A stretch of DNA of 64,000 bases from the NCBI RefSeq assembly GCF_006385175.1, contig NZ_VFIY01000018.1, positions 248,001 through 312,000 on the forward strand. The letters run 5' to 3'. This document shows, piece by piece, positions 1 through 64,000 of this stretch; the first letter of the stretch is position 1, and each line of letters begins with the position of its first letter. Source of the DNA: Emcibacter nanhaiensis. GTDB taxonomy: Bacteria > Pseudomonadota > Alphaproteobacteria > Sphingomonadales > Emcibacteraceae. The notes beneath the pieces are model-generated. The model saw nothing but the letters and a program-made list of their open reading frames with translations, had not been told where the DNA came from and ran no database searches. The translations under genes and the position numbers were made by a program.

Positions 1-345
1 GATCAGCGGCAGGTCAACCTCCCCTTCATCCCCAGCCACATGACCGGCGACCCGGGCGATATAGGTCTTTTCGGTGCGGCGATGTTCGAACTGACGGCCG
101 ACATGGCCGTGAATCTCCTTGCTCAGCGCCATGACCAGAATGCCGGAGGTTTCCATATCCAACCGGTGAATGGTGCTGGCCGTGGGATAGCGGCTCTGCA
201 CCCGGCTTTCGAGGCAGTCTTTCAAATGGTCGTGGCGGCCCGGCACCGACAGCAGGCCGCTCTGCTTGTTGAGCACGAGCAGATAGTCATCCTCATAGAG
301 GATGTCGAGATAAGGCTCCAGCGGTGGGGCATAATCGGGAAGCAT
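1..345 (-). CDS. rluA: RluA-type rRNA/tRNA pseudouridine synthase (3' end outside window)
   Basis: Isomerises specific uridines to pseudouridine in structured RNA. Only the first 115 residues lie in the window; the C-terminal part is cut off by the left edge. The reading begins MLPDYAPPLEPYLDILYEDD and contains HRLDMETSG at residues 60-68, the signature of the RluA family, with Asp63 as the catalytic nucleophile. The N-terminal wording (NKQSGLLSVPGR, then the catalytic loop) follows the short E. coli RluA type, which has no S4 domain, and this is why I favour RluA over RluC or RluD. It sits about 100 bases downstream of the DUF3422 gene on the same strand. The family is certain; the exact target (23S U746 and tRNA U32 in E. 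coli) is inferred. Confidence 0.88.
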   Translation of the reverse strand, partial: MLPDYAPPLEPYLDILYEDDYLLVLNKQSGLLSVPGRHDHLKDCLESRVQSRYPTASTIHRLDMETSGILVMALSKEIHGHVGRQFEHRRTEKTYIARVAGHVAGDEGEVDLPLI

Positions 346-444
346 GCTTTGTCTTGCCGGCTAGGTTTGTCAAAATCCCGGCAGCGATATCACGGCACTG
401 ACAGGAAAAGCAACAAAAACCGGCCGATGAGGATGGCAGCGGGA

Positions 445-1779
445 CTATTCCTCGCTGGCCTTCCTGATGACCCTGTGCAGCCGGCGCAATCCCCAGGCCA
501 CGCCCAGGATCACCAGCGGGGCGGCCAGCGCCGTGACCAGATAGGGATCAAGGGACGGCAGGACTTTCTTGCTCCCCTGGGCCATGTAATTGATAATCCC
601 CAGGGCATAATAGCTGATCGCGACCACGGACAGGCCTTCCACCGTCTGCTGCAGGCGCAGCTGCACCCGGGCGCGCCGGTCCATGCTTTCCAGCAACTGC
701 TTGTTCTGGGCCTGCAGGGTGGTGTTGATGCGGGTTTGCAGCAGGGTACTGGCCCGGTTCACCCGGCGGGACAGGTTTGCAACCCGGTCTTCCATGCTGA
801 CACAGGTGCGCATGGCGGGGGCAATGCGGCGCTGGAGAAAGCTGGAGACGGTCTGGAAGCCGGTGAGCGGCACTTCCTTGATATTGTCGATCCGTTTTTC
901 CACCAGGGTATAGTAGGCCTTGGTGGCATTGAAGCGAAAGGTGCTGCCGGCCGAAAGATGTTCCACCCTGGCCGCCATTCTGGTCAGACGGTCAAGCACC
1001 TCATGTTCCCGGGCCGGATCGTCCAGGTCCATCATCTGTTGCACCACATCGGCCAGTTCCTGTTCGACCTCCCGCGTGACCTGGGAAATCTCGCCGGTCA
1101 GCGGCATGGCCAGCATCGCCATCATGCGGTAAGTCTCAATCTCCAGAAGACGCTGTACCAGCCGTCCGGCCTGGGTTTCGGACGAACAGGAATCATTGAC
1201 CAGAATGCGTGAAAAGCCGTCTCCGTGGATCTGGAAGTCTGTCAGGATCTGGGTGCCGCTGCTGCCCGCCCGGGCACCGACCACCAGATTGTCACCGAAT
1301 ATATTTTCCAGATAGTCGCGACTGGTGAACTGGTCTTCATCAATCCTGTCAATAAACAGGTGAACGCCCACAAGAAGTTCGCCGGGGACGGATTTGATCC
1401 ATTCTTCCGGCACCACCGAAAGCGCCGTATCCTTGAACGGGTCGTCGCCCTTGCCCTTGCGCAGGAACGTATAGCTGCAGAATTCCGTATGCCGCTCCCA
1501 CTTCAGGCGGAACGTGCCGAAGTCGATAATCTGGTGCTTGCTGTCGGCCGGCGGTGTCGGCAGGTTGTAGTGACGGCACAGGGCGGCCAGGTGCTCCAGG
1601 TCCGCATTCTGCCCTGCCTCGCCGGTCAGGATCGCCATATGGCAGCACCGGGTCGGGCTGCCAACCTGAATGAAGGGGCGGCTGTGCACTTCATTATTAA
1701 GAATATGCCGGGTTGAAAATTCCTTCATAAGACAAGGGGTTACCCGTGCCGCATCTGCCAATTTTTCTTCCTGAACCAT
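445..1779 (-). CDS. DUF3422 family membrane protein
   Basis: Function unknown. The 444-residue protein carries the hallmarks I associate with DUF3422: an N-terminal NEVHSRPF segment near residue 30, a block reading FRLKWERHTEFCSYTF in the first third, and two hydrophobic segments near the C-terminus (around residues 385-405 and 412-432) that should anchor it in the inner membrane. The middle region is helical and rich in charged residues, likely coiled coil. A second in-frame ATG (MKEFSTRH, residue 18) is possible; I kept the first because GGGGCGGA lies a short way upstream of it. The family is widespread in Alpha- and Betaproteobacteria without an assigned role. Neighbouring genes give no functional hint. 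Confidence 0.82.
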   Translation of the reverse strand: MVQEEKLADAARVTPCLMKEFSTRHILNNEVHSRPFIQVGSPTRCCHMAILTGEAGQNADLEHLAALCRHYNLPTPPADSKHQIIDFGTFRLKWERHTEFCSYTFLRKGKGDDPFKDTALSVVPEEWIKSVPGELLVGVHLFIDRIDEDQFTSRDYLENIFGDNLVVGARAGSSGTQILTDFQIHGDGFSRILVNDSCSSETQAGRLVQRLLEIETYRMMAMLAMPLTGEISQVTREVEQELADVVQQMMDLDDPAREHEVLDRLTRMAARVEHLSAGSTFRFNATKAYYTLVEKRIDNIKEVPLTGFQTVSSFLQRRIAPAMRTCVSMEDRVANLSRRVNRASTLLQTRINTTLQAQNKQLLESMDRRARVQLRLQQTVEGLSVVAISYYALGIINYMAQGSKKVLPSLDPYLVTALAAPLVILGVAWGLRRLHRVIRKASEE

Positions 1780-1836
1780 TCGTTTCCGCCCCGGTGTCGA
1801 TGAGAGGGTTACCGGCTGTCATCACAGCAAGAAGCA

Positions 1837-1856
1837 TGCCCCAATTCGATGGGGCA
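1837..1856 (-). terminator. possible weak terminator hairpin after megL
   Basis: TGCCCC and GGGGCA form a 6-bp stem with an 8-base loop just downstream of the methionine gamma-lyase stop. There is no clear T-run after the stem on the minus strand, so factor-independent termination is doubtful. Confidence 0.3.
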
Positions 1857-1908
1857 CTCAACTGTTTCGTCAAATAAATCGATTTTTCAGGGGTGGACGA
1901 CCAGGAGA

Positions 1909-3132
1909 TCAGCAGACCGCCAGGGCCTGCTCGATATCCTCCAGAATATCTTCGATATCCTCAAGTCCTGCAGAAATGCGGATCAGGCCATCGCTGATGC
2001 CGTATTGGGCCCGTTCCTCCGGGGTATAGGTGGAATGGGTCATGCTGGCCGGATGCTGGATCATGGTCTCGGCATCCCCCAGACTGACGGCAATACGGCA
2101 CAGTTGCAGTTTATCAAGGAAGTTGATACCGGCCTCCAGGCCGCCGTCCAGTTCAAAGGCGATCATCCCACCCGGCTGGGACATCTGCTTTCTTGCCACC
2201 TCATAGCCCGGGAAAGAGGGCAGTCCCGGATAGCCGGTTTCACGCACATTGTTGCGGCTGTCCAGGAATCCGGCAATCTGCATCGCGTTCTGACAATGGC
2301 GATCCATACGCAGCTCCAGCGTCTTGAGCCCGCGATTGATCAAAAAGGCATTCATGGGCGAGAGCACCGCCCCGGTCATGTCTTTCATGCCGACCATGCG
2401 GATTTCATCGATGGTTTCCTTATCCCCCATGACGGCGCCGGCCATCAAATCACCATGACCGCCAAGATATTTGGTCGCCGAATGCAACACCAGGAACGCC
2501 CCCAGATCGAGCGGGTTCTGCAAATACGGTGTGGCATAGGTGTTGTCCACGATCACCCGCACCCCTTTGGCATCGGCAATGTCACAAACGCGCTTGATAT
2601 CCACAATCCGCATATTCGGATTGGCCGGAGTCTCGAAATAGACAAATTTGGTTTTCGGGCCGATTTCCTGGTCCAGATTTTCCGGGTTGGTCAAATCCAC
2701 ATGGCGCACGTTGACACCGAATTTGGACAGTCCGTGGCGAAAATAGGCGAACGTACAGCCATACAGGGTCTTGTCCACCAACAGCTCATCGCCCGCTTCC
2801 AGCAAGGTCCAGAACACGCAGGTGATCGCCCCCATGCCGGAGCCGGTGGTCAGGCAGGCTTCCGCCCCTTCCAGGATCGCCAGTTTTTCTTCCAGCTGGT
2901 TCAGGGTCGGGTTGCCGAGACGGGTGTAAATGAACCCTTCCTCATCCCCGGCGAACCGGGCGCCGCCCTGCTCGGCGGTTTCAAACTCAAAGGTGGAGGT
3001 CATGTAAATCGGCTGGGTCAGGGTCCCGTAGGGATCCCGCGAGGGCGTCGGGGCATGGATAGCCCTGGTTGCAAATCCCTTGCGGCGGGACCCACTCTTC
3101 AAATTATCCCTTTTCATGTCTTCCACAGCCAT
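1909..3132 (-). CDS. megL: Methionine gamma-lyase (PLP-dependent)
   Basis: Cytoplasmic PLP enzyme expected to split L-methionine into methanethiol, 2-oxobutyrate and ammonia. The 407-residue protein is a full-length Cys/Met metabolism PLP enzyme. PLP would be bound by Lys221 in HSATKYLGGHGD, with Asp196 in VDNTYATPY contacting the pyridine nitrogen. The motif LYGCTFA (Tyr124, Cys126) is diagnostic: the active-site Cys is typical of methionine gamma-lyases, whereas cystathionine synthases and lyases usually have another residue there. A good ribosome site (CAGGAG) precedes the ATG. It stands alone, divergent from a metallo-beta-lactamase-fold gene, with no methionine transport or biosynthesis gene nearby. 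Homocysteine or cystathionine lyase activity remains possible. Confidence 0.85.
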   Translation of the reverse strand: MAVEDMKRDNLKSGSRRKGFATRAIHAPTPSRDPYGTLTQPIYMTSTFEFETAEQGGARFAGDEEGFIYTRLGNPTLNQLEEKLAILEGAEACLTTGSGMGAITCVFWTLLEAGDELLVDKTLYGCTFAYFRHGLSKFGVNVRHVDLTNPENLDQEIGPKTKFVYFETPANPNMRIVDIKRVCDIADAKGVRVIVDNTYATPYLQNPLDLGAFLVLHSATKYLGGHGDLMAGAVMGDKETIDEIRMVGMKDMTGAVLSPMNAFLINRGLKTLELRMDRHCQNAMQIAGFLDSRNNVRETGYPGLPSFPGYEVARKQMSQPGGMIAFELDGGLEAGINFLDKLQLCRIAVSLGDAETMIQHPASMTHSTYTPEERAQYGISDGLIRISAGLEDIEDILEDIEQALAVC

Positions 3133-3277
3133 ATACGCTCTCCTGAAACCATTATTTTTTACATTCTTGAATCGTAAATTAGCCTGCTTCGCAAAAGCAA
3201 GGTTATTGACGGAGAGTGACTCAACTATAATATGAACCCGTGAATATCAGGTAAATATCGAAACAATAAATCCCGCA

Positions 3278-4186
3278 ATGCTGAAATTTGATAAAAATTT
3301 TTCGCCGGAATATGGCAATTCTGTCACCCTCAGCCCCCTGATCCGGCGAATCGTGGCCCAAAACCCCTCCCCTTTCACCTTTCATGGCACCGGCACCTAT
3401 ATCGTCGGCCGGGAGGACAGTTCCGGCGGACTGGCGGTCATTGATCCGGGACCGGCCATGCCCAGCCATATGCATGCGCTGGAAAATTATCTGGACGGAA
3501 AACAGGTCAGCCATATCTTTGTCACCCACAACCATATGGACCACAGCCCGGCGGCCCATCCCCTGCAGCAACTGACCGGCGCGAAAATATACGCCTTCCC
3601 CGTCGATGGCCAGACTTACTCTGACAACCACACCGAAGAGGGCCTGGACAAGGAATTCAGCCCGGACGTGGAACTGGCAGACGGCGAAATCATCCACGGT
3701 GACGGCTGGACCCTGGAAGCGGTGCATACGCCGGGCCACCTGTCCAATCATCTGTGTTTTGCCCTGCATGAGGAAAAGGCACTGTTCTCCGGCGACCATG
3801 TCATGGGCTGGTCCACCTCGGTCGTCAGCCCTCCGGACGGCCATATGGGCGACTATCTGCAGAGCCTGGAGCAGTTACTGGTGCGCGACGACGAGATTTA
3901 CTACCCCACCCACGGCAATCCGATCCCCGACCCCGAGCCCTTTGTGGAAGGCCTGCTGCAACACCGGCGCCAGCGGGAGGAGCAGATCCTGCAGGTGATC
4001 AAGTCGGGTGCAAAAACGATCCCGGATATGGTAGATATAATATATGCCGATGTTCCCAGTTACCTCCACCCCGCCGCCGCGAGGTCGGTGCTCGCGCACC
4101 TGATCCATATGGTGGAGACCAGGCGACTTCAGTGTGACGGGAAGCCCGAGGTAAACAGCATTTACGAACTGACAGAACACAAATAA
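3278..4186 (+). CDS. Metallo-beta-lactamase-fold hydrolase (LACTB2-like)
   Basis: Zinc-dependent hydrolase of the glyoxalase II/LACTB2 branch; substrate unknown. The 302-residue protein contains the metal-binding THNHMDH motif (His84, His86, Asp88, His89), later ligand candidates in HTPGHLSNH and FSGDHVMG, and a PTHGNP segment. The last 70 or so residues (from RQREEQILQVIK) look like the small helical winged-helix tail seen in LACTB2 proteins. No strong ribosome site precedes the ATG chosen here, so the start is moderately sure. The dienelactone hydrolase gene follows after 16 bases and is probably co-transcribed. No signal peptide is seen. Confidence 0.85.
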   Translation: MLKFDKNFSPEYGNSVTLSPLIRRIVAQNPSPFTFHGTGTYIVGREDSSGGLAVIDPGPAMPSHMHALENYLDGKQVSHIFVTHNHMDHSPAAHPLQQLTGAKIYAFPVDGQTYSDNHTEEGLDKEFSPDVELADGEIIHGDGWTLEAVHTPGHLSNHLCFALHEEKALFSGDHVMGWSTSVVSPPDGHMGDYLQSLEQLLVRDDEIYYPTHGNPIPDPEPFVEGLLQHRRQREEQILQVIKSGAKTIPDMVDIIYADVPSYLHPAAARSVLAHLIHMVETRRLQCDGKPEVNSIYELTEHK

Positions 4187-4202
4187 ATGGAGACCATGGA
4201 AA

Positions 4203-4919
4203 ATGATCAAGACTGAAACGATCACCTATGAGGGCCCGGGAGGCACTTATGAAGGCACCATCAGCTATGACGACTCTATCGAAGGCCCGCGTCCGGGCGT
4301 GCTGGTCTGTCACGCCTGGATGGGCCAGGGCGCATTCGAAACCGAACAGGCGGAAAAGCTCGCCGCCCTCGGTTATGTCGGCTTCGCCCTCGATGTCTAT
4401 GGCAAAGGCGTGCGGGCCAGCGACGCCGACCGCGCCGCCGAACTGATGAACCAGGTCGCCTCGGATCACAGCGTCCTGCTCGCCCGCCTGGAATATGCGC
4501 TGGAGCTTCTCAAGGAACATCCCCTGGTCGACGGCGACAAAACCGGTGCCATCGGCTATTGCTTCGGCGGCAAATGCGTGCTCGACTTGGCGCGGAGCGG
4601 GGCCGCCACCCTGGGCGTGGTCAGCTTCCACGGCATCCTCGGCGCCCCCGCCGGAGCCGAAGAACCGTTCATCAATGCCAAGGTCCTTGCCCTGCACGGC
4701 TGGGATGACCCCCTGGCGACGCCGGAACAGGCCAGAGAATTCGCCGAGGAAATGACCAAGCGCGGCGTCGACTGGCAGCTACATGCCTATGGCAATACGG
4801 TTCATGCCTTTACCCTGCCCACCGCCAACGACCTTGATCACGGCATCTGCTACCAGCCGGATGCGGCGCGTCGTTCCTGGCAGGCGATGGAAAACTTCCT
4901 GGAAGAGGTTTTCGCCTGA
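4203..4919 (+). CDS. Dienelactone hydrolase family protein
   Basis: Alpha/beta hydrolase predicted to cleave an ester or lactone. The 238-residue protein has the family's Cys nucleophile elbow GYCFGG (Cys120), an acid in HGWDDP (Asp168 or Asp169) and a histidine in VHAFT (His201), giving a complete Cys-Asp-His triad. Length and triad order match dienelactone hydrolase relatives, but no chlorocatechol or protocatechuate genes lie nearby, so a general carboxymethylenebutenolidase-like or detoxifying role is more likely than a dedicated ortho-cleavage step. It follows the metallo-beta-lactamase gene by 16 bases and ends before a hairpin at 4958-4986. Confidence 0.88.
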   Translation: MIKTETITYEGPGGTYEGTISYDDSIEGPRPGVLVCHAWMGQGAFETEQAEKLAALGYVGFALDVYGKGVRASDADRAAELMNQVASDHSVLLARLEYALELLKEHPLVDGDKTGAIGYCFGGKCVLDLARSGAATLGVVSFHGILGAPAGAEEPFINAKVLALHGWDDPLATPEQAREFAEEMTKRGVDWQLHAYGNTVHAFTLPTANDLDHGICYQPDAARRSWQAMENFLEEVFA

Positions 4920-4957
4920 TTGTCTATTGAGAGACAGAAATTTCGATTGAAAAAAGC

Positions 4958-4988
4958 AAGGCCGGTGCAATTTTCTGCCCGGCCTTTG
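4958..4988 (+). terminator. probable terminator after dienelactone hydrolase
   Basis: AAGGCCGG (4958-4965) pairs perfectly with CCGGCCTT (4979-4986) around a 13-base loop, followed by a short T-rich stretch (TTTGTT). It separates the hydrolase gene from mscS. Confidence 0.55.
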
Positions 4989-5072
4989 TTATAGGAACGT
5001 TAAAAATCGAGTTCCAGCATCCGGGAAAATCGACTAGGATATTAAAAAAACACTCTTAATTGCGGGGAATAT

Positions 5073-6038
5073 ATGTCTTCTCTGTTCGCAAAAATCCTCA
5101 AACCATCCGGTTGGATATCTTCCTGGCTTATCGGTTCCCTTTTTCTGGCGCTGGCCGCAGCCGGCTATTTTGGCTATCTCCAGCCCCTGAAGGAATTTCT
5201 CGAACGTCCGGAATTTCTCTTTACCATCGGCGATTATGAAGTCTCGGTTTACATGATCCTGAAGGCCATTGTCATCCTGGTCCTGATCTTCTGGGTTACC
5301 GCCGCATTGTCCGGCTTCGGAGAAAAACGCATCAACGCCCTGACCAGCTTCGGTGCAAGTTCAAAAGCCCTTCTGATCAAGGTCTTCCAGAGTATCCTCT
5401 ATTTCGTTGCCCTGCTGCTTGCCCTGGATATCATGGGGATCGACCTCACGGCGCTCACCGTACTGGGCGGCGCCGTCGGCATTGGTATCGGCTTCGGCCT
5501 GCAGAACATCACCTCGAATTTCATCAGCGGCATTATCCTGCTGTCGGAAAAATCCATCGAAAAGGACGACCTGGTGGAACTTGACGGCGGGGTTTCCGGC
5601 TTCGTGCGTCAGACCCATTCCCGCTATACCCTGGTGGAGACCTTTGACGGCAAGGAGGTAATGATTCCCAACGAGGATTTCATCACCAACCGAGTCACCA
5701 ACTGGACCTACAGCAACACCCGGGGCCGTATCGAAGTCCGCACCGGGGTTTCCTACAAATCTGATATCCGGCGGGCGCATGAGCTTATACTGGAAGCGGC
5801 CCGGGAACATCCCGATTGCCTGGAGGACCCGGCACCCGTCTGTTTTCTGGAGGAGTTCGCCGACAGCAGTGTAAATTTCGTCATGTATTTCTGGGTCGGC
5901 GATGTCACCATCGGCCGGCTCAAACCCAAAAGCGATGTCATGTATGCCATCTGGGACAAATTCCACGCCAACAATATCGAGATCCCCTTCCCGCAACGCG
6001 ACGTCCACCTGATCGGAGCGGAAAATGCCGCAGAGTGA
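5073..6038 (+). CDS. MscS-family mechanosensitive ion channel
   Basis: Inner-membrane channel that opens under tension and relieves osmotic downshock. The 321-residue protein has three predicted membrane helices (about residues 18-36, 61-80 and 103-120), then the Gly/Ala-rich pore helix VGIGIGFGLQN (about 135-145) followed by NFISGIILLSEKSIEKDD, the classic MscS TM3 and beta-domain entry. The C-terminal alpha/beta vestibule domain is complete. Start is supported by GGGGAATAT before the ATG. Its end overlaps the zntB start by 14 bases, so the two are translationally coupled, an arrangement suggesting joint use in ion homeostasis. Confidence 0.92.
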   Translation: MSSLFAKILKPSGWISSWLIGSLFLALAAAGYFGYLQPLKEFLERPEFLFTIGDYEVSVYMILKAIVILVLIFWVTAALSGFGEKRINALTSFGASSKALLIKVFQSILYFVALLLALDIMGIDLTALTVLGGAVGIGIGFGLQNITSNFISGIILLSEKSIEKDDLVELDGGVSGFVRQTHSRYTLVETFDGKEVMIPNEDFITNRVTNWTYSNTRGRIEVRTGVSYKSDIRRAHELILEAAREHPDCLEDPAPVCFLEEFADSSVNFVMYFWVGDVTIGRLKPKSDVMYAIWDKFHANNIEIPFPQRDVHLIGAENAAE

Positions 6039-6993
6039 CTCCCAAAAAAATGATTTTATCCTGCACCACGTGGAATGGGCTCTTCCCGCCGCGGAAGGAG
6101 AGGCGGCACCGGAGGAAAACAAGCTGGTCTGGTATCATCTGGACGCCCGGAAACCGGAAACCTTCGAGTGGCTGACGGCACGGCCTTCTGTGGACGACCT
6201 GACCGCCGGCATTCTCTGCGCCGAGGAAACCCGCCCGCGTTATCTCGATATCAACAATGGCGTGATCCTGATCCTGCGCGGCGTCAACCTCAATGAAAAT
6301 GCCGATCCCGACGACATGATTTCAATCCGGATTTATGTGGACAGGAACCAGATCATTACCTGCCAGTTGCGCAACTTGAAAACCATCTCCGACGTGAAAG
6401 CCAGGTTTCCCGTGGACACGCCGCCCACCTCCTCAGCCCATTTCCTGGCCCACCTGATCAAGGCGCTGGGGGAACGCATGGCGGACACCCTTGGGCAACT
6501 GACAGATATCACCGATGAGCTGGAAGCCGAAGTGATGGAAAGTCCGGAATATGACCTGCGCAACCGGATCATCCGACTGCGCGGCCAGGCCATCACCTTC
6601 CGCCGTTATCTTGCGCCCCAGAAAGAGGCGATCGGACGCATCCTCAGCAATGAGAGCCTGGTTTTTTCCAGCCGGGACCGGCGGCGCTTCCAGGAAGGCT
6701 ACGATCAGATGTTCCGCTATGTAGAGGACCTGGACGCGGTGCGCGAGCGCAGCCAGATCGTCCAGGACGAACTGTCCAACGCGCTGGCTGAAAAACTGAA
6801 CAGCAAACTCTATCTGCTGTCGGTCATTACCGGCATTTTCCTGCCGCTGGGTTTCCTCACTGGCCTGTTCGGCATCAATATCGGCGGCATGCCGGGGGTA
6901 GACGATCCTTCCGCCTTCTGGCTGTTCCTCGGTGCAATGGGGGGGATTATTTTTATTCAGCTTTTGCTGTTCAAATTCTACAAATGGTTCTAG
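6025..6993 (+). CDS. zntB: ZntB-type CorA superfamily divalent cation transporter
   Basis: Pentameric inner-membrane transporter for zinc or other divalent cations. The 322-residue protein has the large cytoplasmic N-terminal domain and two C-terminal membrane helices (about 262-282 and 298-318). Between them lies GINIGGMP at 283-290, the ZntB form of the CorA GMN loop (GIN), so zinc rather than magnesium is the more likely substrate. It overlaps the mscS gene by 14 bases. No metal-responsive operator is visible because the gene lacks its own upstream region. Confidence 0.88.
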   Translation: MPQSDSQKNDFILHHVEWALPAAEGEAAPEENKLVWYHLDARKPETFEWLTARPSVDDLTAGILCAEETRPRYLDINNGVILILRGVNLNENADPDDMISIRIYVDRNQIITCQLRNLKTISDVKARFPVDTPPTSSAHFLAHLIKALGERMADTLGQLTDITDELEAEVMESPEYDLRNRIIRLRGQAITFRRYLAPQKEAIGRILSNESLVFSSRDRRRFQEGYDQMFRYVEDLDAVRERSQIVQDELSNALAEKLNSKLYLLSVITGIFLPLGFLTGLFGINIGGMPGVDDPSAFWLFLGAMGGIIFIQLLLFKFYKWF

Positions 6994-7152
6994 CAACCAG
7001 CGACTGGCTCTTCTTTCCCGCAATTACATTAGGATACGCTTTAACATAATGTAGTATATTGATTTTCCTGCATCCCCGTTGCCAAAACAACTTGTGGAAA
7101 CACTTTTTACGGGTTATTGTTAAGTCATAATTCAATCATTTAGAGAGCAGCA

Positions 7153-7683
7153 ATGACACGGCAAAACCTTCTAAGGTTTGCTTCCAAAAGTCAAAGGCAG
7201 TTGTTCGAGTATTGGGATCAGATATGCCGGAACAGGGAGATGCCAACGCGGCGGGACCTGGATCCACGACAGATAGTTAAGCTCCTCCCCGGCATATGCA
7301 TGTATGACGTAATAAGAGAAAAAAAACCAGGAAGCAGTGACCTACTCTTCAGAGCCCGGCTTGTTGGCACAAATATTGTCAATATGGTTGGCAAAGACTT
7401 CACCGGCAGCATCATGGAAGAAGCTCCGGTCAGTCCGTTCTGCGGCCTGACCGGTTCATCGAGAACCCTGGCCCGGGTAGCCCGGGAAGGCAAATCCTAT
7501 TTTAACAGCTGTTTTCTGGACTGGCCGGAGGAACATTACCGCCATTATTCCTTCCTTGCCATGCCGCTCAAACTGGACGAGACGTCGGATCAGGTGGATA
7601 TTATCCTTCTGGGCGTGCAGTTCTTCAATTACCGGGAGGAATATGATTACCTCGAACATGATTTATTGCCTTGCCAAGCTTGA
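7153..7683 (+). CDS. PAS_5 family protein
   Basis: Unknown function. The 176-residue protein matches the PAS_5 (formerly DUF1488-type naming varies) small-PAS family common in Alphaproteobacteria: a start region with LFEYWDQI, then RRDLDPRQIVKLLPGICMYD, then RLVGTNIVNMVGKDFTG, the conserved core of that family. There is no output domain, no signal peptide and no membrane segment, so it is probably a cytoplasmic stand-alone sensor or regulator subunit. A 160-base AT-rich region with possible promoter elements precedes it; nadA follows 55 bases downstream. I am confident of the PAS_5 fold, not of any ligand. Confidence 0.75.
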   Translation: MTRQNLLRFASKSQRQLFEYWDQICRNREMPTRRDLDPRQIVKLLPGICMYDVIREKKPGSSDLLFRARLVGTNIVNMVGKDFTGSIMEEAPVSPFCGLTGSSRTLARVAREGKSYFNSCFLDWPEEHYRHYSFLAMPLKLDETSDQVDIILLGVQFFNYREEYDYLEHDLLPCQA

Positions 7684-7738
7684 ATCCAGCCGTTAAACCA
7701 CCATCTGTAAGAGGCTGACAAATCAAGCGGGGTGAAGC

Positions 7739-8758
7739 ATGTCCATACCGTTAAATGTCCGACCCACCGGGGAAGCGAAAAAGACGGACGAGGAACTGAT
7801 CGAAGAGATCAATCGTCTGCGCAAGGAAAAGAACGCCGTTATTCTGGCCCACTACTACCAGGACCCGAAAATCCAGGACCTGGCCGACTTTGTCGGCGAC
7901 AGCCTGGACCTGTCCCGCAAGGCCGCCGCCACCGATGCCGATGTGATTGTTTTCTGCGGTGTCCGATTCATGGCCGAAGTGGCGAAAATCCTGAGCCCCG
8001 ACAAAAAGGTAGTCCTGCCAGATATGGACGCCGGCTGTTCCCTGGAAGACAGCTGCCCGCCCGAGGATTTCGCCGAATTCCGGAAAAAATATCCGGATCA
8101 CCTGTGCCTCACCTATATCAACTGTTCCGCAGCGGTGAAGGCCCTGTCCGACATCATTGTCACCTCCTCCAATGCGGAATATATCATCAACCAGATCCCC
8201 AAGGATCAGCCATTGATCCTGGCGCCCGATCAGCACCTCGGCGGCTATCTTGCCAAGAAGACCGGCCGTGACATGGTGCTGTGGCCGGGAAGCTGTATCG
8301 TGCACGAACGTTTTTCCGAGCAGGAACTGATCAAGCTGAAGGCAAAACATCCCGACGCCCCGGTGGCCGCCCATCCGGAATGCCCGGAACATATCCTGCG
8401 CCATGCGGATCATGTGGGCTCCACCTCGTCGATCCTGAAATATGTGCTGGATACGGACGCTCAGGAATTCATCATCGCCACCGAGCCGCACATCATCCAC
8501 CAGATGGAGAAAATGGCGCCGGAGAAGACTTTCATCGGCGCCCCCGGCGCCGACGGCCAGTGCAACTGCAACGACTGCCCCTTCATGGCGCTCAATACGC
8601 TGGAGAAGCTGGTCGCCTGCATGGAAAACCTGAGCCCGGAAATCGAGGTGGACGAGGAAACCCGTCAGAAGGCGCTCGCCCCGCTCAACAGGATGCTGGA
8701 AATGTCGCCGCCGGTGCCCAAGGACCAGCGTCCGCCCACTTCCGGCCGGGCATACTAG
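7739..8758 (+). CDS. nadA: Quinolinate synthase NadA
   Basis: Condenses iminoaspartate with dihydroxyacetone phosphate to quinolinate, the second step of de novo NAD synthesis, using a [4Fe-4S] cluster. The 339-residue protein shows the three cluster-ligand regions: DAGCSLE (Cys100), WPGSCIVHE (Cys186) and the CNCNDCPFM region (Cys275, Cys277, Cys280). [13 protein letters not shown] near residue 38 and [10 protein letters not shown] (Cys129) are also family hallmarks. nadC starts 4 bases after its stop. No nadB lies between or beside them, unlike many nadABC operons. Confidence 0.97.
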
Positions 8759-8762
8759 TCCC

Positions 8763-9632
8763 ATGAGCACAGATTTTCCCCTGTTCAAGGAAGAGCTTCG
8801 CCAGTTCATCAAGAATGCCCTGGACGAGGACGTGGGCCGCGGCGACATCACCACCCAGGCCACCATTCCCGCCGACGAGAAACTGGGCGCGGCCCTCAAC
8901 AGCCGCCAGAACCTGGTCATCGCCGGCATGCCCATCGCCGTGGAAATCTTCAAGACCCTGGATCCGCTGGTGGACATCGAAATCCTGGCCAATGACGGCG
9001 TGGAAGTGACTGCCGGCAACTGCATCATGCGACTGCATGGCAACGCCCGCAAGATGCTGACGGCCGAACGCAGCGCGCTTAATATCCTGCAGCATCTGTC
9101 CGGCATCGCCACCCTGACCCGGGAATATGTCCGGGAAATCGAAGGCACCGGCTGCACCCTGCTCGACACCCGCAAGACCATTCCCGGCTATCGCAAGCTG
9201 GCCAAATATGCCACCCGCCTGGGCGGCGCCCAGAACCACCGCATGCGGCTGGATGACGGCATCCTGATCAAGGACAATCACATCGCCCGGGTCGGTAGCG
9301 TTTCTGCCGCCATCAAAGCGGCAAAGGACTTTGACGGTTCCGCCAGCACCATCGGCATTACCGTGGAATGCGACACCCTGGATCAGGCCGAAGAAGCGGT
9401 CAAGGCCGGTGCCGACCGCCTGCTGCTGGATAATATGACCCTGAACCAGTTGCGCGAGGCGGTGTCCCGCTACAAAGGCACGGTCAAGCTGGAAGCGTCC
9501 GGCGGCGTGCGACTGGACACCATTCGCGCCATCGCCGAAACCGGCGTCGATTATGCCTCAGTGGGACGTATCACCCAGTCGGCCCCGGCAGTTGATATCG
9601 GGATGGATTACCTGGACCAGGCCGTTTCCTGA
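8763..9632 (+). CDS. nadC: Nicotinate-nucleotide pyrophosphorylase (quinolinate phosphoribosyltransferase) NadC
   Basis: Converts quinolinate and PRPP to nicotinate mononucleotide, the third step of de novo NAD synthesis. The 289-residue protein has the expected length and core motifs: DTRKTIPGYR (about 135-144), NHRMRLDDGILIKDNHI (about 158-174) and a C-terminal EASGG followed by GVDYASVGRIT, which bind substrate and phosphate. It is tightly coupled to nadA (4-base gap). Its 3' end overlaps the tail of the convergent PAP2 gene by 25 bases, so transcripts from both sides would be antisense there. Confidence 0.97.
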   Translation: MSTDFPLFKEELRQFIKNALDEDVGRGDITTQATIPADEKLGAALNSRQNLVIAGMPIAVEIFKTLDPLVDIEILANDGVEVTAGNCIMRLHGNARKMLTAERSALNILQHLSGIATLTREYVREIEGTGCTLLDTRKTIPGYRKLAKYATRLGGAQNHRMRLDDGILIKDNHIARVGSVSAAIKAAKDFDGSASTIGITVECDTLDQAEEAVKAGADRLLLDNMTLNQLREAVSRYKGTVKLEASGGVRLDTIRAIAETGVDYASVGRITQSAPAVDIGMDYLDQAVS

Positions 9633-10714
9633 TCAGAAGTGTAACGAGCCACAAGCCAGCCGGAAAGGCGCCACAGCCCCCAGGTGGCGATGATGGAAAA
9701 ATAGCCGTCCACCGCATAGTGCCAGCCAAGATGGACCGAGCTGACCTGGATCAGCACCAGGAAGGCGAGGAAAAACCTGCCCGCATAACGGTTCAGTTCC
9801 CGCGCGGAAAAATACAATAGCGCGGACACGGCCACATGCATGCTCGGCATGGCGGAAATCCCACTGCCGGCGCCCAGTTCGCCTTTCTGGTAATAGTCAA
9901 GCAGCTGCTTCTGCATATTGTGGGAATCGAGCTGCAGGAAACCGCCCGCGGCCTTCAGTTCCTCATAATAAAGGCCCAGCTTGTTCATCAGCGGGGCATA
10001 GAGATCATTGCCCGGCATCACCACATGGTAATAACAGGGACCGGCAGAGGACAGCAGCACCGCCATCACATTGCCCAGTACAAACCAGATCAGCAGGAAG
10101 GCGCAGAGGAACTGCGCCCGCCGGTGACCCTGCGACACGTTCACCACCTGCCACAGCACATAAATGAACATGAGCAGGAACCAGAGCTTGTAACAGAAAT
10201 CAAGCACGCCGGCGGAGACCGGCCCGTCAAAGATGCTGTGAGTGATGACCCAGGGATCAATCCCGAAATGCAGGAAGCGGTCCAGTTCGGCAAAAGTCCG
10301 ATCAAGATAAAAGCCGTTGATTTCGGGAATCACCGTTTTCAGCGACGAAAACAGCGAGATAAAAGACGGTAAAAACAGGATGGGAATGGAAAAGGCCAGC
10401 AGGTAGTCCGCATTCAGCCAGCCGTCCCGGAAGTCGGACAGCATGCGCGTTGGCGTTTTTTCCGACTTCTCGTAGCGCACGAAACGCAGCAGATAGCTGA
10501 TGACCTTGCCAAACAGGATCAGGCTGAGCGCCGCATACATGGGACCGGCATAAAGGCTGAGCGAAAGATAGGCGGAAAGGCCGTTGAAGGTGAGTACACT
10601 CCAGACCGTCAGCGCCTGCAGCAGGAAGAGCAGCAGCAGAATCTGGTGCCGGGCCAGGTTATCCCGGTCCAGTTCAAGCCTGATATTGAATTTTGCCAGA
10701 ACGGCTTCAACCAT
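9608..10714 (-). CDS. PAP2-superfamily integral membrane phosphatase/transferase
   Basis: Polytopic membrane protein of 368 residues with about eight hydrophobic segments. Near the C-terminus it has SAMPSMHVA and HLGWHYAVDG, corresponding to the second and third phosphatase motifs of PAP2 enzymes (conserved Ser-x-His and His-x4-Asp). The layout resembles the PAP2_3/inositolphosphotransferase-like branch, whose members act on lipid phosphates or transfer phospho-headgroups. The first motif (KxxxxxxRP) is not evident, which is common in that branch. Substrate unknown. It is convergent and overlapping with nadC. Confidence 0.8.
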   Translation of the reverse strand: MVEAVLAKFNIRLELDRDNLARHQILLLLFLLQALTVWSVLTFNGLSAYLSLSLYAGPMYAALSLILFGKVISYLLRFVRYEKSEKTPTRMLSDFRDGWLNADYLLAFSIPILFLPSFISLFSSLKTVIPEINGFYLDRTFAELDRFLHFGIDPWVITHSIFDGPVSAGVLDFCYKLWFLLMFIYVLWQVVNVSQGHRRAQFLCAFLLIWFVLGNVMAVLLSSAGPCYYHVVMPGNDLYAPLMNKLGLYYEELKAAGGFLQLDSHNMQKQLLDYYQKGELGAGSGISAMPSMHVAVSALLYFSARELNRYAGRFFLAFLVLIQVSSVHLGWHYAVDGYFSIIATWGLWRLSGWLVARYTSDQETAWSR

Positions 10715-10873
10715 ATACTCACCTCTTACTCGGCATTACAGTACCGGCAGGAAGTTAAGAAATGGCAAAGTAAAGGCGGCATTTTCTATGAAAGTGAAGC
10801 TGGTGACAGAATTGTCTTTTCCCCTGCTCAAACTCATTATACAAATGTACAACTTTTTAATCAGGGCAGTTCC

Positions 10874-11764
10874 ATGACACGTTCCCAGGCCAACCTTACC
10901 CTCACCCTTGCCGCCTTTATCTGGGGCATCAGCTTTGCCTTCCAGAAACTGGCCATGGATGATATGGGGCCGTTTTTGTTCAACGGCCTCAGGTTCCTGA
11001 TCGGCGGCCTGGTCCTGATTCCGCTGATTTACCTGATGCGGGAACGCCGCCGCAGCAGAAACCGTCCCATCTCCCGCCATTTGTTCTGGGGCTCGGGACT
11101 TGCCGGTGTCGTCATGTATGCCGGCGCCGCCTTCCAGCAGATCGGCATCATGCATACCACAGTGACCAATACCGGCTTTATCACCAGCCTCTATATGCTT
11201 CTGGTGCCGGTGCTGGGCCTGTTCCTGGGGCACCGGTATGCCCGGGGCCTGTGGCTCGCCGTGCTGATCGCCGCGGCCGGCCTCTATCTGATTACCGGCA
11301 TGTACCGGGGCACGTCACTCAATTACGGGGATATCATGGTCTTCATCGGCGCCGTCTGCTGGGCCGTGCATGTGCTGACCATCGACCATCTCACCAGCCG
11401 CCATGACCAGATTTTGATTGCCGTGATCCAGTTCCTGGTCTGCGCCTTTTTCAGCCTGACCACCGCCTTTATTGTCGGGGAAAATATGCTACCCGCAAGC
11501 GCCGACGGCTGGACCTGGATCCTGCTGAGCGGCATCCTGTCGGTCGGCATCGGTTTTACCCTGCAGGTGGTGGGCCAGGCCGACGCCCCGCCGGCCCAGG
11601 CCGCCGTGATCCTTAATCTGGAAGCGGTCTTTGCCTCGGTCGCCGGGGTGCTGTTTTTTCAGGAAATACTCAGCGCCCCGGTCTTTATCGGCTGCCTTCT
11701 GATGCTCGGTGGCTGTCTGCTGGCGCAGAGATATCCGCCGCTTCCGGCCGCCCACCGGGCCTGA
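10874..11764 (+). CDS. EamA/DMT-family transporter (RhaT-like)
   Basis: Inner-membrane drug/metabolite transporter of 296 residues with ten predicted helices in two EamA repeats, the first beginning LTLAAFIWGISFAFQKLA and the second around GDIMVFIGAVCWAVHVL. The reading frame stays open for 76 codons upstream, but that part is not hydrophobic and overlaps the promoter area, so I place the start at the ATG at 10874 (MTRSQANLTL), which gives the usual family length. Substrate cannot be read from sequence. It is divergent from the PAP2 gene and followed by dgkA after 94 bases. Confidence 0.88.
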   Translation: MTRSQANLTLTLAAFIWGISFAFQKLAMDDMGPFLFNGLRFLIGGLVLIPLIYLMRERRRSRNRPISRHLFWGSGLAGVVMYAGAAFQQIGIMHTTVTNTGFITSLYMLLVPVLGLFLGHRYARGLWLAVLIAAAGLYLITGMYRGTSLNYGDIMVFIGAVCWAVHVLTIDHLTSRHDQILIAVIQFLVCAFFSLTTAFIVGENMLPASADGWTWILLSGILSVGIGFTLQVVGQADAPPAQAAVILNLEAVFASVAGVLFFQEILSAPVFIGCLLMLGGCLLAQRYPPLPAAHRA

Positions 11765-11858
11765 CCTTAGTCATCCGCCGGCGTTCCCTTTACGGGTGAC
11801 AAACGGCAAAAACTGTGCAAACTGGACCCAAACACAAAAAAGAAAAGAGATTTGAGGG

Positions 11859-12215
11859 ATGAAAAACCAGCCTCTGTATAAACGCCTTGGATTTGCCTGG
11901 GACGGGATCAAAATCAGCTGGCAAACTGAGAAGAGCTTCCGCTTTCATGTGGCCGCCACCTCATTTGTGATCCTCCTTCTGCTGGTCACCCGTCCCGCCC
12001 CCCTGTGGTGGGCGATCCTGCTGCTGACCTGCGGCCTGGTCCTTGCCCTCGAACTGGTCAATACAGCGGTCGAAAAGCTTGTCGATCACCTGCATCCCGA
12101 CCTGCATCCGGCCATCAAGATTACAAAGGACGCGCTGGCCGGTGCCGTGTTGATCGCGAGCCTGATTGCGGTTGGTGTCTTTGCCGCCTTTATGGGATCA
12201 CTCGTCGGCTTCTGA
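11859..12215 (+). CDS. dgkA: Diacylglycerol kinase DgkA
   Basis: Small inner-membrane kinase that phosphorylates diacylglycerol (or undecaprenol) to recycle lipid headgroup by-products. The 118-residue protein has three membrane helices and the signature ELVNTAVEKLVD (Glu65, Asn68, Glu72), then ITKDALAGAVLI. Length matches the E. coli enzyme (about 122). Ribosome site TTGAGGG precedes the ATG. It runs toward the convergent Rieske gene with a 22-base gap. Confidence 0.95.
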   Translation: MKNQPLYKRLGFAWDGIKISWQTEKSFRFHVAATSFVILLLLVTRPAPLWWAILLLTCGLVLALELVNTAVEKLVDHLHPDLHPAIKITKDALAGAVLIASLIAVGVFAAFMGSLVGF

Positions 12216-12237
12216 AACTCCACAGGAATAATTCAAG

Positions 12238-13818
12238 TTATTCTTTCGCAGTAAACTCCAGAGACTGGCGCGCCGTACGCAGGCTGTGGCGGCGGCGCAC
12301 CGGGATCGCAAGGAAGCGGTTGAAGGCGGCCAGTGCCTCGCCCGTCCACCCCGCCCCGGGAAAGGCCGCCATTTCCTCCTCCAGCGCCAGCAGGGTCTTC
12401 AGGATATGGCAGGAGACAATCGGTTCCGGCAAGCCGTGATCGAGCAGAAAGTCATGAGCCTGCGCGAGGAAGGCTGCGGCCTCCGGCACCTTCCATGCGG
12501 TCACATCCAGGTCACGGTCGAGGTAACCGGCATTACGCCCGGCGAAGCAGGCCATTTGCAACAGCCCCTGCGGCCACAGCTCAGGGGTTTCCTCACACAA
12601 ATGACGCACCGCATTGGAAAAGGTCAGGCCGTGGGTGAAGTCCAGCCAGTCCACATTGTCGGTGATTTTGTTGCGGGTGCGGGCGGCGAGATCCGTATCA
12701 AAGTGAAGCAGGTTGCGCACGAGGGCGGCAAAGAGCAGCTGGTAAAGCTCCTTTTCCGCCATAGCTGAAGACGCAATCGCCTCCAATATCCGGTTGGCCG
12801 GCTTCGCCCATAGTTCGCCCACGGAGAGAGCCTCGCCGGACTGGCTCCAGCCCTCCAGCGCCGGACCGTAAGCCCTGAATTCGGGGATCAGGTCCTCCCG
12901 CCGCGCATAGACCAGGCTGCGCACCATGGTTCTCAGCACCGGGGCAAGATAATCCGCGCCGATCCTGTCCAGCAACTGGCCGGCCTTGACCACATAAATG
13001 GCGGAATGGCCGAAGTCGTTGTAATGGGCCAGCGCCGCCCGGGCGAGAACGGGGCGAAGCTCGGCATAGGACAAGCCTTCCGCCAACGCGCCGTTCATCA
13101 GGGCAACGGCCTCTGCTTCATTCTCCGCCTCCACCGCCGCCAGGAATTTTTCTGCCTCAAACGGCTCCACCCGGTCGGCGTAGGGGAAGCCATCATAGCG
13201 CTGGCTGTCCCAGGCGAAATGACTGACCGCCTCCAGCGCCGTGACCAGGGCGGCATCGTCGCGCCCTTCCGCTTCATATTTCTCCGTCAGCGCCAGCCAG
13301 TCGGCGGCGGCGGCAAAAGCATGGCTCATGCCATATTCAAATTGCAGGTAACATCTGTTGATCATTTCCCCCACGGCCCGGGCATAATTTCCGCCCGCGG
13401 CCTTGAAGCGGGCCAGTTCCCGCCCCATCCGGTCATATTCATAGCGATGGAAGCAGGCATAAAGATTATCCAGGGCCCGGGACTGGGCCGCGGTCCGGTC
13501 GGGATCGGCCAGATCAACCAGGATTGCTTCCCCCTCAATTTTCACCGCATAGGACCTGAGCTGGTCGCCGCCGACAACCGTCTCGCCGCTGTCCAGGTCG
13601 AACTTCCAGTTATGCCAGTTGCAAGTGAGTCGGCAGTCATCGGACATATGCCCTTCGGACAGGGGATAACCCTGGTGGGGACAACGATTGTTTACGGCAA
13701 AGAGACGATCGCCTGTCTGCAGCACCAGGATCTGCTTGCCGCCCTTGCGGAAAACCAGTTTGCCTTTCTCGTGCAGGTCGGCGGCCTTTCCCGCCGGAAT
13801 CCAGCATTCCTCAGTCAT
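12238..13818 (-). CDS. Rieske [2Fe-2S] protein with large unknown C-terminal domain
   Basis: The first 105 or so residues are a complete Rieske domain with ligands Cys46/His48 in CPHQG and Cys66/His69 in CNWHNWKFD, like the ferredoxin-type NirD/BphA3 class. The remaining 420 residues are helical, lack membrane segments, and contain repeated His/Asp/Glu-bearing stretches (AHYNDFGHSAIYVVKAG, VSHFAWDSQRYDG, DFTHGLTFSNAVRHL). These remind me weakly of questin-oxidase-like (DUF4243) proteins, but this is from memory and uncertain. The 526-residue fusion suggests a reductive or oxygenase-like enzyme with a built-in electron donor. It follows a 39-codon ORF by 30 bases. Two TAAAG-N6-CTTTA sites lie at the promoter, the same motif as at the SufR-like regulator gene. 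Confidence 0.8.
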   Translation of the reverse strand: MTEECWIPAGKAADLHEKGKLVFRKGGKQILVLQTGDRLFAVNNRCPHQGYPLSEGHMSDDCRLTCNWHNWKFDLDSGETVVGGDQLRSYAVKIEGEAILVDLADPDRTAAQSRALDNLYACFHRYEYDRMGRELARFKAAGGNYARAVGEMINRCYLQFEYGMSHAFAAAADWLALTEKYEAEGRDDAALVTALEAVSHFAWDSQRYDGFPYADRVEPFEAEKFLAAVEAENEAEAVALMNGALAEGLSYAELRPVLARAALAHYNDFGHSAIYVVKAGQLLDRIGADYLAPVLRTMVRSLVYARREDLIPEFRAYGPALEGWSQSGEALSVGELWAKPANRILEAIASSAMAEKELYQLLFAALVRNLLHFDTDLAARTRNKITDNVDWLDFTHGLTFSNAVRHLCEETPELWPQGLLQMACFAGRNAGYLDRDLDVTAWKVPEAAAFLAQAHDFLLDHGLPEPIVSCHILKTLLALEEEMAAFPGAGWTGEALAAFNRFLAIPVRRRHSLRTARQSLEFTAKE

Positions 13819-13848
13819 TTTTTCGGTCCTTTTTAAAGCTGGATTATC

Positions 13849-13968
13849 TCATTTCTGATCCCAGGGTCCAACGTCTTTCGGCGCCCGCGGCGGGAAAAAG
13901 CCGATGATTTTTTCCAGGATTTCATCAAGCCATTCGGCAGAGGCATGTGGTGCTGCAGTCATAAACAT
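13849..13968 (-). CDS. Small ORF, 39 residues, leading the Rieske operon
   Basis: An ORF of 39 codons starting ATG at 13968 with a clear ribosome site (AAGGA, 6 bases from the ATG) and ending 30 bases before the Rieske start. The peptide begins MFMTAAPHASAEWLDEILEK and ends in a Pro-rich, charged tail (FFPPRAPKDVGPWDQK); residues 10-25 would form an acidic amphipathic helix. No Cys, no signal peptide, no family recognised. Position between the promoter and the Rieske gene suggests a co-translated subunit or a leader peptide. A second in-frame ATG (residue 3) is possible. Confidence 0.55.
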   Translation of the reverse strand: MFMTAAPHASAEWLDEILEKIIGFFPPRAPKDVGPWDQK

Positions 13969-13978
13969 AGCATTTCCT

Positions 13979-14002
13979 TTAATAAAGCTTTTTCTTTATT
14001 AA
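13979..14002. promoter_or_regulatory. operator-like inverted repeat, site 1 (TAAAG-N6-CTTTA)
   Basis: TTAATAAAG and CTTTATTAA form perfect 9-bp arms with a 6-base spacer. The core TAAAG-N6-CTTTA (13983-13998) is the same as in the sites at 14029-14044 and 16972-16987. Seen on the minus strand it overlaps the predicted transcription start and leader of the 39-codon ORF/Rieske operon and ends just before its ribosome site. As RNA it could also fold as a hairpin. Confidence 0.55.
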
Positions 14003-14005
14003 TTA

Positions 14006-14033
14006 GTTATACCTCCCGAATTATTTTGTAAAG
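14006..14033 (-). promoter_or_regulatory. predicted promoter of the Rieske operon
   Basis: On the minus strand CTTTAC (14033-14028) and TATAAC (14011-14006) are spaced 16 bases, a reasonable housekeeping promoter. The -35 box lies inside operator site 2 and the start point would fall at the edge of site 1, a layout fit for repression. Confidence 0.5.
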
Positions 14034-14049
14034 TATTTTCTTTAATTAT
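14028..14049. promoter_or_regulatory. operator-like site 2, 22-bp copy of the regulator-promoter sequence
   Basis: Contains TAAAG-TATTTT-CTTTA (14029-14044). The 22 bases 14028-14049 are identical to 16971-16992 in the promoter of the SufR-like regulator gene. It overlaps the -35 element of the Rieske operon promoter and is 46 bp, centre to centre, from site 1. Confidence 0.6.
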
Positions 14050-14133
14050 TGTATTTCGTTTTATATACAAACACTTAAAAATACACCTCCACTAAACTGC
14101 AGATTTATAATTACTCTTAACTGCAATTTATTC

Positions 14134-14161
14134 TTGACTTGAAAATGATAACGCATATTAA
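14134..14161 (+). promoter_or_regulatory. promoter with Fur-like box for the outer-membrane/flavin operon
   Basis: TTGACT (14134-14139) and TATTAA (14156-14161) with a 16-base spacer. The spacer and -10 contain GAAAATGATAACGCATATT (14141-14159), which matches 13 of 19 positions of the E. coli Fur consensus, with a good left half and a poor right half. Repression by an iron-responsive Fur/Mur-type protein is inferred from this overlap. Confidence 0.5.
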
Positions 14162-14194
14162 CTGCATAAAAATATATTAGGAGATTTTATTAAA

Positions 14195-15082
14195 ATGAAA
14201 CGCCTGCTTACTCTCACCCTGGCTCTTTGCGGCCTGACCACTTCTTCATACGCCGACGAAAGCCTGTGGGGCGTGGTCAAAGGCGCCGAACCCCTGCCCA
14301 AGGGTGCACAGATGATCAGCATCCACGCCATTCACCGCTCTGACAAAGGCGCCGGTGAATATAAAGCCACCGATTACCAGGTCGAGGTCTCTAAAGGCTT
14401 CACCAACAAACTGACCGGCTCTTTATACCTGCTGGGCATGGGCATTAACACCAGCGGCATCCGCATCGACGGCTATATGCCCGCCGATCGTGATTTTGAT
14501 TTCAAGCTGACCGGTTTCGAACTGGCCCTGAAGTATAACTTCCTGAGCCCGGCCCTGGATGATATCGGCCTGTCCACATACCTCAGCCTGAGCCGCACCT
14601 GGGTCGATCCCCACTCCGGTCAGTCCAAGAACAAAACCACCGGCGAACTGAAACTGCTGCTGCAGAAATATTTCCTGGACGGTCAGCTGATCACCGCCGC
14701 CAATGTCGGCATCGAAGTGACCAGCGCCACCCGCGGTGAGATCGCAGGCCTGCCGGAAGATTTTGAGTGGCCCACCTTCCCGGAAATGGAAATCGGCCTG
14801 AACGGTGGCGCAGCTGTGTCCTACCGCTTTGCCGACAACTTCTATTTTGGCGTGGAAGCGGTATATGACGCCGAATATGAAACCGAAGTCGGCCAGGAGC
14901 GCTGGTCCATCTTTGCCGGTCCGAACCTGCATTACGGCGGCCAGAAATGGTGGGCAACCCTGTCCTGGCTGCGCCAGCTGAAAGGCGGCGGGGAAATGTT
15001 CGACGCCCAGAGCTATGACAACCTGCACCTGATCGAGAAAACCCGCGACGAGTTCCGCCTCAAATTCGGGTTCAGCTTCTAA
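14195..15082 (+). CDS. Outer-membrane beta-barrel protein (DUF6662-like)
   Basis: Predicted outer-membrane protein of 295 residues. It has a Sec signal peptide ending near residue 20 (SSYA before DES), alternating amphipathic strands throughout, and a C-terminal phenylalanine (LKFGFSF), the usual beta-barrel assembly signal. The composition (many aromatic and Gly residues, strand turns at DGYMPADRDF and VDPHSG) resembles the DUF6662 group of putative barrels. It heads a coupled operon with an FMN-binding protein, ApbE and a His-rich membrane protein, and its promoter holds a Fur-like box, so a role in the uptake of, or electron delivery to, a metal or other acceptor is a reasonable inference. 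Ribosome site TAGGAG precedes the ATG. Confidence 0.75.
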   Translation: MKRLLTLTLALCGLTTSSYADESLWGVVKGAEPLPKGAQMISIHAIHRSDKGAGEYKATDYQVEVSKGFTNKLTGSLYLLGMGINTSGIRIDGYMPADRDFDFKLTGFELALKYNFLSPALDDIGLSTYLSLSRTWVDPHSGQSKNKTTGELKLLLQKYFLDGQLITAANVGIEVTSATRGEIAGLPEDFEWPTFPEMEIGLNGGAAVSYRFADNFYFGVEAVYDAEYETEVGQERWSIFAGPNLHYGGQKWWATLSWLRQLKGGGEMFDAQSYDNLHLIEKTRDEFRLKFGFSF

Positions 15083-15093
15083 GAGGTAACTAC

Positions 15094-15648
15094 ATGAGCT
15101 TCAAACAACAGCTTTTACTGGTACCTGCGGCGACGGTTTTGACCGTCGCCCCCTCCTTTTCTGCGGAATATCTGACCCTGCAGCAGGCCCAGCAGGCGGC
15201 GTTCCCGGCTGCTGACAGCTTCGTTTCCACCGAGCTGACCCTGACCAAGGACCAGAAAAAACAGATCAAAAAGGCCAGCGGCGTGCGACAGCGCTGGGAT
15301 GTGCAGAAAGTCTGGCGGGCCGAGAAAGCCGGCGAATTCCTGGGCTGGTTCATCGTTGACGATGTGGTCGGCAAACATGAATTCATCACCTATGGCGCCG
15401 CCCTCACCCCGGACGGCGCCGTCAAATCCATAGACATTATGATCTATCAGGAAAGTTACGGCGGTCAGGTCCGGGAAGAAGACTGGCAGAAGAATTTTGA
15501 CGGCAAAACCTCCGACAGCCGCCTCAAACTGGGCGACGACATCCCCAACATTGCCGGGGCGACCCTGTCCTGCCGCAATGTCACGGACGGCGTGAAACGG
15601 CTGCTGGCCATTCATGACCTGTTCCTGACGTCTGACAGGACTTCATGA
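15094..15648 (+). CDS. Exported FMN-binding domain protein
   Basis: Predicted periplasmic flavoprotein of 184 residues with a Sec signal (cleavage after SFSA, about residue 24). The C-terminal half is an FMN-binding domain: residues 151-160 include AGATLS, a variant of the S/D-G-A-T-x-x-S/T flavinylation motif in which ApbE attaches FMN through a phosphoester bond, here probably to Thr157. The gene for ApbE overlaps its stop codon (ATGA), which strongly supports this being the flavinylated substrate. The first position of the motif is Ala rather than Ser or Asp, which is unusual but occurs near a degenerate position. It probably carries electrons across the periplasm. Confidence 0.85.
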   Translation: MSFKQQLLLVPAATVLTVAPSFSAEYLTLQQAQQAAFPAADSFVSTELTLTKDQKKQIKKASGVRQRWDVQKVWRAEKAGEFLGWFIVDDVVGKHEFITYGAALTPDGAVKSIDIMIYQESYGGQVREEDWQKNFDGKTSDSRLKLGDDIPNIAGATLSCRNVTDGVKRLLAIHDLFLTSDRTS

Positions 15649-16496
15649 CCGGCGGGAGCGATATCAGCAACGACAATTTCCCCAAGCGCCGGATGCGTCC
15701 GGCGCTTGGCTGTTTTACGGAGGTCGGCATCTGGGACGGTCCGGACCCAGAGCAGGCCTTCGCATCTGCCTATGCCGCCATCAATGAAATCGAACAATTG
15801 ATGTCCTTTCACAACCCCGACAGCGAGCTGAGCCGCCTCAACAAGGCCGGTGCCCGCGGCACCACAGTCTCCTCCCCCACCTTGCGTGTTCTCCGCCTCG
15901 CCCGGGCCCTCACCGCAAAAAGCAACGACCGTTTCAACTGCACCGTCGGCGGCACCCTGGTGCGCGCCGGTGCCCTGCCTGATCAGGATTTCGGAGATGT
16001 TCTCCGTCGTGGAGACGCCTCCGATATCCTGATTGACGGCAACCATGTCGCACTGCGCCGACCGGTGCTGGTCACCCTCGATGGCATCGCCAAGGGATTT
16101 GCCGTCGACCGGGCCGTCCGCGCATTAAAGGCTTGCGGAGTGAGCTCCGGATGGGTAAATGCAGGGGGTGACCTGAGAGTATTTGGAGAGCATTTGTTGA
16201 CTATAGAGCGACGAGATGAGCACGGCAGCCCCCTTCCTTGGGGTCAATTGGGCAATGCCGCCCTGGCCACCTCCCAGATCGGACGGCCGGATCCGGAGCG
16301 TTTCCCGTCTATGCTGGTCGGCGCCAATGGTCCCTCCCAACACTCCGGTTCCGTCACCATCCTGGCGCGACAGGCCTGGCGCGCTGACGCCCTGACCAAA
16401 ATCGCCGCCAGCCTGCAGGGCCCGGACCTGAAAACGGAGATTGAGCGTCTCGGCGGCGTTCTGGCCGCAGATCCTGAAAGCGGAGAGGTCTGGTGA
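15645..16496 (+). CDS. apbE: FAD:protein FMN transferase ApbE
   Basis: Transfers FMN from FAD to a Thr or Ser of exported flavoproteins. The 283-residue protein has the ApbE hallmarks ending in MSFHNPDSELSRLN (about residues 48-61), the LDGIAKGFAVDRAV block around residue 145-158 and VNAGGDLRVFG after it, then the C-terminal Mg-binding region (HSGSVTI and WRADALTKIA). It lacks an obvious lipobox or signal sequence, so it may act in the cytoplasm on the precursor or be exported otherwise. The start overlaps the FMN-binding gene (ATGA) and the end overlaps the next gene (GTGA), so all three are translationally coupled. Confidence 0.92.
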   Translation: MTGGSDISNDNFPKRRMRPALGCFTEVGIWDGPDPEQAFASAYAAINEIEQLMSFHNPDSELSRLNKAGARGTTVSSPTLRVLRLARALTAKSNDRFNCTVGGTLVRAGALPDQDFGDVLRRGDASDILIDGNHVALRRPVLVTLDGIAKGFAVDRAVRALKACGVSSGWVNAGGDLRVFGEHLLTIERRDEHGSPLPWGQLGNAALATSQIGRPDPERFPSMLVGANGPSQHSGSVTILARQAWRADALTKIAASLQGPDLKTEIERLGGVLAADPESGEVW

Positions 16497-16945
16497 AAGG
16501 TTACCCCGCTTTTGTCCACAGCCTGACCTGGATCCTGATGCTCGGCCTGTTGATCAGCGGCCTGTTGATCCTGCCCGGCATGCTGGACCTGAAATTTGAA
16601 ATAGATGTGCCGTTCCGCCTGCGCGGGGAATGGACCCTGATTATGGCCGCCTCCCACGCCCTGTTCGCCTTCCTCGCCGTCGGCCTGGTCGGGGCGCTGC
16701 TGCCCGTGCACATCCGCCTGAATTTGCGCCGCCATATCAAGCGCCTCAGCGGCTTTACCCTGCTCGGGGCGACGTCGCTACTCATCCTTACCGCCCTCGG
16801 CATCTATTATTTCGGTGATCCGTATCTGAGCCACCTGTCCAGCCTGATCCATACTGTCGTCGGCCTGGTCATGGGACTGGTTTTCATCCTCCATGCCCTG
16901 AATATCGGCCTGAGCCGCCTCTCCTCCGGTCCCGAGGCACAATAA
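16493..16945 (+). CDS. Four-helix His-rich membrane protein (cytochrome b-like, DUF4405-like)
   Basis: Predicted inner-membrane protein of 150 residues with four helices (about residues 9-29, 48-70, 84-106 and 113-137). Histidines lie within or at helix ends (His9, His55, His73, His114, His120, His134), arranged as in small b-type cytochromes, so bis-His haem binding is plausible. The start is GTG overlapping the ApbE stop. In other bacteria, ApbE and FMN-binding genes pair with such membrane proteins that pass quinol electrons outward; this would be the membrane donor to the FMN-binding protein. Haem ligation is inferred, not shown. Confidence 0.65.
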   Translation: MKGYPAFVHSLTWILMLGLLISGLLILPGMLDLKFEIDVPFRLRGEWTLIMAASHALFAFLAVGLVGALLPVHIRLNLRRHIKRLSGFTLLGATSLLILTALGIYYFGDPYLSHLSSLIHTVVGLVMGLVFILHALNIGLSRLSSGPEAQ

Positions 16946-16962
16946 GCCCTTTGATCTTTCCC

Positions 16963-16992
16963 TTTACTTAGTAAAGTATTTTCTTTAATTAT
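16963..16992 (+). promoter_or_regulatory. promoter and operator site 3 of the SufR-like regulator gene
   Basis: TTTACT (16963-16968) and TAATTA (16986-16991) with a 17-base spacer. The operator core TAAAG-TATTTT-CTTTA (16972-16987) fills the spacer, and 16971-16992 is identical to 14028-14049. A second overlapping palindrome, CTTTAC-TTA-GTAAAG, lies at 16962-16976. The -10 ends 7 bases before the ATG, so the transcript may be leaderless. The arrangement predicts autorepression. Confidence 0.6.
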
Positions 16993-16998
16993 GTAGAC

Positions 16999-17658
16999 AT
17001 GAAAGACAAGGCCGTTAAAAGCAAAGAAAAAATCCTGAACCTTCTGAAGACGGAAGGTCCCCGGGAAGCGCCTGCCCTGGCGGAGCGTCTGGGAGTCACC
17101 GCCATGGCGGTGCGCCAGCACCTCTATGAGCTGGAAAAAGACGGCATTGTCGAGGCCCTGTGCTGCCCGCGCCCCAAGGGCCGTCCGGGCAAGGAATGGC
17201 ACCTGACCGAAAAGTCAAACGAACTGTTCCCGGACAGCCATGCGGAGTTTGCCGTCGGCCTGATCCATTCCGTCCGCGACGCCTTTGGCGAGGACGGCAT
17301 GGACAAGCTGCTTGACCTGCGGGCGGCGGAACAGGTTGCCAGCTACCGCGCTGAAATCGGCGAGCAGCGCGACCTGAAAAAACGGCTCGATAAACTGGCC
17401 GAGCTCAGGACCCGCGAAGGCTATATGGCGGATGTTCTGCCCGGTGATGAGCCGGACCAGTTTCTGCTGGTGGAAAATAACTGCCCCGTCTGCGAAGCGG
17501 CCCGGGAATGCAGCGGCATCTGCGCCAGGGAACTGCAGGTATTCGAGGAACTGATGGGCGACGATGTCGCCATATTCCGCACCGAACATATCACCAGGGG
17601 CGCGCGGCGCTGTGCCTATGTGGTGCGCCCTTATGACCCGAAAGCCGGGGCGCAATAA
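16999..17658 (+). CDS. SufR-like Cys-containing winged-helix transcriptional regulator
   Basis: DNA-binding regulator of 219 residues. Residues 8-70 form an ArsR/DeoR-type winged helix (AERLGVTAMAVRQHLYELEKDG). The C-terminal region carries Cys162, Cys165, Cys171, Cys175 and Cys205 in the pattern CPVC-x5-C-x3-C and RRCAYVV, as in SufR-type regulators that bind an iron-sulphur cluster or metal. No ribosome site is visible before the ATG. Its promoter has the same TAAAG-N6-CTTTA operator as the Rieske operon, making that operon and itself the likely targets. Ligand (Fe-S cluster, metal or redox signal) is inferred. It is convergent with the downstream SDR gene. Confidence 0.82.
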   Translation: MKDKAVKSKEKILNLLKTEGPREAPALAERLGVTAMAVRQHLYELEKDGIVEALCCPRPKGRPGKEWHLTEKSNELFPDSHAEFAVGLIHSVRDAFGEDGMDKLLDLRAAEQVASYRAEIGEQRDLKKRLDKLAELRTREGYMADVLPGDEPDQFLLVENNCPVCEAARECSGICARELQVFEELMGDDVAIFRTEHITRGARRCAYVVRPYDPKAGAQ

Positions 17659-17660
17659 AA

Positions 17661-18407
17661 TCAGACGTGCTGGCCGCCGTTGATATGGATTTCCGCGCCG
17701 GTCACATAATCTGACGCATCCGTACACAGATAATAGATGGTTTTCGCCACTTCCTCCGGCTTGCCGAGGCGGCGCAGGGGAATATCCTTGATCATTTCCT
17801 CGGTGCCCGGCGACAGGATCGAGGTATCGATTTCGCCCGGCGCAATGGCATTGACCCGCACGCCATGGGGGCCGAAATCGGCCGCCATTTCCCGGGTCAG
17901 GGCCGCCAGCGCCGCCTTGGAGGTGGCGTAGGCCGAGCCGGCAAAGGGATGAACCCGGCTGCCGGCGATGGAGGTGACGTTGACGATCGCTCCCTTGCCC
18001 AGCTTCAGCTCATCCAGCAATCCGCGCGCCAGCACCACCGGGGCAAAGAAGTTCACCTCAAAAACCTGTTTCCAGTCCTCTTCCGGCGTGTTCAGGGTAT
18101 TAAGCCGGTCACCGTCTTCCTGCTTGGGAGAAATGCCGGCATTGTTGACCAGGGCGTGCAGCGGTCCGCCGCCGAGGCGTTTTTTGACCTCCTCTACTCC
18201 CTTGGCGCGGTTCTCGGGATCACCGAGGTCAATCTGCACATGATCCTCCGGCCCGGCATCCCAGGGACAGTTTTCCGGGAAGCCATGACGGGACAGGGTG
18301 ATGACGCGCCAGCCGGCGCTGGAAAAACGTTTCACCGTGGCATGGCCGATCCCCCGGCTGGCCCCGGTCAGAACGATGGTGCGGCGTTCATTGGCAATAA
18401 TGCTCAT
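17661..18407 (-). CDS. SDR-family NAD(P)-dependent oxidoreductase
   Basis: Rossmann-fold dehydrogenase of 248 residues. It shows TGASRGIG (residues 14-21), an NNAG near residue 88, the catalytic YATSK and the C-terminal NGGQ. Substrate cannot be told. It is convergent with the regulator gene two bases away and shares the strand with the ArsC-like, FieF and pdxH genes upstream of it, so the four may be one transcription unit. Confidence 0.85.
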   Translation of the reverse strand: MSIIANERRTIVLTGASRGIGHATVKRFSSAGWRVITLSRHGFPENCPWDAGPEDHVQIDLGDPENRAKGVEEVKKRLGGGPLHALVNNAGISPKQEDGDRLNTLNTPEEDWKQVFEVNFFAPVVLARGLLDELKLGKGAIVNVTSIAGSRVHPFAGSAYATSKAALAALTREMAADFGPHGVRVNAIAPGEIDTSILSPGTEEMIKDIPLRRLGKPEEVAKTIYYLCTDASDYVTGAEIHINGGQHV

Positions 18408-18439
18408 CAGCAGTCCCTGTCGCTGTTACCCTGCCCGCT

Positions 18440-18796
18440 TCAGGCGGACAGAAGTGCCTCTAATTGTTCCTGGTCTTTTTTGGAAAAACCCAGCCGGCGC
18501 TCTGTTCCCAGGTCAAACAGCGGCCTTTTGATCATGGCCGGCTGCTCTATCATAAGCCGGATGGCCTGTTCCTCGTCAACTGAATTCTTTACCTCATCGG
18601 GCAGCTTGCGCCATGTGGTGCCGCGCCGGTTGAGCAGGTTCTCCCAGCCAAGCTCGGCGACGCGCTCGCGAAGCCAGGTTTCCTCGATGCCGTCCTTGCG
18701 ATAGTCATGGAACTGAAACTCCTGACCTTTTTCCTCCAGCCATTTCAGCGCCTTCTTGATGGTATCGCAGTTTTTAATGCCGTAGACGGTAATCAT
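18440..18796 (-). CDS. ArsC/Spx-family reductase-like protein (YffB type)
   Basis: Small thioredoxin-fold protein of 118 residues. It starts MITVYGIKNCDTIKKALKWL, with a single N-terminal Cys10 followed by DT, as in YffB/Spx-like ArsC relatives. The C-terminal IKRPLFDLG matches the conserved RP segment of ArsC. The YffB branch is thought to be glutathione-dependent rather than a true arsenate reductase, and no ars genes are nearby, so arsenate reduction is unproven. It lies between the SDR and the FieF genes. Confidence 0.85.
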   Translation of the reverse strand: MITVYGIKNCDTIKKALKWLEEKGQEFQFHDYRKDGIEETWLRERVAELGWENLLNRRGTTWRKLPDEVKNSVDEEQAIRLMIEQPAMIKRPLFDLGTERRLGFSKKDQEQLEALLSA

Positions 18797-18817
18797 ACCT
18801 TACTCCGTGAGTTGTTT

Positions 18818-19744
18818 TTATTCCGGAATCTCGAACTGGACATTTTCCTTGGCCACCACATCTTCCGGGTCCATATGGATGATCAGTTCCGCATCCGGGA
18901 AGGCTTTTTGCAGCTCGTGTTCCACTTCATGGGAGATCCGGTGTGCTTTGTGCAGTGAGATATCGCTTTCAAGCTCGAGATGAAGCTGGATAAAGCTGTC
19001 GAGTCCGGAACGGCGGGTTTTCATGTCATGCAGGCCCCGGACCTCGGGATGGCCGCGTACGATCTCGATAATCTTCTCGCGCTCGCTTTCTTCCATTTCC
19101 CGGTCCATCAGCATGTCAATACTGCCTTTGGCGATCAGATAGACATTGTAGAGCAGATAAATCCCGATCCCGAGGCCAAAGATCGGATCAAATATCTCCA
19201 GCCCCAGATAGCCGCCCAGCACCAGCGCTGCCAGCACCGCCAGGTTCAGCAGCAGGTCGCCAGCGTAATGCAGGCTGTCGGCGGATATGGCTACCGACGA
19301 GGTCTTGCGCACCACATATTTCTGGTAGCCCACCAGCCCCATGGTCAGCGCAATGGACAGGACAATGACGATTATACCGATGTCCGTCTGCTGGATCGGC
19401 TCGGGCGTGATCAGATGTTTGACGGCCTCCACCATCACCATGATCGCCGACAGGGTAATGACCATGGCCTGGATCAGGCCGGCGATGGCTTCCGCCTTGC
19501 CGTGCCCGAAACGATGTTCATTGTCAGCCGGGACGATGGCATAGCGCACCGCCATGAAATTCATGGCCGAGGCCAGCATGTCCATCACACTGTCCATCAG
19601 CGAGCCAAGCAGCGCCACCGAGCCGCTGATATACCAGGCCCAGCCCTTGATCAGGATCAGGGTAAAGGACACCAGCAGCGAGGCCACGGCAGCCCGGACC
19701 ATCAGCCAGGAGTTGTTTTTTCTGAGTTCACTTATATCCGTCAT
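18818..19744 (-). CDS. fieF: Cation diffusion facilitator FieF-like metal exporter
   Basis: Inner-membrane proton-coupled exporter of Zn(II)/Fe(II)/Cd(II). The 308-residue protein has six helices, the active-site Asp pair in LMDSVMDMLAS (Asp51, Asp55), the partner HYAGD in a later helix, and the HRFGHGKAEAIAG block. The cytoplasmic C-terminal domain contains RRSGLDSFIQLHLELE. All match YiiP/FieF. Neighbouring genes are an ArsC-like protein and pdxH. Confidence 0.9.
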   Translation of the reverse strand: MTDISELRKNNSWLMVRAAVASLLVSFTLILIKGWAWYISGSVALLGSLMDSVMDMLASAMNFMAVRYAIVPADNEHRFGHGKAEAIAGLIQAMVITLSAIMVMVEAVKHLITPEPIQQTDIGIIVIVLSIALTMGLVGYQKYVVRKTSSVAISADSLHYAGDLLLNLAVLAALVLGGYLGLEIFDPIFGLGIGIYLLYNVYLIAKGSIDMLMDREMEESEREKIIEIVRGHPEVRGLHDMKTRRSGLDSFIQLHLELESDISLHKAHRISHEVEHELQKAFPDAELIIHMDPEDVVAKENVQFEIPE

Positions 19745-19755
19745 CTGCCGGGCCT

Positions 19756-20331
19756 CTAGGGGTACAGTTTTTCCACGACCCAGTCCCCCGCGCCTTCGCG
19801 GCGGTAACGGGTGCGGTCATGCAGGCGGAATTTGCGCTCCTCCCAGAACTCGATGGCCTCGGGACAGAGCCGGAAACCGGTCCAGTAGGGCGGGCGCGGA
19901 ATATGACCGACGGCATATTTGGCGGCATATTTGGCAATCGCCGCCTCAAACTCAAACCGCCCTTCCATCGGACGACTCTGTTTCGAGGCCCAGGCGCCGA
20001 TCCGGCTGTCCCGGGCGCGGCTGTCATAGTAAGCGTCGGCTTCCTCGTCGCTGACCTGCTGCAACGGCCCTTCGATCCGGACCTGGCGGGTGAGCGATTT
20101 CCAGTGGAAACAAAGCGCGGCGCGCATATTGCCAAGGATCTCCTGTCCCTTGCGGCTTTCCATATTGGTATAGAATGTAAAGCCGTCCGGCCCGTGCCCC
20201 TTGAGCAGCACCATGCGGACGGACGGGTAACCCCGGCTGTCAGACGTGGCCAGCGCCACGGCGTCGGCAAGATCCTCGCTGTCATTGGCCTTGGCATACC
20301 AGTCGGAAAATTTTTCAAAAGGATCCTGCAT
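19756..20331 (-). CDS. pdxH: Pyridoxamine 5'-phosphate oxidase PdxH
   Basis: FMN enzyme that oxidises pyridoxine/pyridoxamine 5'-phosphate to PLP. The 191-residue protein begins MQDPFEKFSDWYAKANDSED, has SDSRGYPSVRMVLLKGHGPDGFTFYTN (FMN and substrate site), AALCFHWKSLTRQVRIEG and the C-terminal RDRTRY-like segment (LHDRTRYRR). Complete relative to family length. Divergent from the glycine-zipper lipoprotein gene; the minus-strand promoter is at 20364-20390. The nearby dnaJ, fabI and aroC genes repeat an order seen in other Alphaproteobacteria. Confidence 0.96.
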   Translation of the reverse strand: MQDPFEKFSDWYAKANDSEDLADAVALATSDSRGYPSVRMVLLKGHGPDGFTFYTNMESRKGQEILGNMRAALCFHWKSLTRQVRIEGPLQQVSDEEADAYYDSRARDSRIGAWASKQSRPMEGRFEFEAAIAKYAAKYAVGHIPRPPYWTGFRLCPEAIEFWEERKFRLHDRTRYRREGAGDWVVEKLYP

Positions 20332-20363
20332 TTTATACTCGCCTTAAATTCGCCAAACTGCTT

Positions 20364-20390
20364 ATTATATTCAGGTTAGGTTCAGGTCAA
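20364..20390 (-). promoter_or_regulatory. predicted pdxH promoter
   Basis: On the minus strand TTGACC (20390-20385) and TATAAT (20369-20364) are spaced 15 bases. A one-base-longer register is also possible. Confidence 0.5.
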
Positions 20391-20417
20391 TGTCCTGTAT
20401 AATGTAGTGGCAGGTTT

Positions 20418-20446
20418 TTGACAACGCCGTGACGCTTGATTATTTA
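20418..20446 (+). promoter_or_regulatory. predicted promoter of the glycine-zipper lipoprotein gene
   Basis: TTGACA (20418-20423), a 17-base spacer and TATTTA (20441-20446): a near-consensus housekeeping promoter 20 bases before the ATG. Confidence 0.65.
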
Positions 20447-20465
20447 ATGTATAAAGAGGTTTAGC

Positions 20466-20942
20466 ATGCAACTGACCAAAGGCATTATGACCACCCTTGT
20501 TGCCGCCGGGCTCGTATTCTCCACAGCCGGCTGTGAAAGCAAACAGGAAAGCGGCACTGTCATCGGCGCCGTGGTGGGCGGTCTGCTGGGCCATTCCGTC
20601 GGCGGAAGCGGCGGCGGCAAAGCCTTTGCCATTGCAGTGGGCGCCGTGGCCGGCGCCGTTGTCGGCAGCTCCATCGGCAAAAGCCTGGATGAGGCTGACC
20701 GCGTGAAAATGCAGCAATCCGCCCAGTATGCCCTGGAAAGCGGCGTTTCCGGCGAAACTGTCACCTGGCACAATCCGGACAGCGGCAACTATGGCTCCGT
20801 TACCCCGCAGCCGGCTTATGAACCCGAGCCGGAACAATATTGCCGCGAATATCAGCAGACCATCACCGTCGGCGGTAAAACCGAAACCGCCTATGGCACG
20901 GCCTGCCGTCAGCCAGATGGGACTTGGAAAATCACCAATTGA
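20466..20942 (+). CDS. Glycine-zipper 2TM lipoprotein (17 kDa surface antigen-like)
   Basis: Predicted outer-membrane-associated lipoprotein of 158 residues. A lipobox (FSTAGC) puts the mature Cys near residue 23. Then two Gly-rich helices (GTVIGAVVGGLLGHSVGG and AIAVGAVAGAVVGSSIG) form the glycine-zipper 2TM motif, as in rickettsial 17 kDa antigen and PagP-like envelope proteins. The C-terminal part, with YCREYQQTITVGGK and ACRQPDGTWKI, matches the extra domain of the RT0821/Lpp0805 surface-protein group. Probably involved in envelope integrity. It ends 5 bases before the inverted repeat upstream of the dnaJ-type gene. Confidence 0.85.
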   Translation: MQLTKGIMTTLVAAGLVFSTAGCESKQESGTVIGAVVGGLLGHSVGGSGGGKAFAIAVGAVAGAVVGSSIGKSLDEADRVKMQQSAQYALESGVSGETVTWHNPDSGNYGSVTPQPAYEPEPEQYCREYQQTITVGGKTETAYGTACRQPDGTWKITN

Positions 20943-20946
20943 TCAC

Positions 20947-20989
20947 TAAATTAATGTCATAGTTGGATTTTAACGAGGACATTAATTTA
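20947..20989 (+). promoter_or_regulatory. 12-bp perfect inverted repeat before the DnaJ-type gene (possible RNA thermometer)
   Basis: TAAATTAATGTC (20947-20958) and GACATTAATTTA (20978-20989) pair perfectly across a 19-base loop; the ATG follows two bases after the hairpin. The ribosome site GAGGA (20975-20979) sits at the loop/stem junction, its last two bases paired. An AU-rich stem that covers part of a ribosome site before a chaperone gene would fit a heat-melted thermometer. A DNA operator is an alternative. Confidence 0.45.
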
Positions 20990-20991
20990 AC

Positions 20992-21888
20992 ATGAGAGAT
21001 CCCTATACCGTACTGGGCCTCAGCAAAGGCGCCAGTGAGGCTGATATCAAAAAGGCCTACCGCAAACTTGCCAAAGAACTGCACCCGGATGCCAATGCCG
21101 GGGATGAAAAAATTGCGGAAAAATTCAAGGAAGTCTCTGCCGCCTATGCCCTGTTGAGCAACAAGGACATGCGGGCCCGTTATGATCGCGGCGAAATTAA
21201 TGCTGACGGTTCGGAAAAAGGCTTCGCCGGCGCGGGAGCGGGTCACGGCCGCGCAGGCGGTGGATTCAGCCCGTTTGGCGACGGCTTTGACCCGGAAGAA
21301 ATATTTGCCAGCTTCTTCGGCCGCGGCGGCCCGGGGGCGCGTACCCGGGTACAGAAGGGCGCCGACAAGCTCTATAAGGTCAATATCGACTTCCTGGATG
21401 CGGTCAAGGGCGGCAAACAGCAGCTGACCCTGGATACCGGCAAAACCCTCAATGTCTCCATCCCCGCCAATGTGCGCGAGGGACAGCAGATCCGCCTCAA
21501 GGGCCAGGGCGGCCAAGGAATCGGCGGCGCGCCGGCCGGCGATGCGCTGGTGGAAATCCACATCCGGCCCCATCCCTATTTCACCCAGGAAGGTAACGAT
21601 ATCCATCTGGAGCTGCCCATCACCCTGCCCGAAGCGGTGCTCGGCGGCAAGGTTACGGTACCGACCATTGACGGCAATGTCTCCCTGCCGATCCCCAAGG
21701 GCGCCAGCTCCGGCAAGAAACTGCGCCTCAAAGGAAAGGGCGCCAAGGATGCAAAATCGGGCGCCAGCGGCGATCAATATGTGAAACTGATGATCACGCT
21801 GCCGGAAAATCCGGATGAGGACCTGGAAAAAGCCATTGAAAAATGGTCCAAAGGCAAGGATTATGACGTGAGAGGAAAACTCAAGTAA
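20992..21888 (+). CDS. DnaJ-type co-chaperone (CbpA-like, type II J protein)
   Basis: Stimulates Hsp70/DnaK ATPase and holds substrate proteins. The 298-residue protein has a J domain at residues 1-70 with HPD at 31-33, then a Gly/Phe-rich stretch (HGRAGGGFSPFGDG), then the two C-terminal beta domains of DnaJ proteins (KVNIDFLDAVKGGKQQLTL and later DIHLELPITLPEAVLGGKV). It has no Cys-rich zinc domain, so it resembles CbpA, not classical DnaJ. The ATG lies directly after a 43-base hairpin. YihY follows after 30 bases. Confidence 0.9.
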   Translation: MRDPYTVLGLSKGASEADIKKAYRKLAKELHPDANAGDEKIAEKFKEVSAAYALLSNKDMRARYDRGEINADGSEKGFAGAGAGHGRAGGGFSPFGDGFDPEEIFASFFGRGGPGARTRVQKGADKLYKVNIDFLDAVKGGKQQLTLDTGKTLNVSIPANVREGQQIRLKGQGGQGIGGAPAGDALVEIHIRPHPYFTQEGNDIHLELPITLPEAVLGGKVTVPTIDGNVSLPIPKGASSGKKLRLKGKGAKDAKSGASGDQYVKLMITLPENPDEDLEKAIEKWSKGKDYDVRGKLK

Positions 21889-21918
21889 TCCACTTGTCGG
21901 GAAACGCCGGGCCGGACC

Positions 21919-22821
21919 ATGATCGATAAAGTCAAAACAGTTCTCATGCCGCTCAAGCCGGCCTATGACCGCATCAGCTTCCTCGTGGAAGCGGTGGCCC
22001 GGTTCAACCAGCATGACGGCATGGTGATGGCCGGCTACCTCGCGTTCCTGACCCTGCTGGCCCTGTTCCCCTTCATCATTTTCCTGGTCTCGCTCGCCGG
22101 CATGTTCGGCCAGAGCGACGCCGGCACCGGTGCCCTGGAGCTCATGTACGAGCATATGCCCGAGGATGTGGTCAGGGTCCTGAAAAACCCCATTGAGAAA
22201 ATGGTCTCCACCAGCAGCGGCGGCATCATGACCTTCAGTATCGTGGGTGCCGTCTGGGTCTGCTCGTCCGCCATTGATGCGGCCCGGCTCGCCATCGTCC
22301 GCGCCTTTGACCGGGTGTCGCGCCGCGCCTATCTGCGGCGCCGGGCCGAGGGCCTTGTTCTGGTAATCCTGTCCGCCAGCAGCATCATCGTCGGCATGTC
22401 CGTGCTGGTGCTGGGGCCGGTGGCCTGGAATATCCTGATCAGCTATATCCCGGTGGAGGCCGACTGGAAACTGGCCTGGAACGCGGTGCGTTTCTCGCTG
22501 AGTTTCGGACTGGTGTTCGGCGCCCTGTGCCTCAGTTACTATATCCTGCGCCCCAGGTTCCTGAAAATTTCCGCCCCGATCGCCCCCGGCGCCCTTGTTG
22601 CCCTGTTGCTGTGGATGGGGATCGGCAGTTCATTTTCCCTTTACCTGAAACATTTTACCAAGTATGACGTGACCTACGGCAGCCTTGCCGGGGCAATTAT
22701 CGCCCTGATGTTTTTCTATTTCATCAGCGCCGCCTTCATCCTTGGTGCAGAGATCAATTCCACGCTCTATCTTCGCCAGGTTAAAAAACTGGAAGAGGCC
22801 CTTGAAGAGGAAAGCGACTGA
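21919..22821 (+). CDS. YihY/BrkB family membrane protein
   Basis: Inner-membrane protein of 300 residues with about six helices and the conserved DGMVMAGYLAFLTLLALFPF block near residue 35 that marks the YihY/UPF0761 family. Earlier annotated as RNase BN by mistake and as BrkB in Bordetella; its true role is not settled. The C-terminal helices end FFYFISAAFILGAEINSTL, another family signature. It lies between the DnaJ-type gene and fabI on the same strand. Confidence 0.88.
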   Translation: MIDKVKTVLMPLKPAYDRISFLVEAVARFNQHDGMVMAGYLAFLTLLALFPFIIFLVSLAGMFGQSDAGTGALELMYEHMPEDVVRVLKNPIEKMVSTSSGGIMTFSIVGAVWVCSSAIDAARLAIVRAFDRVSRRAYLRRRAEGLVLVILSASSIIVGMSVLVLGPVAWNILISYIPVEADWKLAWNAVRFSLSFGLVFGALCLSYYILRPRFLKISAPIAPGALVALLLWMGIGSSFSLYLKHFTKYDVTYGSLAGAIIALMFFYFISAAFILGAEINSTLYLRQVKKLEEALEEESD

Positions 22822-22902
22822 GCGGGCGACGGCAAAGCCGATTGCAAATAGTTGCCTGACGTGTAGGATGGCAAAAAGTCGGAAATATATTGAGGATGTA
22901 TC

Positions 22903-23721
22903 ATGACTGAATTCAAAGGTCTTCTTTCTGGGAAAAAAGGTTTGATCATGGGTGTGGCCAACAACCGGTCCATCGCCTGGGGCATCGCCGCCAAAGCCGC
23001 AGAACAGGGTGCAGAACTGGCCTTCACCTACCAGGGAGAAGCCCTGGAAAAACGGGTGCGCCCGCTGGCCGAGAGCGTCGACTCCGATGTTATCCTGCCC
23101 TGCGACGTCACCGATGAATCCTCCATGGATGAAGTATTCAAGACCCTTGAAGCAAAATGGGGCAAGCTGGACTTTGTCGTCCATGCCATCGCCTATTCCG
23201 ACAAGGAAGAGCTGACCGGCCGTTATGTGGACACCAGCCGGGAGAATTTCACCCGCAGCCTCGATATTTCCTGTTACAGCTTCACCGCCATCGCCCAGCG
23301 CGCCGAGAAACTGATGAGCGACGGCGGCAGTATGGTGACGCTGAGTTATTACGGCGCGGAAAAAGTCCTGCCCCATTACAACGTCATGGGCGTCGCCAAG
23401 GCGGCGCTGGAAGCTTCCGTGCGCTACATGGCCCGCGACCTCGGTCCGAAAAACATCCGGGTCAACAGCATTTCCGCCGGCCCGATCAAGACCCTGGCCG
23501 CCTCCGGGATCGGCGATTTCCGCTTTATCCTGAAATGGAACGAATATAACAGCCCCATGGGCCGCAACGTCACCATCGAGGAAGTGGGCAACGCCGGGCT
23601 CTATCTGCTCAGCGATCTGTCCAGCGGCGTGACCGGCGAAAACCACCATGTGGACAGCGGCTATCACATCATGGGCATGAAGCGTGAAGATGCCCCGGCC
23701 CTCACCCTCGACAAGAGCTGA
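22903..23721 (+). CDS. fabI: Enoyl-[acyl-carrier-protein] reductase FabI
   Basis: NADH-dependent reduction of enoyl-ACP, the last step of each fatty-acid elongation cycle; target of triclosan. The 272-residue protein starts with the FabI cofactor loop LIMGVANNRSIAWGIA and has the catalytic YNVMGVAKAALEASV region, with Tyr and Lys separated by six residues. Ribosome site GAGGAT precedes the ATG. aroC follows 20 bases after its stop, an order found in other Alphaproteobacteria. Confidence 0.96.
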   Translation: MTEFKGLLSGKKGLIMGVANNRSIAWGIAAKAAEQGAELAFTYQGEALEKRVRPLAESVDSDVILPCDVTDESSMDEVFKTLEAKWGKLDFVVHAIAYSDKEELTGRYVDTSRENFTRSLDISCYSFTAIAQRAEKLMSDGGSMVTLSYYGAEKVLPHYNVMGVAKAALEASVRYMARDLGPKNIRVNSISAGPIKTLAASGIGDFRFILKWNEYNSPMGRNVTIEEVGNAGLYLLSDLSSGVTGENHHVDSGYHIMGMKREDAPALTLDKS

Positions 23722-23740
23722 GGCCATTTAAGGAAGACAG

Positions 23741-24814
23741 ATGTCAGATAACACCTTCGGTCAACTATTCCGGGTTACCACCTGGGGCGAAAGTCACGGT
23801 CCGGCCATCGGCTGCGTGGTCGACGGCATGCCGCCGCGCATTCCCGTAAACGAGGAAGAAATCCAGAAATTCCTCGACAAGCGCAAGCCGGGCCAGAGCC
23901 GTTTCACCACCCAGCGCAAGGAACCGGACCAGGTCAAAATCCTGTCCGGCGTGTTCGAGGGCCTGACCACCGGCACCCCGATCTGCCTGATGATCGAAAA
24001 TACCGACCAGCGCTCCAAAGATTACGGCGACATCAAGGATAAATACCGCCCGGGCCATGCCGATTATACCTATATGGAAAAATACGGCATCCGCGACTAT
24101 CGCGGCGGCGGCCGCTCCTCCGCCCGGGAAACGGCGAGCCGGGTCGCTGCAGGCGCGCTTGCCCGCAAGGTGCTGGGCATGGGCGTGCGCATCAAGGGCG
24201 CCTTGGTGCAGGTCGGCGAACATGAAGTGAACCGCGACAACTGGGACTGGGACCAGGTCGACCAGAACCCCTTCTGGTGCCCGGACGCCGAAATGGTGCC
24301 GGTGTGGGAAAAATACCTCGATGAAATCCGCAAGGACGGCAGCTCCATCGGCGCTGTCATCGAAGTGCGCGCCCAGGGCGTGCAGACCGGCCTCGGTGCC
24401 CCGGTTTACGGCAAGCTCGACAGCGACCTCGCCCAGGCGATGATGACCATCAATGCGGTCAAGGGCGTGGAAATCGGCGAAGGCATGAATGCGGCGCGGC
24501 TCAGCGGCGAGCAGAATGCGGACGAAATGTATATTGATGAAAGCGGCCGGCCCAATTTCCGCACCAACCATGCGGGCGGTATCCTCGGCGGCATTTCCAC
24601 CGGCCGGGAAATTGTGGTGCGCTTTGCCGTGAAACCGACCAGTTCGATCCTGACCCCGCGCGCCACCATCGACAAACATGGCGAAGAAACCGAGATTATC
24701 ACCAAGGGCCGCCACGACCCCTGCGTCGGCATCCGCGCCGTACCGGTCGGCGAAGCCATGATGGCCTGCGTGCTGGCCGATCACCTGATGCGCCATCGGG
24801 CGCAGTGCGGGTAA
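23741..24814 (+). CDS. aroC: Chorismate synthase AroC
   Basis: Last step of the shikimate pathway: converts 5-enolpyruvylshikimate 3-phosphate to chorismate with reduced FMN. The 357-residue protein has the signature [17 protein letters not shown] near the start, [22 protein letters not shown] in the middle and the [19 protein letters not shown] block, then the C-terminal RHDPCVG. Complete. It is followed by a REP-like element and then a convergent gene. Confidence 0.97.
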
Positions 24815-24823
24815 GACTACTAC

Positions 24824-24892
24824 CGTCATTCCCGCGTAGGCGGGAAGGTGGAGTCACGTTTGAAGTGGATGCCCGTTTGCACGGGCATGACG
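24824..24892. repeat. REP-like double-hairpin element
   Basis: A 69-base element flanked by CGTCAT (24824-24829) and ATGACG (24887-24892). It has two hairpins: TTCCCGCGTAGGCGGGAA (24829-24846) and GCCCGTTTGCACGGGC (24871-24886). It sits between the convergent aroC and an unknown gene, the usual place for REP elements. It may also stop transcription from both sides. Confidence 0.75.
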
Positions 24893-24909
24893 ATGGTGTG
24901 GGTGCAGCC

Positions 24910-25395
24910 TCAGCGGATACTGTCGATATAGCCGAGGATCGCCTGGATGCGGTGCAGGTCCTCGAGCTCGGCGCGGCCGGCGCCCTGGCGCAGGGCCTCG
25001 TCCTGCTTGCCCTGCCACAGGGCGATAAAGTCTTTTTTCTCGGTCGCAGCACCATCGCCGTCCGCATTCACTTCCGGCTGGAAACTCAGGTTGATATGAT
25101 CCTCGAAGCTGATCACGCCGGACTCATAAAGAGTGCGGCTCAGGTCGATCATTTCCAGCGGGCTGGCATGACGAAGATCAATGCGCCCGGCGACGTCCCG
25201 CCAGACCGGGGAAATGGACAGCAGCCGCGCATCCGCTTTGCGGTCGCGACTTTCGGCCCGGACATCCAATTGGCGCACATCATCATTGGCTCTCACCCGT
25301 GCCGGGGAAAACTCAATTGTGACATTTCCAAGGATGACACTTTCGTCAACCAGTTTATACGCTACATTGTCCATTTTCATTTCATATACTCTCAT
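24910..25395 (-). CDS. Hypothetical protein with a sigma-54 type promoter
   Basis: A 161-residue cytoplasmic protein I do not recognise. No signal peptide or membrane segment. The N-terminal third is beta-rich (DESVILGNVTIEFSP), the middle has PLEMIDLSRTLYESGVISFEDH and the C-terminus is helical (GAGRAELEDLHRIQAILGYI). The ATG at 25395 gives MRVYEMKMDN; the ATG five codons later, after GAGAG, is a possible alternative start. A GG-N10-GC sigma-54 promoter lies 26 bases upstream. Sigma-54 genes in Alphaproteobacteria often serve flagella, nitrogen control or a specific response; nothing nearby tells which. Confidence 0.7.
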   Translation of the reverse strand: MRVYEMKMDNVAYKLVDESVILGNVTIEFSPARVRANDDVRQLDVRAESRDRKADARLLSISPVWRDVAGRIDLRHASPLEMIDLSRTLYESGVISFEDHINLSFQPEVNADGDGAATEKKDFIALWQGKQDEALRQGAGRAELEDLHRIQAILGYIDSIR

Positions 25396-25697
25396 TACAA
25401 AGGTTCTGCCGCTTGTTTACGCAACAACCATGCCAAATTACCCCTCTGTGTTGAAAGTGGCGGAATACCGGGACCAAAAACTAACATACTGTAAATATTA
25501 TGCTTTTTAAGGAAGCATTAACCATACAGTCCGGTATTTTCTGCCTCATCACCCGGAAATATATTCCGGCCCTCCTGAACCGTTGCTGAACAGTTCATTT
25601 TTTATGGTATGTTAGAATATAACGACCATATGTGGCTAAATTACGATGGATTCAAGGTTTTTTCGCCTAAATCCGTTAGGAATTGCGGCAGAGCGGC
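25396..25697. other. 302-base AT-rich intergenic region
   Basis: Holds the sigma-54 type promoter at 25420-25436 for the minus-strand gene to its left. The rest (25440-25690) is AT-rich with a small inverted repeat ATGCTT-N7-AAGCAT at 25500-25518. I see no convincing gene; an ORF starting ATG at 25646 overlaps the next gene and lacks a ribosome site. Confidence 0.6.
25420..25436 (-). promoter_or_regulatory. sigma-54 type promoter
   Basis: Reading the minus strand: TTGGCATG-GTTG-TTGCG, with GG and GC separated by exactly 10 bases. It matches the -24/-12 consensus TTGGCACG-N4-TTGCW at all but two positions. The predicted start (about 25409) is 14 bases before the first ATG of the gene at 24910-25395. 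Confidence 0.65.
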
Positions 25698-26960
25698 CTA
25701 AAAATGCGATGAACGGGAAAAAACCGAGACCACTTCCAGATGGCTGGACCAGAGGAACTGATCGACCGGGGTGACCGGGCCCATATGATAGCCACCGTCC
25801 GCCAGGGTGCGGGCGTCGCGGGCGAAAGTGGCCGGATTGCAGCTGACCATGACAATCACCGGTACGCTTGAGGCGGCCAGTTCCGCCACCTGCTCCCGCG
25901 CCCCGGCCCGGGGCGGATCGATCACCGCGATGTCAAAGCCCTCCAGCTCATGGGCGAGGAACGGCCGGATGAACAGGTCGCGCACTTCGGCGCTGAAGGG
26001 ATGTTGCAATGGCGCGAGGTTGACCGACTTTTGCAGGGCCTCGACCATCTCGGCGTTACCTTCCAGCGCGTGGACCGCCATTTTTTTCAGCGCGGGCACG
26101 CTGAACGTGCCGACCCCGGCGAAAATATCCACCAGTTTGCCGCCCTCTTTCAGGTGCGGCAGCAGGCGGGAGATCAGCGCCGCTTCGCCTTCCCGGGTCG
26201 CCTGCAGGAAGGTGCCGGGCGGGATCAGGATCTTGCGCCCGGCAAAGGTGACAATGGGCTGGCGCCGTTCCAGCAGCATTTCCGGCGCAGCCCGTTTCAG
26301 CGAGGTGTCGCGCCAGCTGATGCGGGCGATATCCCGGGCTTCAGCAAAGGCGGCCACATCCATGCGCAGGTCCAGCGACGGGTCGCCCTTGCTTTCCAGC
26401 AGCAGGTCAAGGCCATTGTCCGCCGCGGTGATCTCCACCGCCATTTTCTGGCGCAGCTCTATCACCTGGCCGAGGAAGTCCCTGAGCGCCGGGATCAGGG
26501 CGACAATTTCCGGCCTGAGCACCGGGCATTCCTGCAGGTCGATCAGGTTGTGGCTACCCTTTTCGGAAAAGCCGAGGATGGCCTTCCCCTTGCCGCGGCC
26601 AATCGCATTAAGGCGGGTGCGGCGGCGACTGCCGGGCGGGCTGGTCACCGGATCAAGTATCTCCACATCTTCAAATCCGCGATGGGATAATGCGGTCATC
26701 ACCTGCTGGCGCTTCCAGTCGGCATAAAAATCCGCTTTGACATGCTGCAGGGCGCAGCCGCCACAACGGGTGAAATGGCGGCAGGCCGGCTGCTGGCGGT
26801 GTTCGGACGGTTCAAGGACCTGGCTGATGCGGGCCTGCTTGCCCTTGAGCTTCACCTCCAGCACATCGCCGGGCACGCTGTAAGGAATATAGACTTCCGC
26901 CCCGGCGGGGCCGGCAATGCCATCGCCGCGGGCGCCGAGCTCCTGCACCTCCACCTTCAC
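25698..26960 (-). CDS. TrmA/RlmD-type class I SAM-dependent RNA (uracil-5) methyltransferase
   Basis: Predicted to methylate C5 of a uracil in rRNA or tRNA. The 420-residue protein has an N-terminal TRAM-like RNA-binding region (residues 1-50), then the [4Fe-4S] ligands Cys60, Cys66, Cys69 (CRHFTRCGGC) and the Cys in LQECPVL near residue 142. This cluster is typical of RlmD (RumA). The C-terminal SAM domain ends with the motif VSCNPATFARD, whose Cys is the catalytic nucleophile. RlmD-like 23S rRNA m5U1939 activity is likely but other targets cannot be excluded. It overlaps tlyA by 4 bases at its start. Confidence 0.88.
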   Translation of the reverse strand: MKVEVQELGARGDGIAGPAGAEVYIPYSVPGDVLEVKLKGKQARISQVLEPSEHRQQPACRHFTRCGGCALQHVKADFYADWKRQQVMTALSHRGFEDVEILDPVTSPPGSRRRTRLNAIGRGKGKAILGFSEKGSHNLIDLQECPVLRPEIVALIPALRDFLGQVIELRQKMAVEITAADNGLDLLLESKGDPSLDLRMDVAAFAEARDIARISWRDTSLKRAAPEMLLERRQPIVTFAGRKILIPPGTFLQATREGEAALISRLLPHLKEGGKLVDIFAGVGTFSVPALKKMAVHALEGNAEMVEALQKSVNLAPLQHPFSAEVRDLFIRPFLAHELEGFDIAVIDPPRAGAREQVAELAASSVPVIVMVSCNPATFARDARTLADGGYHMGPVTPVDQFLWSSHLEVVSVFSRSSHF

Positions 26961-27706
26961 GCGCCTTCTCCATCATAACGGGCGGCAATCAGGAATTCGA
27001 TATTGCCTTCCGGCCCCTTGATCGGGCTCTGGGTGATCCCGAGCACGGTCCAGCCGGGCAGGTCCCGGAGCCAGTTTTCGATCTTGTCGCAAACTTCCTG
27101 ATGCAGTTCCGGTTCGCGCACCACGCCACCCTTGCCGACCCGGCCCTTGCCCACTTCGAACTGGGGCTTGATCAGGGCAATCAGGTGCGCCCCCGGCGGC
27201 GCCAGAGCCAGAGCCGCGGGCAGGACGACCTCAAGGCCGATGAAGCTCGCATCGCAGACAATCAGGTCAACAGGATCGGGTATTTGTTCCCGGGTCAGGT
27301 AGCGGGCATTGGTTTTTTCCAGCACCACCACCCGTTCATCATTGCGGAGCTTCCAGGCGAGCTGGCCGTGCCCCACATCCACGGCATAGACTTTTTTCGC
27401 GCCGCCTTCCAAGCAGACGTCAGTAAAGCCGCCGGTGGAGGCGCCCACATCGATGACAATCTTGCCTTCGGGGGAGATGTCGAATTCTTCCAGTCCCTTG
27501 ACCAGCTTCAGGCCGCCGCGGCTGACCCAGGGATGTTCCTTGCCGCGCACTTCGAGCGGTTTGTCGTCGGAAATCTGCTGGCCGGGTTTGGCGATTTTTT
27601 CTTCGCCGCTATAGACAGTGCCCGCCATAATATAGGCTTGGGCGCGGGACCGGCTTTCCGCCAGCCCCCGGTCCACCAGCAACTGATCAACGCGCTTTTT
27701 GGGCAT
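26957..27706 (-). CDS. tlyA: TlyA family RNA 2'-O-methyltransferase / hemolysin-like protein
   Basis: Methylates ribosomal RNA at ribose 2'-OH in bacteria where it was studied (16S C1409, 23S C1920). The protein starts with an S4 RNA-binding domain ([29 protein letters not shown]) and continues with the SAM-binding FtsJ-like fold ([30 protein letters not shown]). I use the ATG at 27706, which gives the usual S4 start; a further ATG at 27736 would add ten residues and is possible because the frame remains open. It overlaps the dxs stop by 20 bases (50 with the earlier ATG), hence coupling to dxs. Confidence 0.9.
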
Positions 27707-29627
27707 TTTCGACGGAGGCTGTCTCGCCGGTGTCATTGCGGCGCAGGGCCTTCAGCACGGTGGCCACAATATCGCTGGCGACAAGATGAGCGTCTTCATA
27801 CATCTTCTGCGGGCTGTCCTGGTCCTGGAAGATATCAGGCAGTTTCATGGTCCGCACCTTGAGGCCGCTTTCCATCAGCCCCTCGTTGCTGAGCCAGTCC
27901 AGCACATGGCTGCCGAAACCGCCGATGGAGCCTTCCTCGATGGTGATCAGCACTTCATGGTTCACCGCCAGCTCGCGGATCATGTCATAATCCAGCGGCT
28001 TGGCAAAACGGGCATCCGCCACCGTGGTACTCAGGCCGCGGGCGGCCAGATCGTCAGCTGCCTTTTTCGCCTCCTCGAGCCGGGTGCCCAGCGACAGGAT
28101 TGCCACCTGCTTGCCCTCGCGGATAATGCGGCCCTTGCCAAGTTCCAGCACCGTGCCTTGTTCCGGCAGTTCCACACCGACGCCCTCGCCGCGCGGATAA
28201 CGCACCGCGGACGGCCGGTCATCCAGGGAGGCGGAGGTGGCGATCATATGCATCAGCTCCGCTTCATCAGCCGCCGCCATCACCACCATATTCGGCAGCG
28301 AGGCAAGATAGGTCACATCAAAGCTTCCGGCATGGGTCGGGCCGTCAGCGCCCACCAGGCCGGCCCGGTCAATGGCGAAACGCACCGGCAGGTTCTGCAC
28401 CGCCACGTCATGCACCACCTGGTCATAGGCGCGCTGCAGGAAGGTGGAATAAATGGCGCAGAAGGGTTTGTAGCCTTCGGCGGCAAGGCCGGCGGCAAAG
28501 GTCACCGCATGCTGTTCGGCAATACCCACGTCAAAACAGCGGTCCGGGAATTCGGCGCCGAATTTATCGAGCCCGGTGCCGGACGGCATCGCCGCATTGA
28601 TGGCGACGATCTTGTCGTCCTTTTTCGCCTCGGCGATCAGGGCCTTGGCAAAGACGCTGGTATAGCTCGGCGCTTTGGGCGTGCCCTTGGCCTGGGCCCC
28701 GGTCACCACATTGAATTTGGACACGCCGTGATATTTGTCGGCGGATTGTTCCGCCGGGGCGTAGCCCTTGCCCTTCTGGGTCACCACATGGATCAGGAAC
28801 GGCCCGTTGTCCGCATCCCGCACATTTTCCAGCACCGGCAGCAGATGCTCCAGGTTATGGCCGTCGATCGGACCAACGTAATAGAATCCCAGTTCCTCGA
28901 ACAGGGTGCCGCCGGTGGCCATGCCGCGGGTATATTCCTCAGCCTTGCGCGCGGTATTGGTGATCGGCCTGGGGAACTTGCGCATGATCTGCTTGGCGAT
29001 ATCCCGAAGCCCCAGGTAAGAACGGGACGACAGCAGCCGGGCCAGATAGGCGCTCATGGCCCCGGTCGGCGGGGCAATGGACATGTCATTATCGTTCAGG
29101 ATCACGATCAGCTTGCTATGCAGCGCCCCGGCGTTGTTCATGGCCTCATAGGCCATGCCCGCACTCATGGCGCCGTCGCCGATCACCGCAATGACGTTTT
29201 CATGGCTGCCGCGCAGGTCACGGGCCATGGCCATGCCGAGCCCGGCGGAAATCGAGGTGGAGCTGTGTCCGGCCCCGAACGGGTCATATTCACTTTCCTT
29301 GCGCTTGGTAAAACCGGCCAGGCCCCCGCCCTGGCGGATGGTGCCCATGCGGTCACGGCGACCGGTCAGGATTTTATGGGGATAGCACTGGTGGCCCACA
29401 TCCCAGATCAGTTTGTCGTCAGGGGTATTGAAGACATAATGCAGGGCCACGGTGAGTTCGACCACCCCGAGACCGGCCCCGAGATGTCCGCCGGTGCGCG
29501 ATACCGAGTCAATCATGTCGGCCCTGACTTCATCTGCCAGTTGCTTTAACTGCTCAGGTGCCAGTTTTTTCAAGTCGTCCGGATCGTTGATCTGATCCAG
29601 AAGTTCTGTAACCGGTTTGCTAGACAA
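27687..29627 (-). CDS. dxs: 1-deoxy-D-xylulose-5-phosphate synthase Dxs
   Basis: Thiamine-diphosphate enzyme condensing pyruvate and glyceraldehyde 3-phosphate, the entry step to the MEP isoprenoid pathway. The 646-residue protein has the DXS start ([31 protein letters not shown]), the ThDP/metal motif [17 protein letters not shown], the catalytic-domain [15 protein letters not shown] and a transketolase C-terminal domain. Full length. It sits in the xseB-ispA-dxs-tlyA operon, so the DXS and farnesyl diphosphate synthase steps of the same pathway are transcribed together. Confidence 0.98.
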
Positions 29628-29681
29628 AATACCCTACTCTTCCCACATCCGTTGCCGAATGGTTTTATCTATCTTTATACC

Positions 29682-30587
29682 CTAACTGGCGCGATGTATA
29701 ACAAAATGCGCCATTGAGCGCAAAACATCGGCCTTCTCCGCAAATATTTCAAGATGCTCGATCGCCTGCGCGATCAACATTTCAGCCTGTGTCCGCGCCC
29801 GTTCCACACCGAGGAGCGAGACAAGGGTCGCTTTGCCGGCATCTTCGTCCTTGCCGGCGGTCTTACCGAGCTCCTCCGAGTCGCCCTCCTTGTCCAGAAG
29901 ATCATCGACAATCTGGAACGCCAGCCCCAGGTCATGAGCATAGCCTTTCAGGGCATGCCTGCGGCGACCGTCAGCCTTGCCGAGGATGGCGCCGGCTTCG
30001 CAGGAAAAAACAATCAGCGCGCCGGTTTTCATATTCTGCATACGGGTGATGCTGAACTGGTCCAGGTCGCGGTTCTCCGCCGCCAGGTCGAACATCTGGC
30101 CACCCACCATACCCTGGGCGCCGAGCGCCCTGGCAAAGGCCGCCACCAGCTCGCACCGCACCCGCGGGTCCGCATGGGTCTTTTCATCAGCGAGGATCTC
30201 GAACGCCAGCGTCAGCAGGGCGTCGCCGGCCAGAACCGCCGTGGCCTCGTCGAACTTTTTATGCACGGACGGTTGTCCCCGGCGCATGTCGTCGTCATCC
30301 ATACACGGCAGGTCGTCATGGATCAGGGAATAGGTGTGGGCGCATTCCACCGCCGCCGCCACCTGCAGGGCCGCCTGCTCGGACACGCTGAACAGCTTTG
30401 CCCCCTGCATCACCAGAAAGGGGCGAAGACGCTTGCCGCCGGCCATCAGGGCGTAGTCCATGGCCTCGACCACCCGTGCTTCCAGGCCGTCCGCCTTGGG
30501 CAGAAGTTTGGTCAGCTGTTTTTCCAGGGACTCCGCTGTTTCCTTGAGGGCCAAGCGGGCAAGAGACGTATCTGCGTTCATGGTCAT
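29682..30587 (-). CDS. ispA: Polyprenyl synthetase (geranyl/farnesyl diphosphate synthase) IspA
   Basis: Builds farnesyl diphosphate from isopentenyl and dimethylallyl diphosphate. The 301-residue protein has the first Asp-rich motif DDLPCMDDDDMRRG, the second at QIVDDLLD, and GGKRLRPFLVMQGAKLF near the start. Length and motifs suit a short-chain (C15) synthase. It lies between xseB and dxs, matching the conserved alphaproteobacterial cluster. Confidence 0.95.
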   Translation of the reverse strand: MTMNADTSLARLALKETAESLEKQLTKLLPKADGLEARVVEAMDYALMAGGKRLRPFLVMQGAKLFSVSEQAALQVAAAVECAHTYSLIHDDLPCMDDDDMRRGQPSVHKKFDEATAVLAGDALLTLAFEILADEKTHADPRVRCELVAAFARALGAQGMVGGQMFDLAAENRDLDQFSITRMQNMKTGALIVFSCEAGAILGKADGRRRHALKGYAHDLGLAFQIVDDLLDKEGDSEELGKTAGKDEDAGKATLVSLLGVERARTQAEMLIAQAIEHLEIFAEKADVLRSMAHFVIHRAS

Positions 30588-30623
30588 GAACCTGTATGAT
30601 AATTAAGACAACCGGACGGGATC

Positions 30624-30887
30624 TTATTCCACATCCAGCGGTTCCGTTGCCAGGGCACCGCTTTGCTGGCGGGTGATTTTTTCAATCCGCTCGCTGGCAT
30701 CCTTGAGCTTCTCGTCGCAATGCTGGCGCAACTGGGTGCCGCGGGTATAGATTTCGATGGAATTTTCCAGCGAGACATCGCCGCTTTCCAGGTTTTGCAC
30801 AATCTGTTCCAGCGCCGAAAGGGCATCTTCAAAATTCATCGCCCTGATATCTTCGGGCAGTTCCATCTTTTCGCTCTTGTCCGCCAA
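30624..30887 (-). CDS. xseB: Exodeoxyribonuclease VII small subunit XseB
   Basis: Small subunit of exonuclease VII, which degrades single-stranded DNA. The 87-residue protein has the family's ALEQIVQNLESGDVSLENSI and LRQHCDEKLKDASERIEKI helices. Length is typical (80-90). The upstream HDAC-family gene and downstream ispA are on the same strand with short gaps. Confidence 0.95.
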   Translation of the reverse strand: MADKSEKMELPEDIRAMNFEDALSALEQIVQNLESGDVSLENSIEIYTRGTQLRQHCDEKLKDASERIEKITRQQSGALATEPLDVE

Positions 30888-30934
30888 TCTAAACTCCTGT
30901 TGTCAGACCCCCTGTCCGATACCGCTCCTGATGC

Positions 30935-31858
30935 CTAATCCATCAGGGCCGAAACATGGGCCGCCGCACATTCTCCGAGAACCGACAGGTTATACCCCCC
31001 TTCCAGGCAGGATACAAGCCGCCCATGACAATATTCCCGGGCAATTTCCTTCAGCTCACTGGTCACCCAGTAATAATCGTCTTCCGTCAGCATCAGGTCC
31101 GCCAGCGGGTCCTGGCCGTGACCGTCAAATCCCGCCGAAATAAACATAAAATCCGGTTTGAAGTCACGCAGGGCCGGGAAAATCCGCTCCTCATAGGCAT
31201 GGCGGAAGGCTTTGGAACCGCTGCCCGCCGCCAGCGGCGCGTTGACAATTACCCCGAGCCCGTCGTCCTGGACCTGACCGGTTCCGGGATAAAGCGGCGA
31301 CTGATGCGAAGAGGCATAGAGCATCCCCTTGGTCCGTTGTGCTACCGTCTGGGTTCCGTTGCCGTGATGGACATCGAAATCAATCACCGCAACCCGGTGC
31401 TGGAAAAGTTGTTTATGGGCATAAACCGCCGCAATGGCGATGGAGTTGAATAAACAAAATCCCATGGCCTGATTGGGTTCGGCATGGTGCCCCGGCGGCC
31501 TGAGGGCGCAAAAGGCATTGTCGATCTCGCCGGCCATGATTTTGTCCACCGCATCACAGGCGCCGCCGACCGCCCGACGCGCCGCAGCCAGGGAGCCGGG
31601 CGACATGCTGGTGTCCGCATCCAGCATGGTCCTGCCTTCCTCGGGACTGCTCTCATAGATATGGTCGACATAGGCCCTGGTGTGGACCAGTTCGATCCGG
31701 TCGCGATCCGCCAGCGGCGCCTCGAATCTTTTCAGGGCGGAGAATTTTGTCGCTTCCAGAGCCGACAGGATCACATTCAGACGGTCCACACATTCCGGAT
31801 GTCCCGGCGGCATCTGATGGTCCAGGCAATCAGGGTGAAAAAACAATCCAGTCGACAT
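30935..31858 (-). CDS. Histone deacetylase family (AcuC/HDAC-like) amidohydrolase
   Basis: Zinc-dependent deacetylase, probably acting on acetyl-lysine of proteins or on acetylpolyamines. The 307-residue protein has the metal/active-site motifs RPPGHHAEPNQAMGFCLFNS (about residues 117-136), VIDFDVHHGNGTQ (about 155-167) and FISAGFDGHGQDPLADL in the C-terminal half. The His-His pair and Asp/His ligands of the HDAC fold are all present. Preceding the xseB operon on the minus strand, it may share transcription with it. Confidence 0.92.
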   Translation of the reverse strand: MSTGLFFHPDCLDHQMPPGHPECVDRLNVILSALEATKFSALKRFEAPLADRDRIELVHTRAYVDHIYESSPEEGRTMLDADTSMSPGSLAAARRAVGGACDAVDKIMAGEIDNAFCALRPPGHHAEPNQAMGFCLFNSIAIAAVYAHKQLFQHRVAVIDFDVHHGNGTQTVAQRTKGMLYASSHQSPLYPGTGQVQDDGLGVIVNAPLAAGSGSKAFRHAYEERIFPALRDFKPDFMFISAGFDGHGQDPLADLMLTEDDYYWVTSELKEIAREYCHGRLVSCLEGGYNLSVLGECAAAHVSALMD

Positions 31859-31906
31859 ATGCAGAATTCCCGTCCGGCCCTTTTCTCCAGCGCCGGCGGA
31901 TTTTGA

Positions 31907-33613
31907 TTATCCTGCCCGCTTCTGCTGCTTCCGAGCCTCGTATTTGGCTTTTTCCTCCGCCACAAGCTCTTTCTTGGACAATTTTCCAATCATGGTCTTG
32001 GGCAATTCGTCCCGGAATTCGACAGCGGAGGGAATTTCATGCTTGCCGAGGCGTTCCTTGAGGAACGTCAGCAGCTTGGCCTCCGTCAGGTCTTCGTCCG
32101 GATGAACCAATGTTACAAAAGCCTTGGGGGATTCGCCACGATAATCGTCAGGAATACCGATCACGGTAACCTCCTTGACCGCCGGGTGCTGCATGATGGC
32201 CTCTTCCACCACCCGCGGGAACACATTGAAGCCGCCGACCAGGATCAGGTCCTTATCCCGGTCGATGATATAGGTATAGCCGTCGTCAGCCATATAGCCC
32301 ACATCGCCGGTCCGCAGCATATGACCGTCAATCAGCACTTCAGCAGTGGCGTCGGGACGTTTCCAGTAGCCTTTCATCACCTGGGGGCCGCGCACGCAGA
32401 TTTCCCCCGCTTCCCCGACCGGCATTTCCTTGGTGTGGTCTTCCCGGTCGACGATGATGATTTCCGTGCCCGGCAGCGGCAAACCGATCGAGCCGATCAC
32501 GCTGGGCTGGTCGTAGCGGTTTGTACAGACCACCGGCGACGCTTCCGTCAGGCCATACCCTTCGGTCACGGTGACGCCCATTTTTTCCCTGAAGGACCTG
32601 GCCAGCTCCATCGGCAGCGGGGCCCCGCCGCTCATGGTATTCTTCACCCGGTCAAGGCCGATTTCCTTGCCGCTGCCCATGCTCAGCATCGCGGTGTACA
32701 TGGTCGGAACCCCAGCAAACATGGTCGGACGTTCCCGGCGCATCAGCTTGACGGCCTCTTCCAGTTCGAACTTGGGCAGGATCGGGATGCGGGCGCCGGT
32801 CCGCACGCCGAGCACCATCACCACGGTCATGGCGAAAACATGGAAAAACGGCAGGAACCCGGGCGTTACTTCGTTGCCCATTTCAATATTGTGGGTCCAT
32901 TCCACCATCTGTTCCACATTCAGGTAAATATTGGAATGGGTCAGCATGGCCCCTTTGGGCACGCCGGTCGTGCCGCCGGTATATTGCAGGACCGCCACAT
33001 CCTCATCCGGGTTGATCTCCACCGGCTGGCGCGGTTCGACGCATTTGACCAGATCGGCAAAATCGACATGATATTCGTCTTTCACCACCGGAGCGACCAT
33101 GCTTTTCTTGAACAGCCTGAACAGGATATTCTTGGGGAAAGGAAGCCCCCAGTCAAATCCGCTGACCACCAGTTTTTTCAGCCGACTCTGTTCCGCAACC
33201 TTGCGGATCTGTGGATAGAGGGCGGCCAGATTGAGGGTGACCATGACATCAGTTTCCGAATCTTCCACCTGCTTCATCAGTTCCGGTACGGAATAGAGCG
33301 GACTGTAATTGACGACAGTGCCACCAGCCTTGAGGATCGCGAAATAGGTAATGACGAACTGCGGACAGTTGGGCATGAAAATGCCGACATGGATGCCTTT
33401 CTTGACGCCGATGGACTGCAGGCCCGCCGTCATCCGGTCAATCATCTCGCCAAGTTCGCCATAGGTGATTTCCCTGCCCAGGAATTCGAGGGCCACTTTG
33501 TCGCCAAAGGCCGCGACAGAATCATCAACCACCTTGAACAGCGGCGCGCCGTCAAACTTCTTGTGCCAGTCCGCATTGGACGGATAACTATTCAACCACA
33601 GATGCTCTGACAT
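31907..33613 (-). CDS. Long-chain fatty acid-CoA ligase (FadD-like AMP-binding enzyme)
   Basis: Activates fatty acids to acyl-CoA through an acyl-adenylate. The 568-residue protein has the ATP-binding loop YTGGTTGVPKGAMLTHSN, the motif GYGLTEASPVVCTN, and near the C-terminus the adenylating lysine loop (LPKTMIGKLSKKEL). Length matches long-chain ligases (FadD about 560). The SDR gene precedes it by 17 bases, and the acyl-CoA dehydrogenase gene further upstream makes a fatty-acid degradation unit with a PsrA-type box at its start. Confidence 0.92.
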   Translation of the reverse strand: MSEHLWLNSYPSNADWHKKFDGAPLFKVVDDSVAAFGDKVALEFLGREITYGELGEMIDRMTAGLQSIGVKKGIHVGIFMPNCPQFVITYFAILKAGGTVVNYSPLYSVPELMKQVEDSETDVMVTLNLAALYPQIRKVAEQSRLKKLVVSGFDWGLPFPKNILFRLFKKSMVAPVVKDEYHVDFADLVKCVEPRQPVEINPDEDVAVLQYTGGTTGVPKGAMLTHSNIYLNVEQMVEWTHNIEMGNEVTPGFLPFFHVFAMTVVMVLGVRTGARIPILPKFELEEAVKLMRRERPTMFAGVPTMYTAMLSMGSGKEIGLDRVKNTMSGGAPLPMELARSFREKMGVTVTEGYGLTEASPVVCTNRYDQPSVIGSIGLPLPGTEIIIVDREDHTKEMPVGEAGEICVRGPQVMKGYWKRPDATAEVLIDGHMLRTGDVGYMADDGYTYIIDRDKDLILVGGFNVFPRVVEEAIMQHPAVKEVTVIGIPDDYRGESPKAFVTLVHPDEDLTEAKLLTFLKERLGKHEIPSAVEFRDELPKTMIGKLSKKELVAEEKAKYEARKQQKRAG

Positions 33614-33630
33614 AATATTAGCTTCCCCCC

Positions 33631-34473
33631 CTACTCCGAAACAGGTTCTACAAAAAAGTCCGGCAGCAGCCCGGCATCGGGATCCACCGCATAGCTGCTC
33701 AGGTCCGTCATTCCTTCCGACGCCAACAGTTCATCATCCACACAGAAATTGCCGGTAAATTCCCGGCTGTCGCGGGTCAGGATAATATGGGCGGCGTCAG
33801 CCATGATTTCCGGTTTCCGGCTGCCGCGGATGGCGGTATCCCCGCCCAGCAGGTTTTTCACCGCGGCCGTGGCGATAGCCGTCCGGGGCCAGAGCGCGTT
33901 GAAGGCGATGCCGTCCCGCCTGAATTCCTCCGCCATGCCCAGGACGCACATGCTCATGCCGAATTTTGCCATGGTATAGGCCACATGCGGCGCAAACCAC
34001 TTGGCCTCCATATTCAGCGGCGGCGACAGATTCAGCACATGGGGATTTTCCGCCTTTTTCAGATGGGGAATGCAGGCCTTGGACACCATGAACGTGCCGC
34101 GGGTATTGATCTGGTGCATCAGGTCATAACGCTTCATCTCTGTATGCAGGGTCGGCGTCAGGGAAATGGCGCTGGCGTTATTGATCAGGATATCGATACC
34201 GCCGAAGGTATCCACGGTTTTGGCTACGGCATCACTGACCAGTCCTTCATCCCGGATATCAACCGCCAGCGGCAGAGCCGTGCCGCCGGCCTGTTCGATT
34301 TCTTCGGCTGCGGTATAGATGGTCCCTTCCAGCTTCGGATGCGGTTCCGTGGATTTGGCGGCAATGGTCACATTGGCACCGTCGGCCGCCGCCCGCTTGG
34401 CGATGGCCAGCCCGATTCCCCGGCTGCCGCCGGTGATAAACAGTGTTTTTCCTTTCAGGTCTCCCACCGTCAT
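33631..34473 (-). CDS. SDR-family oxidoreductase, HSDL2-like
   Basis: Short-chain dehydrogenase of 280 residues. TGGSRGIGLAIA (residues 14-25) binds cofactor; then AAKSTEPHPKLEGTIY, a stretch I associate with the HSDL2/hydroxysteroid dehydrogenase-like group; INNASA and YTMAKFGMS carry the catalytic residues. It lies between the acyl-CoA dehydrogenase and acyl-CoA ligase genes, so it may oxidise an intermediate of lipid breakdown; substrate not predicted more closely. Confidence 0.88.
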   Translation of the reverse strand: MTVGDLKGKTLFITGGSRGIGLAIAKRAAADGANVTIAAKSTEPHPKLEGTIYTAAEEIEQAGGTALPLAVDIRDEGLVSDAVAKTVDTFGGIDILINNASAISLTPTLHTEMKRYDLMHQINTRGTFMVSKACIPHLKKAENPHVLNLSPPLNMEAKWFAPHVAYTMAKFGMSMCVLGMAEEFRRDGIAFNALWPRTAIATAAVKNLLGGDTAIRGSRKPEIMADAAHIILTRDSREFTGNFCVDDELLASEGMTDLSSYAVDPDAGLLPDFFVEPVSE

Positions 34474-34540
34474 ACTCCCTTTTTATCATCCCGGTGTTTG
34501 ATTTGATGTTGTATGCCCCTTTAAATCACCATATTCGGAA

Positions 34541-36343
34541 TTATAGCGCCATATGGTCATCCTCAATAGCATAAAACAGACTGTCTCCGCCCATAACCAT
34601 CTCCTTCAGCCCGAAAGCCGTCGGCATGACCTGTTCGCCGTAAAACCGGACGGTAGCGATTTTCGCCCTGAGGAAGTCTTCGTCTCCGTTTCCGGTGCCC
34701 GATTCCAGCCGGGTCTGGGCGGCGACCGCCGCTTTGGCCATCAGGTAGCCGCCCACGACCATGCTCATCAGGCGCAGGAACGGCACGGAGCCGGCCGCCA
34801 CATCGCGCATATTCTGTTTCTGCTGTGCTAACAGCCATTCCGCAGACTCACGGCAATCGGCCGTGATCCTGGACAGGTTTTCACGATATTGGGCCAGTTC
34901 GCCGATTTCCGGCATGGCGGCAATGAAATCTTCAGTCATACCGAGGAAGGCCTGCCAGTGCTCGCCCCCGTCCATGGCCAGCTTGCGTCCGACCAGGTCC
35001 ATCGCCTGGATGCCGTTGGTGCCTTCGTAAATGGGATGAATGCGGGCATCCCGGAACACCTGGGCGATGCCGGTTTCCTCGATGTAGCCCATCCCGCCAA
35101 ACACCTGCACGGCAAGGGAGGAATTCTCCACACCAAGGTCGGTCCCGTAGGCCTTGCTGATCGGCGTCAGCAGGTCGGCCAGGCCGCGATATTTGCGACG
35201 GACCTCCCCGTCAGGATGATGTCGTCCCATATCCAGCGCCAGGGCATTGAGATAAATGATCGCCCGCACGGCTTCGGTTGTGGATTTGATGGTCATCAGC
35301 ATACGGCGTACGTCTGCGTGCTCAATAATCGGGCTTTTGCCTTCGCTTGTGGAGCCGATGGCCTTGCCCTGGCGCCGGTCCCTGGCATAGTCCAGCGCCA
35401 TCTGCCAGCCCCGCTCCGCAGCGCACAGGCCAAGGATCCCCACATTGAGCCGCGCATTGTTCATCATGGTGAACATGCAGCGCATGCCCTGGTTCTCCCC
35501 GCCGATCAGGTAGCCCACACAATTTCCATTGTCCCCGTAGGACATGACACAGGTCGGACTGGCGTGGATTCCCATCTTATGTTCCAGTGATACCGCCCTG
35601 AGATCATTTTTCTCGCCGAGGCTGCCATCCTCGTTGATCAGATATTTCGGCACAATAAACAGGCTGATTCCCTTGGTTCCCTCCGGCGAGCCGGGGGTGC
35701 GGGCCAACACCAGATGAATGATGTTCTCAGCCATGTCATGTTCACCCCAGCTGATGAAAATCTTCTGGCCGCTGATCCGGTAAGTGCCGTCGGCCTGGGG
35801 GTCCGCCCTGGTCCGGAGCGCGCCCACATCGGACCCTGCCTGGGGTTCGGTCAGATTCATGGTTCCGGTCCATTCGCCGGACACCAGCTTTTCCATATAG
35901 GTTTTCTGTTGCTCTTCGGTGCCGTGCGCTTCCAGGGCCTCAACGGCGCCCTGGCCGAGAATCGGACAGAGGGTAAAGGCCTGGTTGGCACTGGCCATCA
36001 TTTCCTGCACCGCCGTGCCCAGCACCTGCGGCATGCCCTGTCCGCCATATTCGACGGGACCGCAAATCCCGTTCCAGCCGTTTTCCACATAAGCCTGGTA
36101 GGCGTCCTTGAAGCCGTCCGGCGTTTTCACCCCGTCATCGGCCAGCACACTGCCTTGCCGGTCGCCGACAGCATAAAGCGGGGAGATTTTCTCCGACGAA
36201 AATTTACCGCCCTCTTCCAGAACGGCCTGGACCAGGTCATCACTGACTTCCTGAAAGGGCTCAAGCTTCAGCAGCTCGGCCATATCGATCACGTGATCCA
36301 GAACAAAACGAATTTCCCGGGTCGGGGCTACATACTCGGCCAA
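34541..36343 (-). CDS. Acyl-CoA dehydrogenase with C-terminal extension
   Basis: FAD enzyme that introduces the 2,3 double bond in acyl-CoA, the first step of beta-oxidation. At 600 residues it belongs to the long ACAD branch: central MNLTEPQAGSDVGALRTRA (FAD/substrate loop), the catalytic-base region IHPIYEGTNGIQAMDLVG, then an extra C-terminal helical domain typical of the branch. It is the first gene of a minus-strand unit with SDR and acyl-CoA ligase. A PsrA-like palindrome at 36451-36468 lies about 110 bases upstream. Confidence 0.93.
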   Translation of the reverse strand: MAEYVAPTREIRFVLDHVIDMAELLKLEPFQEVSDDLVQAVLEEGGKFSSEKISPLYAVGDRQGSVLADDGVKTPDGFKDAYQAYVENGWNGICGPVEYGGQGMPQVLGTAVQEMMASANQAFTLCPILGQGAVEALEAHGTEEQQKTYMEKLVSGEWTGTMNLTEPQAGSDVGALRTRADPQADGTYRISGQKIFISWGEHDMAENIIHLVLARTPGSPEGTKGISLFIVPKYLINEDGSLGEKNDLRAVSLEHKMGIHASPTCVMSYGDNGNCVGYLIGGENQGMRCMFTMMNNARLNVGILGLCAAERGWQMALDYARDRRQGKAIGSTSEGKSPIIEHADVRRMLMTIKSTTEAVRAIIYLNALALDMGRHHPDGEVRRKYRGLADLLTPISKAYGTDLGVENSSLAVQVFGGMGYIEETGIAQVFRDARIHPIYEGTNGIQAMDLVGRKLAMDGGEHWQAFLGMTEDFIAAMPEIGELAQYRENLSRITADCRESAEWLLAQQKQNMRDVAAGSVPFLRLMSMVVGGYLMAKAAVAAQTRLESGTGNGDEDFLRAKIATVRFYGEQVMPTAFGLKEMVMGGDSLFYAIEDDHMAL

Positions 36344-36450
36344 CTCTTCTTCTCCTAAACTTGTCTGATTGCTGTTTGACGCCTATGGCACTATGATTTT
36401 GTTCGTGTTAAGAACCCTGTGTTTTTTAATCTTGTTCACATAGGAAAACA

Positions 36451-36468
36451 TTCAAACAATCGTTTGAA
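36451..36468. promoter_or_regulatory. PsrA-type TetR operator
   Basis: TTCAAAC-AATC-GTTTGAA, perfect 7-bp arms with 4-base spacer. The core CAAAC-N4-GTTTG equals the reported PsrA consensus (CAAAC-N2-4-GTTTG). It lies between the acyl-CoA dehydrogenase unit (minus) and sua5 (plus). A second palindrome AAAACA-AG-TGTTTT is at 36495-36508. PsrA represses fatty-acid degradation genes and is released by long-chain acyl-CoA/fatty acid. Confidence 0.55.
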
Positions 36469-36540
36469 ATTCAACTTACATGACTCGCACGTTTAAAACA
36501 AGTGTTTTACGTGTCGTCACCGCAGGACAACCAGACGGCT

Positions 36541-37521
36541 ATGAATTACAAGAATGTCTTCAGCGCTAATTCCGTGAATTACACCCTGGCCGCCAAATAT
36601 CTGCGACAGGGAAAACTGGTGTCCTTTCCGACAGAGACCGTATATGGCCTGGGCGCAGATGCCTGCAACGGCGAGGCAGTTGCCACCATCTTTGCAACCA
36701 AGAACCGGCCGAATTTCAACCCCCTGATCGTGCATGTGCCCGACCTTGAAACAGCCGAAAATTACGTATTCCTGGATGAAACATCGCGCCGGCTGGCGGA
36801 AAAATTCTGGCCCGGCCCCTTTACCCTGGTCCTGCCGCGAAAAGAAGACTGTCCTTTAAGCCCGCTGGTCTCGGCCGGCCTTGATACGGTGGCGATCCGC
36901 GTACCCCGCCACCACATGGCCCGGGAACTCCTGCAGACATTCGGCGGCGCCATCGCCGCCCCCAGCGCCAATAAGTCCGGCCGGGTCAGCCCGACCACCG
37001 CCGAACATGTCGCCCGCGAATTCACGCCCGAGGAAGTGCCCCTGATCCTCGATGGCGGCCCCTGTGAAGAGGGCCTGGAATCGACCATCGTCCAGGTCTC
37101 CGGACAGGAAGTCCTGCTGCTCAGGCCCGGCACCGTCACCCCCAGGGAAATCGAACTGGTCGCCGGCCTGCCGGTCCGGCTGGTGAAGAATGCAGACAAT
37201 CCGGTTGCCCCCGGGCAGCTCAAGAGCCATTATGCGCCAAGGGCCCGGCTGCGGCTGAATGCCACCCACGCAGAGCCGGGCGAGGCGTTGCTGGCCTTTG
37301 GCCGCGCTGTCCCGAAGGACGGCGTCATCACCCGCAACCTCAGCCCCAACGGCAGTCTGACCGAAGCGGCCGCCAGCCTGTTTTCCCTGATGCGGGAACT
37401 GGATGAACTGGGTATTGCCAGAATTGCCGTGATGCCGATCCCGATGCAGGGCCTCGGCCTGGCCATCAACGACCGCCTGGAGCGGGCGGCGGCGCCGCGA
37501 CCGGACGAGGAAGAAGCCTGA
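36541..37521 (+). CDS. L-threonylcarbamoyladenylate synthase (Sua5/YwlC type)
   Basis: Makes threonylcarbamoyl-AMP from threonine, bicarbonate and ATP for the t6A37 modification of tRNAs. From the ATG at 36541 the protein has 326 residues: the YrdC-like core starts with GKLVSFPTETVYGLGADACN, has RPNFNPLIVHV and PSANKSGRVSPTTAEHV, and is followed by a C-terminal Sua5 domain (KSHYAPRARLRL...). I prefer this ATG to a GTG 39 bases upstream because that extension is not conserved in the family and lacks a ribosome site. Downstream the D-lactate dehydrogenase-like gene starts 11 bases after its stop. Confidence 0.93.
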   Translation: MNYKNVFSANSVNYTLAAKYLRQGKLVSFPTETVYGLGADACNGEAVATIFATKNRPNFNPLIVHVPDLETAENYVFLDETSRRLAEKFWPGPFTLVLPRKEDCPLSPLVSAGLDTVAIRVPRHHMARELLQTFGGAIAAPSANKSGRVSPTTAEHVAREFTPEEVPLILDGGPCEEGLESTIVQVSGQEVLLLRPGTVTPREIELVAGLPVRLVKNADNPVAPGQLKSHYAPRARLRLNATHAEPGEALLAFGRAVPKDGVITRNLSPNGSLTEAAASLFSLMRELDELGIARIAVMPIPMQGLGLAINDRLERAAAPRPDEEEA

Positions 37522-37532
37522 AAGAAACCGAC

Positions 37533-38963
37533 ATGACAAAGCCTGACCAAAACCATCTGGATAATCTCAAAAGTATCGCCGGCGCCGGCGGCTGGTCGGA
37601 TGATCCCGACGTGCTGGCCCCTCACCTTGTGGAGTGGCGCGACCTTTATCAGGGCAAGACCCCCCTGTTACTGTTGCCCGACAGTTCGGAAAAAGTGGCC
37701 GCCCTGGTGAAATACTGCCATGACAACCGCCTCCCCCTGGTTCCCCAGGGTGGAAATACCGGCCTGGTCGGCGGCGGCCTGCCCGATGACAGCGGCAACG
37801 AGATCCTGATCAGCCTCAAACGCCTCAACAAGGTGCGGCTCCGCGATCCGCTGAACCAGACCATCACCGTCGAGGCCGGCGTCATTCTCGCCGACCTGCA
37901 GGCCATGGCCGAGGAGATGGACCTTTATTTTCCGCTCAGCCTCGCCTCCGAAGGCACCTGCCAGGTGGGCGGCAATATTTCCAGCAATGCCGGCGGCGTC
38001 GGCGTGCTGAAATACGGCAACATGCGCGATCTGGTGCTGGGACTGGAAGTGGTGCTGCCGGACGGCCAACTGTGGGACGGCCTGACCGGGCTCCGGAAAG
38101 ACAATACCGGGTACGACCTGAAACAGCTGTTCATCGGCTCCGAAGGCACGCTGGGCATCGTCACCGCCGCCACCCTGAAACTCTATCCCCGGCCGCTCAA
38201 CACGCAGACGGCGCTGCTGGCCATTCCGTCGCCGCAGGCGGCGATCGAGCTTTTGACCCTGGCCCGGAAAATGAGCGGCGACCTGGTTACCGCCTTCGAA
38301 ATCATTCCCCGCATCGGTCTGGACTTCCTGGTCCGGCATATGGACGCCACGGACCCCATGGAAACAGCCTATGACTGGCACATCCTGATGGAATGTTCAT
38401 CGTCGCTGGACCGGTTGCACCTCGACCTGGAAAACCTGTTCCAGCAGATCATGGAAACCGCAATGGAACAGGAGCTGGTGCTGGACGGGGTGATCGCCAG
38501 CAGCGAACAGCAGCGTGACAATCTGTGGGCGCTCCGGGAAAACCTGTCGGAAGTGCAGAAGTTCGAAGGCGGCAGCATCAAGCATGATATTTCCGTGCCG
38601 GTTTCCAAGATTCCGGAATTCCTGGAAAAAGCCACCGCCGCAGTGGAGCAGGCCATTCCCGGCATCCGGCCGGTGCCGTTCGGCCATATCGGCGACGGCA
38701 ATATCCATTTCAACCTGACCCAGCCGGAAGGCGCCGACAAGGCCGCCTATCTCGACCGCTGGGAAGAGGTGAACAAGATCGTCCATGACATTGTGCACGG
38801 ACTGGACGGCAGCATCAGCGCCGAGCACGGCATCGGCCGGCTCAAGGTGGAGGAGCTGACCCGTTATAAGTCGCCCCTCGCCCTTGACCTGATGCGTAAA
38901 CTGAAAAAGACACTGGACCCGGCAAATATTCTTAATCCGGGACGGATTGTCCAGAACGATTAA
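37533..38963 (+). CDS. FAD-binding oxidoreductase (GlcD/D-2-hydroxyacid dehydrogenase type)
   Basis: Oxidises a D-2-hydroxyacid (D-lactate, glycolate or D-2-hydroxyglutarate). The 476-residue protein has the PCMH FAD-binding region: VPQGGNTGLVGGG near residue 70 and GGNISSNAGGVGVLKYG around residue 147, then the C-terminal domain with VPFGHIGDGNIHFNL and EHGIGRLK. The last part (LDPANILNPGRIV) is typical of D-lactate/D2HG dehydrogenases. Cytoplasmic, about 52 kDa. Substrate unproven. The start codon follows the Sua5 stop by 11 bases. Confidence 0.9.
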   Translation: MTKPDQNHLDNLKSIAGAGGWSDDPDVLAPHLVEWRDLYQGKTPLLLLPDSSEKVAALVKYCHDNRLPLVPQGGNTGLVGGGLPDDSGNEILISLKRLNKVRLRDPLNQTITVEAGVILADLQAMAEEMDLYFPLSLASEGTCQVGGNISSNAGGVGVLKYGNMRDLVLGLEVVLPDGQLWDGLTGLRKDNTGYDLKQLFIGSEGTLGIVTAATLKLYPRPLNTQTALLAIPSPQAAIELLTLARKMSGDLVTAFEIIPRIGLDFLVRHMDATDPMETAYDWHILMECSSSLDRLHLDLENLFQQIMETAMEQELVLDGVIASSEQQRDNLWALRENLSEVQKFEGGSIKHDISVPVSKIPEFLEKATAAVEQAIPGIRPVPFGHIGDGNIHFNLTQPEGADKAAYLDRWEEVNKIVHDIVHGLDGSISAEHGIGRLKVEELTRYKSPLALDLMRKLKKTLDPANILNPGRIVQND

Positions 38964-38996
38964 AAAAGTAACCCTAATACAGAGGCAGTAAGGGAT

Positions 38997-39869
38997 ATGA
39001 GTGAGCAAAACTACAGGGAAGACCGTTATACCTCGCGTGATGGTCTCAGTCTTTATTACCGGGTCTATGAAAACAGCAACAGCACCAAAACGCCGTTGCT
39101 CTGCATCCACGGGATTACACGAAATTCAAAGGATTTCCATGACTTTGCCAGCTTGATGCAACAGGACCGCCCTGTAATCAGCATGGATGTGCGCGGCCGG
39201 GGGCAATCGGACTATGATCCGGAATATCATAACTACCAGATTCCCGTCTATGTGGCCGACATGTTTGAATTGATGGATCATATTGGACTTCCCACAGTAG
39301 TGGTCGTCGGCACGTCGATGGGGGGGCTGGTCGGCATGGGCATGGCTGCGGTTCAGCCGGAGCGCGTCAGGGCCATTGTCCTCAATGACGTGGGACCGGT
39401 TATCGAACAGACGGGCATCGACCGCATCTGGACCTATGTCGGGAAAACCGCCACCGTCCGCAGCTGGGATCAGGCCGCCAACATCCTGAAAACCATGAAC
39501 ATCGAGAATTTTTCCGACTACACCCAGGACGATTGGCTGAAATTTGCCAACAATACCTTCCGGGAACAGCAAGACGGCACCCTGGTCGCCGACTATGACC
39601 CCCATGTGGGGACCGCGGTGCGGGAAAGCCAGGAAGCAGCCGTCCCGGAGGACATGTGGCCGCTGTTCGAATCTCTCGCCGCCATTCCGATTCTGTGCCT
39701 GCACGGCGCCATGAGCGATATCCTGTCCGCCGAGACCGTGAAAAAAATGAGCGACCTTCATCCGACCTTCACCGGCGTCACCATTGCCCACCGCGGCCAT
39801 ACACCAGACCTGCGTGAAGATCAGAGCGTTACAGCCATTAGGGATTTTCTCGGAAAAATTGACGGCTAG
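38997..39869 (+). CDS. Alpha/beta hydrolase
   Basis: Serine hydrolase of the alpha/beta fold, 290 residues. The nucleophile elbow is GTSMGG (about residues 102-107), the oxyanion region HGITRNSKDF near residue 40, and the catalytic His is in HRGHTPDL near the C-terminus. Resembles epoxide hydrolase/haloalkane-type and proline iminopeptidase-like esterases. No substrate evidence. It converges with the SRAP gene (4-base overlap). Confidence 0.88.
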   Translation: MSEQNYREDRYTSRDGLSLYYRVYENSNSTKTPLLCIHGITRNSKDFHDFASLMQQDRPVISMDVRGRGQSDYDPEYHNYQIPVYVADMFELMDHIGLPTVVVVGTSMGGLVGMGMAAVQPERVRAIVLNDVGPVIEQTGIDRIWTYVGKTATVRSWDQAANILKTMNIENFSDYTQDDWLKFANNTFREQQDGTLVADYDPHVGTAVRESQEAAVPEDMWPLFESLAAIPILCLHGAMSDILSAETVKKMSDLHPTFTGVTIAHRGHTPDLREDQSVTAIRDFLGKIDG

Positions 39870-40642
39870 AACAAGCCGAACTGGCCCTTGTCGTCCTCTT
39901 CCCGGCCGGTAGCCGGTTCCCGGCAGGCGGGGCCATCATGGCGGGCGCTGTTGACATAGGGCGACACCCGGTAATAGTCGAGCCGGTCTTCCAGAGCCGT
40001 CGACAGTTTGTCGAAGATATGCCGGTCCGGCGGATCGGACGGCCGGAGCCACAGGTCATAGTCATCGGGATGAGGCATCACCGGCATACGGTCATGAATG
40101 TCGCGGATTTTCCCCGTGGCCGGTTTGGTGACGATACTGACGCTTTCCAGCCAGTCGTCCCCATGCGGCCCCATCCAGATTTCCCAGATCCCGGCAAAGG
40201 CAAAAGGCTCGTGGTCGGGCAGACAGATGTGATAGGGCACCGGCGAGGCTTTGACCGACGCCTTGCTGCGTTTCCATTCGTAAAAGCCATCCGCCGGCAC
40301 CAGGCAGCGGCGGCGGCGGAACGGACTGCGAAATGACGGCTTGTCGGCAATGGTCTCGCTGCGGGCGTTGATCAGCGGCTTGCCCTTCTGCAGTTCCCTG
40401 GCCCAGTTCGGTACCAGGCCCCAGCGCATCAGCGCCACTTCCTTGGGTGGCAGGGGCGCATCGGGCAAAATCGCCTGGTCCTTGTCCGATCCCGAAAGCC
40501 GGATCACCGGGATCGGCTGCAGGGGAGCAATATTGAAGCGGGAGGGCACCCGGGGTTCACCGGCCGGGGTCTTGTCGGTAAGCCCCATATACTCGAGGAA
40601 TTTCTTATAGGCTTCGCTGGCCAGCGAATATCTTCCGCACAT
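39866..40642 (-). CDS. SOS response-associated peptidase (SRAP/YedK-HMCES)
   Basis: Protects abasic sites in single-stranded DNA by forming a thiazolidine DNA-protein crosslink through the N-terminal Cys. The 258-residue protein starts MCGRYSLAS, leaving Cys2 as the reactive residue after Met removal. NARSETIADKPSFR (Asn and Glu), RRCLVPADGFYEWK (Glu) and HDRMPVM (His) supply the rest of the SRAP active site. Divergent from a Nudix gene; no LexA box is obvious in the short gap. Confidence 0.95.
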   Translation of the reverse strand: MCGRYSLASEAYKKFLEYMGLTDKTPAGEPRVPSRFNIAPLQPIPVIRLSGSDKDQAILPDAPLPPKEVALMRWGLVPNWARELQKGKPLINARSETIADKPSFRSPFRRRRCLVPADGFYEWKRSKASVKASPVPYHICLPDHEPFAFAGIWEIWMGPHGDDWLESVSIVTKPATGKIRDIHDRMPVMPHPDDYDLWLRPSDPPDRHIFDKLSTALEDRLDYYRVSPYVNSARHDGPACREPATGREEDDKGQFGLF

Positions 40643-40716
40643 GAATAATCCCCGTATTTATCCTTGCCAAACAGTCGATTATTTCCAATAGTCCCAACAT
40701 ACAGGAGACGTAAAGA

Positions 40717-41148
40717 ATGAAAAGGGATTATCCGGACCGGCCATTTGTGGCCGTCGGTGTCGTTGTGTTCAGGGATGACAGCGTATTGCTGATCAAACGC
40801 GGCAAGCCGCCGAAGCTGGGCCAGTGGTCAATCCCCGGCGGAGGCCAGGATGTAGGGGAAACCCTGCCGGAAACCGCTGCCCGGGAAGTCCTCGAGGAAA
40901 CCGGCATTTCATTCGCGAACCTGCAACTGGTCGACGCCCTGGACCTGATCGACCGCGACGATAAAGGTCATGTCCGGCACCACTACACCCTGATCGACTA
41001 TACTGCCGACTATGCGGGCGGCGAGCTTTGCCCCGGCGATGACGCCGCGGATGCCAGATGGGTTCCCCTTGCCGAGCTTGATCGCTATAACCTGTGGGAT
41101 GACACCACAGACATCATCGAAAAAGCCAAAAGAATTGCCGGACAGTAA
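40717..41148 (+). CDS. Nudix hydrolase
   Basis: Hydrolyses a nucleoside diphosphate linked to another moiety. The 143-residue protein has the Nudix box (G-x5-E-x7-REUxEExGU) in GGGQDVGETLPETAAREVLEETGI, preceded by KLGQWSIPGGG. The size and the following VDALDLIDRDD loop resemble ADP-ribose/8-oxo-dGTP-type family members, but substrate is not decided. It is followed by a thioesterase gene after 11 bases. Confidence 0.9.
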   Translation: MKRDYPDRPFVAVGVVVFRDDSVLLIKRGKPPKLGQWSIPGGGQDVGETLPETAAREVLEETGISFANLQLVDALDLIDRDDKGHVRHHYTLIDYTADYAGGELCPGDDAADARWVPLAELDRYNLWDDTTDIIEKAKRIAGQ

Positions 41149-41159
41149 GAGGACTTCAG

Positions 41160-41603
41160 ATGGAAAATTCACCGGAACAGAAAAGCAGCTACAAATGGTT
41201 CATCCCGGTTCCGACCCGCTGGATGGACAATGATATTTTCGGCCATGTGAACAATGTGAACTATTATTCCTATTTCGACACCATCGCCAACAGCTTCCTG
41301 ATCCGCGAAGGCGGATTTGACATTCATAATGCCGAGGTGATCGGCTATGTGGTTCATTCCCAGTGCAATTACCTCAAGGGCATTGCCTTCCCCGACCAGC
41401 TCAGCGGTGGTTTCCGGGTCCTGAAAATCGGCAACAGCTCGGTCACCTATGGCATCGGCATCTTCCGGGGCGACGAAGAGACGGCCAGCGCCCACGGCAC
41501 CTTCACCCATGTGTTTGTCAATCGGGAGAGCGAACGCCCGAGCCCGATTCCGGCCCCGATCCGCGCCGCCCTGGAACGGGTCCTGGCGGAGGCGGCGGAA
41601 TGA
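41160..41603 (+). CDS. Hotdog-fold acyl-CoA thioesterase (4HBT type)
   Basis: Hydrolyses a thioester of CoA or ACP. The 147-residue hotdog protein has the active-site region RWMDNDIFGHVNNVNYYSYFDT, with Asp in the position used by 4-hydroxybenzoyl-CoA thioesterases. The ATG of the next ORF overlaps its stop (ATGA), so the two are translated together. Substrate unknown. Confidence 0.88.
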   Translation: MENSPEQKSSYKWFIPVPTRWMDNDIFGHVNNVNYYSYFDTIANSFLIREGGFDIHNAEVIGYVVHSQCNYLKGIAFPDQLSGGFRVLKIGNSSVTYGIGIFRGDEETASAHGTFTHVFVNRESERPSPIPAPIRAALERVLAEAAE

Positions 41604-41746
41604 CGGAAACGTCGAAATCACAGAGATTTCTCGGCTCCCTCAAGGTTCATTTGCGCCTGATCGGCATCGCCACCCTGTTCGGGCTCACCGCCTATGGCGT
41701 CATCCACCTGATGATCTGGCTGTTCAAACTTGTCAATTTAATGTAG
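41600..41746 (+). CDS. Small membrane protein, 48 residues
   Basis: A 48-residue ORF whose ATG overlaps the thioesterase stop (ATGA). It starts MTETSKSQRFLGSLKVHLRL and contains one hydrophobic helix (about 20-45; FGLTAYGVIHLMIWLFKLVN). Function unknown. The coupled start and one clear helix support it as real. The DUF2842 gene begins 10 bases later. Confidence 0.65.
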   Translation: MTETSKSQRFLGSLKVHLRLIGIATLFGLTAYGVIHLMIWLFKLVNLM

Positions 41747-41756
41747 TTTCCTGTTC

Positions 41757-41951
41757 ATGTATCCATCCTTCAAGAAATTCGCCGGCATTATGGCCATTCT
41801 GATTGGCCTCGCCATATACGCGCTTGTGGTCACACGCCTTATTGAGGCCTTTTTCGCCGAACATATTGTGCTCCAGTTGATCTGTTATTTGATTGCAGGT
41901 ATCGTCTGGATATTTCCTGCATACTGGGTGCTTAAGAAGACCAGCACATAA
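41757..41951 (+). CDS. DUF2842 family small membrane protein
   Basis: A 64-residue protein with two hydrophobic helices (residues 8-28 and 36-57). The second part, with AGIVWIFPAYWVLKK, is the DUF2842 signature (helix, Gly-x-x-W-x-x-P). Role unknown; common in Alphaproteobacteria. It precedes the DUF1134 gene by 13 bases. Confidence 0.82.
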   Translation: MYPSFKKFAGIMAILIGLAIYALVVTRLIEAFFAEHIVLQLICYLIAGIVWIFPAYWVLKKTST

Positions 41952-41964
41952 AACAGGGGAAGTT

Positions 41965-42579
41965 ATGTCAAAAGTTCTTAATCTATTTCTCGTGATCAGT
42001 GGCTTATTCCTTGCCGGCTGCGCCAGTAGCGGCCAGGGTGACGAACCTGTGGACGGCAGCAAATACCGCCAGGACCAGGACGGCACCAACTATGCCAATA
42101 CCTATGACGAAAAGAGCATCATGAATGCCGCCTCCGACTTTCTTGGCGGCGGTTCCGAGGCCTTGGCCAAATTGATTGAAAAAGCCTTCAAGGACCACGG
42201 CCGCCCCAACGCCTATATCATCGGCACCGAAGGCAGCGGCGCGCTGGTGGTCGGCCTACGCTATGGCGACGGCACCCTGTCCCACAAGGTGGAAGGCGAC
42301 AGCCGCATCTACTGGACCGGCCCCTCCATCGGATTGGATGTGGGCGGCAACGCCTCGCGGGTGTTTGCCCTGGTTTATAACCTTTACGACGTCCAGGAAG
42401 TCTACCAGCGCTTCCCCGCCATTGAAGGCAGCTTTTATTATATCGGCGGCCTGGGCATGAACTACCAGCAGCGCGGCGATATCATTATCGCGCCGATCCG
42501 TGTCGGTGTCGGACTACGCGCCGGAGCCAACCTGGGGTACATGAACATGACCAAGGACCGGACCTGGCTTCCGTTCTAG
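41965..42579 (+). CDS. eipA: DUF1134 lipoprotein (EipA-like envelope integrity protein)
   Basis: Predicted periplasmic lipoprotein of 204 residues. The ATG at 41965 follows AGGGGAAG and gives a signal peptide with a lipobox (LAGC). The mature part has the DUF1134 core AFKDHGRPNAYIIGTEGSGAL-, then LRYGDGTLSHKVEGD- and YQRFPAIEGSFYYIGGLGMNYQQRGD-. In Brucella, EipA (DUF1134) supports envelope integrity and virulence; here the role is inferred. An upstream in-frame extension of 24 codons lacks a signal and is not used. A stem (42594-42613) downstream belongs to the end of the TauE gene. Confidence 0.85.
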   Translation: MSKVLNLFLVISGLFLAGCASSGQGDEPVDGSKYRQDQDGTNYANTYDEKSIMNAASDFLGGGSEALAKLIEKAFKDHGRPNAYIIGTEGSGALVVGLRYGDGTLSHKVEGDSRIYWTGPSIGLDVGGNASRVFALVYNLYDVQEVYQRFPAIEGSFYYIGGLGMNYQQRGDIIIAPIRVGVGLRAGANLGYMNMTKDRTWLPF

Positions 42580-42588
42580 GAATAATCT

Positions 42589-43350
42589 TCACAGGAGGGC
42601 CATCAGGCCCTCCGCCGTCAACCTCAGCCCCACCACGAACAGAACCCCATAGAAAAAGATGTAAAACATCCGGTCGGAGGCATGATAGTGCAGCCAGCCG
42701 CCAAGCCAGATGCCGAGCGGCGCCAGCGGCAGCAGGATCAAAGAGGTTGTCAGATTGCCGAGGGTCAGTTGTCCGAGCCAGGTATAGGGGATCAGCTTGG
42801 TGTAGTTGACCACGGTAAAGAACACCACCGAAGTGCCCACCAGCAGGGTCTTATCCAGTTTCAGAGGCAGCAGGTACAGCGCCACCGGCGGCCCGCCGGC
42901 ATGGGCGACGAAACTGGTGAAGCCGGACAGCATGCCGAAAAAGCCGCCCTTGGCGGCATTGTGCGGTTTGGCGACCAAATCCCGCTTGCGTACCTTGCCG
43001 TACCAGAAATTGAGCACGAAATAGAGCGCCATCACGCCAACCATCAGGCGCATCATGTCCACATTCATCAGATGGAAGGTTGCCGTGCCGATGCCGATGC
43101 CGAGCAGAGCCCCGGGGATCATGGACTTCAAGGCTTCCGTGTCCCAGATCTTGCGGAACTGCCACAGCGCCAGCAGGTCCATGATGCACAGGATCGGCAA
43201 CATGATCGCCGCCGCCTGACGCGGATCGATCAACAGCGACATCAGCGGCACGGTTATACTGCCCAGCCCGCTGGCGAAACCGCCTTTGGACACCCCAGTC
43301 ATCAAGACCAGCGGTGCGGCGAGGGCGAAAAACCACAGGCTGTCGACCAT
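42589..43350 (-). CDS. TauE/SafE-family sulfite/anion exporter
   Basis: Inner-membrane transporter of 253 residues with about seven helices. It starts GVSKGGFASGLGSITVPLMSL, a typical TauE/SafE entry, and has GFTSFVAHAGGPPVALYLLPL in the centre, the second repeat motif. Substrates in the family include sulfite, sulfoacetate and other organic anions; no linked metabolic gene indicates which. The plus-strand DUF1134 gene ends 9 bases before it. Confidence 0.9.
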   Translation of the reverse strand: MVDSLWFFALAAPLVLMTGVSKGGFASGLGSITVPLMSLLIDPRQAAAIMLPILCIMDLLALWQFRKIWDTEALKSMIPGALLGIGIGTATFHLMNVDMMRLMVGVMALYFVLNFWYGKVRKRDLVAKPHNAAKGGFFGMLSGFTSFVAHAGGPPVALYLLPLKLDKTLLVGTSVVFFTVVNYTKLIPYTWLGQLTLGNLTTSLILLPLAPLGIWLGGWLHYHASDRMFYIFFYGVLFVVGLRLTAEGLMALL

Positions 43351-43360
43351 TCCCCGGGAC

Positions 43361-44134
43361 TTACCCGGTTATCTTGTGGAATTCGAAAGTTTCGTGATCG
43401 GACAGGGTCGGCTGGAATTTATAGCCGTCCATATCAAACTCTTTCAGCTTTGCCGGATCCTCGATCCGGTTCTGGATGATATAGCGGGCCATCATGCCAC
43501 GAGCCCGTTTTGCCATCATGCCGAGCGAGCGGGCGTGACCGTCCTTGACCTGTTTGAACACCGGGGTGATCACCTGGGCCTTGAGCGCCTTGGGCTTGAC
43601 CGCCTTGAAATATTCGTTGGAGGCGCAATTGACCAGCACCGGTTCCTTTTCACCCTCCAGTGCCTCGTTGATTCCTTCCGCCAGGGTGTCGCCCCAGAAT
43701 TCATAGAGATTGCGGCCGCGCGGGTTGGAGAGCCGGCTGCCCATCTCCAGGCGATAAGCCTGCATCAGGTCCATCGGCCGCAGCAGGCCATAGAGCCCGG
43801 ACAGGATGCGCAGGTGATCCTGGGCATAGGCAAGGTCCTCCTCACTCAGGGTTTCCGCATCAAGTCCCACGTAGGTATCGCCCTTGAAAGCGAAAATGGC
43901 GGGACGGGCGTTGGCCGGAGTGAAGGGAATGGAGAAATCATGAAAACGATGATAATTGAGGTCAGCCAGCTGGTCGCTGATTTTCATCAGGCCGGCAATA
44001 TCATTGCGGGTCAGCTTGCGCGCGGTCTCGATCAGTTCCAGGCTGTCGTCCAGATACTCCGGCTCGCTCCAGCTTTTTACGCTGACGTCAGTTTCGTAAT
44101 CCAGTTTTTTTGCGGGTGATACAATGACCAGCAT
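43361..44134 (-). CDS. yaaA: Peroxide stress protein YaaA (DUF328)
   Basis: In E. coli YaaA lowers intracellular free iron and Fenton damage under hydrogen peroxide stress and binds DNA. The 257-residue protein begins MLVIVSPAKKLDYETDV, then the conserved RAIFAFKGDTYVGLD-, LRILSGLYGLLRPMDLMQAYRLEMG and NCASNEYFKAVKP blocks. Complete. It is divergent from the MATE gene; a 7-7-7 inverted repeat lies in between, at 44219-44239. Confidence 0.95.
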   Translation of the reverse strand: MLVIVSPAKKLDYETDVSVKSWSEPEYLDDSLELIETARKLTRNDIAGLMKISDQLADLNYHRFHDFSIPFTPANARPAIFAFKGDTYVGLDAETLSEEDLAYAQDHLRILSGLYGLLRPMDLMQAYRLEMGSRLSNPRGRNLYEFWGDTLAEGINEALEGEKEPVLVNCASNEYFKAVKPKALKAQVITPVFKQVKDGHARSLGMMAKRARGMMARYIIQNRIEDPAKLKEFDMDGYKFQPTLSDHETFEFHKITG

Positions 44135-44218
44135 GCCCTGCTCCGTTTCCTGTAATTCTTCAAATAAATGATCTAATCCCTTATATAGGCAAATTTTCAG
44201 AATTTAAACCTTCCTCCG

Positions 44219-44239
44219 ACTGCATAGTGGTCATGCAGT
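44219..44239. promoter_or_regulatory. inverted repeat between yaaA and the MATE gene
   Basis: ACTGCAT-AGTGGTC-ATGCAGT, perfect 7-bp arms with a 7-base spacer, in the divergent regulatory region. Candidate operator for either gene; no known family is matched with confidence. Confidence 0.4.
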
Positions 44240-44357
44240 TCTTTTACTTGAAAAAAATGTCCTTTCACCGTTTAGTGACTGGCTATATGAACAAAAGCAT
44301 GCTTTTATCCTGACCATGGCGCATCGGGGTGACAAATACCGCCGGAAAAAGAGAATT

Positions 44358-45749
44358 ATGACAAAAACCAAAGGTTCGAGAAGACCGCATCACGACCTGA
44401 CCACGGGATCAATCCCCAGCCATCTGATCAGAATGACCCTGCCGCTGGTAATCGGATTGCTGGCCAATATGGCCTACGGTCTGGTGGACCTCTATTTCGT
44501 CGGCATGCTGGGGGACAACGAACTTGCCGCGATGGGTTATGTGACCAGCGTTACCATGCTGCTGATCTCCGCCTGCATCGGCCTTAGCGCCGGGACGTCG
44601 TCCGTCCTGGCTCGTGCGTCCGGTCGCAAGGATCATGACGCTATTGTCTGTCTCTCCACCTCCAGCTTCTATCTGACCCTGCTGATCTCATTGGGACTGA
44701 GCCTGATCGGCCTGATCACAATCAATCCGCTGTTCACCCTGATCGGCGCCAATGAGGCCATCCTGCCGCTGATCCGGGACTATATCGTGATCTGGTACAT
44801 CTCCAGCATTTTCGTCATTGCCCCGATCGTCGGCATGGCGGCCATGCGGGCCATGGGCGACACCATGACCCAGACCAAAATCAATATTGCCGCCGCCATC
44901 GCCAATGTGATTCTGGACCCGATCTTTATTTTCGGCTGGTTCGGCTTTCCACGCCTGGAAATCCAGGGCGCAGCGCTGGCCACGGCGATTGCCCGCGGCG
45001 GCGTTTTCTTTGCCATCTACGGGGTGCTCTACTACCGGTTTGAAGCCATAGAATTTTCACGGGCTATCCTGGAAAGATTCAGGGAGGCCGCCCGCAGTAT
45101 CCTGCAGGTGGCGGTTCCCGCCGCGGCCACCAATATGATTATCCCGGCCGGAAACGTGGTCCTGATCGGCATTATCTCCGGCTACGGCCAGAATGCCGTC
45201 GCCGCCACCAATGTGGCCGCGCGAATTGAATCCCTCTGCCTGGTGTTTTTCTTCTCCCTGTCCGCGGTGATCGGCCCTGTGGTCGGGCAGAACCTGGCCG
45301 CCCACAAGTTTGACCGGATTGAGGAAGCGCTGAAAACAGTCCTCGCCTTTTGCCTCGCCTGGGGGGCAGTGCTGGCCGTGACCATTGCTTTGCTCGCCAA
45401 TTTCCTGGCCGGCCAGTTCAGTGACGATCCCTATATCATCGAAAAAGCCGTGGCCTACCTCTATCTGATTCCGGTCTCTTACGGCGCCTATGGATTCGTC
45501 ATGTCCGCCAACGCCTCGTTTAACGGCATCGGACGTCCCCTGCCCGGGGTGATTGTCAGTACCCTGCGCACAGTCGTGCTGCCGCTGCCGATCATTTATT
45601 TCGCGTCCATGTATTATGACCTGCCGGTGATTTACGGCATCACCAGCGCCTGTAACATTGTTGCCGGTGCAGTGTCCTTTTTCTGGGTGATGAAAACGGT
45701 GCGTGACCTTCGCCCCGAACCCCGGCCCGCCACTCAGGTTTCCGGCTAA
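44358..45749 (+). CDS. MATE-family multidrug/organic cation efflux transporter
   Basis: Na+ or H+-coupled exporter in the inner membrane. From the ATG at 44358 (after AAAGAGAA) the 463-residue protein has twelve helices, the first repeat starting PLVIGLLANMAYGLVDLYFVGMLGDNELAAMG, and typical repeats in the second half (NVVLIGIISGYGQNAVAATNVAARIE). An upstream ATG would add 14 residues but has no ribosome site. The last bases overlap the start of the VOC gene on the other strand. Confidence 0.92.
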   Translation: MTKTKGSRRPHHDLTTGSIPSHLIRMTLPLVIGLLANMAYGLVDLYFVGMLGDNELAAMGYVTSVTMLLISACIGLSAGTSSVLARASGRKDHDAIVCLSTSSFYLTLLISLGLSLIGLITINPLFTLIGANEAILPLIRDYIVIWYISSIFVIAPIVGMAAMRAMGDTMTQTKINIAAAIANVILDPIFIFGWFGFPRLEIQGAALATAIARGGVFFAIYGVLYYRFEAIEFSRAILERFREAARSILQVAVPAAATNMIIPAGNVVLIGIISGYGQNAVAATNVAARIESLCLVFFFSLSAVIGPVVGQNLAAHKFDRIEEALKTVLAFCLAWGAVLAVTIALLANFLAGQFSDDPYIIEKAVAYLYLIPVSYGAYGFVMSANASFNGIGRPLPGVIVSTLRTVVLPLPIIYFASMYYDLPVIYGITSACNIVAGAVSFFWVMKTVRDLRPEPRPATQVSG

Positions 45750-46144
45750 TCCTCCGCCAGAGCCGCCTTGACGGGCGGCTCCCACAGCTCGATCTTGTGC
45801 CCCTCCGGGTCCAGGATCCAGGCGAATTTGCCATAGGATTCGTCGATCCGCTCGGGCAGGACCTCCACCCCCTCGGCCTCCAGTTCGGCCACCACACGGT
45901 CCAGGTCGTCGACCCGGAAATTGAACATAAAGTCGTGGTGAGGCCCGCAATAGTCCGTGTCCCGGGGAAACATGGACAGGAGGAGATAGGCCTCACGGGG
46001 ATTGTCGATATTTTCGTAAACCGGAAATCTCACACTGTCATAATCATCAAATTCAAAGCCCAGATGGCGGCTGTACCAGTCCTTGAGCTTTTCCCTGTCC
46101 CTGACTTTGAAAAAGAACCCGCCGGGTCCGACAATGCGCGCCAT
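45746..46144 (-). CDS. VOC superfamily protein (glyoxalase/dioxygenase-like)
   Basis: Vicinal-oxygen-chelate fold protein of 132 residues. It starts ARIVGPGGFFFKVRDREKLKDWYSRHLGF and contains the beta strands and HHDFMFNFRVDDLDRVVAELEAEGV typical of glyoxalase-like proteins. It may bind a metal through the His in VGPGGFFF-proximal and GHKIELWEP (Glu) positions. Substrate unknown. It precedes the YbiB-like gene (gap 18 bases) and overlaps the MATE gene end by 4 bases. Confidence 0.82.
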   Translation of the reverse strand: MARIVGPGGFFFKVRDREKLKDWYSRHLGFEFDDYDSVRFPVYENIDNPREAYLLLSMFPRDTDYCGPHHDFMFNFRVDDLDRVVAELEAEGVEVLPERIDESYGKFAWILDPEGHKIELWEPPVKAALAED

Positions 46145-46162
46145 AGCTGTCTCCTTCCTGCT

Positions 46163-47143
46163 TTAGGATGAAAGATGTTTTTCCCAGTAGGTGCGCGCCA
46201 ATACTTCAGCTTCCGGGACATCCCGCGCCACCCCTTTCAGGTAGAGGGCCTGGGCGGCGGTGCCCAGAATGGTCCTGAAAGCGACGGAATCTTCGGCCTT
46301 ACCATACCAGACATCCCGGAAATGATCGAGCGAGACGATACGGTCCGTCTGTTCATGTTCCTTCAGCGAAGCCGGCCAGCTGGATTTTTCTTCGGTCCCG
46401 TCGATCACGGTAAACAGGGATATCGGTTTGAACGGGGTGCGCTCCGCCTCCCCGCCGCCGCCCTTGATCACGCCAAGGCGCGGCTGTTCCAGCAACAGAG
46501 CCGCTTCCCGGTTGAGGTTGATATAGGGCGGATGGAAGATGCCGAGGAACAGGGTATCGGCATGCAATGGATTGATCAGCCGCACCGCGGTGTTGATGAT
46601 GCTGCGCACGCCGAGCAGATTGCGCATCTGCAGGAATTCGAGGATGCGGGGGCAGAAATTCCGGAGCGGCAGGAAGGCAAAGTTATCCAGTGACAGCTTC
46701 TCGGAGGCCTCGGCCAGATTAATGCAGGCACCCTCGTCAATTGCCGCAAGACAGTCCTCGGTGGGAATGCCGTTCTCCAGATGGCTGTTATAGCCGTGCA
46801 TAAACACTTTGTGGCCGTTTTCCGCCAGCAGTTTGGCCGCCAGCAGGAACCAGGGCAGGCCGCGGCTCTTGCCCGCCGAATAGCTCGGCCAGTCGATCAG
46901 GTCCTGATACTCGGTAATGGCCGCCATCTCCAGGCTGTCACGGATTGCCTCGACGATCCCCGCCAGTTCCGCCGCATCCTCGCTCCGGTAGCGCAACAGC
47001 AAAAGCAGCGCCCCAATCTGCAGATCCGCCATGTCCCCGCTCAGCGCGCCGGCAAAGGCCTCCCGCGCCTCCTCCCGGGTCAGGTGCCGGGACTTGGTCG
47101 GGCCACGCCCGAGGATGCGGATAAATTCGGAATATTTATTCAT
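46163..47143 (-). CDS. TrpD2/YbiB-family protein (anthranilate phosphoribosyltransferase-like fold)
   Basis: A 326-residue protein with the fold of anthranilate phosphoribosyltransferase. The E. coli homologue YbiB binds nucleic acid and is LexA-regulated, without PRT activity. The part starting EFIRILGRGPTKSRHLTREEAREAF and LLLRYRSEDAAELAGIVEAIRDSLE is the helical N-terminal domain. A KGGGGEAERTPFKP segment replaces the usual GTGGD PRPP loop, so it is probably not a tryptophan enzyme. I use the ATG at 47143, whose bases overlap the stop of the preceding monooxygenase-like gene (ATGA); an earlier in-frame start exists inside that gene. Confidence 0.85.
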   Translation of the reverse strand: MNKYSEFIRILGRGPTKSRHLTREEAREAFAGALSGDMADLQIGALLLLLRYRSEDAAELAGIVEAIRDSLEMAAITEYQDLIDWPSYSAGKSRGLPWFLLAAKLLAENGHKVFMHGYNSHLENGIPTEDCLAAIDEGACINLAEASEKLSLDNFAFLPLRNFCPRILEFLQMRNLLGVRSIINTAVRLINPLHADTLFLGIFHPPYINLNREAALLLEQPRLGVIKGGGGEAERTPFKPISLFTVIDGTEEKSSWPASLKEHEQTDRIVSLDHFRDVWYGKAEDSVAFRTILGTAAQALYLKGVARDVPEAEVLARTYWEKHLSS

Positions 47144-47427
47144 GAGCGGAGCGGAAACAGACAGTCCATGACTTCCACGCTGGGGCTGCCCTTTACTTTG
47201 TAGGCTGCGGCAACCGTGGAAAACAAATCGGAGTTCCGGTAGGCCGCCTGGGCCTCCTTTGTTTCCCACACGTATATCCCGCCATAGGTGTTGGGCTGTT
47301 CCATCGCCACATAATATTTTTGCAGGAGTCCCGGCACGGTCTCGAAAGCCGGATTGCGTTCCTTCGCCACGGAAAGCACCTCGTCGTAGGATAGTTCCGA
47401 TTCAAAGCGGACAATATGGATAAACAT
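47140..47427 (-). CDS. Small monooxygenase-like protein (YdhR/ABM dimer type)
   Basis: A 95-residue alpha-beta protein that begins MFIHIVRFESELSYDEVLSVAKERNPAFETVPGLLQKYY, then IYVWETKEAQAAYRNSDLF. This is the ferredoxin-like dimer fold seen in antibiotic biosynthesis monooxygenases and YdhR. It may bind or modify a small aromatic compound; no proof. Its stop overlaps the start of the YbiB-like gene, so the two are coupled. Confidence 0.78.
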   Translation of the reverse strand: MFIHIVRFESELSYDEVLSVAKERNPAFETVPGLLQKYYVAMEQPNTYGGIYVWETKEAQAAYRNSDLFSTVAAAYKVKGSPSVEVMDCLFPLRS

Positions 47428-47447
47428 GGACTTATCTCCTGTTTAGT

Positions 47448-48770
47448 TTACAGCCCCAGCAGAAACAGGACAATCGCCAGGATTGCCCCGACAAAGGGAA
47501 TCACCACGGTCAGGGCCGCCACCGGCAGGTAGGCGGACTGATGGGTCTCGCCGCAGATTGCCCTGATGGTGGTCACCACATAGCCATTGTGCGGCAGGCT
47601 GTCGAGCCCGCCGGAAGAAATGGCCACCACGCGGTGCAGGGCCTCCGGGTCCACCCCCTCGGCCAGATAATGCGGCGCCAGCAACGGCAGGGCAATAGCC
47701 TGCCCGCCTGACGCCGATCCGGTCAGGGCCGCAATCACACTGACGGCCACTGCGGCGCCAATCAGTTCATTGCCCGGCAGATGGGTCATATAGTCCAGCG
47801 CTACCTGGAAGGCCGGCGTCAGTTTGGCGATGCTGCCGAACCCGACCACCGCACAGGTGTTGCTGATGGCAATCAGGGCGCCCAGGGTCGCCACCGACAA
47901 AGCCGCCCCCAGGTTTTTAAAATGCTTGCGGTAAATCAGGATGCCGGACAGCAATCCGCCCAGCAGGGCGACCACCAGCGCCGACTTGCCAAAGTCCAGG
48001 ATCACGCTGAAATAAAAACTGGTGCCCAGCACCACCGCCAGCGGGACAAAGCCGAGCATCGGATTGGGCAGCACATCATAATTTTTTTCTTCCGGATCGC
48101 CTTCACGCACGTCAAAGACCTCGCCGTTGGCTTGGGCCCGGGCCATCATTTTTTCAAACCAGAAAATGCCGACCGTCGCCATGAACAGCGCAACGACGAT
48201 GCTGACCTGCCAGCCCGCAAAATGGTTGGTGCCGAGATAGCTGGTCGGCAGGAAGTTCTGGATTTCCACCGATCCGGCGCTGGTCATGGTAAAGGTCACC
48301 GAGCCGAACGCCAGCGCCGCCGGGATAAACCGGCGCGGCAGGTTGGCTTCCTTGAACAGGCTGAGCGCCATGGGAAACACCGAGAAGGCCACGACAAAGA
48401 CACTGACCCCGCCGTAGGTCAGGATAGCGCAGGCCAGGATCACCGCCAGCGCGGCATGCCTCATGCCGAGTTTCTGCACAACCCAGTGGGCGACACTATC
48501 CGCCGCCCCCGAATCCTCCATGACCTTACCGAACATGGCGCCGAGCAGGAAGACGATAAACCAGTCCTTGAGGAAACCGGCGAAACCGGTCATGTAATCC
48601 ACGGTAAAGCTGGCCTGCCCCCCCTCGGCCATTGGCGGCAGGATGGCAATGCCGCTGGTCAGCGCTACCAGCAGCGCACACAGCGGCGCCGCAATCAAAA
48701 TATTCATCCCGCGGATTGTCAGGAAAATCAGGAGAATCAATCCACCGACCAGGCCTGCCATACTCAACAT
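47448..48770 (-). CDS. GntP-family permease
   Basis: Inner-membrane symporter of 440 residues with about twelve helices, beginning LVGGLILLIFLTIRGMNILIAAPLCALLVAL. The stretches FVVAFSVFPMALSLFKEANLPRRFIPAALAFGSVTFTM and VISGLDSLPHNGYVVTTIRAICGETH-like near the C-terminus (SSGGLDSLPHNGYVV) match GntP/citrate-type permeases. Substrates in the family are gluconate, glycerate, or similar hydroxyacids; not identified here. Confidence 0.88.
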   Translation of the reverse strand: MLSMAGLVGGLILLIFLTIRGMNILIAAPLCALLVALTSGIAILPPMAEGGQASFTVDYMTGFAGFLKDWFIVFLLGAMFGKVMEDSGAADSVAHWVVQKLGMRHAALAVILACAILTYGGVSVFVVAFSVFPMALSLFKEANLPRRFIPAALAFGSVTFTMTSAGSVEIQNFLPTSYLGTNHFAGWQVSIVVALFMATVGIFWFEKMMARAQANGEVFDVREGDPEEKNYDVLPNPMLGFVPLAVVLGTSFYFSVILDFGKSALVVALLGGLLSGILIYRKHFKNLGAALSVATLGALIAISNTCAVVGFGSIAKLTPAFQVALDYMTHLPGNELIGAAVAVSVIAALTGSASGGQAIALPLLAPHYLAEGVDPEALHRVVAISSGGLDSLPHNGYVVTTIRAICGETHQSAYLPVAALTVVIPFVGAILAIVLFLLGL

Positions 48771-49286
48771 TATTGTTCCTCCCCTTGGAATTACTTAAAT
48801 ACGCACCATATCAATTTTATAAGACTTTAAAACTATGACGTGTTCGCTCCTGCATCAAACATTTTCACCAATTGCAAGCTAATCTTTTTAAATTATCCAG
48901 ATGCATTAATCCAAGGTTCATGACATAGTGTTTTTATTAACGAAATTGTTTCCGTGTAGGTCGCGCTGTAAACCACTCGTTAATCTATTTAGGGGATAAT
49001 TAACCATAACCTCAAGTCGGCCATTATTTTTTAGTATCTTTTTCAAAGACTTATAAAACCAGTTTTCTCTGTACCCGGAAAGTTAATAACCGGAATCAGA
49101 ATTTGGGAGGGAAGTTGTGCCACCGGCACGGCGCCCCAGATACTAAAACACTGGCAGTCGCGCCACGGCATTGCTTCCTTCTGACGACACGGTCGGAAAT
49201 GGAACGAGGCCACTATTAATCAAAGCCTGTTCGTAACCCGCAAATCCGGCCGGTCCTGTACTAAACCAAAGCCTGGAGTTGCCACG
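48771..49286. other. 516-base region upstream of prkA
   Basis: AT-rich for the first half, then GC-rich near prkA. A strong ribosome-site-like GGGAGGGAAG (49105-49114) precedes a short ORF GTG-CCA-CCG-GCA... of ten codons (49117-49146; peptide MPPARRPRY), or, from TTG at 49115, a 34-residue ORF. I see no safe gene. A long leader or regulatory region for the prkA operon is likely; I find no convincing sigma-54 site. Confidence 0.5.
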
Positions 49287-51233
49287 ATGACGAACGAAAC
49301 AGACCTTTTTGATCTTTACTCAAACCAGTATGAAAATCGCAAGGAAACTGAGATGTCCCTGCGGGAATACCTGCACGGTTGCGCCGAAGATCCCATGATG
49401 TATGCCAGTTCAGCGGAAAGGATGATCCACGCCATCGGAGAGCCCGAGCTGATCGATACCTCCAGGGACGAGCGCCTCGGCCGGATTTTCATGAACCGTA
49501 CCATCAAGAGGTACAAGGGCTTCGAAAATTTCTATGGCATGGAAGAAACCATCGAGAGAATCGTCGGCTTCTTCAAACATGCCTCCCAGGGCCTGGAGGA
49601 ACGCAAACAGGTCCTCTATCTGCTGGGACCAGTCGGCGGCGGCAAATCCTCCCTCGCCGAACAGCTCAAGACCCTGATGGAAAAATGCCCCATCTATGTG
49701 CTGAAAGCCGGTGATGAGATCAGCCCGATCTTTGAATCCCCGCTTGGCCTGTTTGACCCGGAACGCATGGGCGATCTCTTCGAAGAGAAGTATAAGATCC
49801 CCCGTCACCGGCTGACCGGGCTGATGTCTCCCTGGGCTTTGAAACGGCTGGACCAGTTCGAGGGTGATCTCAGCAAATTCTCTGTCGTGAAAATCTTTCC
49901 GTCCAAATTGCGCCAGATCGGCATCTCCAAAACCGAGCCGGGCGACGAAAACAACCAGGACATCTCCACCCTGGTCGGCAAGGTCGATATCCGCAAGCTG
50001 GAATATTTCAGCCAGAACGACAGCGACGCCTACAGCTATTCAGGCGGCCTGAACCGCACCACCCAGGGGATCCTGGAATTTGTGGAAATGTTCAAGGCGC
50101 CGATCAAAATGCTGCATCCGCTGCTGACCGCCACCCAGGAAGGCAACTATGTGGGCACGGAAAACCTGGGCGCCATTCCCTACCAAGGCACCATCCTGGC
50201 CCACTCCAACGAGGCGGAATGGCAGAGCTTCAAGAACAACAAGAACAACGAAGCGTTCATCGACCGCGTCTATGTGATCAAGGTACCCTATTGCCTGCGC
50301 GTGGATGAAGAGGCCAAAATTTATGACAAGCTTCTTGCCAATTCGGACCTGAATACCAGCCACTGTGCCCGGGGAACCCTGGACATGCTGGCGCAGTTCA
50401 GCGTGCTGTCCCGCCTGCGCGAACATGAAAACTCCAACCTCTATTCCAAAATGCGGGTCTACAACGGCGAAAACCTCAAGGATGTGGATCCCAAGGCCAA
50501 GCCGATGCAGGAGTACAAGGATATGGCCGGCGTGGATGAAGGCATGAACGGGATTTCCACCCGTTTCGCCTTCAAGATCCTGGCCGAAACCTTCAACTAT
50601 GACACCAAGGAAGTGGGCGCCGATCCGGTCCACCTGATGTATGTGCTGGAAAAAGCCCTGCTCCGCGAGCAGCTGCCCGAGGATACCGAGAAGAAATATC
50701 TCGAATTCATCAAGGGCGAACTGGCCCCGCGCTATGCGGAATTCATCGGCAATGAAATCCAGAAAGCCTATCTGGAATCCTACAGCGACTACGGCCAGAA
50801 CCTGTTTGACCGCTATATTTCCTATGCGGACGCCTGGATCGAAGGCCATGACTTCAAGGATCCGGACACCGGCCAGTTGCTCGACACCAAGATCCTGGAT
50901 CAGGAACTGAGCAAGATTGAAAAACCGGCCGGCATCTCCAATCCGAAGGATTTCCGCAATGAGGTGGTCAAATTCGCCCTGCGGGCCCGGGCCAACAACG
51001 CCGGGCAGAATCCGAAATGGACGTCCTACGAGAAACTGCGCTCCGTGATCGAGAAACGCATGTTCAGCAAGGTCGAGGACCTGCTGCCGGTGATCAGCTT
51101 CGGCAGCAAGAAGGACAAGGACACCGAACACAAACACCATGAATTTGTCGAACGCATGAAGGATCGCGGCTACAGCGAGCGTCAGGTTCACAGGCTTGTG
51201 GAGTGGTACATGCGGGTCAACAAGGCGGGATAA
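49287..51233 (+). CDS. prkA: PrkA-type serine protein kinase (YeaG)
   Basis: AAA+-like protein kinase of stress response and, in Bacillus, sporulation; in E. coli YeaG is induced in nitrogen starvation. The 648-residue protein has a Walker A motif GPVGGGKSS at 114-122, the PrkA AAA domain (MHPLLTATQEGNYVGTENLGAIPYQG region) and the C-terminal kinase-like domain (residues 420-648). It leads the conserved three-gene operon prkA-yeaH-spoVR. The upstream 516-base region contains no clear stress promoter that I can name. Confidence 0.97.
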   Translation: MTNETDLFDLYSNQYENRKETEMSLREYLHGCAEDPMMYASSAERMIHAIGEPELIDTSRDERLGRIFMNRTIKRYKGFENFYGMEETIERIVGFFKHASQGLEERKQVLYLLGPVGGGKSSLAEQLKTLMEKCPIYVLKAGDEISPIFESPLGLFDPERMGDLFEEKYKIPRHRLTGLMSPWALKRLDQFEGDLSKFSVVKIFPSKLRQIGISKTEPGDENNQDISTLVGKVDIRKLEYFSQNDSDAYSYSGGLNRTTQGILEFVEMFKAPIKMLHPLLTATQEGNYVGTENLGAIPYQGTILAHSNEAEWQSFKNNKNNEAFIDRVYVIKVPYCLRVDEEAKIYDKLLANSDLNTSHCARGTLDMLAQFSVLSRLREHENSNLYSKMRVYNGENLKDVDPKAKPMQEYKDMAGVDEGMNGISTRFAFKILAETFNYDTKEVGADPVHLMYVLEKALLREQLPEDTEKKYLEFIKGELAPRYAEFIGNEIQKAYLESYSDYGQNLFDRYISYADAWIEGHDFKDPDTGQLLDTKILDQELSKIEKPAGISNPKDFRNEVVKFALRARANNAGQNPKWTSYEKLRSVIEKRMFSKVEDLLPVISFGSKKDKDTEHKHHEFVERMKDRGYSERQVHRLVEWYMRVNKAG

Positions 51234-51281
51234 TATCCCGCCCCCTCCCCGTCATTGTCCCTTTAAGGAGTAAAATCGCGT

Positions 51282-52634
51282 ATGATGCACATAATCGACA
51301 GAAGGCTGAACCCCAAGGGTAAAAGCCTCACCAACCGGCAAAGATTTATCCAGCGCGCCAGGAAGCAGATCAAGAAAGCTGTCGACGACGCGGTCAAAAA
51401 CCGGAAAATTTCAGATATAGATTCGTCAGAACAAATTCGCATTCCCTCCGAGGGACTTGACCAGCCCCGCCTGGTCGGGGACAAAAGCAAGGGTATCCAT
51501 GACCGGGTCCTGCCGGGAAACAAGGAATTCATGCCCGGCGACCGCATCAAACGCCCCGAACAGGGTGGCGGCCAGGGCGAAGGCGGCAGCGAAGCCAGCG
51601 AGGACGGCGAAGGCGAAGATGCCTTCAGCTTCTCCCTCACCCGGGATGAATTCCTTAACATCCTGTTCGAGGATATGGAACTGCCCGATTTCGTCAAAAC
51701 CTCCATCAAGGAAGAAATGGTCACCGAATTCCACCGGGCCGGCCACAAACGGGAAGGGTCGCCCGCCAACCTGAACCTGAAGCTGACCATGCGCAACAGC
51801 CTGGCGCGGCGCCTGACCCTGAAGCGCCCAAGTCAGGAGGAAATTGACGAGCTGGAAGAAAAAATCACCGCCCTGCACGCCAAGAAACGCAAGAGCGAAA
51901 AGGATAAAAAAGAGCTTGAATATCTGTCCGGTCAGCTGGAGGTAAAGAAACGCCGGCGCAAGCTGGTGCCCTATATCGATCCGATCGACGTGCGCTATAC
52001 CAGCTTCACCGAAGAGCAGAAGCCCAACACCCATGCGGTGATGTTCTGCCTGATGGACGTCTCCGGCTCCATGAGCGAAATGCACAAGGAACTGGCCAAG
52101 CGCTTCTTCATGCTGCTGCATCTGTTCCTGAAAAAGCAATACAGCAAGGTGGATATTGTCTTTATCCGCCACACCCACCACGCCAGCGAAGTGGATGAGG
52201 AAACCTTCTTCTATTCCCGGGAAACCGGCGGCACCATCGTGTCGACCGCCCTAGAAGTGATGGAAAATATCATCAAGGAGCGGTATCCGCCCGACGACTG
52301 GAACATTTATGCCGCCCAGGCCTCCGACGGCGACAACCTGAACAGCGATAATGCCCATTGCCAGTATATGCTGCAGGAGCGGCTGCTGCCGCTGTGCCAG
52401 TATTTCGCCTATGTGGAAATCTGGGACCGGGAAGAGTCGGAAATGTTCATGGGTGCCAACGGCACCACGCGACTGTGGCAGGCCTATGACGAGGTGCAGA
52501 AGAAGAACCGCAATTTTGCCATCCGGCGCGTGACCAAGGCCGCGGACATCTTCCCCGTCCTGCATGACCTGTTTGCCAAGGACAAGGAAAGCACCGGAAG
52601 ATCACGCGCGAGTCAGACACAGGAGGCCGTATAA
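51282..52634 (+). CDS. yeaH: YeaH/YhbH family protein (DUF444, von Willebrand A-like)
   Basis: Partner of PrkA; function unclear. The 450-residue protein starts HIIDRRLNPKGKSLTNRQRFIQR, typical of the family, and has a C-terminal VWA-like region with a MIDAS-type sequence (MDVSGSMSEMHK). An Arg/Glu-rich linker around residues 90-120 (GEGGSEASEDGEGED) is low complexity. Second gene of the operon, 48 bases after prkA. Confidence 0.95.
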   Translation: MMHIIDRRLNPKGKSLTNRQRFIQRARKQIKKAVDDAVKNRKISDIDSSEQIRIPSEGLDQPRLVGDKSKGIHDRVLPGNKEFMPGDRIKRPEQGGGQGEGGSEASEDGEGEDAFSFSLTRDEFLNILFEDMELPDFVKTSIKEEMVTEFHRAGHKREGSPANLNLKLTMRNSLARRLTLKRPSQEEIDELEEKITALHAKKRKSEKDKKELEYLSGQLEVKKRRRKLVPYIDPIDVRYTSFTEEQKPNTHAVMFCLMDVSGSMSEMHKELAKRFFMLLHLFLKKQYSKVDIVFIRHTHHASEVDEETFFYSRETGGTIVSTALEVMENIIKERYPPDDWNIYAAQASDGDNLNSDNAHCQYMLQERLLPLCQYFAYVEIWDREESEMFMGANGTTRLWQAYDEVQKKNRNFAIRRVTKAADIFPVLHDLFAKDKESTGRSRASQTQEAV

Positions 52635-52635
52635 C

Positions 52636-54174
52636 ATGGGCGCAAAGAAGAAGAAAACCGCGGCAACCCCTCTCTATGAAGGCGCAGAATGGGACTTTGA
52701 AACCGTCGACAGGACGTTTCGGGCCATTGAGGATATCGCGCTCAATGAAATGGGCCTGGATGTCTATCCCACCCAGGTGGAAGTCATTACCTCGGAACAG
52801 ATGCTGGATGCCTACAGCTCCATCGGCATGCCGATGATGTACAACCACTGGTCTTTTGGCAAAAGCTTCATTCGCGACCAGACCATGTACCAGAAGGGAT
52901 ACCAGGGGCTGGCCTATGAGATCGTGATCAATTCCGATCCCTGTATCTGCTATATCATGGAGGAAAACTCCATGACCATGCAGGCCCTGGTGATGGCCCA
53001 CGCCGCCTTCGGTCACAATCATTTCTTCAAGAACAACCATCTGTTCCAGCAATGGACCGATGCCAGCGCCATTCTGGACTACCTGCAGTTTGCCAAGAAC
53101 TACATCGCCAAGTGCGAAGAGCGTTACGGCTACCGCGAGGTGGAAAAAATCCTCGATTCCGCCCATACGCTCCAGGACCAGGGCGTCGACCGCTATACCC
53201 GGCCGGTCAAGCTCGATGACAAGAAAATGCAGGAACGGGAGCTGGCCCGGCTGGAATATGAACAGTCCCAGTTCAATGACCTGTGGCGCACGATTCCGGA
53301 CATGAAAGACAAAAGCGGGGAAGAACTCGACGGCATGGAAAAGGCAGTGGCCACCAAGATGGGCATCCCTGAATCCAACATACTGTATTTCCTCGAGAAA
53401 AACAGCCCGGTCCTGGGCCACTGGCAATCGGAAATCCTGCGTATCGTGCGCTCCATCGCCCAGTATTTCTACCCCCAGCGTCAGACCAAGATGATGAACG
53501 AGGGCTGCGCCTGTTATGTGCATTACCATCTGATGAACCGTCTCTATGAAACCGGACAAATCACGGAAGGCGCCATGCTGGAATTTATCGATTTCCATAC
53601 CCGCGTGGTGGCCCAGCCGTCCTTTGACAGTCCCTATTTCTCCGGCATCAACCCCTATGCCCTGGGCTTCAATATGATGCAGGACATCCAGCGCATCTGC
53701 GAAAACCCCACCGATGAGGACCGGGAATGGTTCCCCGACATCGCCGGCAACAACAAACCCATGGAGACCCTCAAGCACGCCTGGGCGAACTTCCGGGACG
53801 AAAGCTTCATCCTGCAGTATCTGAGCCCCCACCTGATGCGGGAAATGCGGCTGTTCAACATCCATGACGACAGCAACCAGCCCTTCATCGAAGTGGACCA
53901 TATCCACAATGCTTCCGGCTACAAGGCGGTGCGCGAGGCCCTGTCGGCGCAATATTCAGTCGCCAATATGGATCTGGATATCCAGGTCAGCCGGGTGGAT
54001 ATGGCCGGCGACCGCAAGCTGACCCTGACTCACAGCATGAACAACCATATCCCCCTGTCGCAGAAGGAAACGGAGCAGGTGCTGGCCCATCTGCGCCGCC
54101 TGTGGGGCTATGATGTTGTCCTGAAAAGCGTTGACCCGATCACCGGCGAGGTGATGCAGGAAACCTGCGGCTGA
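52636..54174 (+). CDS. SpoVR family protein (YcgB)
   Basis: Third gene of the prkA-yeaH-spoVR stress operon. SpoVR in Bacillus is needed for spore cortex; in Gram-negatives the role is unclear. The 512-residue protein (from the ATG at 52636) has SYSSIGMPMMYNHWSFGKSF-like text near residue 60 and QTKMMNEGCACYVHYHLMNRLYETG in the middle, both conserved. The frame stays open for 24 codons upstream, overlapping the yeaH gene, but the ATG with MGAKKKKTAATPLYEG is a better start. A strong hairpin terminator follows. Confidence 0.95.
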   Translation: MGAKKKKTAATPLYEGAEWDFETVDRTFRAIEDIALNEMGLDVYPTQVEVITSEQMLDAYSSIGMPMMYNHWSFGKSFIRDQTMYQKGYQGLAYEIVINSDPCICYIMEENSMTMQALVMAHAAFGHNHFFKNNHLFQQWTDASAILDYLQFAKNYIAKCEERYGYREVEKILDSAHTLQDQGVDRYTRPVKLDDKKMQERELARLEYEQSQFNDLWRTIPDMKDKSGEELDGMEKAVATKMGIPESNILYFLEKNSPVLGHWQSEILRIVRSIAQYFYPQRQTKMMNEGCACYVHYHLMNRLYETGQITEGAMLEFIDFHTRVVAQPSFDSPYFSGINPYALGFNMMQDIQRICENPTDEDREWFPDIAGNNKPMETLKHAWANFRDESFILQYLSPHLMREMRLFNIHDDSNQPFIEVDHIHNASGYKAVREALSAQYSVANMDLDIQVSRVDMAGDRKLTLTHSMNNHIPLSQKETEQVLAHLRRLWGYDVVLKSVDPITGEVMQETCG

Positions 54175-54198
54175 GAGTGCCTGCTTCACAATAAAAAA

Positions 54199-54220
54199 GG
54201 CAGCCAAACGGCTGCCTTTT
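54199..54220. terminator. bidirectional terminator
   Basis: GGCAGCC-AAAC-GGCTGCC followed by TTTT on the plus strand and preceded by AAAAAA, so it can stop both the prkA operon and the convergent TbpB-like gene. Confidence 0.8.
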
Positions 54221-54243
54221 CTTCTGAACCTCAAATGGCGAAA

Positions 54244-55203
54244 TCACTGTTCGCCGACAAAGGCGCCGGCCGCTTCCTGGCCGTTGCCGTAAAGCTCCCA
54301 GGTGCCGCCGATCTCGACGGCGTTGGGACCGTAGAATGCGCCATTCACAGTGCCCTCATAGCCCGCACCCTGTGTGGCGGCATCAGCGTCGCCAGTGAAC
54401 ATTCCGTTGGCAATGGTGCCTTCATAGGAAAAATCCACCCAGTCAGTGAAACCGCTGCCCTGACTAAGCGCCATGTCCTGGAAATCGGTGGTTATTGTAT
54501 TGTTCCCAAAGTCCGCCGTCGCCGTCAGACTTCCCCGAACCGCATAGACATCGGGATCACCCGCGACGGCAGTGGCCTGGTACAAAAATCCGTCGACATA
54601 GCCCCTGTAGGTCGCTGTACCGGTGGTCGGTACGTTGTCAGTGGTCACCCCGAACACGGTATAGCCACGGGCAGTATTGAACCCGTTTGTGCTCACAACC
54701 CCGTCGGTCTTCGACCACTGGCCAAAACTGACATAGGACAGGTTAATTGTTTCATTTGTGGTGGTAAACGGAACATCGATATCCACCCCTACCCGCAAAA
54801 CCGTCAAGGTGTTGGAGTCATCCTGGGTAAAGATAGTCTGTTCACTGCCAACTGTACGCGTCGTGCCCGTGGTGTCAAAATCGAGATTTACGTCGCCGTC
54901 ATCGCCCTGATTGGAAATCGTGACATCAAAGCTGCCATCCGTATTTACACCGACAACCGCGTTTGCACTTTCGGTATGGTTTGACGCATCGATCGTTTCG
55001 GTAGCTCCCTCCACTTTCACCAGCACAATACTGGAAAAACTGTTGAAGTCCTCGGACACCTGGATATCGTCAAGGCTGTCATTGCTCGTCGGCGTGATAG
55101 GCGCTGTCGGCGCAGCCGTGCTGCCCCCGCCCCCACCGCAGGATGCCAGCAAAAGCGTGCCGGCCACTGTGAACATAAGATTTTTAGACAATTTTCGGGT
55201 CAA
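54244..55203 (-). CDS. TbpB-like barrel lipoprotein
   Basis: Predicted surface or periplasmic lipoprotein of 319 residues. I start at the TTG at 55203, preceded by GGGGGAG at ideal distance; this yields MTRKLSKNLMFTVAGTLLLASC, a clean lipoprotein signal with Cys acylation. A GTG ten codons earlier is possible but has a worse ribosome site and a charged extension. After a Gly/Thr-rich linker (GGGGGSTAAPTAPITPT) the C-terminal part has a TbpB-type beta-barrel ending (GAFYGPNAVEIGGTWEL and GAFVG). Such proteins bind transferrin or haemoglobin, or other ligands in non-pathogens; ligand unknown. No TonB receptor is adjacent. Confidence 0.75.
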   Translation of the reverse strand: MTRKLSKNLMFTVAGTLLLASCGGGGGSTAAPTAPITPTSNDSLDDIQVSEDFNSFSSIVLVKVEGATETIDASNHTESANAVVGVNTDGSFDVTISNQGDDGDVNLDFDTTGTTRTVGSEQTIFTQDDSNTLTVLRVGVDIDVPFTTTNETINLSYVSFGQWSKTDGVVSTNGFNTARGYTVFGVTTDNVPTTGTATYRGYVDGFLYQATAVAGDPDVYAVRGSLTATADFGNNTITTDFQDMALSQGSGFTDWVDFSYEGTIANGMFTGDADAATQGAGYEGTVNGAFYGPNAVEIGGTWELYGNGQEAAGAFVGEQ

Positions 55204-55288
55204 AACGACTCCCCCTTCTTCAATAGAATCCACCTGAATTTGCTGCTTATGGTAGTGTATCTATATGAATGAGCCGTTAACAAATGTT

Positions 55289-55663
55289 CTAATTCAAGTC
55301 ATTAACCGCCATTCGTTTGACCCGGAGATAGCTGATCCCGAGCAGGATGAAAACCAGGACCAGAGCCCGCATGACAAGATGATCTTCGTTGAGGGAGAAA
55401 TGCATCATGGCGCTGGCGACCATTTCAAGGGACAGGGCGAAGGCGCCGACCAGCGCCCAGCGCGGGATAAGCAGTGAAACACCGCCTGCCAGCTCGACAG
55501 CGCCCAGGGCTTTGACGCCCCAGAGCGGCAAACCCCATGAATCATAGCGGGCCAGTTGTGCCTCGACACCAGCGATCTTCCCCAGACCAAGCGAGACAAA
55601 CACCAGAGCCAGAACCAGGCTCAGGACCCAAACGGTTGCTTTTACAAGCACATCCCCGTTCAT
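55289..55663 (-). CDS. DoxX-family small membrane protein
   Basis: A 124-residue protein with four helices, beginning WVLSLVLALVFVSLGLGKIAGVEAQ and containing LWGVKALGAVELAGGVSLLIPRWA, the DoxX/SURF4 core. DoxX proteins are linked with membrane redox functions in other bacteria; role here unknown. It is alone on the strand, between the TbpB-like gene and the cytochrome b561 gene. Confidence 0.85.
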   Translation of the reverse strand: MNGDVLVKATVWVLSLVLALVFVSLGLGKIAGVEAQLARYDSWGLPLWGVKALGAVELAGGVSLLIPRWALVGAFALSLEMVASAMMHFSLNEDHLVMRALVLVFILLGISYLRVKRMAVNDLN

Positions 55664-55776
55664 CTACCGTTATCCTCCACCGTTTATGGGGGAATTATAG
55701 GCAGAATTTGCCAGAAAAAACAAATGTAACAATTTTATGAATCCGCATTTGCAGGTCACGCCGGAGGCGCCGCGTG

Positions 55777-55803
55777 AAAAAAGGCCGCTGGAAACGGCCT
55801 TTT
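55777..55803 (-). terminator. terminator after cytochrome b561
   Basis: AAAGGCCG-N7-CGGCCTTT with a run of T on the minus strand after the stem. It ends the transcript of the cytochrome b561 gene. Confidence 0.75.
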
Positions 55804-55830
55804 CGTAAGGTCACACTCCGGCCGAAACCA

Positions 55831-56406
55831 TCAGTCGGATTTTTGCCCGTGCGGCGACATGCGCAGCAGAATATCGTCCTTTTTCACGAAATGATGATAC
55901 AGCGCCGCGACCACATGCAGGATGAAGGCAAAGAATATAGTCCAGGCGCAGATTTCGTGAATTTCACCGAAAACTTCCGCCAGTCCTTCATTTTTTGACA
56001 AAATCAGCGGGAATTCAAACAGGCCGAAAAATGGCACGGAATGGCCGCCGGCGGCCGAACCGAGATAGCCGGAAACGGGGAACAGCAGCATCAGCAGCAT
56101 CAGCAGCCCGTGGACAGCATGGGCCAGCATTTTTTCCCATTTCTGCATACTTTCGGGAAAAACCGGGATCGGGTTGGTCATGCGCCAGTACATGCGGAAC
56201 AGAATAAACAGCAGCGCCAGCATGCCGAAGGCCTTGTGAATATCATAGAGGCCGAATTTATACTGCATCTGTTCGGGCGTTTCCCGCGGCAATTCATGCA
56301 TGTAAAGGCCGAGAACCCACATGCCGATAATCAGGATTGCCATGATCCAGTGCAGGGCACGGGCCACACTGCCGTAGGTGGTTTCGGTATTTCTCGCGGA
56401 CATCAC
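55831..56406 (-). CDS. Cytochrome b561 family protein
   Basis: Inner-membrane di-haem cytochrome of 191 residues. Four helices, with histidines in ALHWIMAILI (His17), DIHKAFGMLAL, AHAVHGLLMLL and AFILHVVAALYHHF, match the four ligands of b561/Ni,Fe-hydrogenase b-type subunits. Probably oxidises quinol and feeds superoxide or another acceptor. Reads alone on its strand; no hydrogenase or formate dehydrogenase genes are close. Confidence 0.9.
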   Translation of the reverse strand: MMSARNTETTYGSVARALHWIMAILIIGMWVLGLYMHELPRETPEQMQYKFGLYDIHKAFGMLALLFILFRMYWRMTNPIPVFPESMQKWEKMLAHAVHGLLMLLMLLFPVSGYLGSAAGGHSVPFFGLFEFPLILSKNEGLAEVFGEIHEICAWTIFFAFILHVVAALYHHFVKKDDILLRMSPHGQKSD

Positions 56407-56474
56407 ATCCTCCTCTTTCTTCCAAACAATAGCGTTTTTATTCAGTCCCTATGGAATATTACGCAGCTGAGCTG

Positions 56475-56735
56475 CTATTCCTTCTTTTTAAACCTGTTGG
56501 CGATGTTGGTCACATTCATCAGCAGCCACACCGGCACCACCACAATGGCGCCCAGGACCACATAGTCCGCCGCCCACTGGATGCCGGACCAGGCCGTATC
56601 CACTATTTTACCGATGGTTTCCGGCAGGTCTTCGATCAGTTCCGCCGGCGTAATGTCAAAATAACTGAGCGCCATGCCGACAAAGAGAGAGGCAATGATA
56701 AGCTTCCAGACAATTCCCAGCACCCTTTTATTCAT
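56475..56735 (-). CDS. DUF6460 small membrane protein
   Basis: An 86-residue protein from ATG 56735 with two hydrophobic helices (about 8-26 and 57-77; IASLFVGMALSYFDITP and VVLGAIVVVPVWLLMNV). The pattern Gly-x-x-x-Ser-x-Phe and WAADYVVLGAIVVVPVW are those of DUF6460. Its start overlaps the end of the next gene (DUF unknown lipoprotein) by 8 bases, so the two are co-translated. Confidence 0.78.
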   Translation of the reverse strand: MNKRVLGIVWKLIIASLFVGMALSYFDITPAELIEDLPETIGKIVDTAWSGIQWAADYVVLGAIVVVPVWLLMNVTNIANRFKKKE

Positions 56736-57051
56736 CCGGCTTGTCCTCCAGTTCTTCCTCTTCCAGATCATAGCGCAACTGGCGCATCAGGTCGCCTATC
56801 GCCCGTTTCTGGTCTTTCTCAAGTTTTATGGTGGCTGAAATCACGGCCAGCTCATTCATGGCAAACTCATAATCCTTGTCTTCCGCCGCCGCGACAACGC
56901 GCCCGATCCGGGCCCGAAGGTCCTCGTTACTATCGGAAAAACTGTCAAGCAGCCGCTCCTCTACGGTCTTCTTGTGCCTGGTGTCCAGTTTTTCACAGGC
57001 CGCCAGATGACCGATCATAAAGATCGCCGGTATCAACCATAAAAGCCGCAT
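56728..57051 (-). CDS. Small lipoprotein, unknown function
   Basis: A 107-residue ORF with an N-terminal signal (LLWLIPAIFMIGHLAAC) ending in a lipobox LAAC at Cys19. The mature part is charged and helical (EERLLDSFSDSNEDLRARIGRVVAAAEDKDYEFAMNELAV). No family recognised. Translationally coupled with the DUF6460 protein. Confidence 0.65.
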   Translation of the reverse strand: MRLLWLIPAIFMIGHLAACEKLDTRHKKTVEERLLDSFSDSNEDLRARIGRVVAAAEDKDYEFAMNELAVISATIKLEKDQKRAIGDLMRQLRYDLEEEELEDKPDE

Positions 57052-57113
57052 ATTATCTAGTTATCCTTGTCTGTCTTCCAGTCCCATAGCCGGTAAGTCT
57101 ATAATCTAACACC

Positions 57114-57154
57114 AAAAAAGACAATCCCCGCCGACCGGAAGGCCGACGGGGATT
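57114..57154 (-). terminator. terminator after katG
   Basis: A 14-bp stem with GGAA loop (57123-57154), two imperfect pairs, then TTTTTT on the minus strand (57119-57114). It ends the catalase-peroxidase transcript. Confidence 0.8.
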
Positions 57155-57176
57155 TATGGTTTGCGATACTGTCCGG

Positions 57177-59381
<2,205 letters not shown>

Positions 59382-59501
59382 TTACTCACCACAAACTCTA
59401 TCAACCCCAGAGCATTCACTAAAATATATTGTTTTTATATAATCGATATATATTCCTTATCGAACCTCTTGCACCCTATTATACATGATGAAGATGAATA
59501 T

Positions 59502-59540
59502 AAAAAAACAAACCCCGTCAGCGCAAAAGCCGACGGGGTT
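59502..59540 (-). terminator. terminator after paaN
   Basis: AACCCCGTCAGC (59511-59522) pairs with GCCGACGGGGTT (59529-59540) with one mismatch, and the minus strand ends with a run of T (59508-59502). It ends the paaN transcript. Confidence 0.8.
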
Positions 59541-59578
59541 ACAGTTACAGGTTTTTAGGCCTGGGAGGTATCTCTGTC

Positions 59579-61246
59579 TTACCCTTTCGGATGCCAGCGG
59601 CTCTGGATCACCCGGTAGCGGTTGGAAACATAAGCGGTATCGGACAGCGCCGCATTGGCGGCCGGATTGGCGCCGGTGGCATGGAAGTCACTGAAGGCGG
59701 CGGTCTGGTTGACGAACACGCCGCCGGTCAGGTTGAAGGACACAGCCACGCCGGACTCACAGGCGACTTCCTCCGCTTGGGCAAGGACCGAATCAGAAGA
59801 AGACCAGATGCCGAAGCTGATGGCGCCGTGGTTTTTCACGCTGTCTTTGACAATAGCCAGGCTGTCGGTGGTATCCTTGGTTTTGACCACAAAGGAAATG
59901 GGACCAAACAGCTCTTCCTTGTAGGAGCTCTCGTCTCTGGCTTCCAGGATCAGCGGGGTGCGGATGCGGGCATTCTCGAACCCTTCCATGGGCACTTCCC
60001 GCGGCGCCAGCAGCACATTGTCGCCGGCTGAATATTTCTCAATCCGCGCCATAGTGGCGTCGCTCTGGATCGCGCCCAGCACGGCGGAAGCCCGCTGGTC
60101 GTCGGAGTTGAACTTCTCAACACCCTTGACGATGGCTGCAACCACTTCGTCATAGGACTTGTGGCCGTCTTCGGTTTCAATACCGCCTTCAGGGACGAAG
60201 ATATTCTGCGGTGTGGTACACATCTGGCCGCTGTAGAGGCTCAGGGTGAAGGCGATGTTGCCGACCATGCCGCGAAAATTGTCGGTGCTGTCGATGACAA
60301 TGCAGTTGACACCGGCTTTCTCGGTATAGACCTGGGCCTGTTTGGCATTGTCCTCCAGCCAGTTCCCGAAGCCGGTGCTGCCGGTGAAGTCGATCAGTTT
60401 CACTTCATCCTTCAGGGCCAATTCCTTGGTCACCGGAGCAGCGGCATCATCCACCACCAGGGTGACGACGTCGGGGCTGAAGCCGGCTTCTTTCAGCACA
60501 TCACGGGCGATCTGCACGGTAATGGCCAGCGGCAGCACGGCGCCCGGGTGCGGCTTGACGATCACGGCGTTGCCAGTCACCAGGTTGGCGAACAGGCCAG
60601 GGTAGCTGTTCCAGGTCGGGAAGGTGGAGCAGCCGATCACCAGGCCGATGCCGCGCGGCACAATGGTGAATTTCTTGTCCATCACCAGCGGGTCATGCTT
60701 GCCCTGCGGCTTGACCCAGTGGGCACTGGCCGGGGTGCGCTTCATATCTTCATAGGCATAGGCCACGGCCTCGAGGCCGCGATCCTGGGCGTGCGGGCCG
60801 CCGGCCTGGAAGGCCATCATGAAGCCCTGCCCGGTGGTATGCATCACCGCAAAGGCGATCTCAAAGCTGCGCTTGTTGAGCCGGTCGAGGATTTCCATGC
60901 AGACGCCGGCGCGGGTATCCACATCCGCCTTGCCCCAGCTGTTGCGCATTTCGTCCACCACCGGCACCAGCTTGTCGATGTCAGCCTTGGGATAGGTGAT
61001 GCCCAGGTCAAAGCCATAGGGGGACTTTTCTGCGCCGACAGTTCCTTCCGAACCCGGCTGGTCGATTTCAAATGTCTTGTTCAGGTAGGACTTGAAGGCG
61101 TTTTCGCCGTCCTTGTTGGCGGTTTCCCCGTACACTTTCGGACTCGGCATTTCCGGATAGGCCGTCCAGTATTCGCGGGTGCGGCTGGCCTCGATCGCTT
61201 TGTTCAAGGTTTCCTTATGCTTCTCAAATAAGGGGGAAACAGACAT
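59579..61246 (-). CDS. paaN: Phenylacetic acid degradation aldehyde dehydrogenase PaaN
   Basis: Predicted NAD(P)-dependent oxidation of the ring-opened aldehyde from oxepin-CoA in the phenylacetyl-CoA pathway. The 555-residue protein (from ATG 61246, after CAGGAG) starts MSVSPLFEKHKETLNKAIEASRTREYWTAYPEMPSPKVYG, a PaaN hallmark. It has the ALDH active-site Cys in SGQMCTTPQN, and no fused hydratase domain, unlike E. coli PaaZ. Thus the hydrolase step needs another enzyme. It is divergent from paaG-paaH-paaI around a TetR-type operator. Confidence 0.93.
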   Translation of the reverse strand: MSVSPLFEKHKETLNKAIEASRTREYWTAYPEMPSPKVYGETANKDGENAFKSYLNKTFEIDQPGSEGTVGAEKSPYGFDLGITYPKADIDKLVPVVDEMRNSWGKADVDTRAGVCMEILDRLNKRSFEIAFAVMHTTGQGFMMAFQAGGPHAQDRGLEAVAYAYEDMKRTPASAHWVKPQGKHDPLVMDKKFTIVPRGIGLVIGCSTFPTWNSYPGLFANLVTGNAVIVKPHPGAVLPLAITVQIARDVLKEAGFSPDVVTLVVDDAAAPVTKELALKDEVKLIDFTGSTGFGNWLEDNAKQAQVYTEKAGVNCIVIDSTDNFRGMVGNIAFTLSLYSGQMCTTPQNIFVPEGGIETEDGHKSYDEVVAAIVKGVEKFNSDDQRASAVLGAIQSDATMARIEKYSAGDNVLLAPREVPMEGFENARIRTPLILEARDESSYKEELFGPISFVVKTKDTTDSLAIVKDSVKNHGAISFGIWSSSDSVLAQAEEVACESGVAVSFNLTGGVFVNQTAAFSDFHATGANPAANAALSDTAYVSNRYRVIQSRWHPKG

Positions 61247-61314
61247 TTGCATTCTCCTGAGTGTGACAGATAAGCCTCGGGCCGAGCGTACGCTTGCCGA
61301 AATCATAATTTTTA

Positions 61315-61342
61315 TTGACCGGCCCCTGAAATCATGTAAATT
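61315..61342 (+). promoter_or_regulatory. predicted promoter of paaGHI
   Basis: TTGACC (61315-61320) and TAAATT (61337-61342) with a 16-base spacer. The start would fall in the TetR-type operator at 61347-61358. Confidence 0.45.
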
Positions 61343-61346
61343 AATA

Positions 61347-61358
61347 AACCGAACGGTT
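61347..61358. promoter_or_regulatory. TetR-type operator in the paa divergent region
   Basis: AACCG-AA-CGGTT, perfect 5-bp arms with a 2-base spacer. On the minus strand it follows TTGACC (61364-61359), the likely -35 of paaN. On the plus strand it is at the start point of paaG. PaaR-family TetR repressors released by phenylacetyl-CoA use similar ACCG/CGGT sequences. A second palindrome TTTAG-GT-CTAAA is at 61405-61416. Confidence 0.5.
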
Positions 61359-61472
61359 GGTCAATTCAAGAAAAATATAATATTTTATATTTAAAACAAT
61401 ACCGTTTAGGTCTAAAATAAAGTGAGATTGACCAGCAAAACCGCTTTAAGACGCGCAACAGGGTAGCTTTCC

Positions 61473-62267
61473 ATGTCTCATTCTACGAATTTTGACACAA
61501 TCGAGTTTGAAATCAATGATGGTCTGGCTGTTTTAACGCTGAACCGGCCCGACTCCCTGAACAGCTTCAATAAACAGATGCACGAGGAAATGCAGCAGGC
61601 GCTGGATATCCTGACTGAAGCGGAAGGCCTGCGCTGTGTCCTGCTCACCGGCAACGGCCGCGGCTTCTGCGCCGGCCAGGACCTGTCCGACGCCGCCGTG
61701 CTGCCCGGTGGCGATCTTGGTGAGTCGATTGAAAACTATTATAATCCGATGATCCGGAAGATCAGCGCCCTGCCCGTCCCGGTGATTTGTGCCGTGAATG
61801 GCGTGGCCGCCGGCGCCGGGGCCAACATTGCCTTTGCCTGTGATATCGTGCTGGCTGCGAAAAGCGCCAAATTCATCCAGGCTTTCTGCAAGATCGGCCT
61901 CGTGCCGGACAGCGGCGGCACATACATGCTGCCGCGCCTGGTCGGCCATGCCCGCGCCATGGGCCTGGCCCTGCTTGGCGACGCTGTCGGCGCCGAACAG
62001 GCCGAAAACTGGGGCATGATCTGGAAGGCTGTTGATGACGAGGCCCTCAGGGAAGAAGCCCTCAAACTGGCGCAAAATCTGGCGACCCAGCCGACCAAAG
62101 GCCTCGGCCTGATCAAGAAAGCCCTGCAGGCCAGTCTCGGCAATGACCTGGACAGCCAGCTGGAAATGGAAAAAGCCTTCCAGCGCGAGGCCGGCTATTC
62201 AGACGATTACCGGGAAGGCGTCGAAGCCTTCCTCGAAAAAAGAAAACCTGAATTCACTGGCAAATAG
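61473..62267 (+). CDS. paaG: 2-(1,2-epoxy-1,2-dihydrophenyl)acetyl-CoA isomerase PaaG
   Basis: Isomerises ring-1,2-epoxyphenylacetyl-CoA to the oxepin and later shifts a double bond. The 264-residue enoyl-CoA hydratase-fold protein has GRGFCAGQDLSD (oxyanion hole) and GLVPDSGGTYMLPRLVG, in which the Asp of PDSGG is characteristic of PaaG. First gene of the plus-strand operon, followed by paaH after 28 bases. Confidence 0.95.
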   Translation: MSHSTNFDTIEFEINDGLAVLTLNRPDSLNSFNKQMHEEMQQALDILTEAEGLRCVLLTGNGRGFCAGQDLSDAAVLPGGDLGESIENYYNPMIRKISALPVPVICAVNGVAAGAGANIAFACDIVLAAKSAKFIQAFCKIGLVPDSGGTYMLPRLVGHARAMGLALLGDAVGAEQAENWGMIWKAVDDEALREEALKLAQNLATQPTKGLGLIKKALQASLGNDLDSQLEMEKAFQREAGYSDDYREGVEAFLEKRKPEFTGK

Positions 62268-62295
62268 AACGAACAATTTCCTACAGGACTGATTT

Positions 62296-63813
62296 ATGAC
62301 TGCTCTCGACCTTTCCTCCCCCGTTGCCGTAATCGGTGCAGGCGCCATGGGCGCAGGTATCGCCCAGGTGGCCGCCACCGCCGGCCACACGGTATATGTA
62401 TTTGACATGTCCGAAGAAGCCCTGGAGCGGGGCATCAGCCAGATCAGCACGTTCCTGGCCCGCTCGGTCGAAAAGGGTAAAATGGAGGAAGCCGACAAAG
62501 ACGCCATTCTCGGCCGGCTGCACAAGGTTTCCACCTTGGAGGAGCTGAAACCGGCCAAGCTGGTCATCGAAGCCATCGTTGAAAACCTGGACGTCAAGCG
62601 CAAGGTGTTCGGTCAACTGGAAGACATCCTGTCCGACGACGCCATCCTTGCCTCCAACACTTCTTCACTGTCCATTACCGAAATCGGCGCCACACTGAAA
62701 CGGCCGGAAAATCTGGTCGGCATGCATTTCTTCAACCCGGCCCCGATCATGAAGCTGGTGGAAGTGATCCGCGGTCTCGCCACCAGCGACGAGATCGCCG
62801 ACATCGTGTTTGATACCTCGGTGGCCTGGGGCAAGAAAACCGTTTTTGCCAAATCCACCCCGGGCTTTATCGTGAATAGGGTCGCCCGTTCCTATTACGG
62901 CGAAGCCCTGCGTGTCGCCCAGGAAGGCGGCGCAGACTATGCCACCATCGATGCCTGCCTGCGCGAAGCCGGCGGTTTCCGCATGGGCCCGTTCGAACTG
63001 ATGGACATGATCGGTAATGACGTCAACTTTGCCGTCTCCAATTCAGTTTACAACGCCTACTATCAGGACCCGCGCTTCAAGCCGAGCCTGATCCAGCAGG
63101 AAATGGTTGCCGCCGGACGCTTTGGCCGCAAGAGCGGACAGGGTTATTATGATTACCGCGACGGCGCGGAAAAACCGGAACCGGCCACCGCAGAAAATTA
63201 TCCGGCCCCGGAAAAAGTCACCGTGCTTGGCGACAGCGTCCTGATGGAGCCGCTGGTGGAGCTGGCCAAAGACGCCGGTATCGACCTGGTTTATGAAGAG
63301 GAAAGCCCGGAAATCGGGTTCCGTATCGGCGACCTGCTGGTGACCCCGACCAATGGCGCCACCGCCACCGAAATGACGGTGCTGACCGGGGAGCCAACCG
63401 TGGTCTTCGACCTGGCGCTGGACTATAAAACCTGCTCCCGCATCGCCATTGCCAAGGCTGACCAGTTGACCGATGTGGCGCTGGAAGCTACCGCCGGTTT
63501 CTTCCAGGCGCTGGGCAAGAAGGTCAGCGTCCTTGATGACTGCCCCGGCCTGATTGTCATGCGCACCGTCGCCACCCTGGCCAACGAGGGCGGCGACGCC
63601 GTCTACCAGGGGGTGGCCACCCCGGACGCCGTGGATACCGCCATGCAGTTCGGCGTGAACTATCCCAAAGGCCCCATGATCTGGGCCCAGGAGGTTGGCC
63701 TGTCCCTGATTGTGGAAGTGCTCGACAGCCTCGCCGTCTTTTACGGCGAAGACCGCTACCGGGTTTCCCCGTTCCTGCGTCGCGCCGTCATTGCCGAGAA
63801 GGACATCGTATGA
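62296..63813 (+). CDS. paaH: 3-hydroxyadipyl-CoA dehydrogenase PaaH
   Basis: NAD-dependent oxidation of 3-hydroxyadipyl-CoA to 3-oxoadipyl-CoA. The 505-residue protein has the Rossmann start GAGAMGAGIAQVAATAGH (residues 15-32), SNTSSLSITEIG and the HFFNPAPIMKLVEVIRG segment with the catalytic His, then a second 3-hydroxyacyl-CoA dehydrogenase C-terminal domain. Length matches E. coli PaaH (475-500). Its stop overlaps the paaI start (ATGA). Confidence 0.95.
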   Translation: MTALDLSSPVAVIGAGAMGAGIAQVAATAGHTVYVFDMSEEALERGISQISTFLARSVEKGKMEEADKDAILGRLHKVSTLEELKPAKLVIEAIVENLDVKRKVFGQLEDILSDDAILASNTSSLSITEIGATLKRPENLVGMHFFNPAPIMKLVEVIRGLATSDEIADIVFDTSVAWGKKTVFAKSTPGFIVNRVARSYYGEALRVAQEGGADYATIDACLREAGGFRMGPFELMDMIGNDVNFAVSNSVYNAYYQDPRFKPSLIQQEMVAAGRFGRKSGQGYYDYRDGAEKPEPATAENYPAPEKVTVLGDSVLMEPLVELAKDAGIDLVYEEESPEIGFRIGDLLVTPTNGATATEMTVLTGEPTVVFDLALDYKTCSRIAIAKADQLTDVALEATAGFFQALGKKVSVLDDCPGLIVMRTVATLANEGGDAVYQGVATPDAVDTAMQFGVNYPKGPMIWAQEVGLSLIVEVLDSLAVFYGEDRYRVSPFLRRAVIAEKDIV

Positions 63814-64000
63814 GCCAGAAGAATTCCCCCTACACGGATACTGCCCTGGCGAAAAGGCTGGGCGAGCATTTGTCCGCCCGCAAATCCATTGACGACCTGC
63901 TGGGAATCAAGCTGCTCGAGATTGACGCCGGATATGTTAAAATGAGCATGACCGTCACCGACGAAATGACCAATTTCTTCGGCTCGACCCATGGCGGCGC
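63810..64000 (+). CDS. paaI: Hydroxyphenylacetyl-CoA thioesterase PaaI (3' end outside window)
   Basis: Hotdog thioesterase that rescues CoA from dead-end intermediates of the phenylacetate pathway. The ATG overlaps the paaH stop. The 63 complete codons begin MSQKNSPYTDTALAKRLGEH and end at FFGSTHGG, the hotdog helix start. The rest is cut by the right edge. Confidence 0.88.
   Translation, partial: MSQKNSPYTDTALAKRLGEHLSARKSIDDLLGIKLLEIDAGYVKMSMTVTDEMTNFFGSTHGG

Follow-up and report, generated by a model that had tools for sequence, protein, structure and literature searches.

Organization of the locus

The window, a 64,000-nucleotide stretch of the Emcibacter nanhaiensis genome, carries on its plus strand the gene of a SufR-related regulator (REG, 16999..17658), assigned from a TIGR02702 match and cysteine conservation, with a winged helix and C-terminal cysteines. 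A Rieske operon lies on the minus strand. It is headed by a small ORF of 39 aa ending in GPWDQK (13849..13968) and contains the gene of a fusion protein (12238..13818), for which PF00355, structural models and fold comparison indicate a Rieske [2Fe-2S] domain (residues ~1-105) and a putative BTG13/questin-oxidase-like helical domain (~106-526). As a four-gene flavinylation operon (14195-16945) sits between sites 2 and 3 of the predicted operators described below, the regulator and the Rieske gene are not adjacent. All four genes are on the plus strand: a DUF6662 protein gene comes first (14195..15082; PF20367, 4e-88), followed by those of an FMN_bind protein with AGATLS near its C terminus (15094..15648; PF04205, 1.6e-7), an ApbE flavin transferase (15645..16496; PF02424, 1.6e-31) and a membrane protein that is weakly cytochrome b561-like (16493..16945; PF01292, E 0.021, 15.1 bits, below the cut-off of 30.1). 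An earlier note on this DNA had located the sites correctly but had missed both the flavinylation operon and the 39-aa ORF.

Predicted operator sites

Three predicted operator sites were listed, none with a strand. Site 1 (13979..14002, core 13983-13998), which reads TTAATAAAG-N6-CTTTATTAA, adjoins the start of the Rieske operon. Site 2 (14028..14049, core 14029-14044) lies 46 bp from site 1, and site 3 (16971..16992, core 16972-16987) is in the promoter-like region of the regulator. Sites 2 and 3 bound the flavinylation operon and are identical over 22 bp (14028-14049 = 16971-16992), the identity ending abruptly on both sides. The earlier note had described this identity with its TAAAG-N6-CTTTA core, as well as the third palindrome of the same core and spacing 46 bp away, and both descriptions held. 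Reading the promoter elements by eye, site 2 overlaps a -35-like TTTACA (14027-14032) of the minus-strand Rieske promoter, and site 1 follows closely on a -10-like TATAAC (14006-14011; spacer of only 15 nt). Site 3 lies inside the 17-nt spacer from TTTACT (16963-16968) to TAATTA (16986-16991). These positions fit the earlier placement of site 3 between the -35 and -10 of the regulator and of sites 1 and 2 at the start and -35 of the divergent Rieske operon. A simple promoter scan called neither the Rieske-operon promoter nor that of the regulator.

As the sites, judged by eye, cover the -35, the spacer and the start region, a bound protein would be expected to block RNA polymerase. This argues against activation of the Rieske operon by REG, as does the description of SufR as a repressor in the available part of PMC8593673. 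Some Fe-S regulators do activate, and ChlR is called an activator in the portion of PMC13421787 at hand, but activation by REG is considered distinctly unlikely, and repression is the reading followed here.

The pattern TAAAG-N6-CTTTA occurs three times in the window, against 0.01 expected by chance, and three occurrences were reached in 0 of 100 shuffles. In the whole 3.96-Mb genome, exact matches were found only at these three sites, while the control pattern read backwards gave 12. When one mismatch was allowed, 58 matches per strand were obtained compared with 271 for the backwards control; therefore, the relaxed motif alone is uninformative. A wider regulon in the same genome was rejected on this lack of enrichment. 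Seven one-mismatch sites were examined, of which one (G000:C18:108593) precedes an EamA transporter gene by 116 bp and another is upstream of a gene that reads by eye as plsX; both were left as chance. An RNA element was also rejected, with no Rfam match at gathering scores and the fold at 16930-17010 (z -2.79) taken as the palindrome.

Conservation of the predicted operator in relatives

Upstream of the regulator orthologues, exact AAAG-N6-CTTT was found in 24 of 54 regions (shuffled mean 0.52, maximum 3, 200 shuffles), whereas 14 other spacers gave exact AAAG/CTTT matches in 0-1 of 54. With at most one mismatch, the N6 count rose to 43/54 (shuffled mean 8.58, maximum 16, 100 shuffles), and other spacers gave 5-27/54, the highest at N0. 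Thirty of the 54 regions had no exact site and 11 had not even a one-mismatch site; two loci at contig edges (L042 and L099) were left out of the count. Distances between paired sites were 44-47 bp in 14 of 28 cases, and a counterpart of site 1 was found near the Rieske gene in relatives. In one locus (L078), sites with one or two mismatches were present at both REG and the fusion gene, which are separated there by other genes. The 12.6-kb locus of a named homologue outside the class (Pseudoduganella, L028) contained no exact AAAG-N6-CTTT.

The palindromes could have arisen by chance in AT-rich intergenic DNA or be parts of its promoter elements, since their arms are A/T-rich and overlap -35/-10-like elements, and one-mismatch matches are not enriched genome-wide. 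Against this, exact matches are enriched at spacer 6 alone, the reversed arms GAAA/TTTC occurred in 0/54 regions at N6 and in at most 5/54 elsewhere (N8), and all three exact sites of the genome fall at this locus. An origin by chance is accordingly regarded as extremely improbable.

The fusion gene is unlinked to REG in some genomes and occurs without REG in others. Within 60 bp upstream, the unlinked fusion gene had a site of one mismatch or fewer in 6/8 genomes with REG and in 0/8 without, the -60 cut having been chosen after seeing the data; widened to -300, the counts were 6/8 and 1/8. By genus, the comparison was 3/5 versus 0/6 (p 0.06). The absence of REG from the eight REG-less genomes was confirmed at E 0.001. 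Two loci at contig edges in which REG was not detected (L147 and L148) were left out; at -16 in L148, a one-mismatch match covers the ribosome-binding stretch. Conservation of the motif extends to orthologues of REG and of the fusion gene, and the motif tends to follow the presence of REG. The scan proposed in the earlier note thus gave exact TAAAG-N6-CTTTA in this genome only at this locus and, in relatives, AAAG-N6-CTTT at orthologues of both genes.

Alternatively, the sites might be those of a different regulator by which both genes are coincidentally controlled, as REG binding is only predicted and one-mismatch sites are common in the genome. However, this is very unlikely given both the difference at the unlinked fusion gene between genomes with and without REG and the 43 of 54 REG upstream regions that carry a site of at most one mismatch. 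REG is the preferred binder.

The regulator

REG matched TIGR02702 with 132.5 bits over residues 8-209, short of the curated SufR cut-off of 178.8, and is the sole near full-length match in the genome. Its C-terminal cysteines are C162, C165, C171, C175 and C205. Among 56 aligned rows, one being a truncated contig-end copy, C162, C175 and C205 are conserved in 55 and C171 in 54. The spacing C162-x12-C175-x29-C205 resembles that of the cysteines needed in Rv1460 (C203, C216 and C244; x12/x27, in the part of PMC6034842 available). The three Rv1460-type cluster cysteines are thus present in REG, with the second spacing differing by two residues. The four-cysteine SufR pattern C-x12-C-x13-C-x14-C, as given in the accessible section of PMC8593673, is not matched, as REG has no cysteine between C175 and C205 and has C165 and C171 instead.

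REG shares with SufR of cyanobacteria, Rv1460 and Streptomyces avermitilis the N-terminal winged helix, the three C-terminal cysteines with approximately the Rv1460 spacing, and a palindromic site with an N6 spacer at its own promoter. The SufR site is CAAC-N6-GTTG according to the same portion of PMC8593673, whereas the REG half-sites are AAAG/CTTT, often in two or three copies. The partners also differ, being an oxygenase and a transporter rather than suf. In this genome, sufB is on contig C5, directly after an ORF named by eye as Rrf2/IscR-type, and the 5.5-kb suf stretch contains no exact AAAG-N6-CTTT; a role of REG as the suf regulator was rejected on these grounds. The earlier designation as SufR-like stands, with a score short of the SufR cut-off and a gene context away from suf in this genome.

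An oxygenase and a transporter are the usual company of substrate-sensing repressors. REG might accordingly bind its sites without Fe-S sensing, through zinc or disulfide cysteines or through a C-terminal domain that binds the substrate of the enzyme directly. The score below the SufR cut-off, the partners and the missing third cysteine of the pattern given in the seen part of PMC8593673, with conserved C165 and C171 in its place, favor this alternative. The match to almost the full length of the SufR model and the Rv1460-like arrangement (x12, then 29 versus 27) in 55/56 rows speak against it, and it is judged a serious possibility, though a somewhat doubtful one. Fe-S sensing is retained in the model below.

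The Rieske fusion protein

The N-terminal domain matched PF00355 (E 2.3e-17), and the ligand motif CxH...CxxH (C46, H48, C66 and H69) is invariant in 25 sequences. The model of the C-terminal 420 aa aligned with the BTG13-like structures 7y3w/x/y, 8yxs and 8z4q/r over 325-334 residues at VIA Z 13.2-16.3, in a match that came from the second look of VIA-align, a tool with which helical models lacking a clear match may still score Z 14. The best comparisons were with 7y3w/x/y (Z 16.2-16.3; for 7y3x, Z 16.3, rmsd 4.3, 330 residues), and among the best 50 matches those listed outside the BTG13 family aligned at most 138 residues. Foldseek alone gave no C-terminal match at E <0.001, and in another run the matches listed were Rieske matches. 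As modeled, the catalytic part is folded like the questin-oxidase dioxygenase BTG13.

Sequence methods did not recover this relationship. PF14027 matched neither the fusion protein nor anything else in the genome, and hhalign profile comparison with L080/L081 was not significant. In PDB searches, the whole-protein profile matched nothing outside the Rieske part and the C-terminal profile gave nothing meaningful; the one row obtained from PHROGs was weak and at chance level (E 0.83). The iron of BTG13 is held by four His and a carboxylated Lys. H166, H265, H271, H396, H471 and K474 are invariant in the alignment of 25 sequences and would be candidates for such ligands. The fusion protein thus shares the fold of BTG13/questin-oxidase-like dioxygenases in its C-terminal 420 aa, but is bacterial, has a Rieske domain in front and lacks a PF14027 sequence match.

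The Ring_hydroxyl_A catalytic domain (PF00848) was not found by Pfam searches of the protein at E up to 1 or of four homologues at E up to 10, in which HMMER filters drop most weak matches. As another fold was matched, identity as a ring-hydroxylating Rieske oxygenase was rejected. The protein shares the Rieske domain with Rieske oxygenases and ferredoxins, but its catalytic part matches another fold; the Rieske enzyme of the earlier note is better described as a Rieske and BTG13-fold fusion.

Gene partners and distribution

REG-type genes were detected in 38 of 289 genomes of the class at E 1e-20 (own genome included). REG adjoins the fusion gene or lies within 2 kb of it in 25/55 loci, neighbors an MFS transporter gene or shares an operon with it in 14/55 and is beside a stand-alone questin-oxidase gene in 2/55, while 16/55 have none of these three partners beside it. 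One locus with REG and the Rieske gene on one strand (L104) was not counted as divergent, and an 81-aa sequence (L047) was left out of the tree. Among 60 genomes (own included), 18 carried REG, 17 the fusion gene and 15 both (Fisher 1.8e-9, kinship ignored). The pairing proposed earlier does recur in relatives, but REG is often partnered by an MFS transporter as well; E. nanhaiensis itself yielded no close homologue of that transporter gene (best 22% identity). The neighbors of the fusion gene in REG-less genomes, viewed by eye without a domain search, showed no shared pathway. Small ORFs similar to that of 39 aa, ending in GPWxx[KR], occur in L030-L034, and a partial view of one was seen by eye in L148.

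Proposed model

We consider it probable that the locus is a local, autoregulated regulon in which a SufR-related repressor acts at AAAG-N6-CTTT on its own gene and on the Rieske operon. This is supported by sequence comparison, namely operator conservation and spacing, co-occurrence with REG, gene partners, cysteine conservation and fold similarity. A dimeric repressor (16999-17658) would bind the AAAG-N6-CTTT palindromes, shutting off its own promoter from site 3 and, from sites 1 and 2, the divergent operon of the small peptide and the Rieske-BTG13-fold oxygenase. In relatives, the MFS transporter is probably also under REG control. By analogy with SufR, the invariant cysteines may carry a [4Fe-4S] cluster, with the holo form repressing and damage or loss of the cluster freeing the operators. 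More tentatively, the inducer might be a redox-active aromatic compound or a quinone; the oxygenase would degrade it and the transporter export it, which would suggest a role in detoxification. Among the records listed by literature searches, none dealt with this regulon, and a search for the motif found no paper.

A SufR relative with three cluster cysteines thus appears to control non-suf targets via a different operator, and its target enzyme joins an electron-carrying Rieske domain to the type of fold found in dioxygenases that cleave rings. With the regulator, the operator and the targets delimited to this degree, the core claim can now be tested. A broader reading, rather unlikely to hold in all its parts together, is an alphaproteobacterial stress module, absent from the literature searched, in which the Fe-S repressor senses quinones or anthraquinone-like antibiotics and switches on the Rieske-BTG13-fold ring-cleaving dioxygenase and an MFS exporter, with the GPWxxK peptide of the Emcibacter family as substrate or subunit of the enzyme. 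If true, the module would be widespread, with a repressor of the SufR superfamily and a new class of self-contained ring-cleaving dioxygenase.

In the E. nanhaiensis genome, insertion of the flavinylation operon would have separated the two genes, and duplication of the operator would have left a copy at both promoters. None of the other 55 loci showed this operon. It resembles the ApbE/FMN-binding extracytosolic electron-transfer clusters described in the available portion of PMC8238504 in having FMN_bind, ApbE and membrane protein genes in one row, but differs from the clusters of that portion in its DUF6662 gene and in lying inside this regulon, where it occurs only here among the loci examined.

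Sites, putative promoters and genes at the locus

The regulator REG (16999–17658, plus strand), a SufR-like protein with a winged helix and C-terminal cysteines, probably controls a conserved local regulon as judged from sequence, with its DNA binding and Fe–S sensing being predicted. A whole-genome pattern scan found the exact TAAAG-N6-CTTTA palindrome at three sites only across 3.96 Mb, namely site 1 (13979–14002), site 2 (14028–14049), and site 3 (16971–16992), which bore out the three-site placement of the earlier note. On reading the sequence, site 3 was located within the spacer of a promoter-like pair preceding REG, and sites 1 and 2 bracketed a second such pair, which serves the Rieske operon on the minus strand, with site 2 on its -35 and site 1 just beyond its -10. 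The promoter positions claimed for the sites in that note fit this reading; a simple promoter scan called neither the REG promoter nor the Rieske-operon promoter. Under the proposed mechanism, a holo-REG dimer would occupy each palindrome and block both promoters, and cluster loss or oxidation would release REG from the operators. The oxygenase, and elsewhere an MFS exporter, would then handle the agent; this role in detoxification is conjectured from the partner genes. Elsewhere in the same genome, an EamA transporter gene is preceded at 116 bp by a one-mismatch site, TATAGAAAAAACTTTA (G000:C18:108593, L169), which may be chance.

The Rieske operon begins with a 39-aa ORF (13849–13968, minus strand) ending in GPWDQK, followed on the same strand by the gene of a 526-aa fusion protein (12238–13818), in which a Rieske domain is joined to a BTG13/questin-oxidase-like helical domain. 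On the plus strand, genes for DUF6662, FMN_bind, ApbE, and a weakly b561-like membrane protein (the flavinylation operon, 14195–16945) precede REG in that order. Similar small ORFs ending in GPWxx[KR] were observed at loci L030–L034 and, by eye, L148; the counterpart was seemingly decayed in L036, and none was seen in L035. In the last 20 codons of these ORFs, third-position differences were favoured (178 versus 138 and 104). By eye, a different small ORF, MGxDxxWIEYxxI-like, occupied the same place upstream of the Rieske gene in L038, L043, and L045 (MIQDKAWGEYGRI in L045), which represent other families of the same order.

Proposed insertion of the flavinylation operon

The 22-bp direct repeat formed by sites 2 and 3 encloses the flavinylation operon, and adjacent divergent REG/fusion pairs in relatives have a single shared set of sites between the genes. 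No flavinylation genes were found at the 55 other loci at E 1e-5. On the simplest reading, the operon entered between REG and the fusion gene, the operator was copied, and both promoters were kept intact. As site 2 also contains the TAATTAT stretch of the REG promoter-like region, this site might also act as a promoter or control element for the inserted operon. Among the loci examined, a flavinylation operon with DUF6662 adjoined REG only in this genome; the DUF6662 gene was present in 2/60 genomes, own included, the second copy having 30% identity. By eye, TTGACT with AATGATAAC (14134–14160), a faintly Fur-box-like stretch, precedes the operon.

Conservation of the operator and gene partners

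REG was detected in 18/60 genomes (E 1e-5) and 38/289 class genomes (E 1e-20), own included in both, and 55 loci were collected from all 54 other genomes with a REG match, some being ended by contig ends. The fusion gene adjoined REG or lay less than 2 kb away in 25/55 loci, 24 being divergent (two, L077 and L078, with other genes in between) and one (L104) on the same strand as REG. An MFS transporter adjoined REG or sat in the fusion-gene operon in 14/55, and a stand-alone PF14027 questin oxidase was the divergent gene in two (L080 and L081). Of the 55 loci, 39 had at least one of the three partners and 16 had none, four of the latter having a fusion gene elsewhere in the genome. On the tree of 55 REG rows, in which L046 was a distant outlier and 25/52 inner branches were well supported, contexts were clustered, with 3 changes for Rieske and 2 for MFS versus shuffled means of 11.6 and 10.4.

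The earlier note had proposed a motif scan of related genomes, and this check found the AAAG-N6-CTTT core upstream of REG orthologues: among 54 upstream regions (53 loci and the window), it was exact in 24 (shuffled mean 0.52; 0–1 for fourteen other spacers) and present with one mismatch in 43 (shuffled mean 8.58; 5–27 for other spacers). Exact sites occurred in 14/24 Rieske, 0/1 Rieske+MFS, 5/7 MFS, and 5/22 other regions, by an early classing that predated the detection of more MFS genes. The consensus of 60 sites, selected at one core mismatch or fewer, was tAAAG-N6-CTTTa with an A/T-rich spacer, and the 28 inter-site distances included 44–47 bp (14), 26 bp (4), and 21 bp (4). Outside the class, in Pseudoduganella violaceinigra (L028), a REG homologue followed an MFS-transporter-like ORF by eye, and the exact core was absent from the locus.

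The fusion gene was present in 28/289 class genomes, own included; of the other 27, 11 had it near REG, 8 had REG elsewhere, and 8 lacked REG, an absence upheld at E 0.001. In 6/8 genomes with REG elsewhere, the fusion gene had a site of no more than one mismatch 41–51 bp upstream, the misses being L131 and L135, the latter gene broken by a stop. Without REG, 0/8 had a site within 60 bp, one match lying at -173. The Fisher p was 0.007, with the 60-bp cut chosen after looking at the data; by genus, the counts were 3/5 versus 0/6 (p 0.06).

Comparison with SufR

REG is SufR-like but, by four tested features, is not SufR. Residues 8–209 matched the SufR model at 132.5 bits, below the cut-off of 178.8. 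C162, C175, and C205 were cysteine in 55/56 rows (one row truncated), C171 in 54, and C165 in 46. Rv1460 requires C203, C216, and C244, spaced x12/x27 (PMC6034842), and the SufR pattern is C-x12-C-x13-C-x14-C (PMC8593673), which REG does not match because it has no cysteine between C175 and C205. The SufR site is CAAC-N6-GTTG (PMC8593673; PMC13421787). The Synechocystis ligands stated in PMC13421787 (C164, C171, C206) do not match the x12 spacing, so the cysteines of REG may not be exact equivalents.

The fusion enzyme

The Rieske ligands were invariant in 25 fusion-protein sequences, as were H166, H265, H271, H396, H471, and K474. Predicted models had a mean pLDDT of 81.6 for the whole protein and 81.1 for the C-terminal part. 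In VIA-align, the C-terminal model matched BTG13 (7y3w/x/y; Z 16.2–16.3, 330–332 residues), 8yxs (Z 15.5), and hydroquinone dioxygenase PaD (Z 13.2–13.3); the remaining four rows above Z 8 covered 87–91 residues. The tool cautions that, for helical models, a score of about Z 14 can arise even when no clear match exists. As an independent line, the stand-alone bacterial questin-oxidase-like genes L080:3281–4387 and L081:5414–6463 point away from REG, and AAAG-N6-CTTT-type sites occupy the stretch separating each pair, which suggests that REG goes with the BTG13/questin-oxidase enzyme class.
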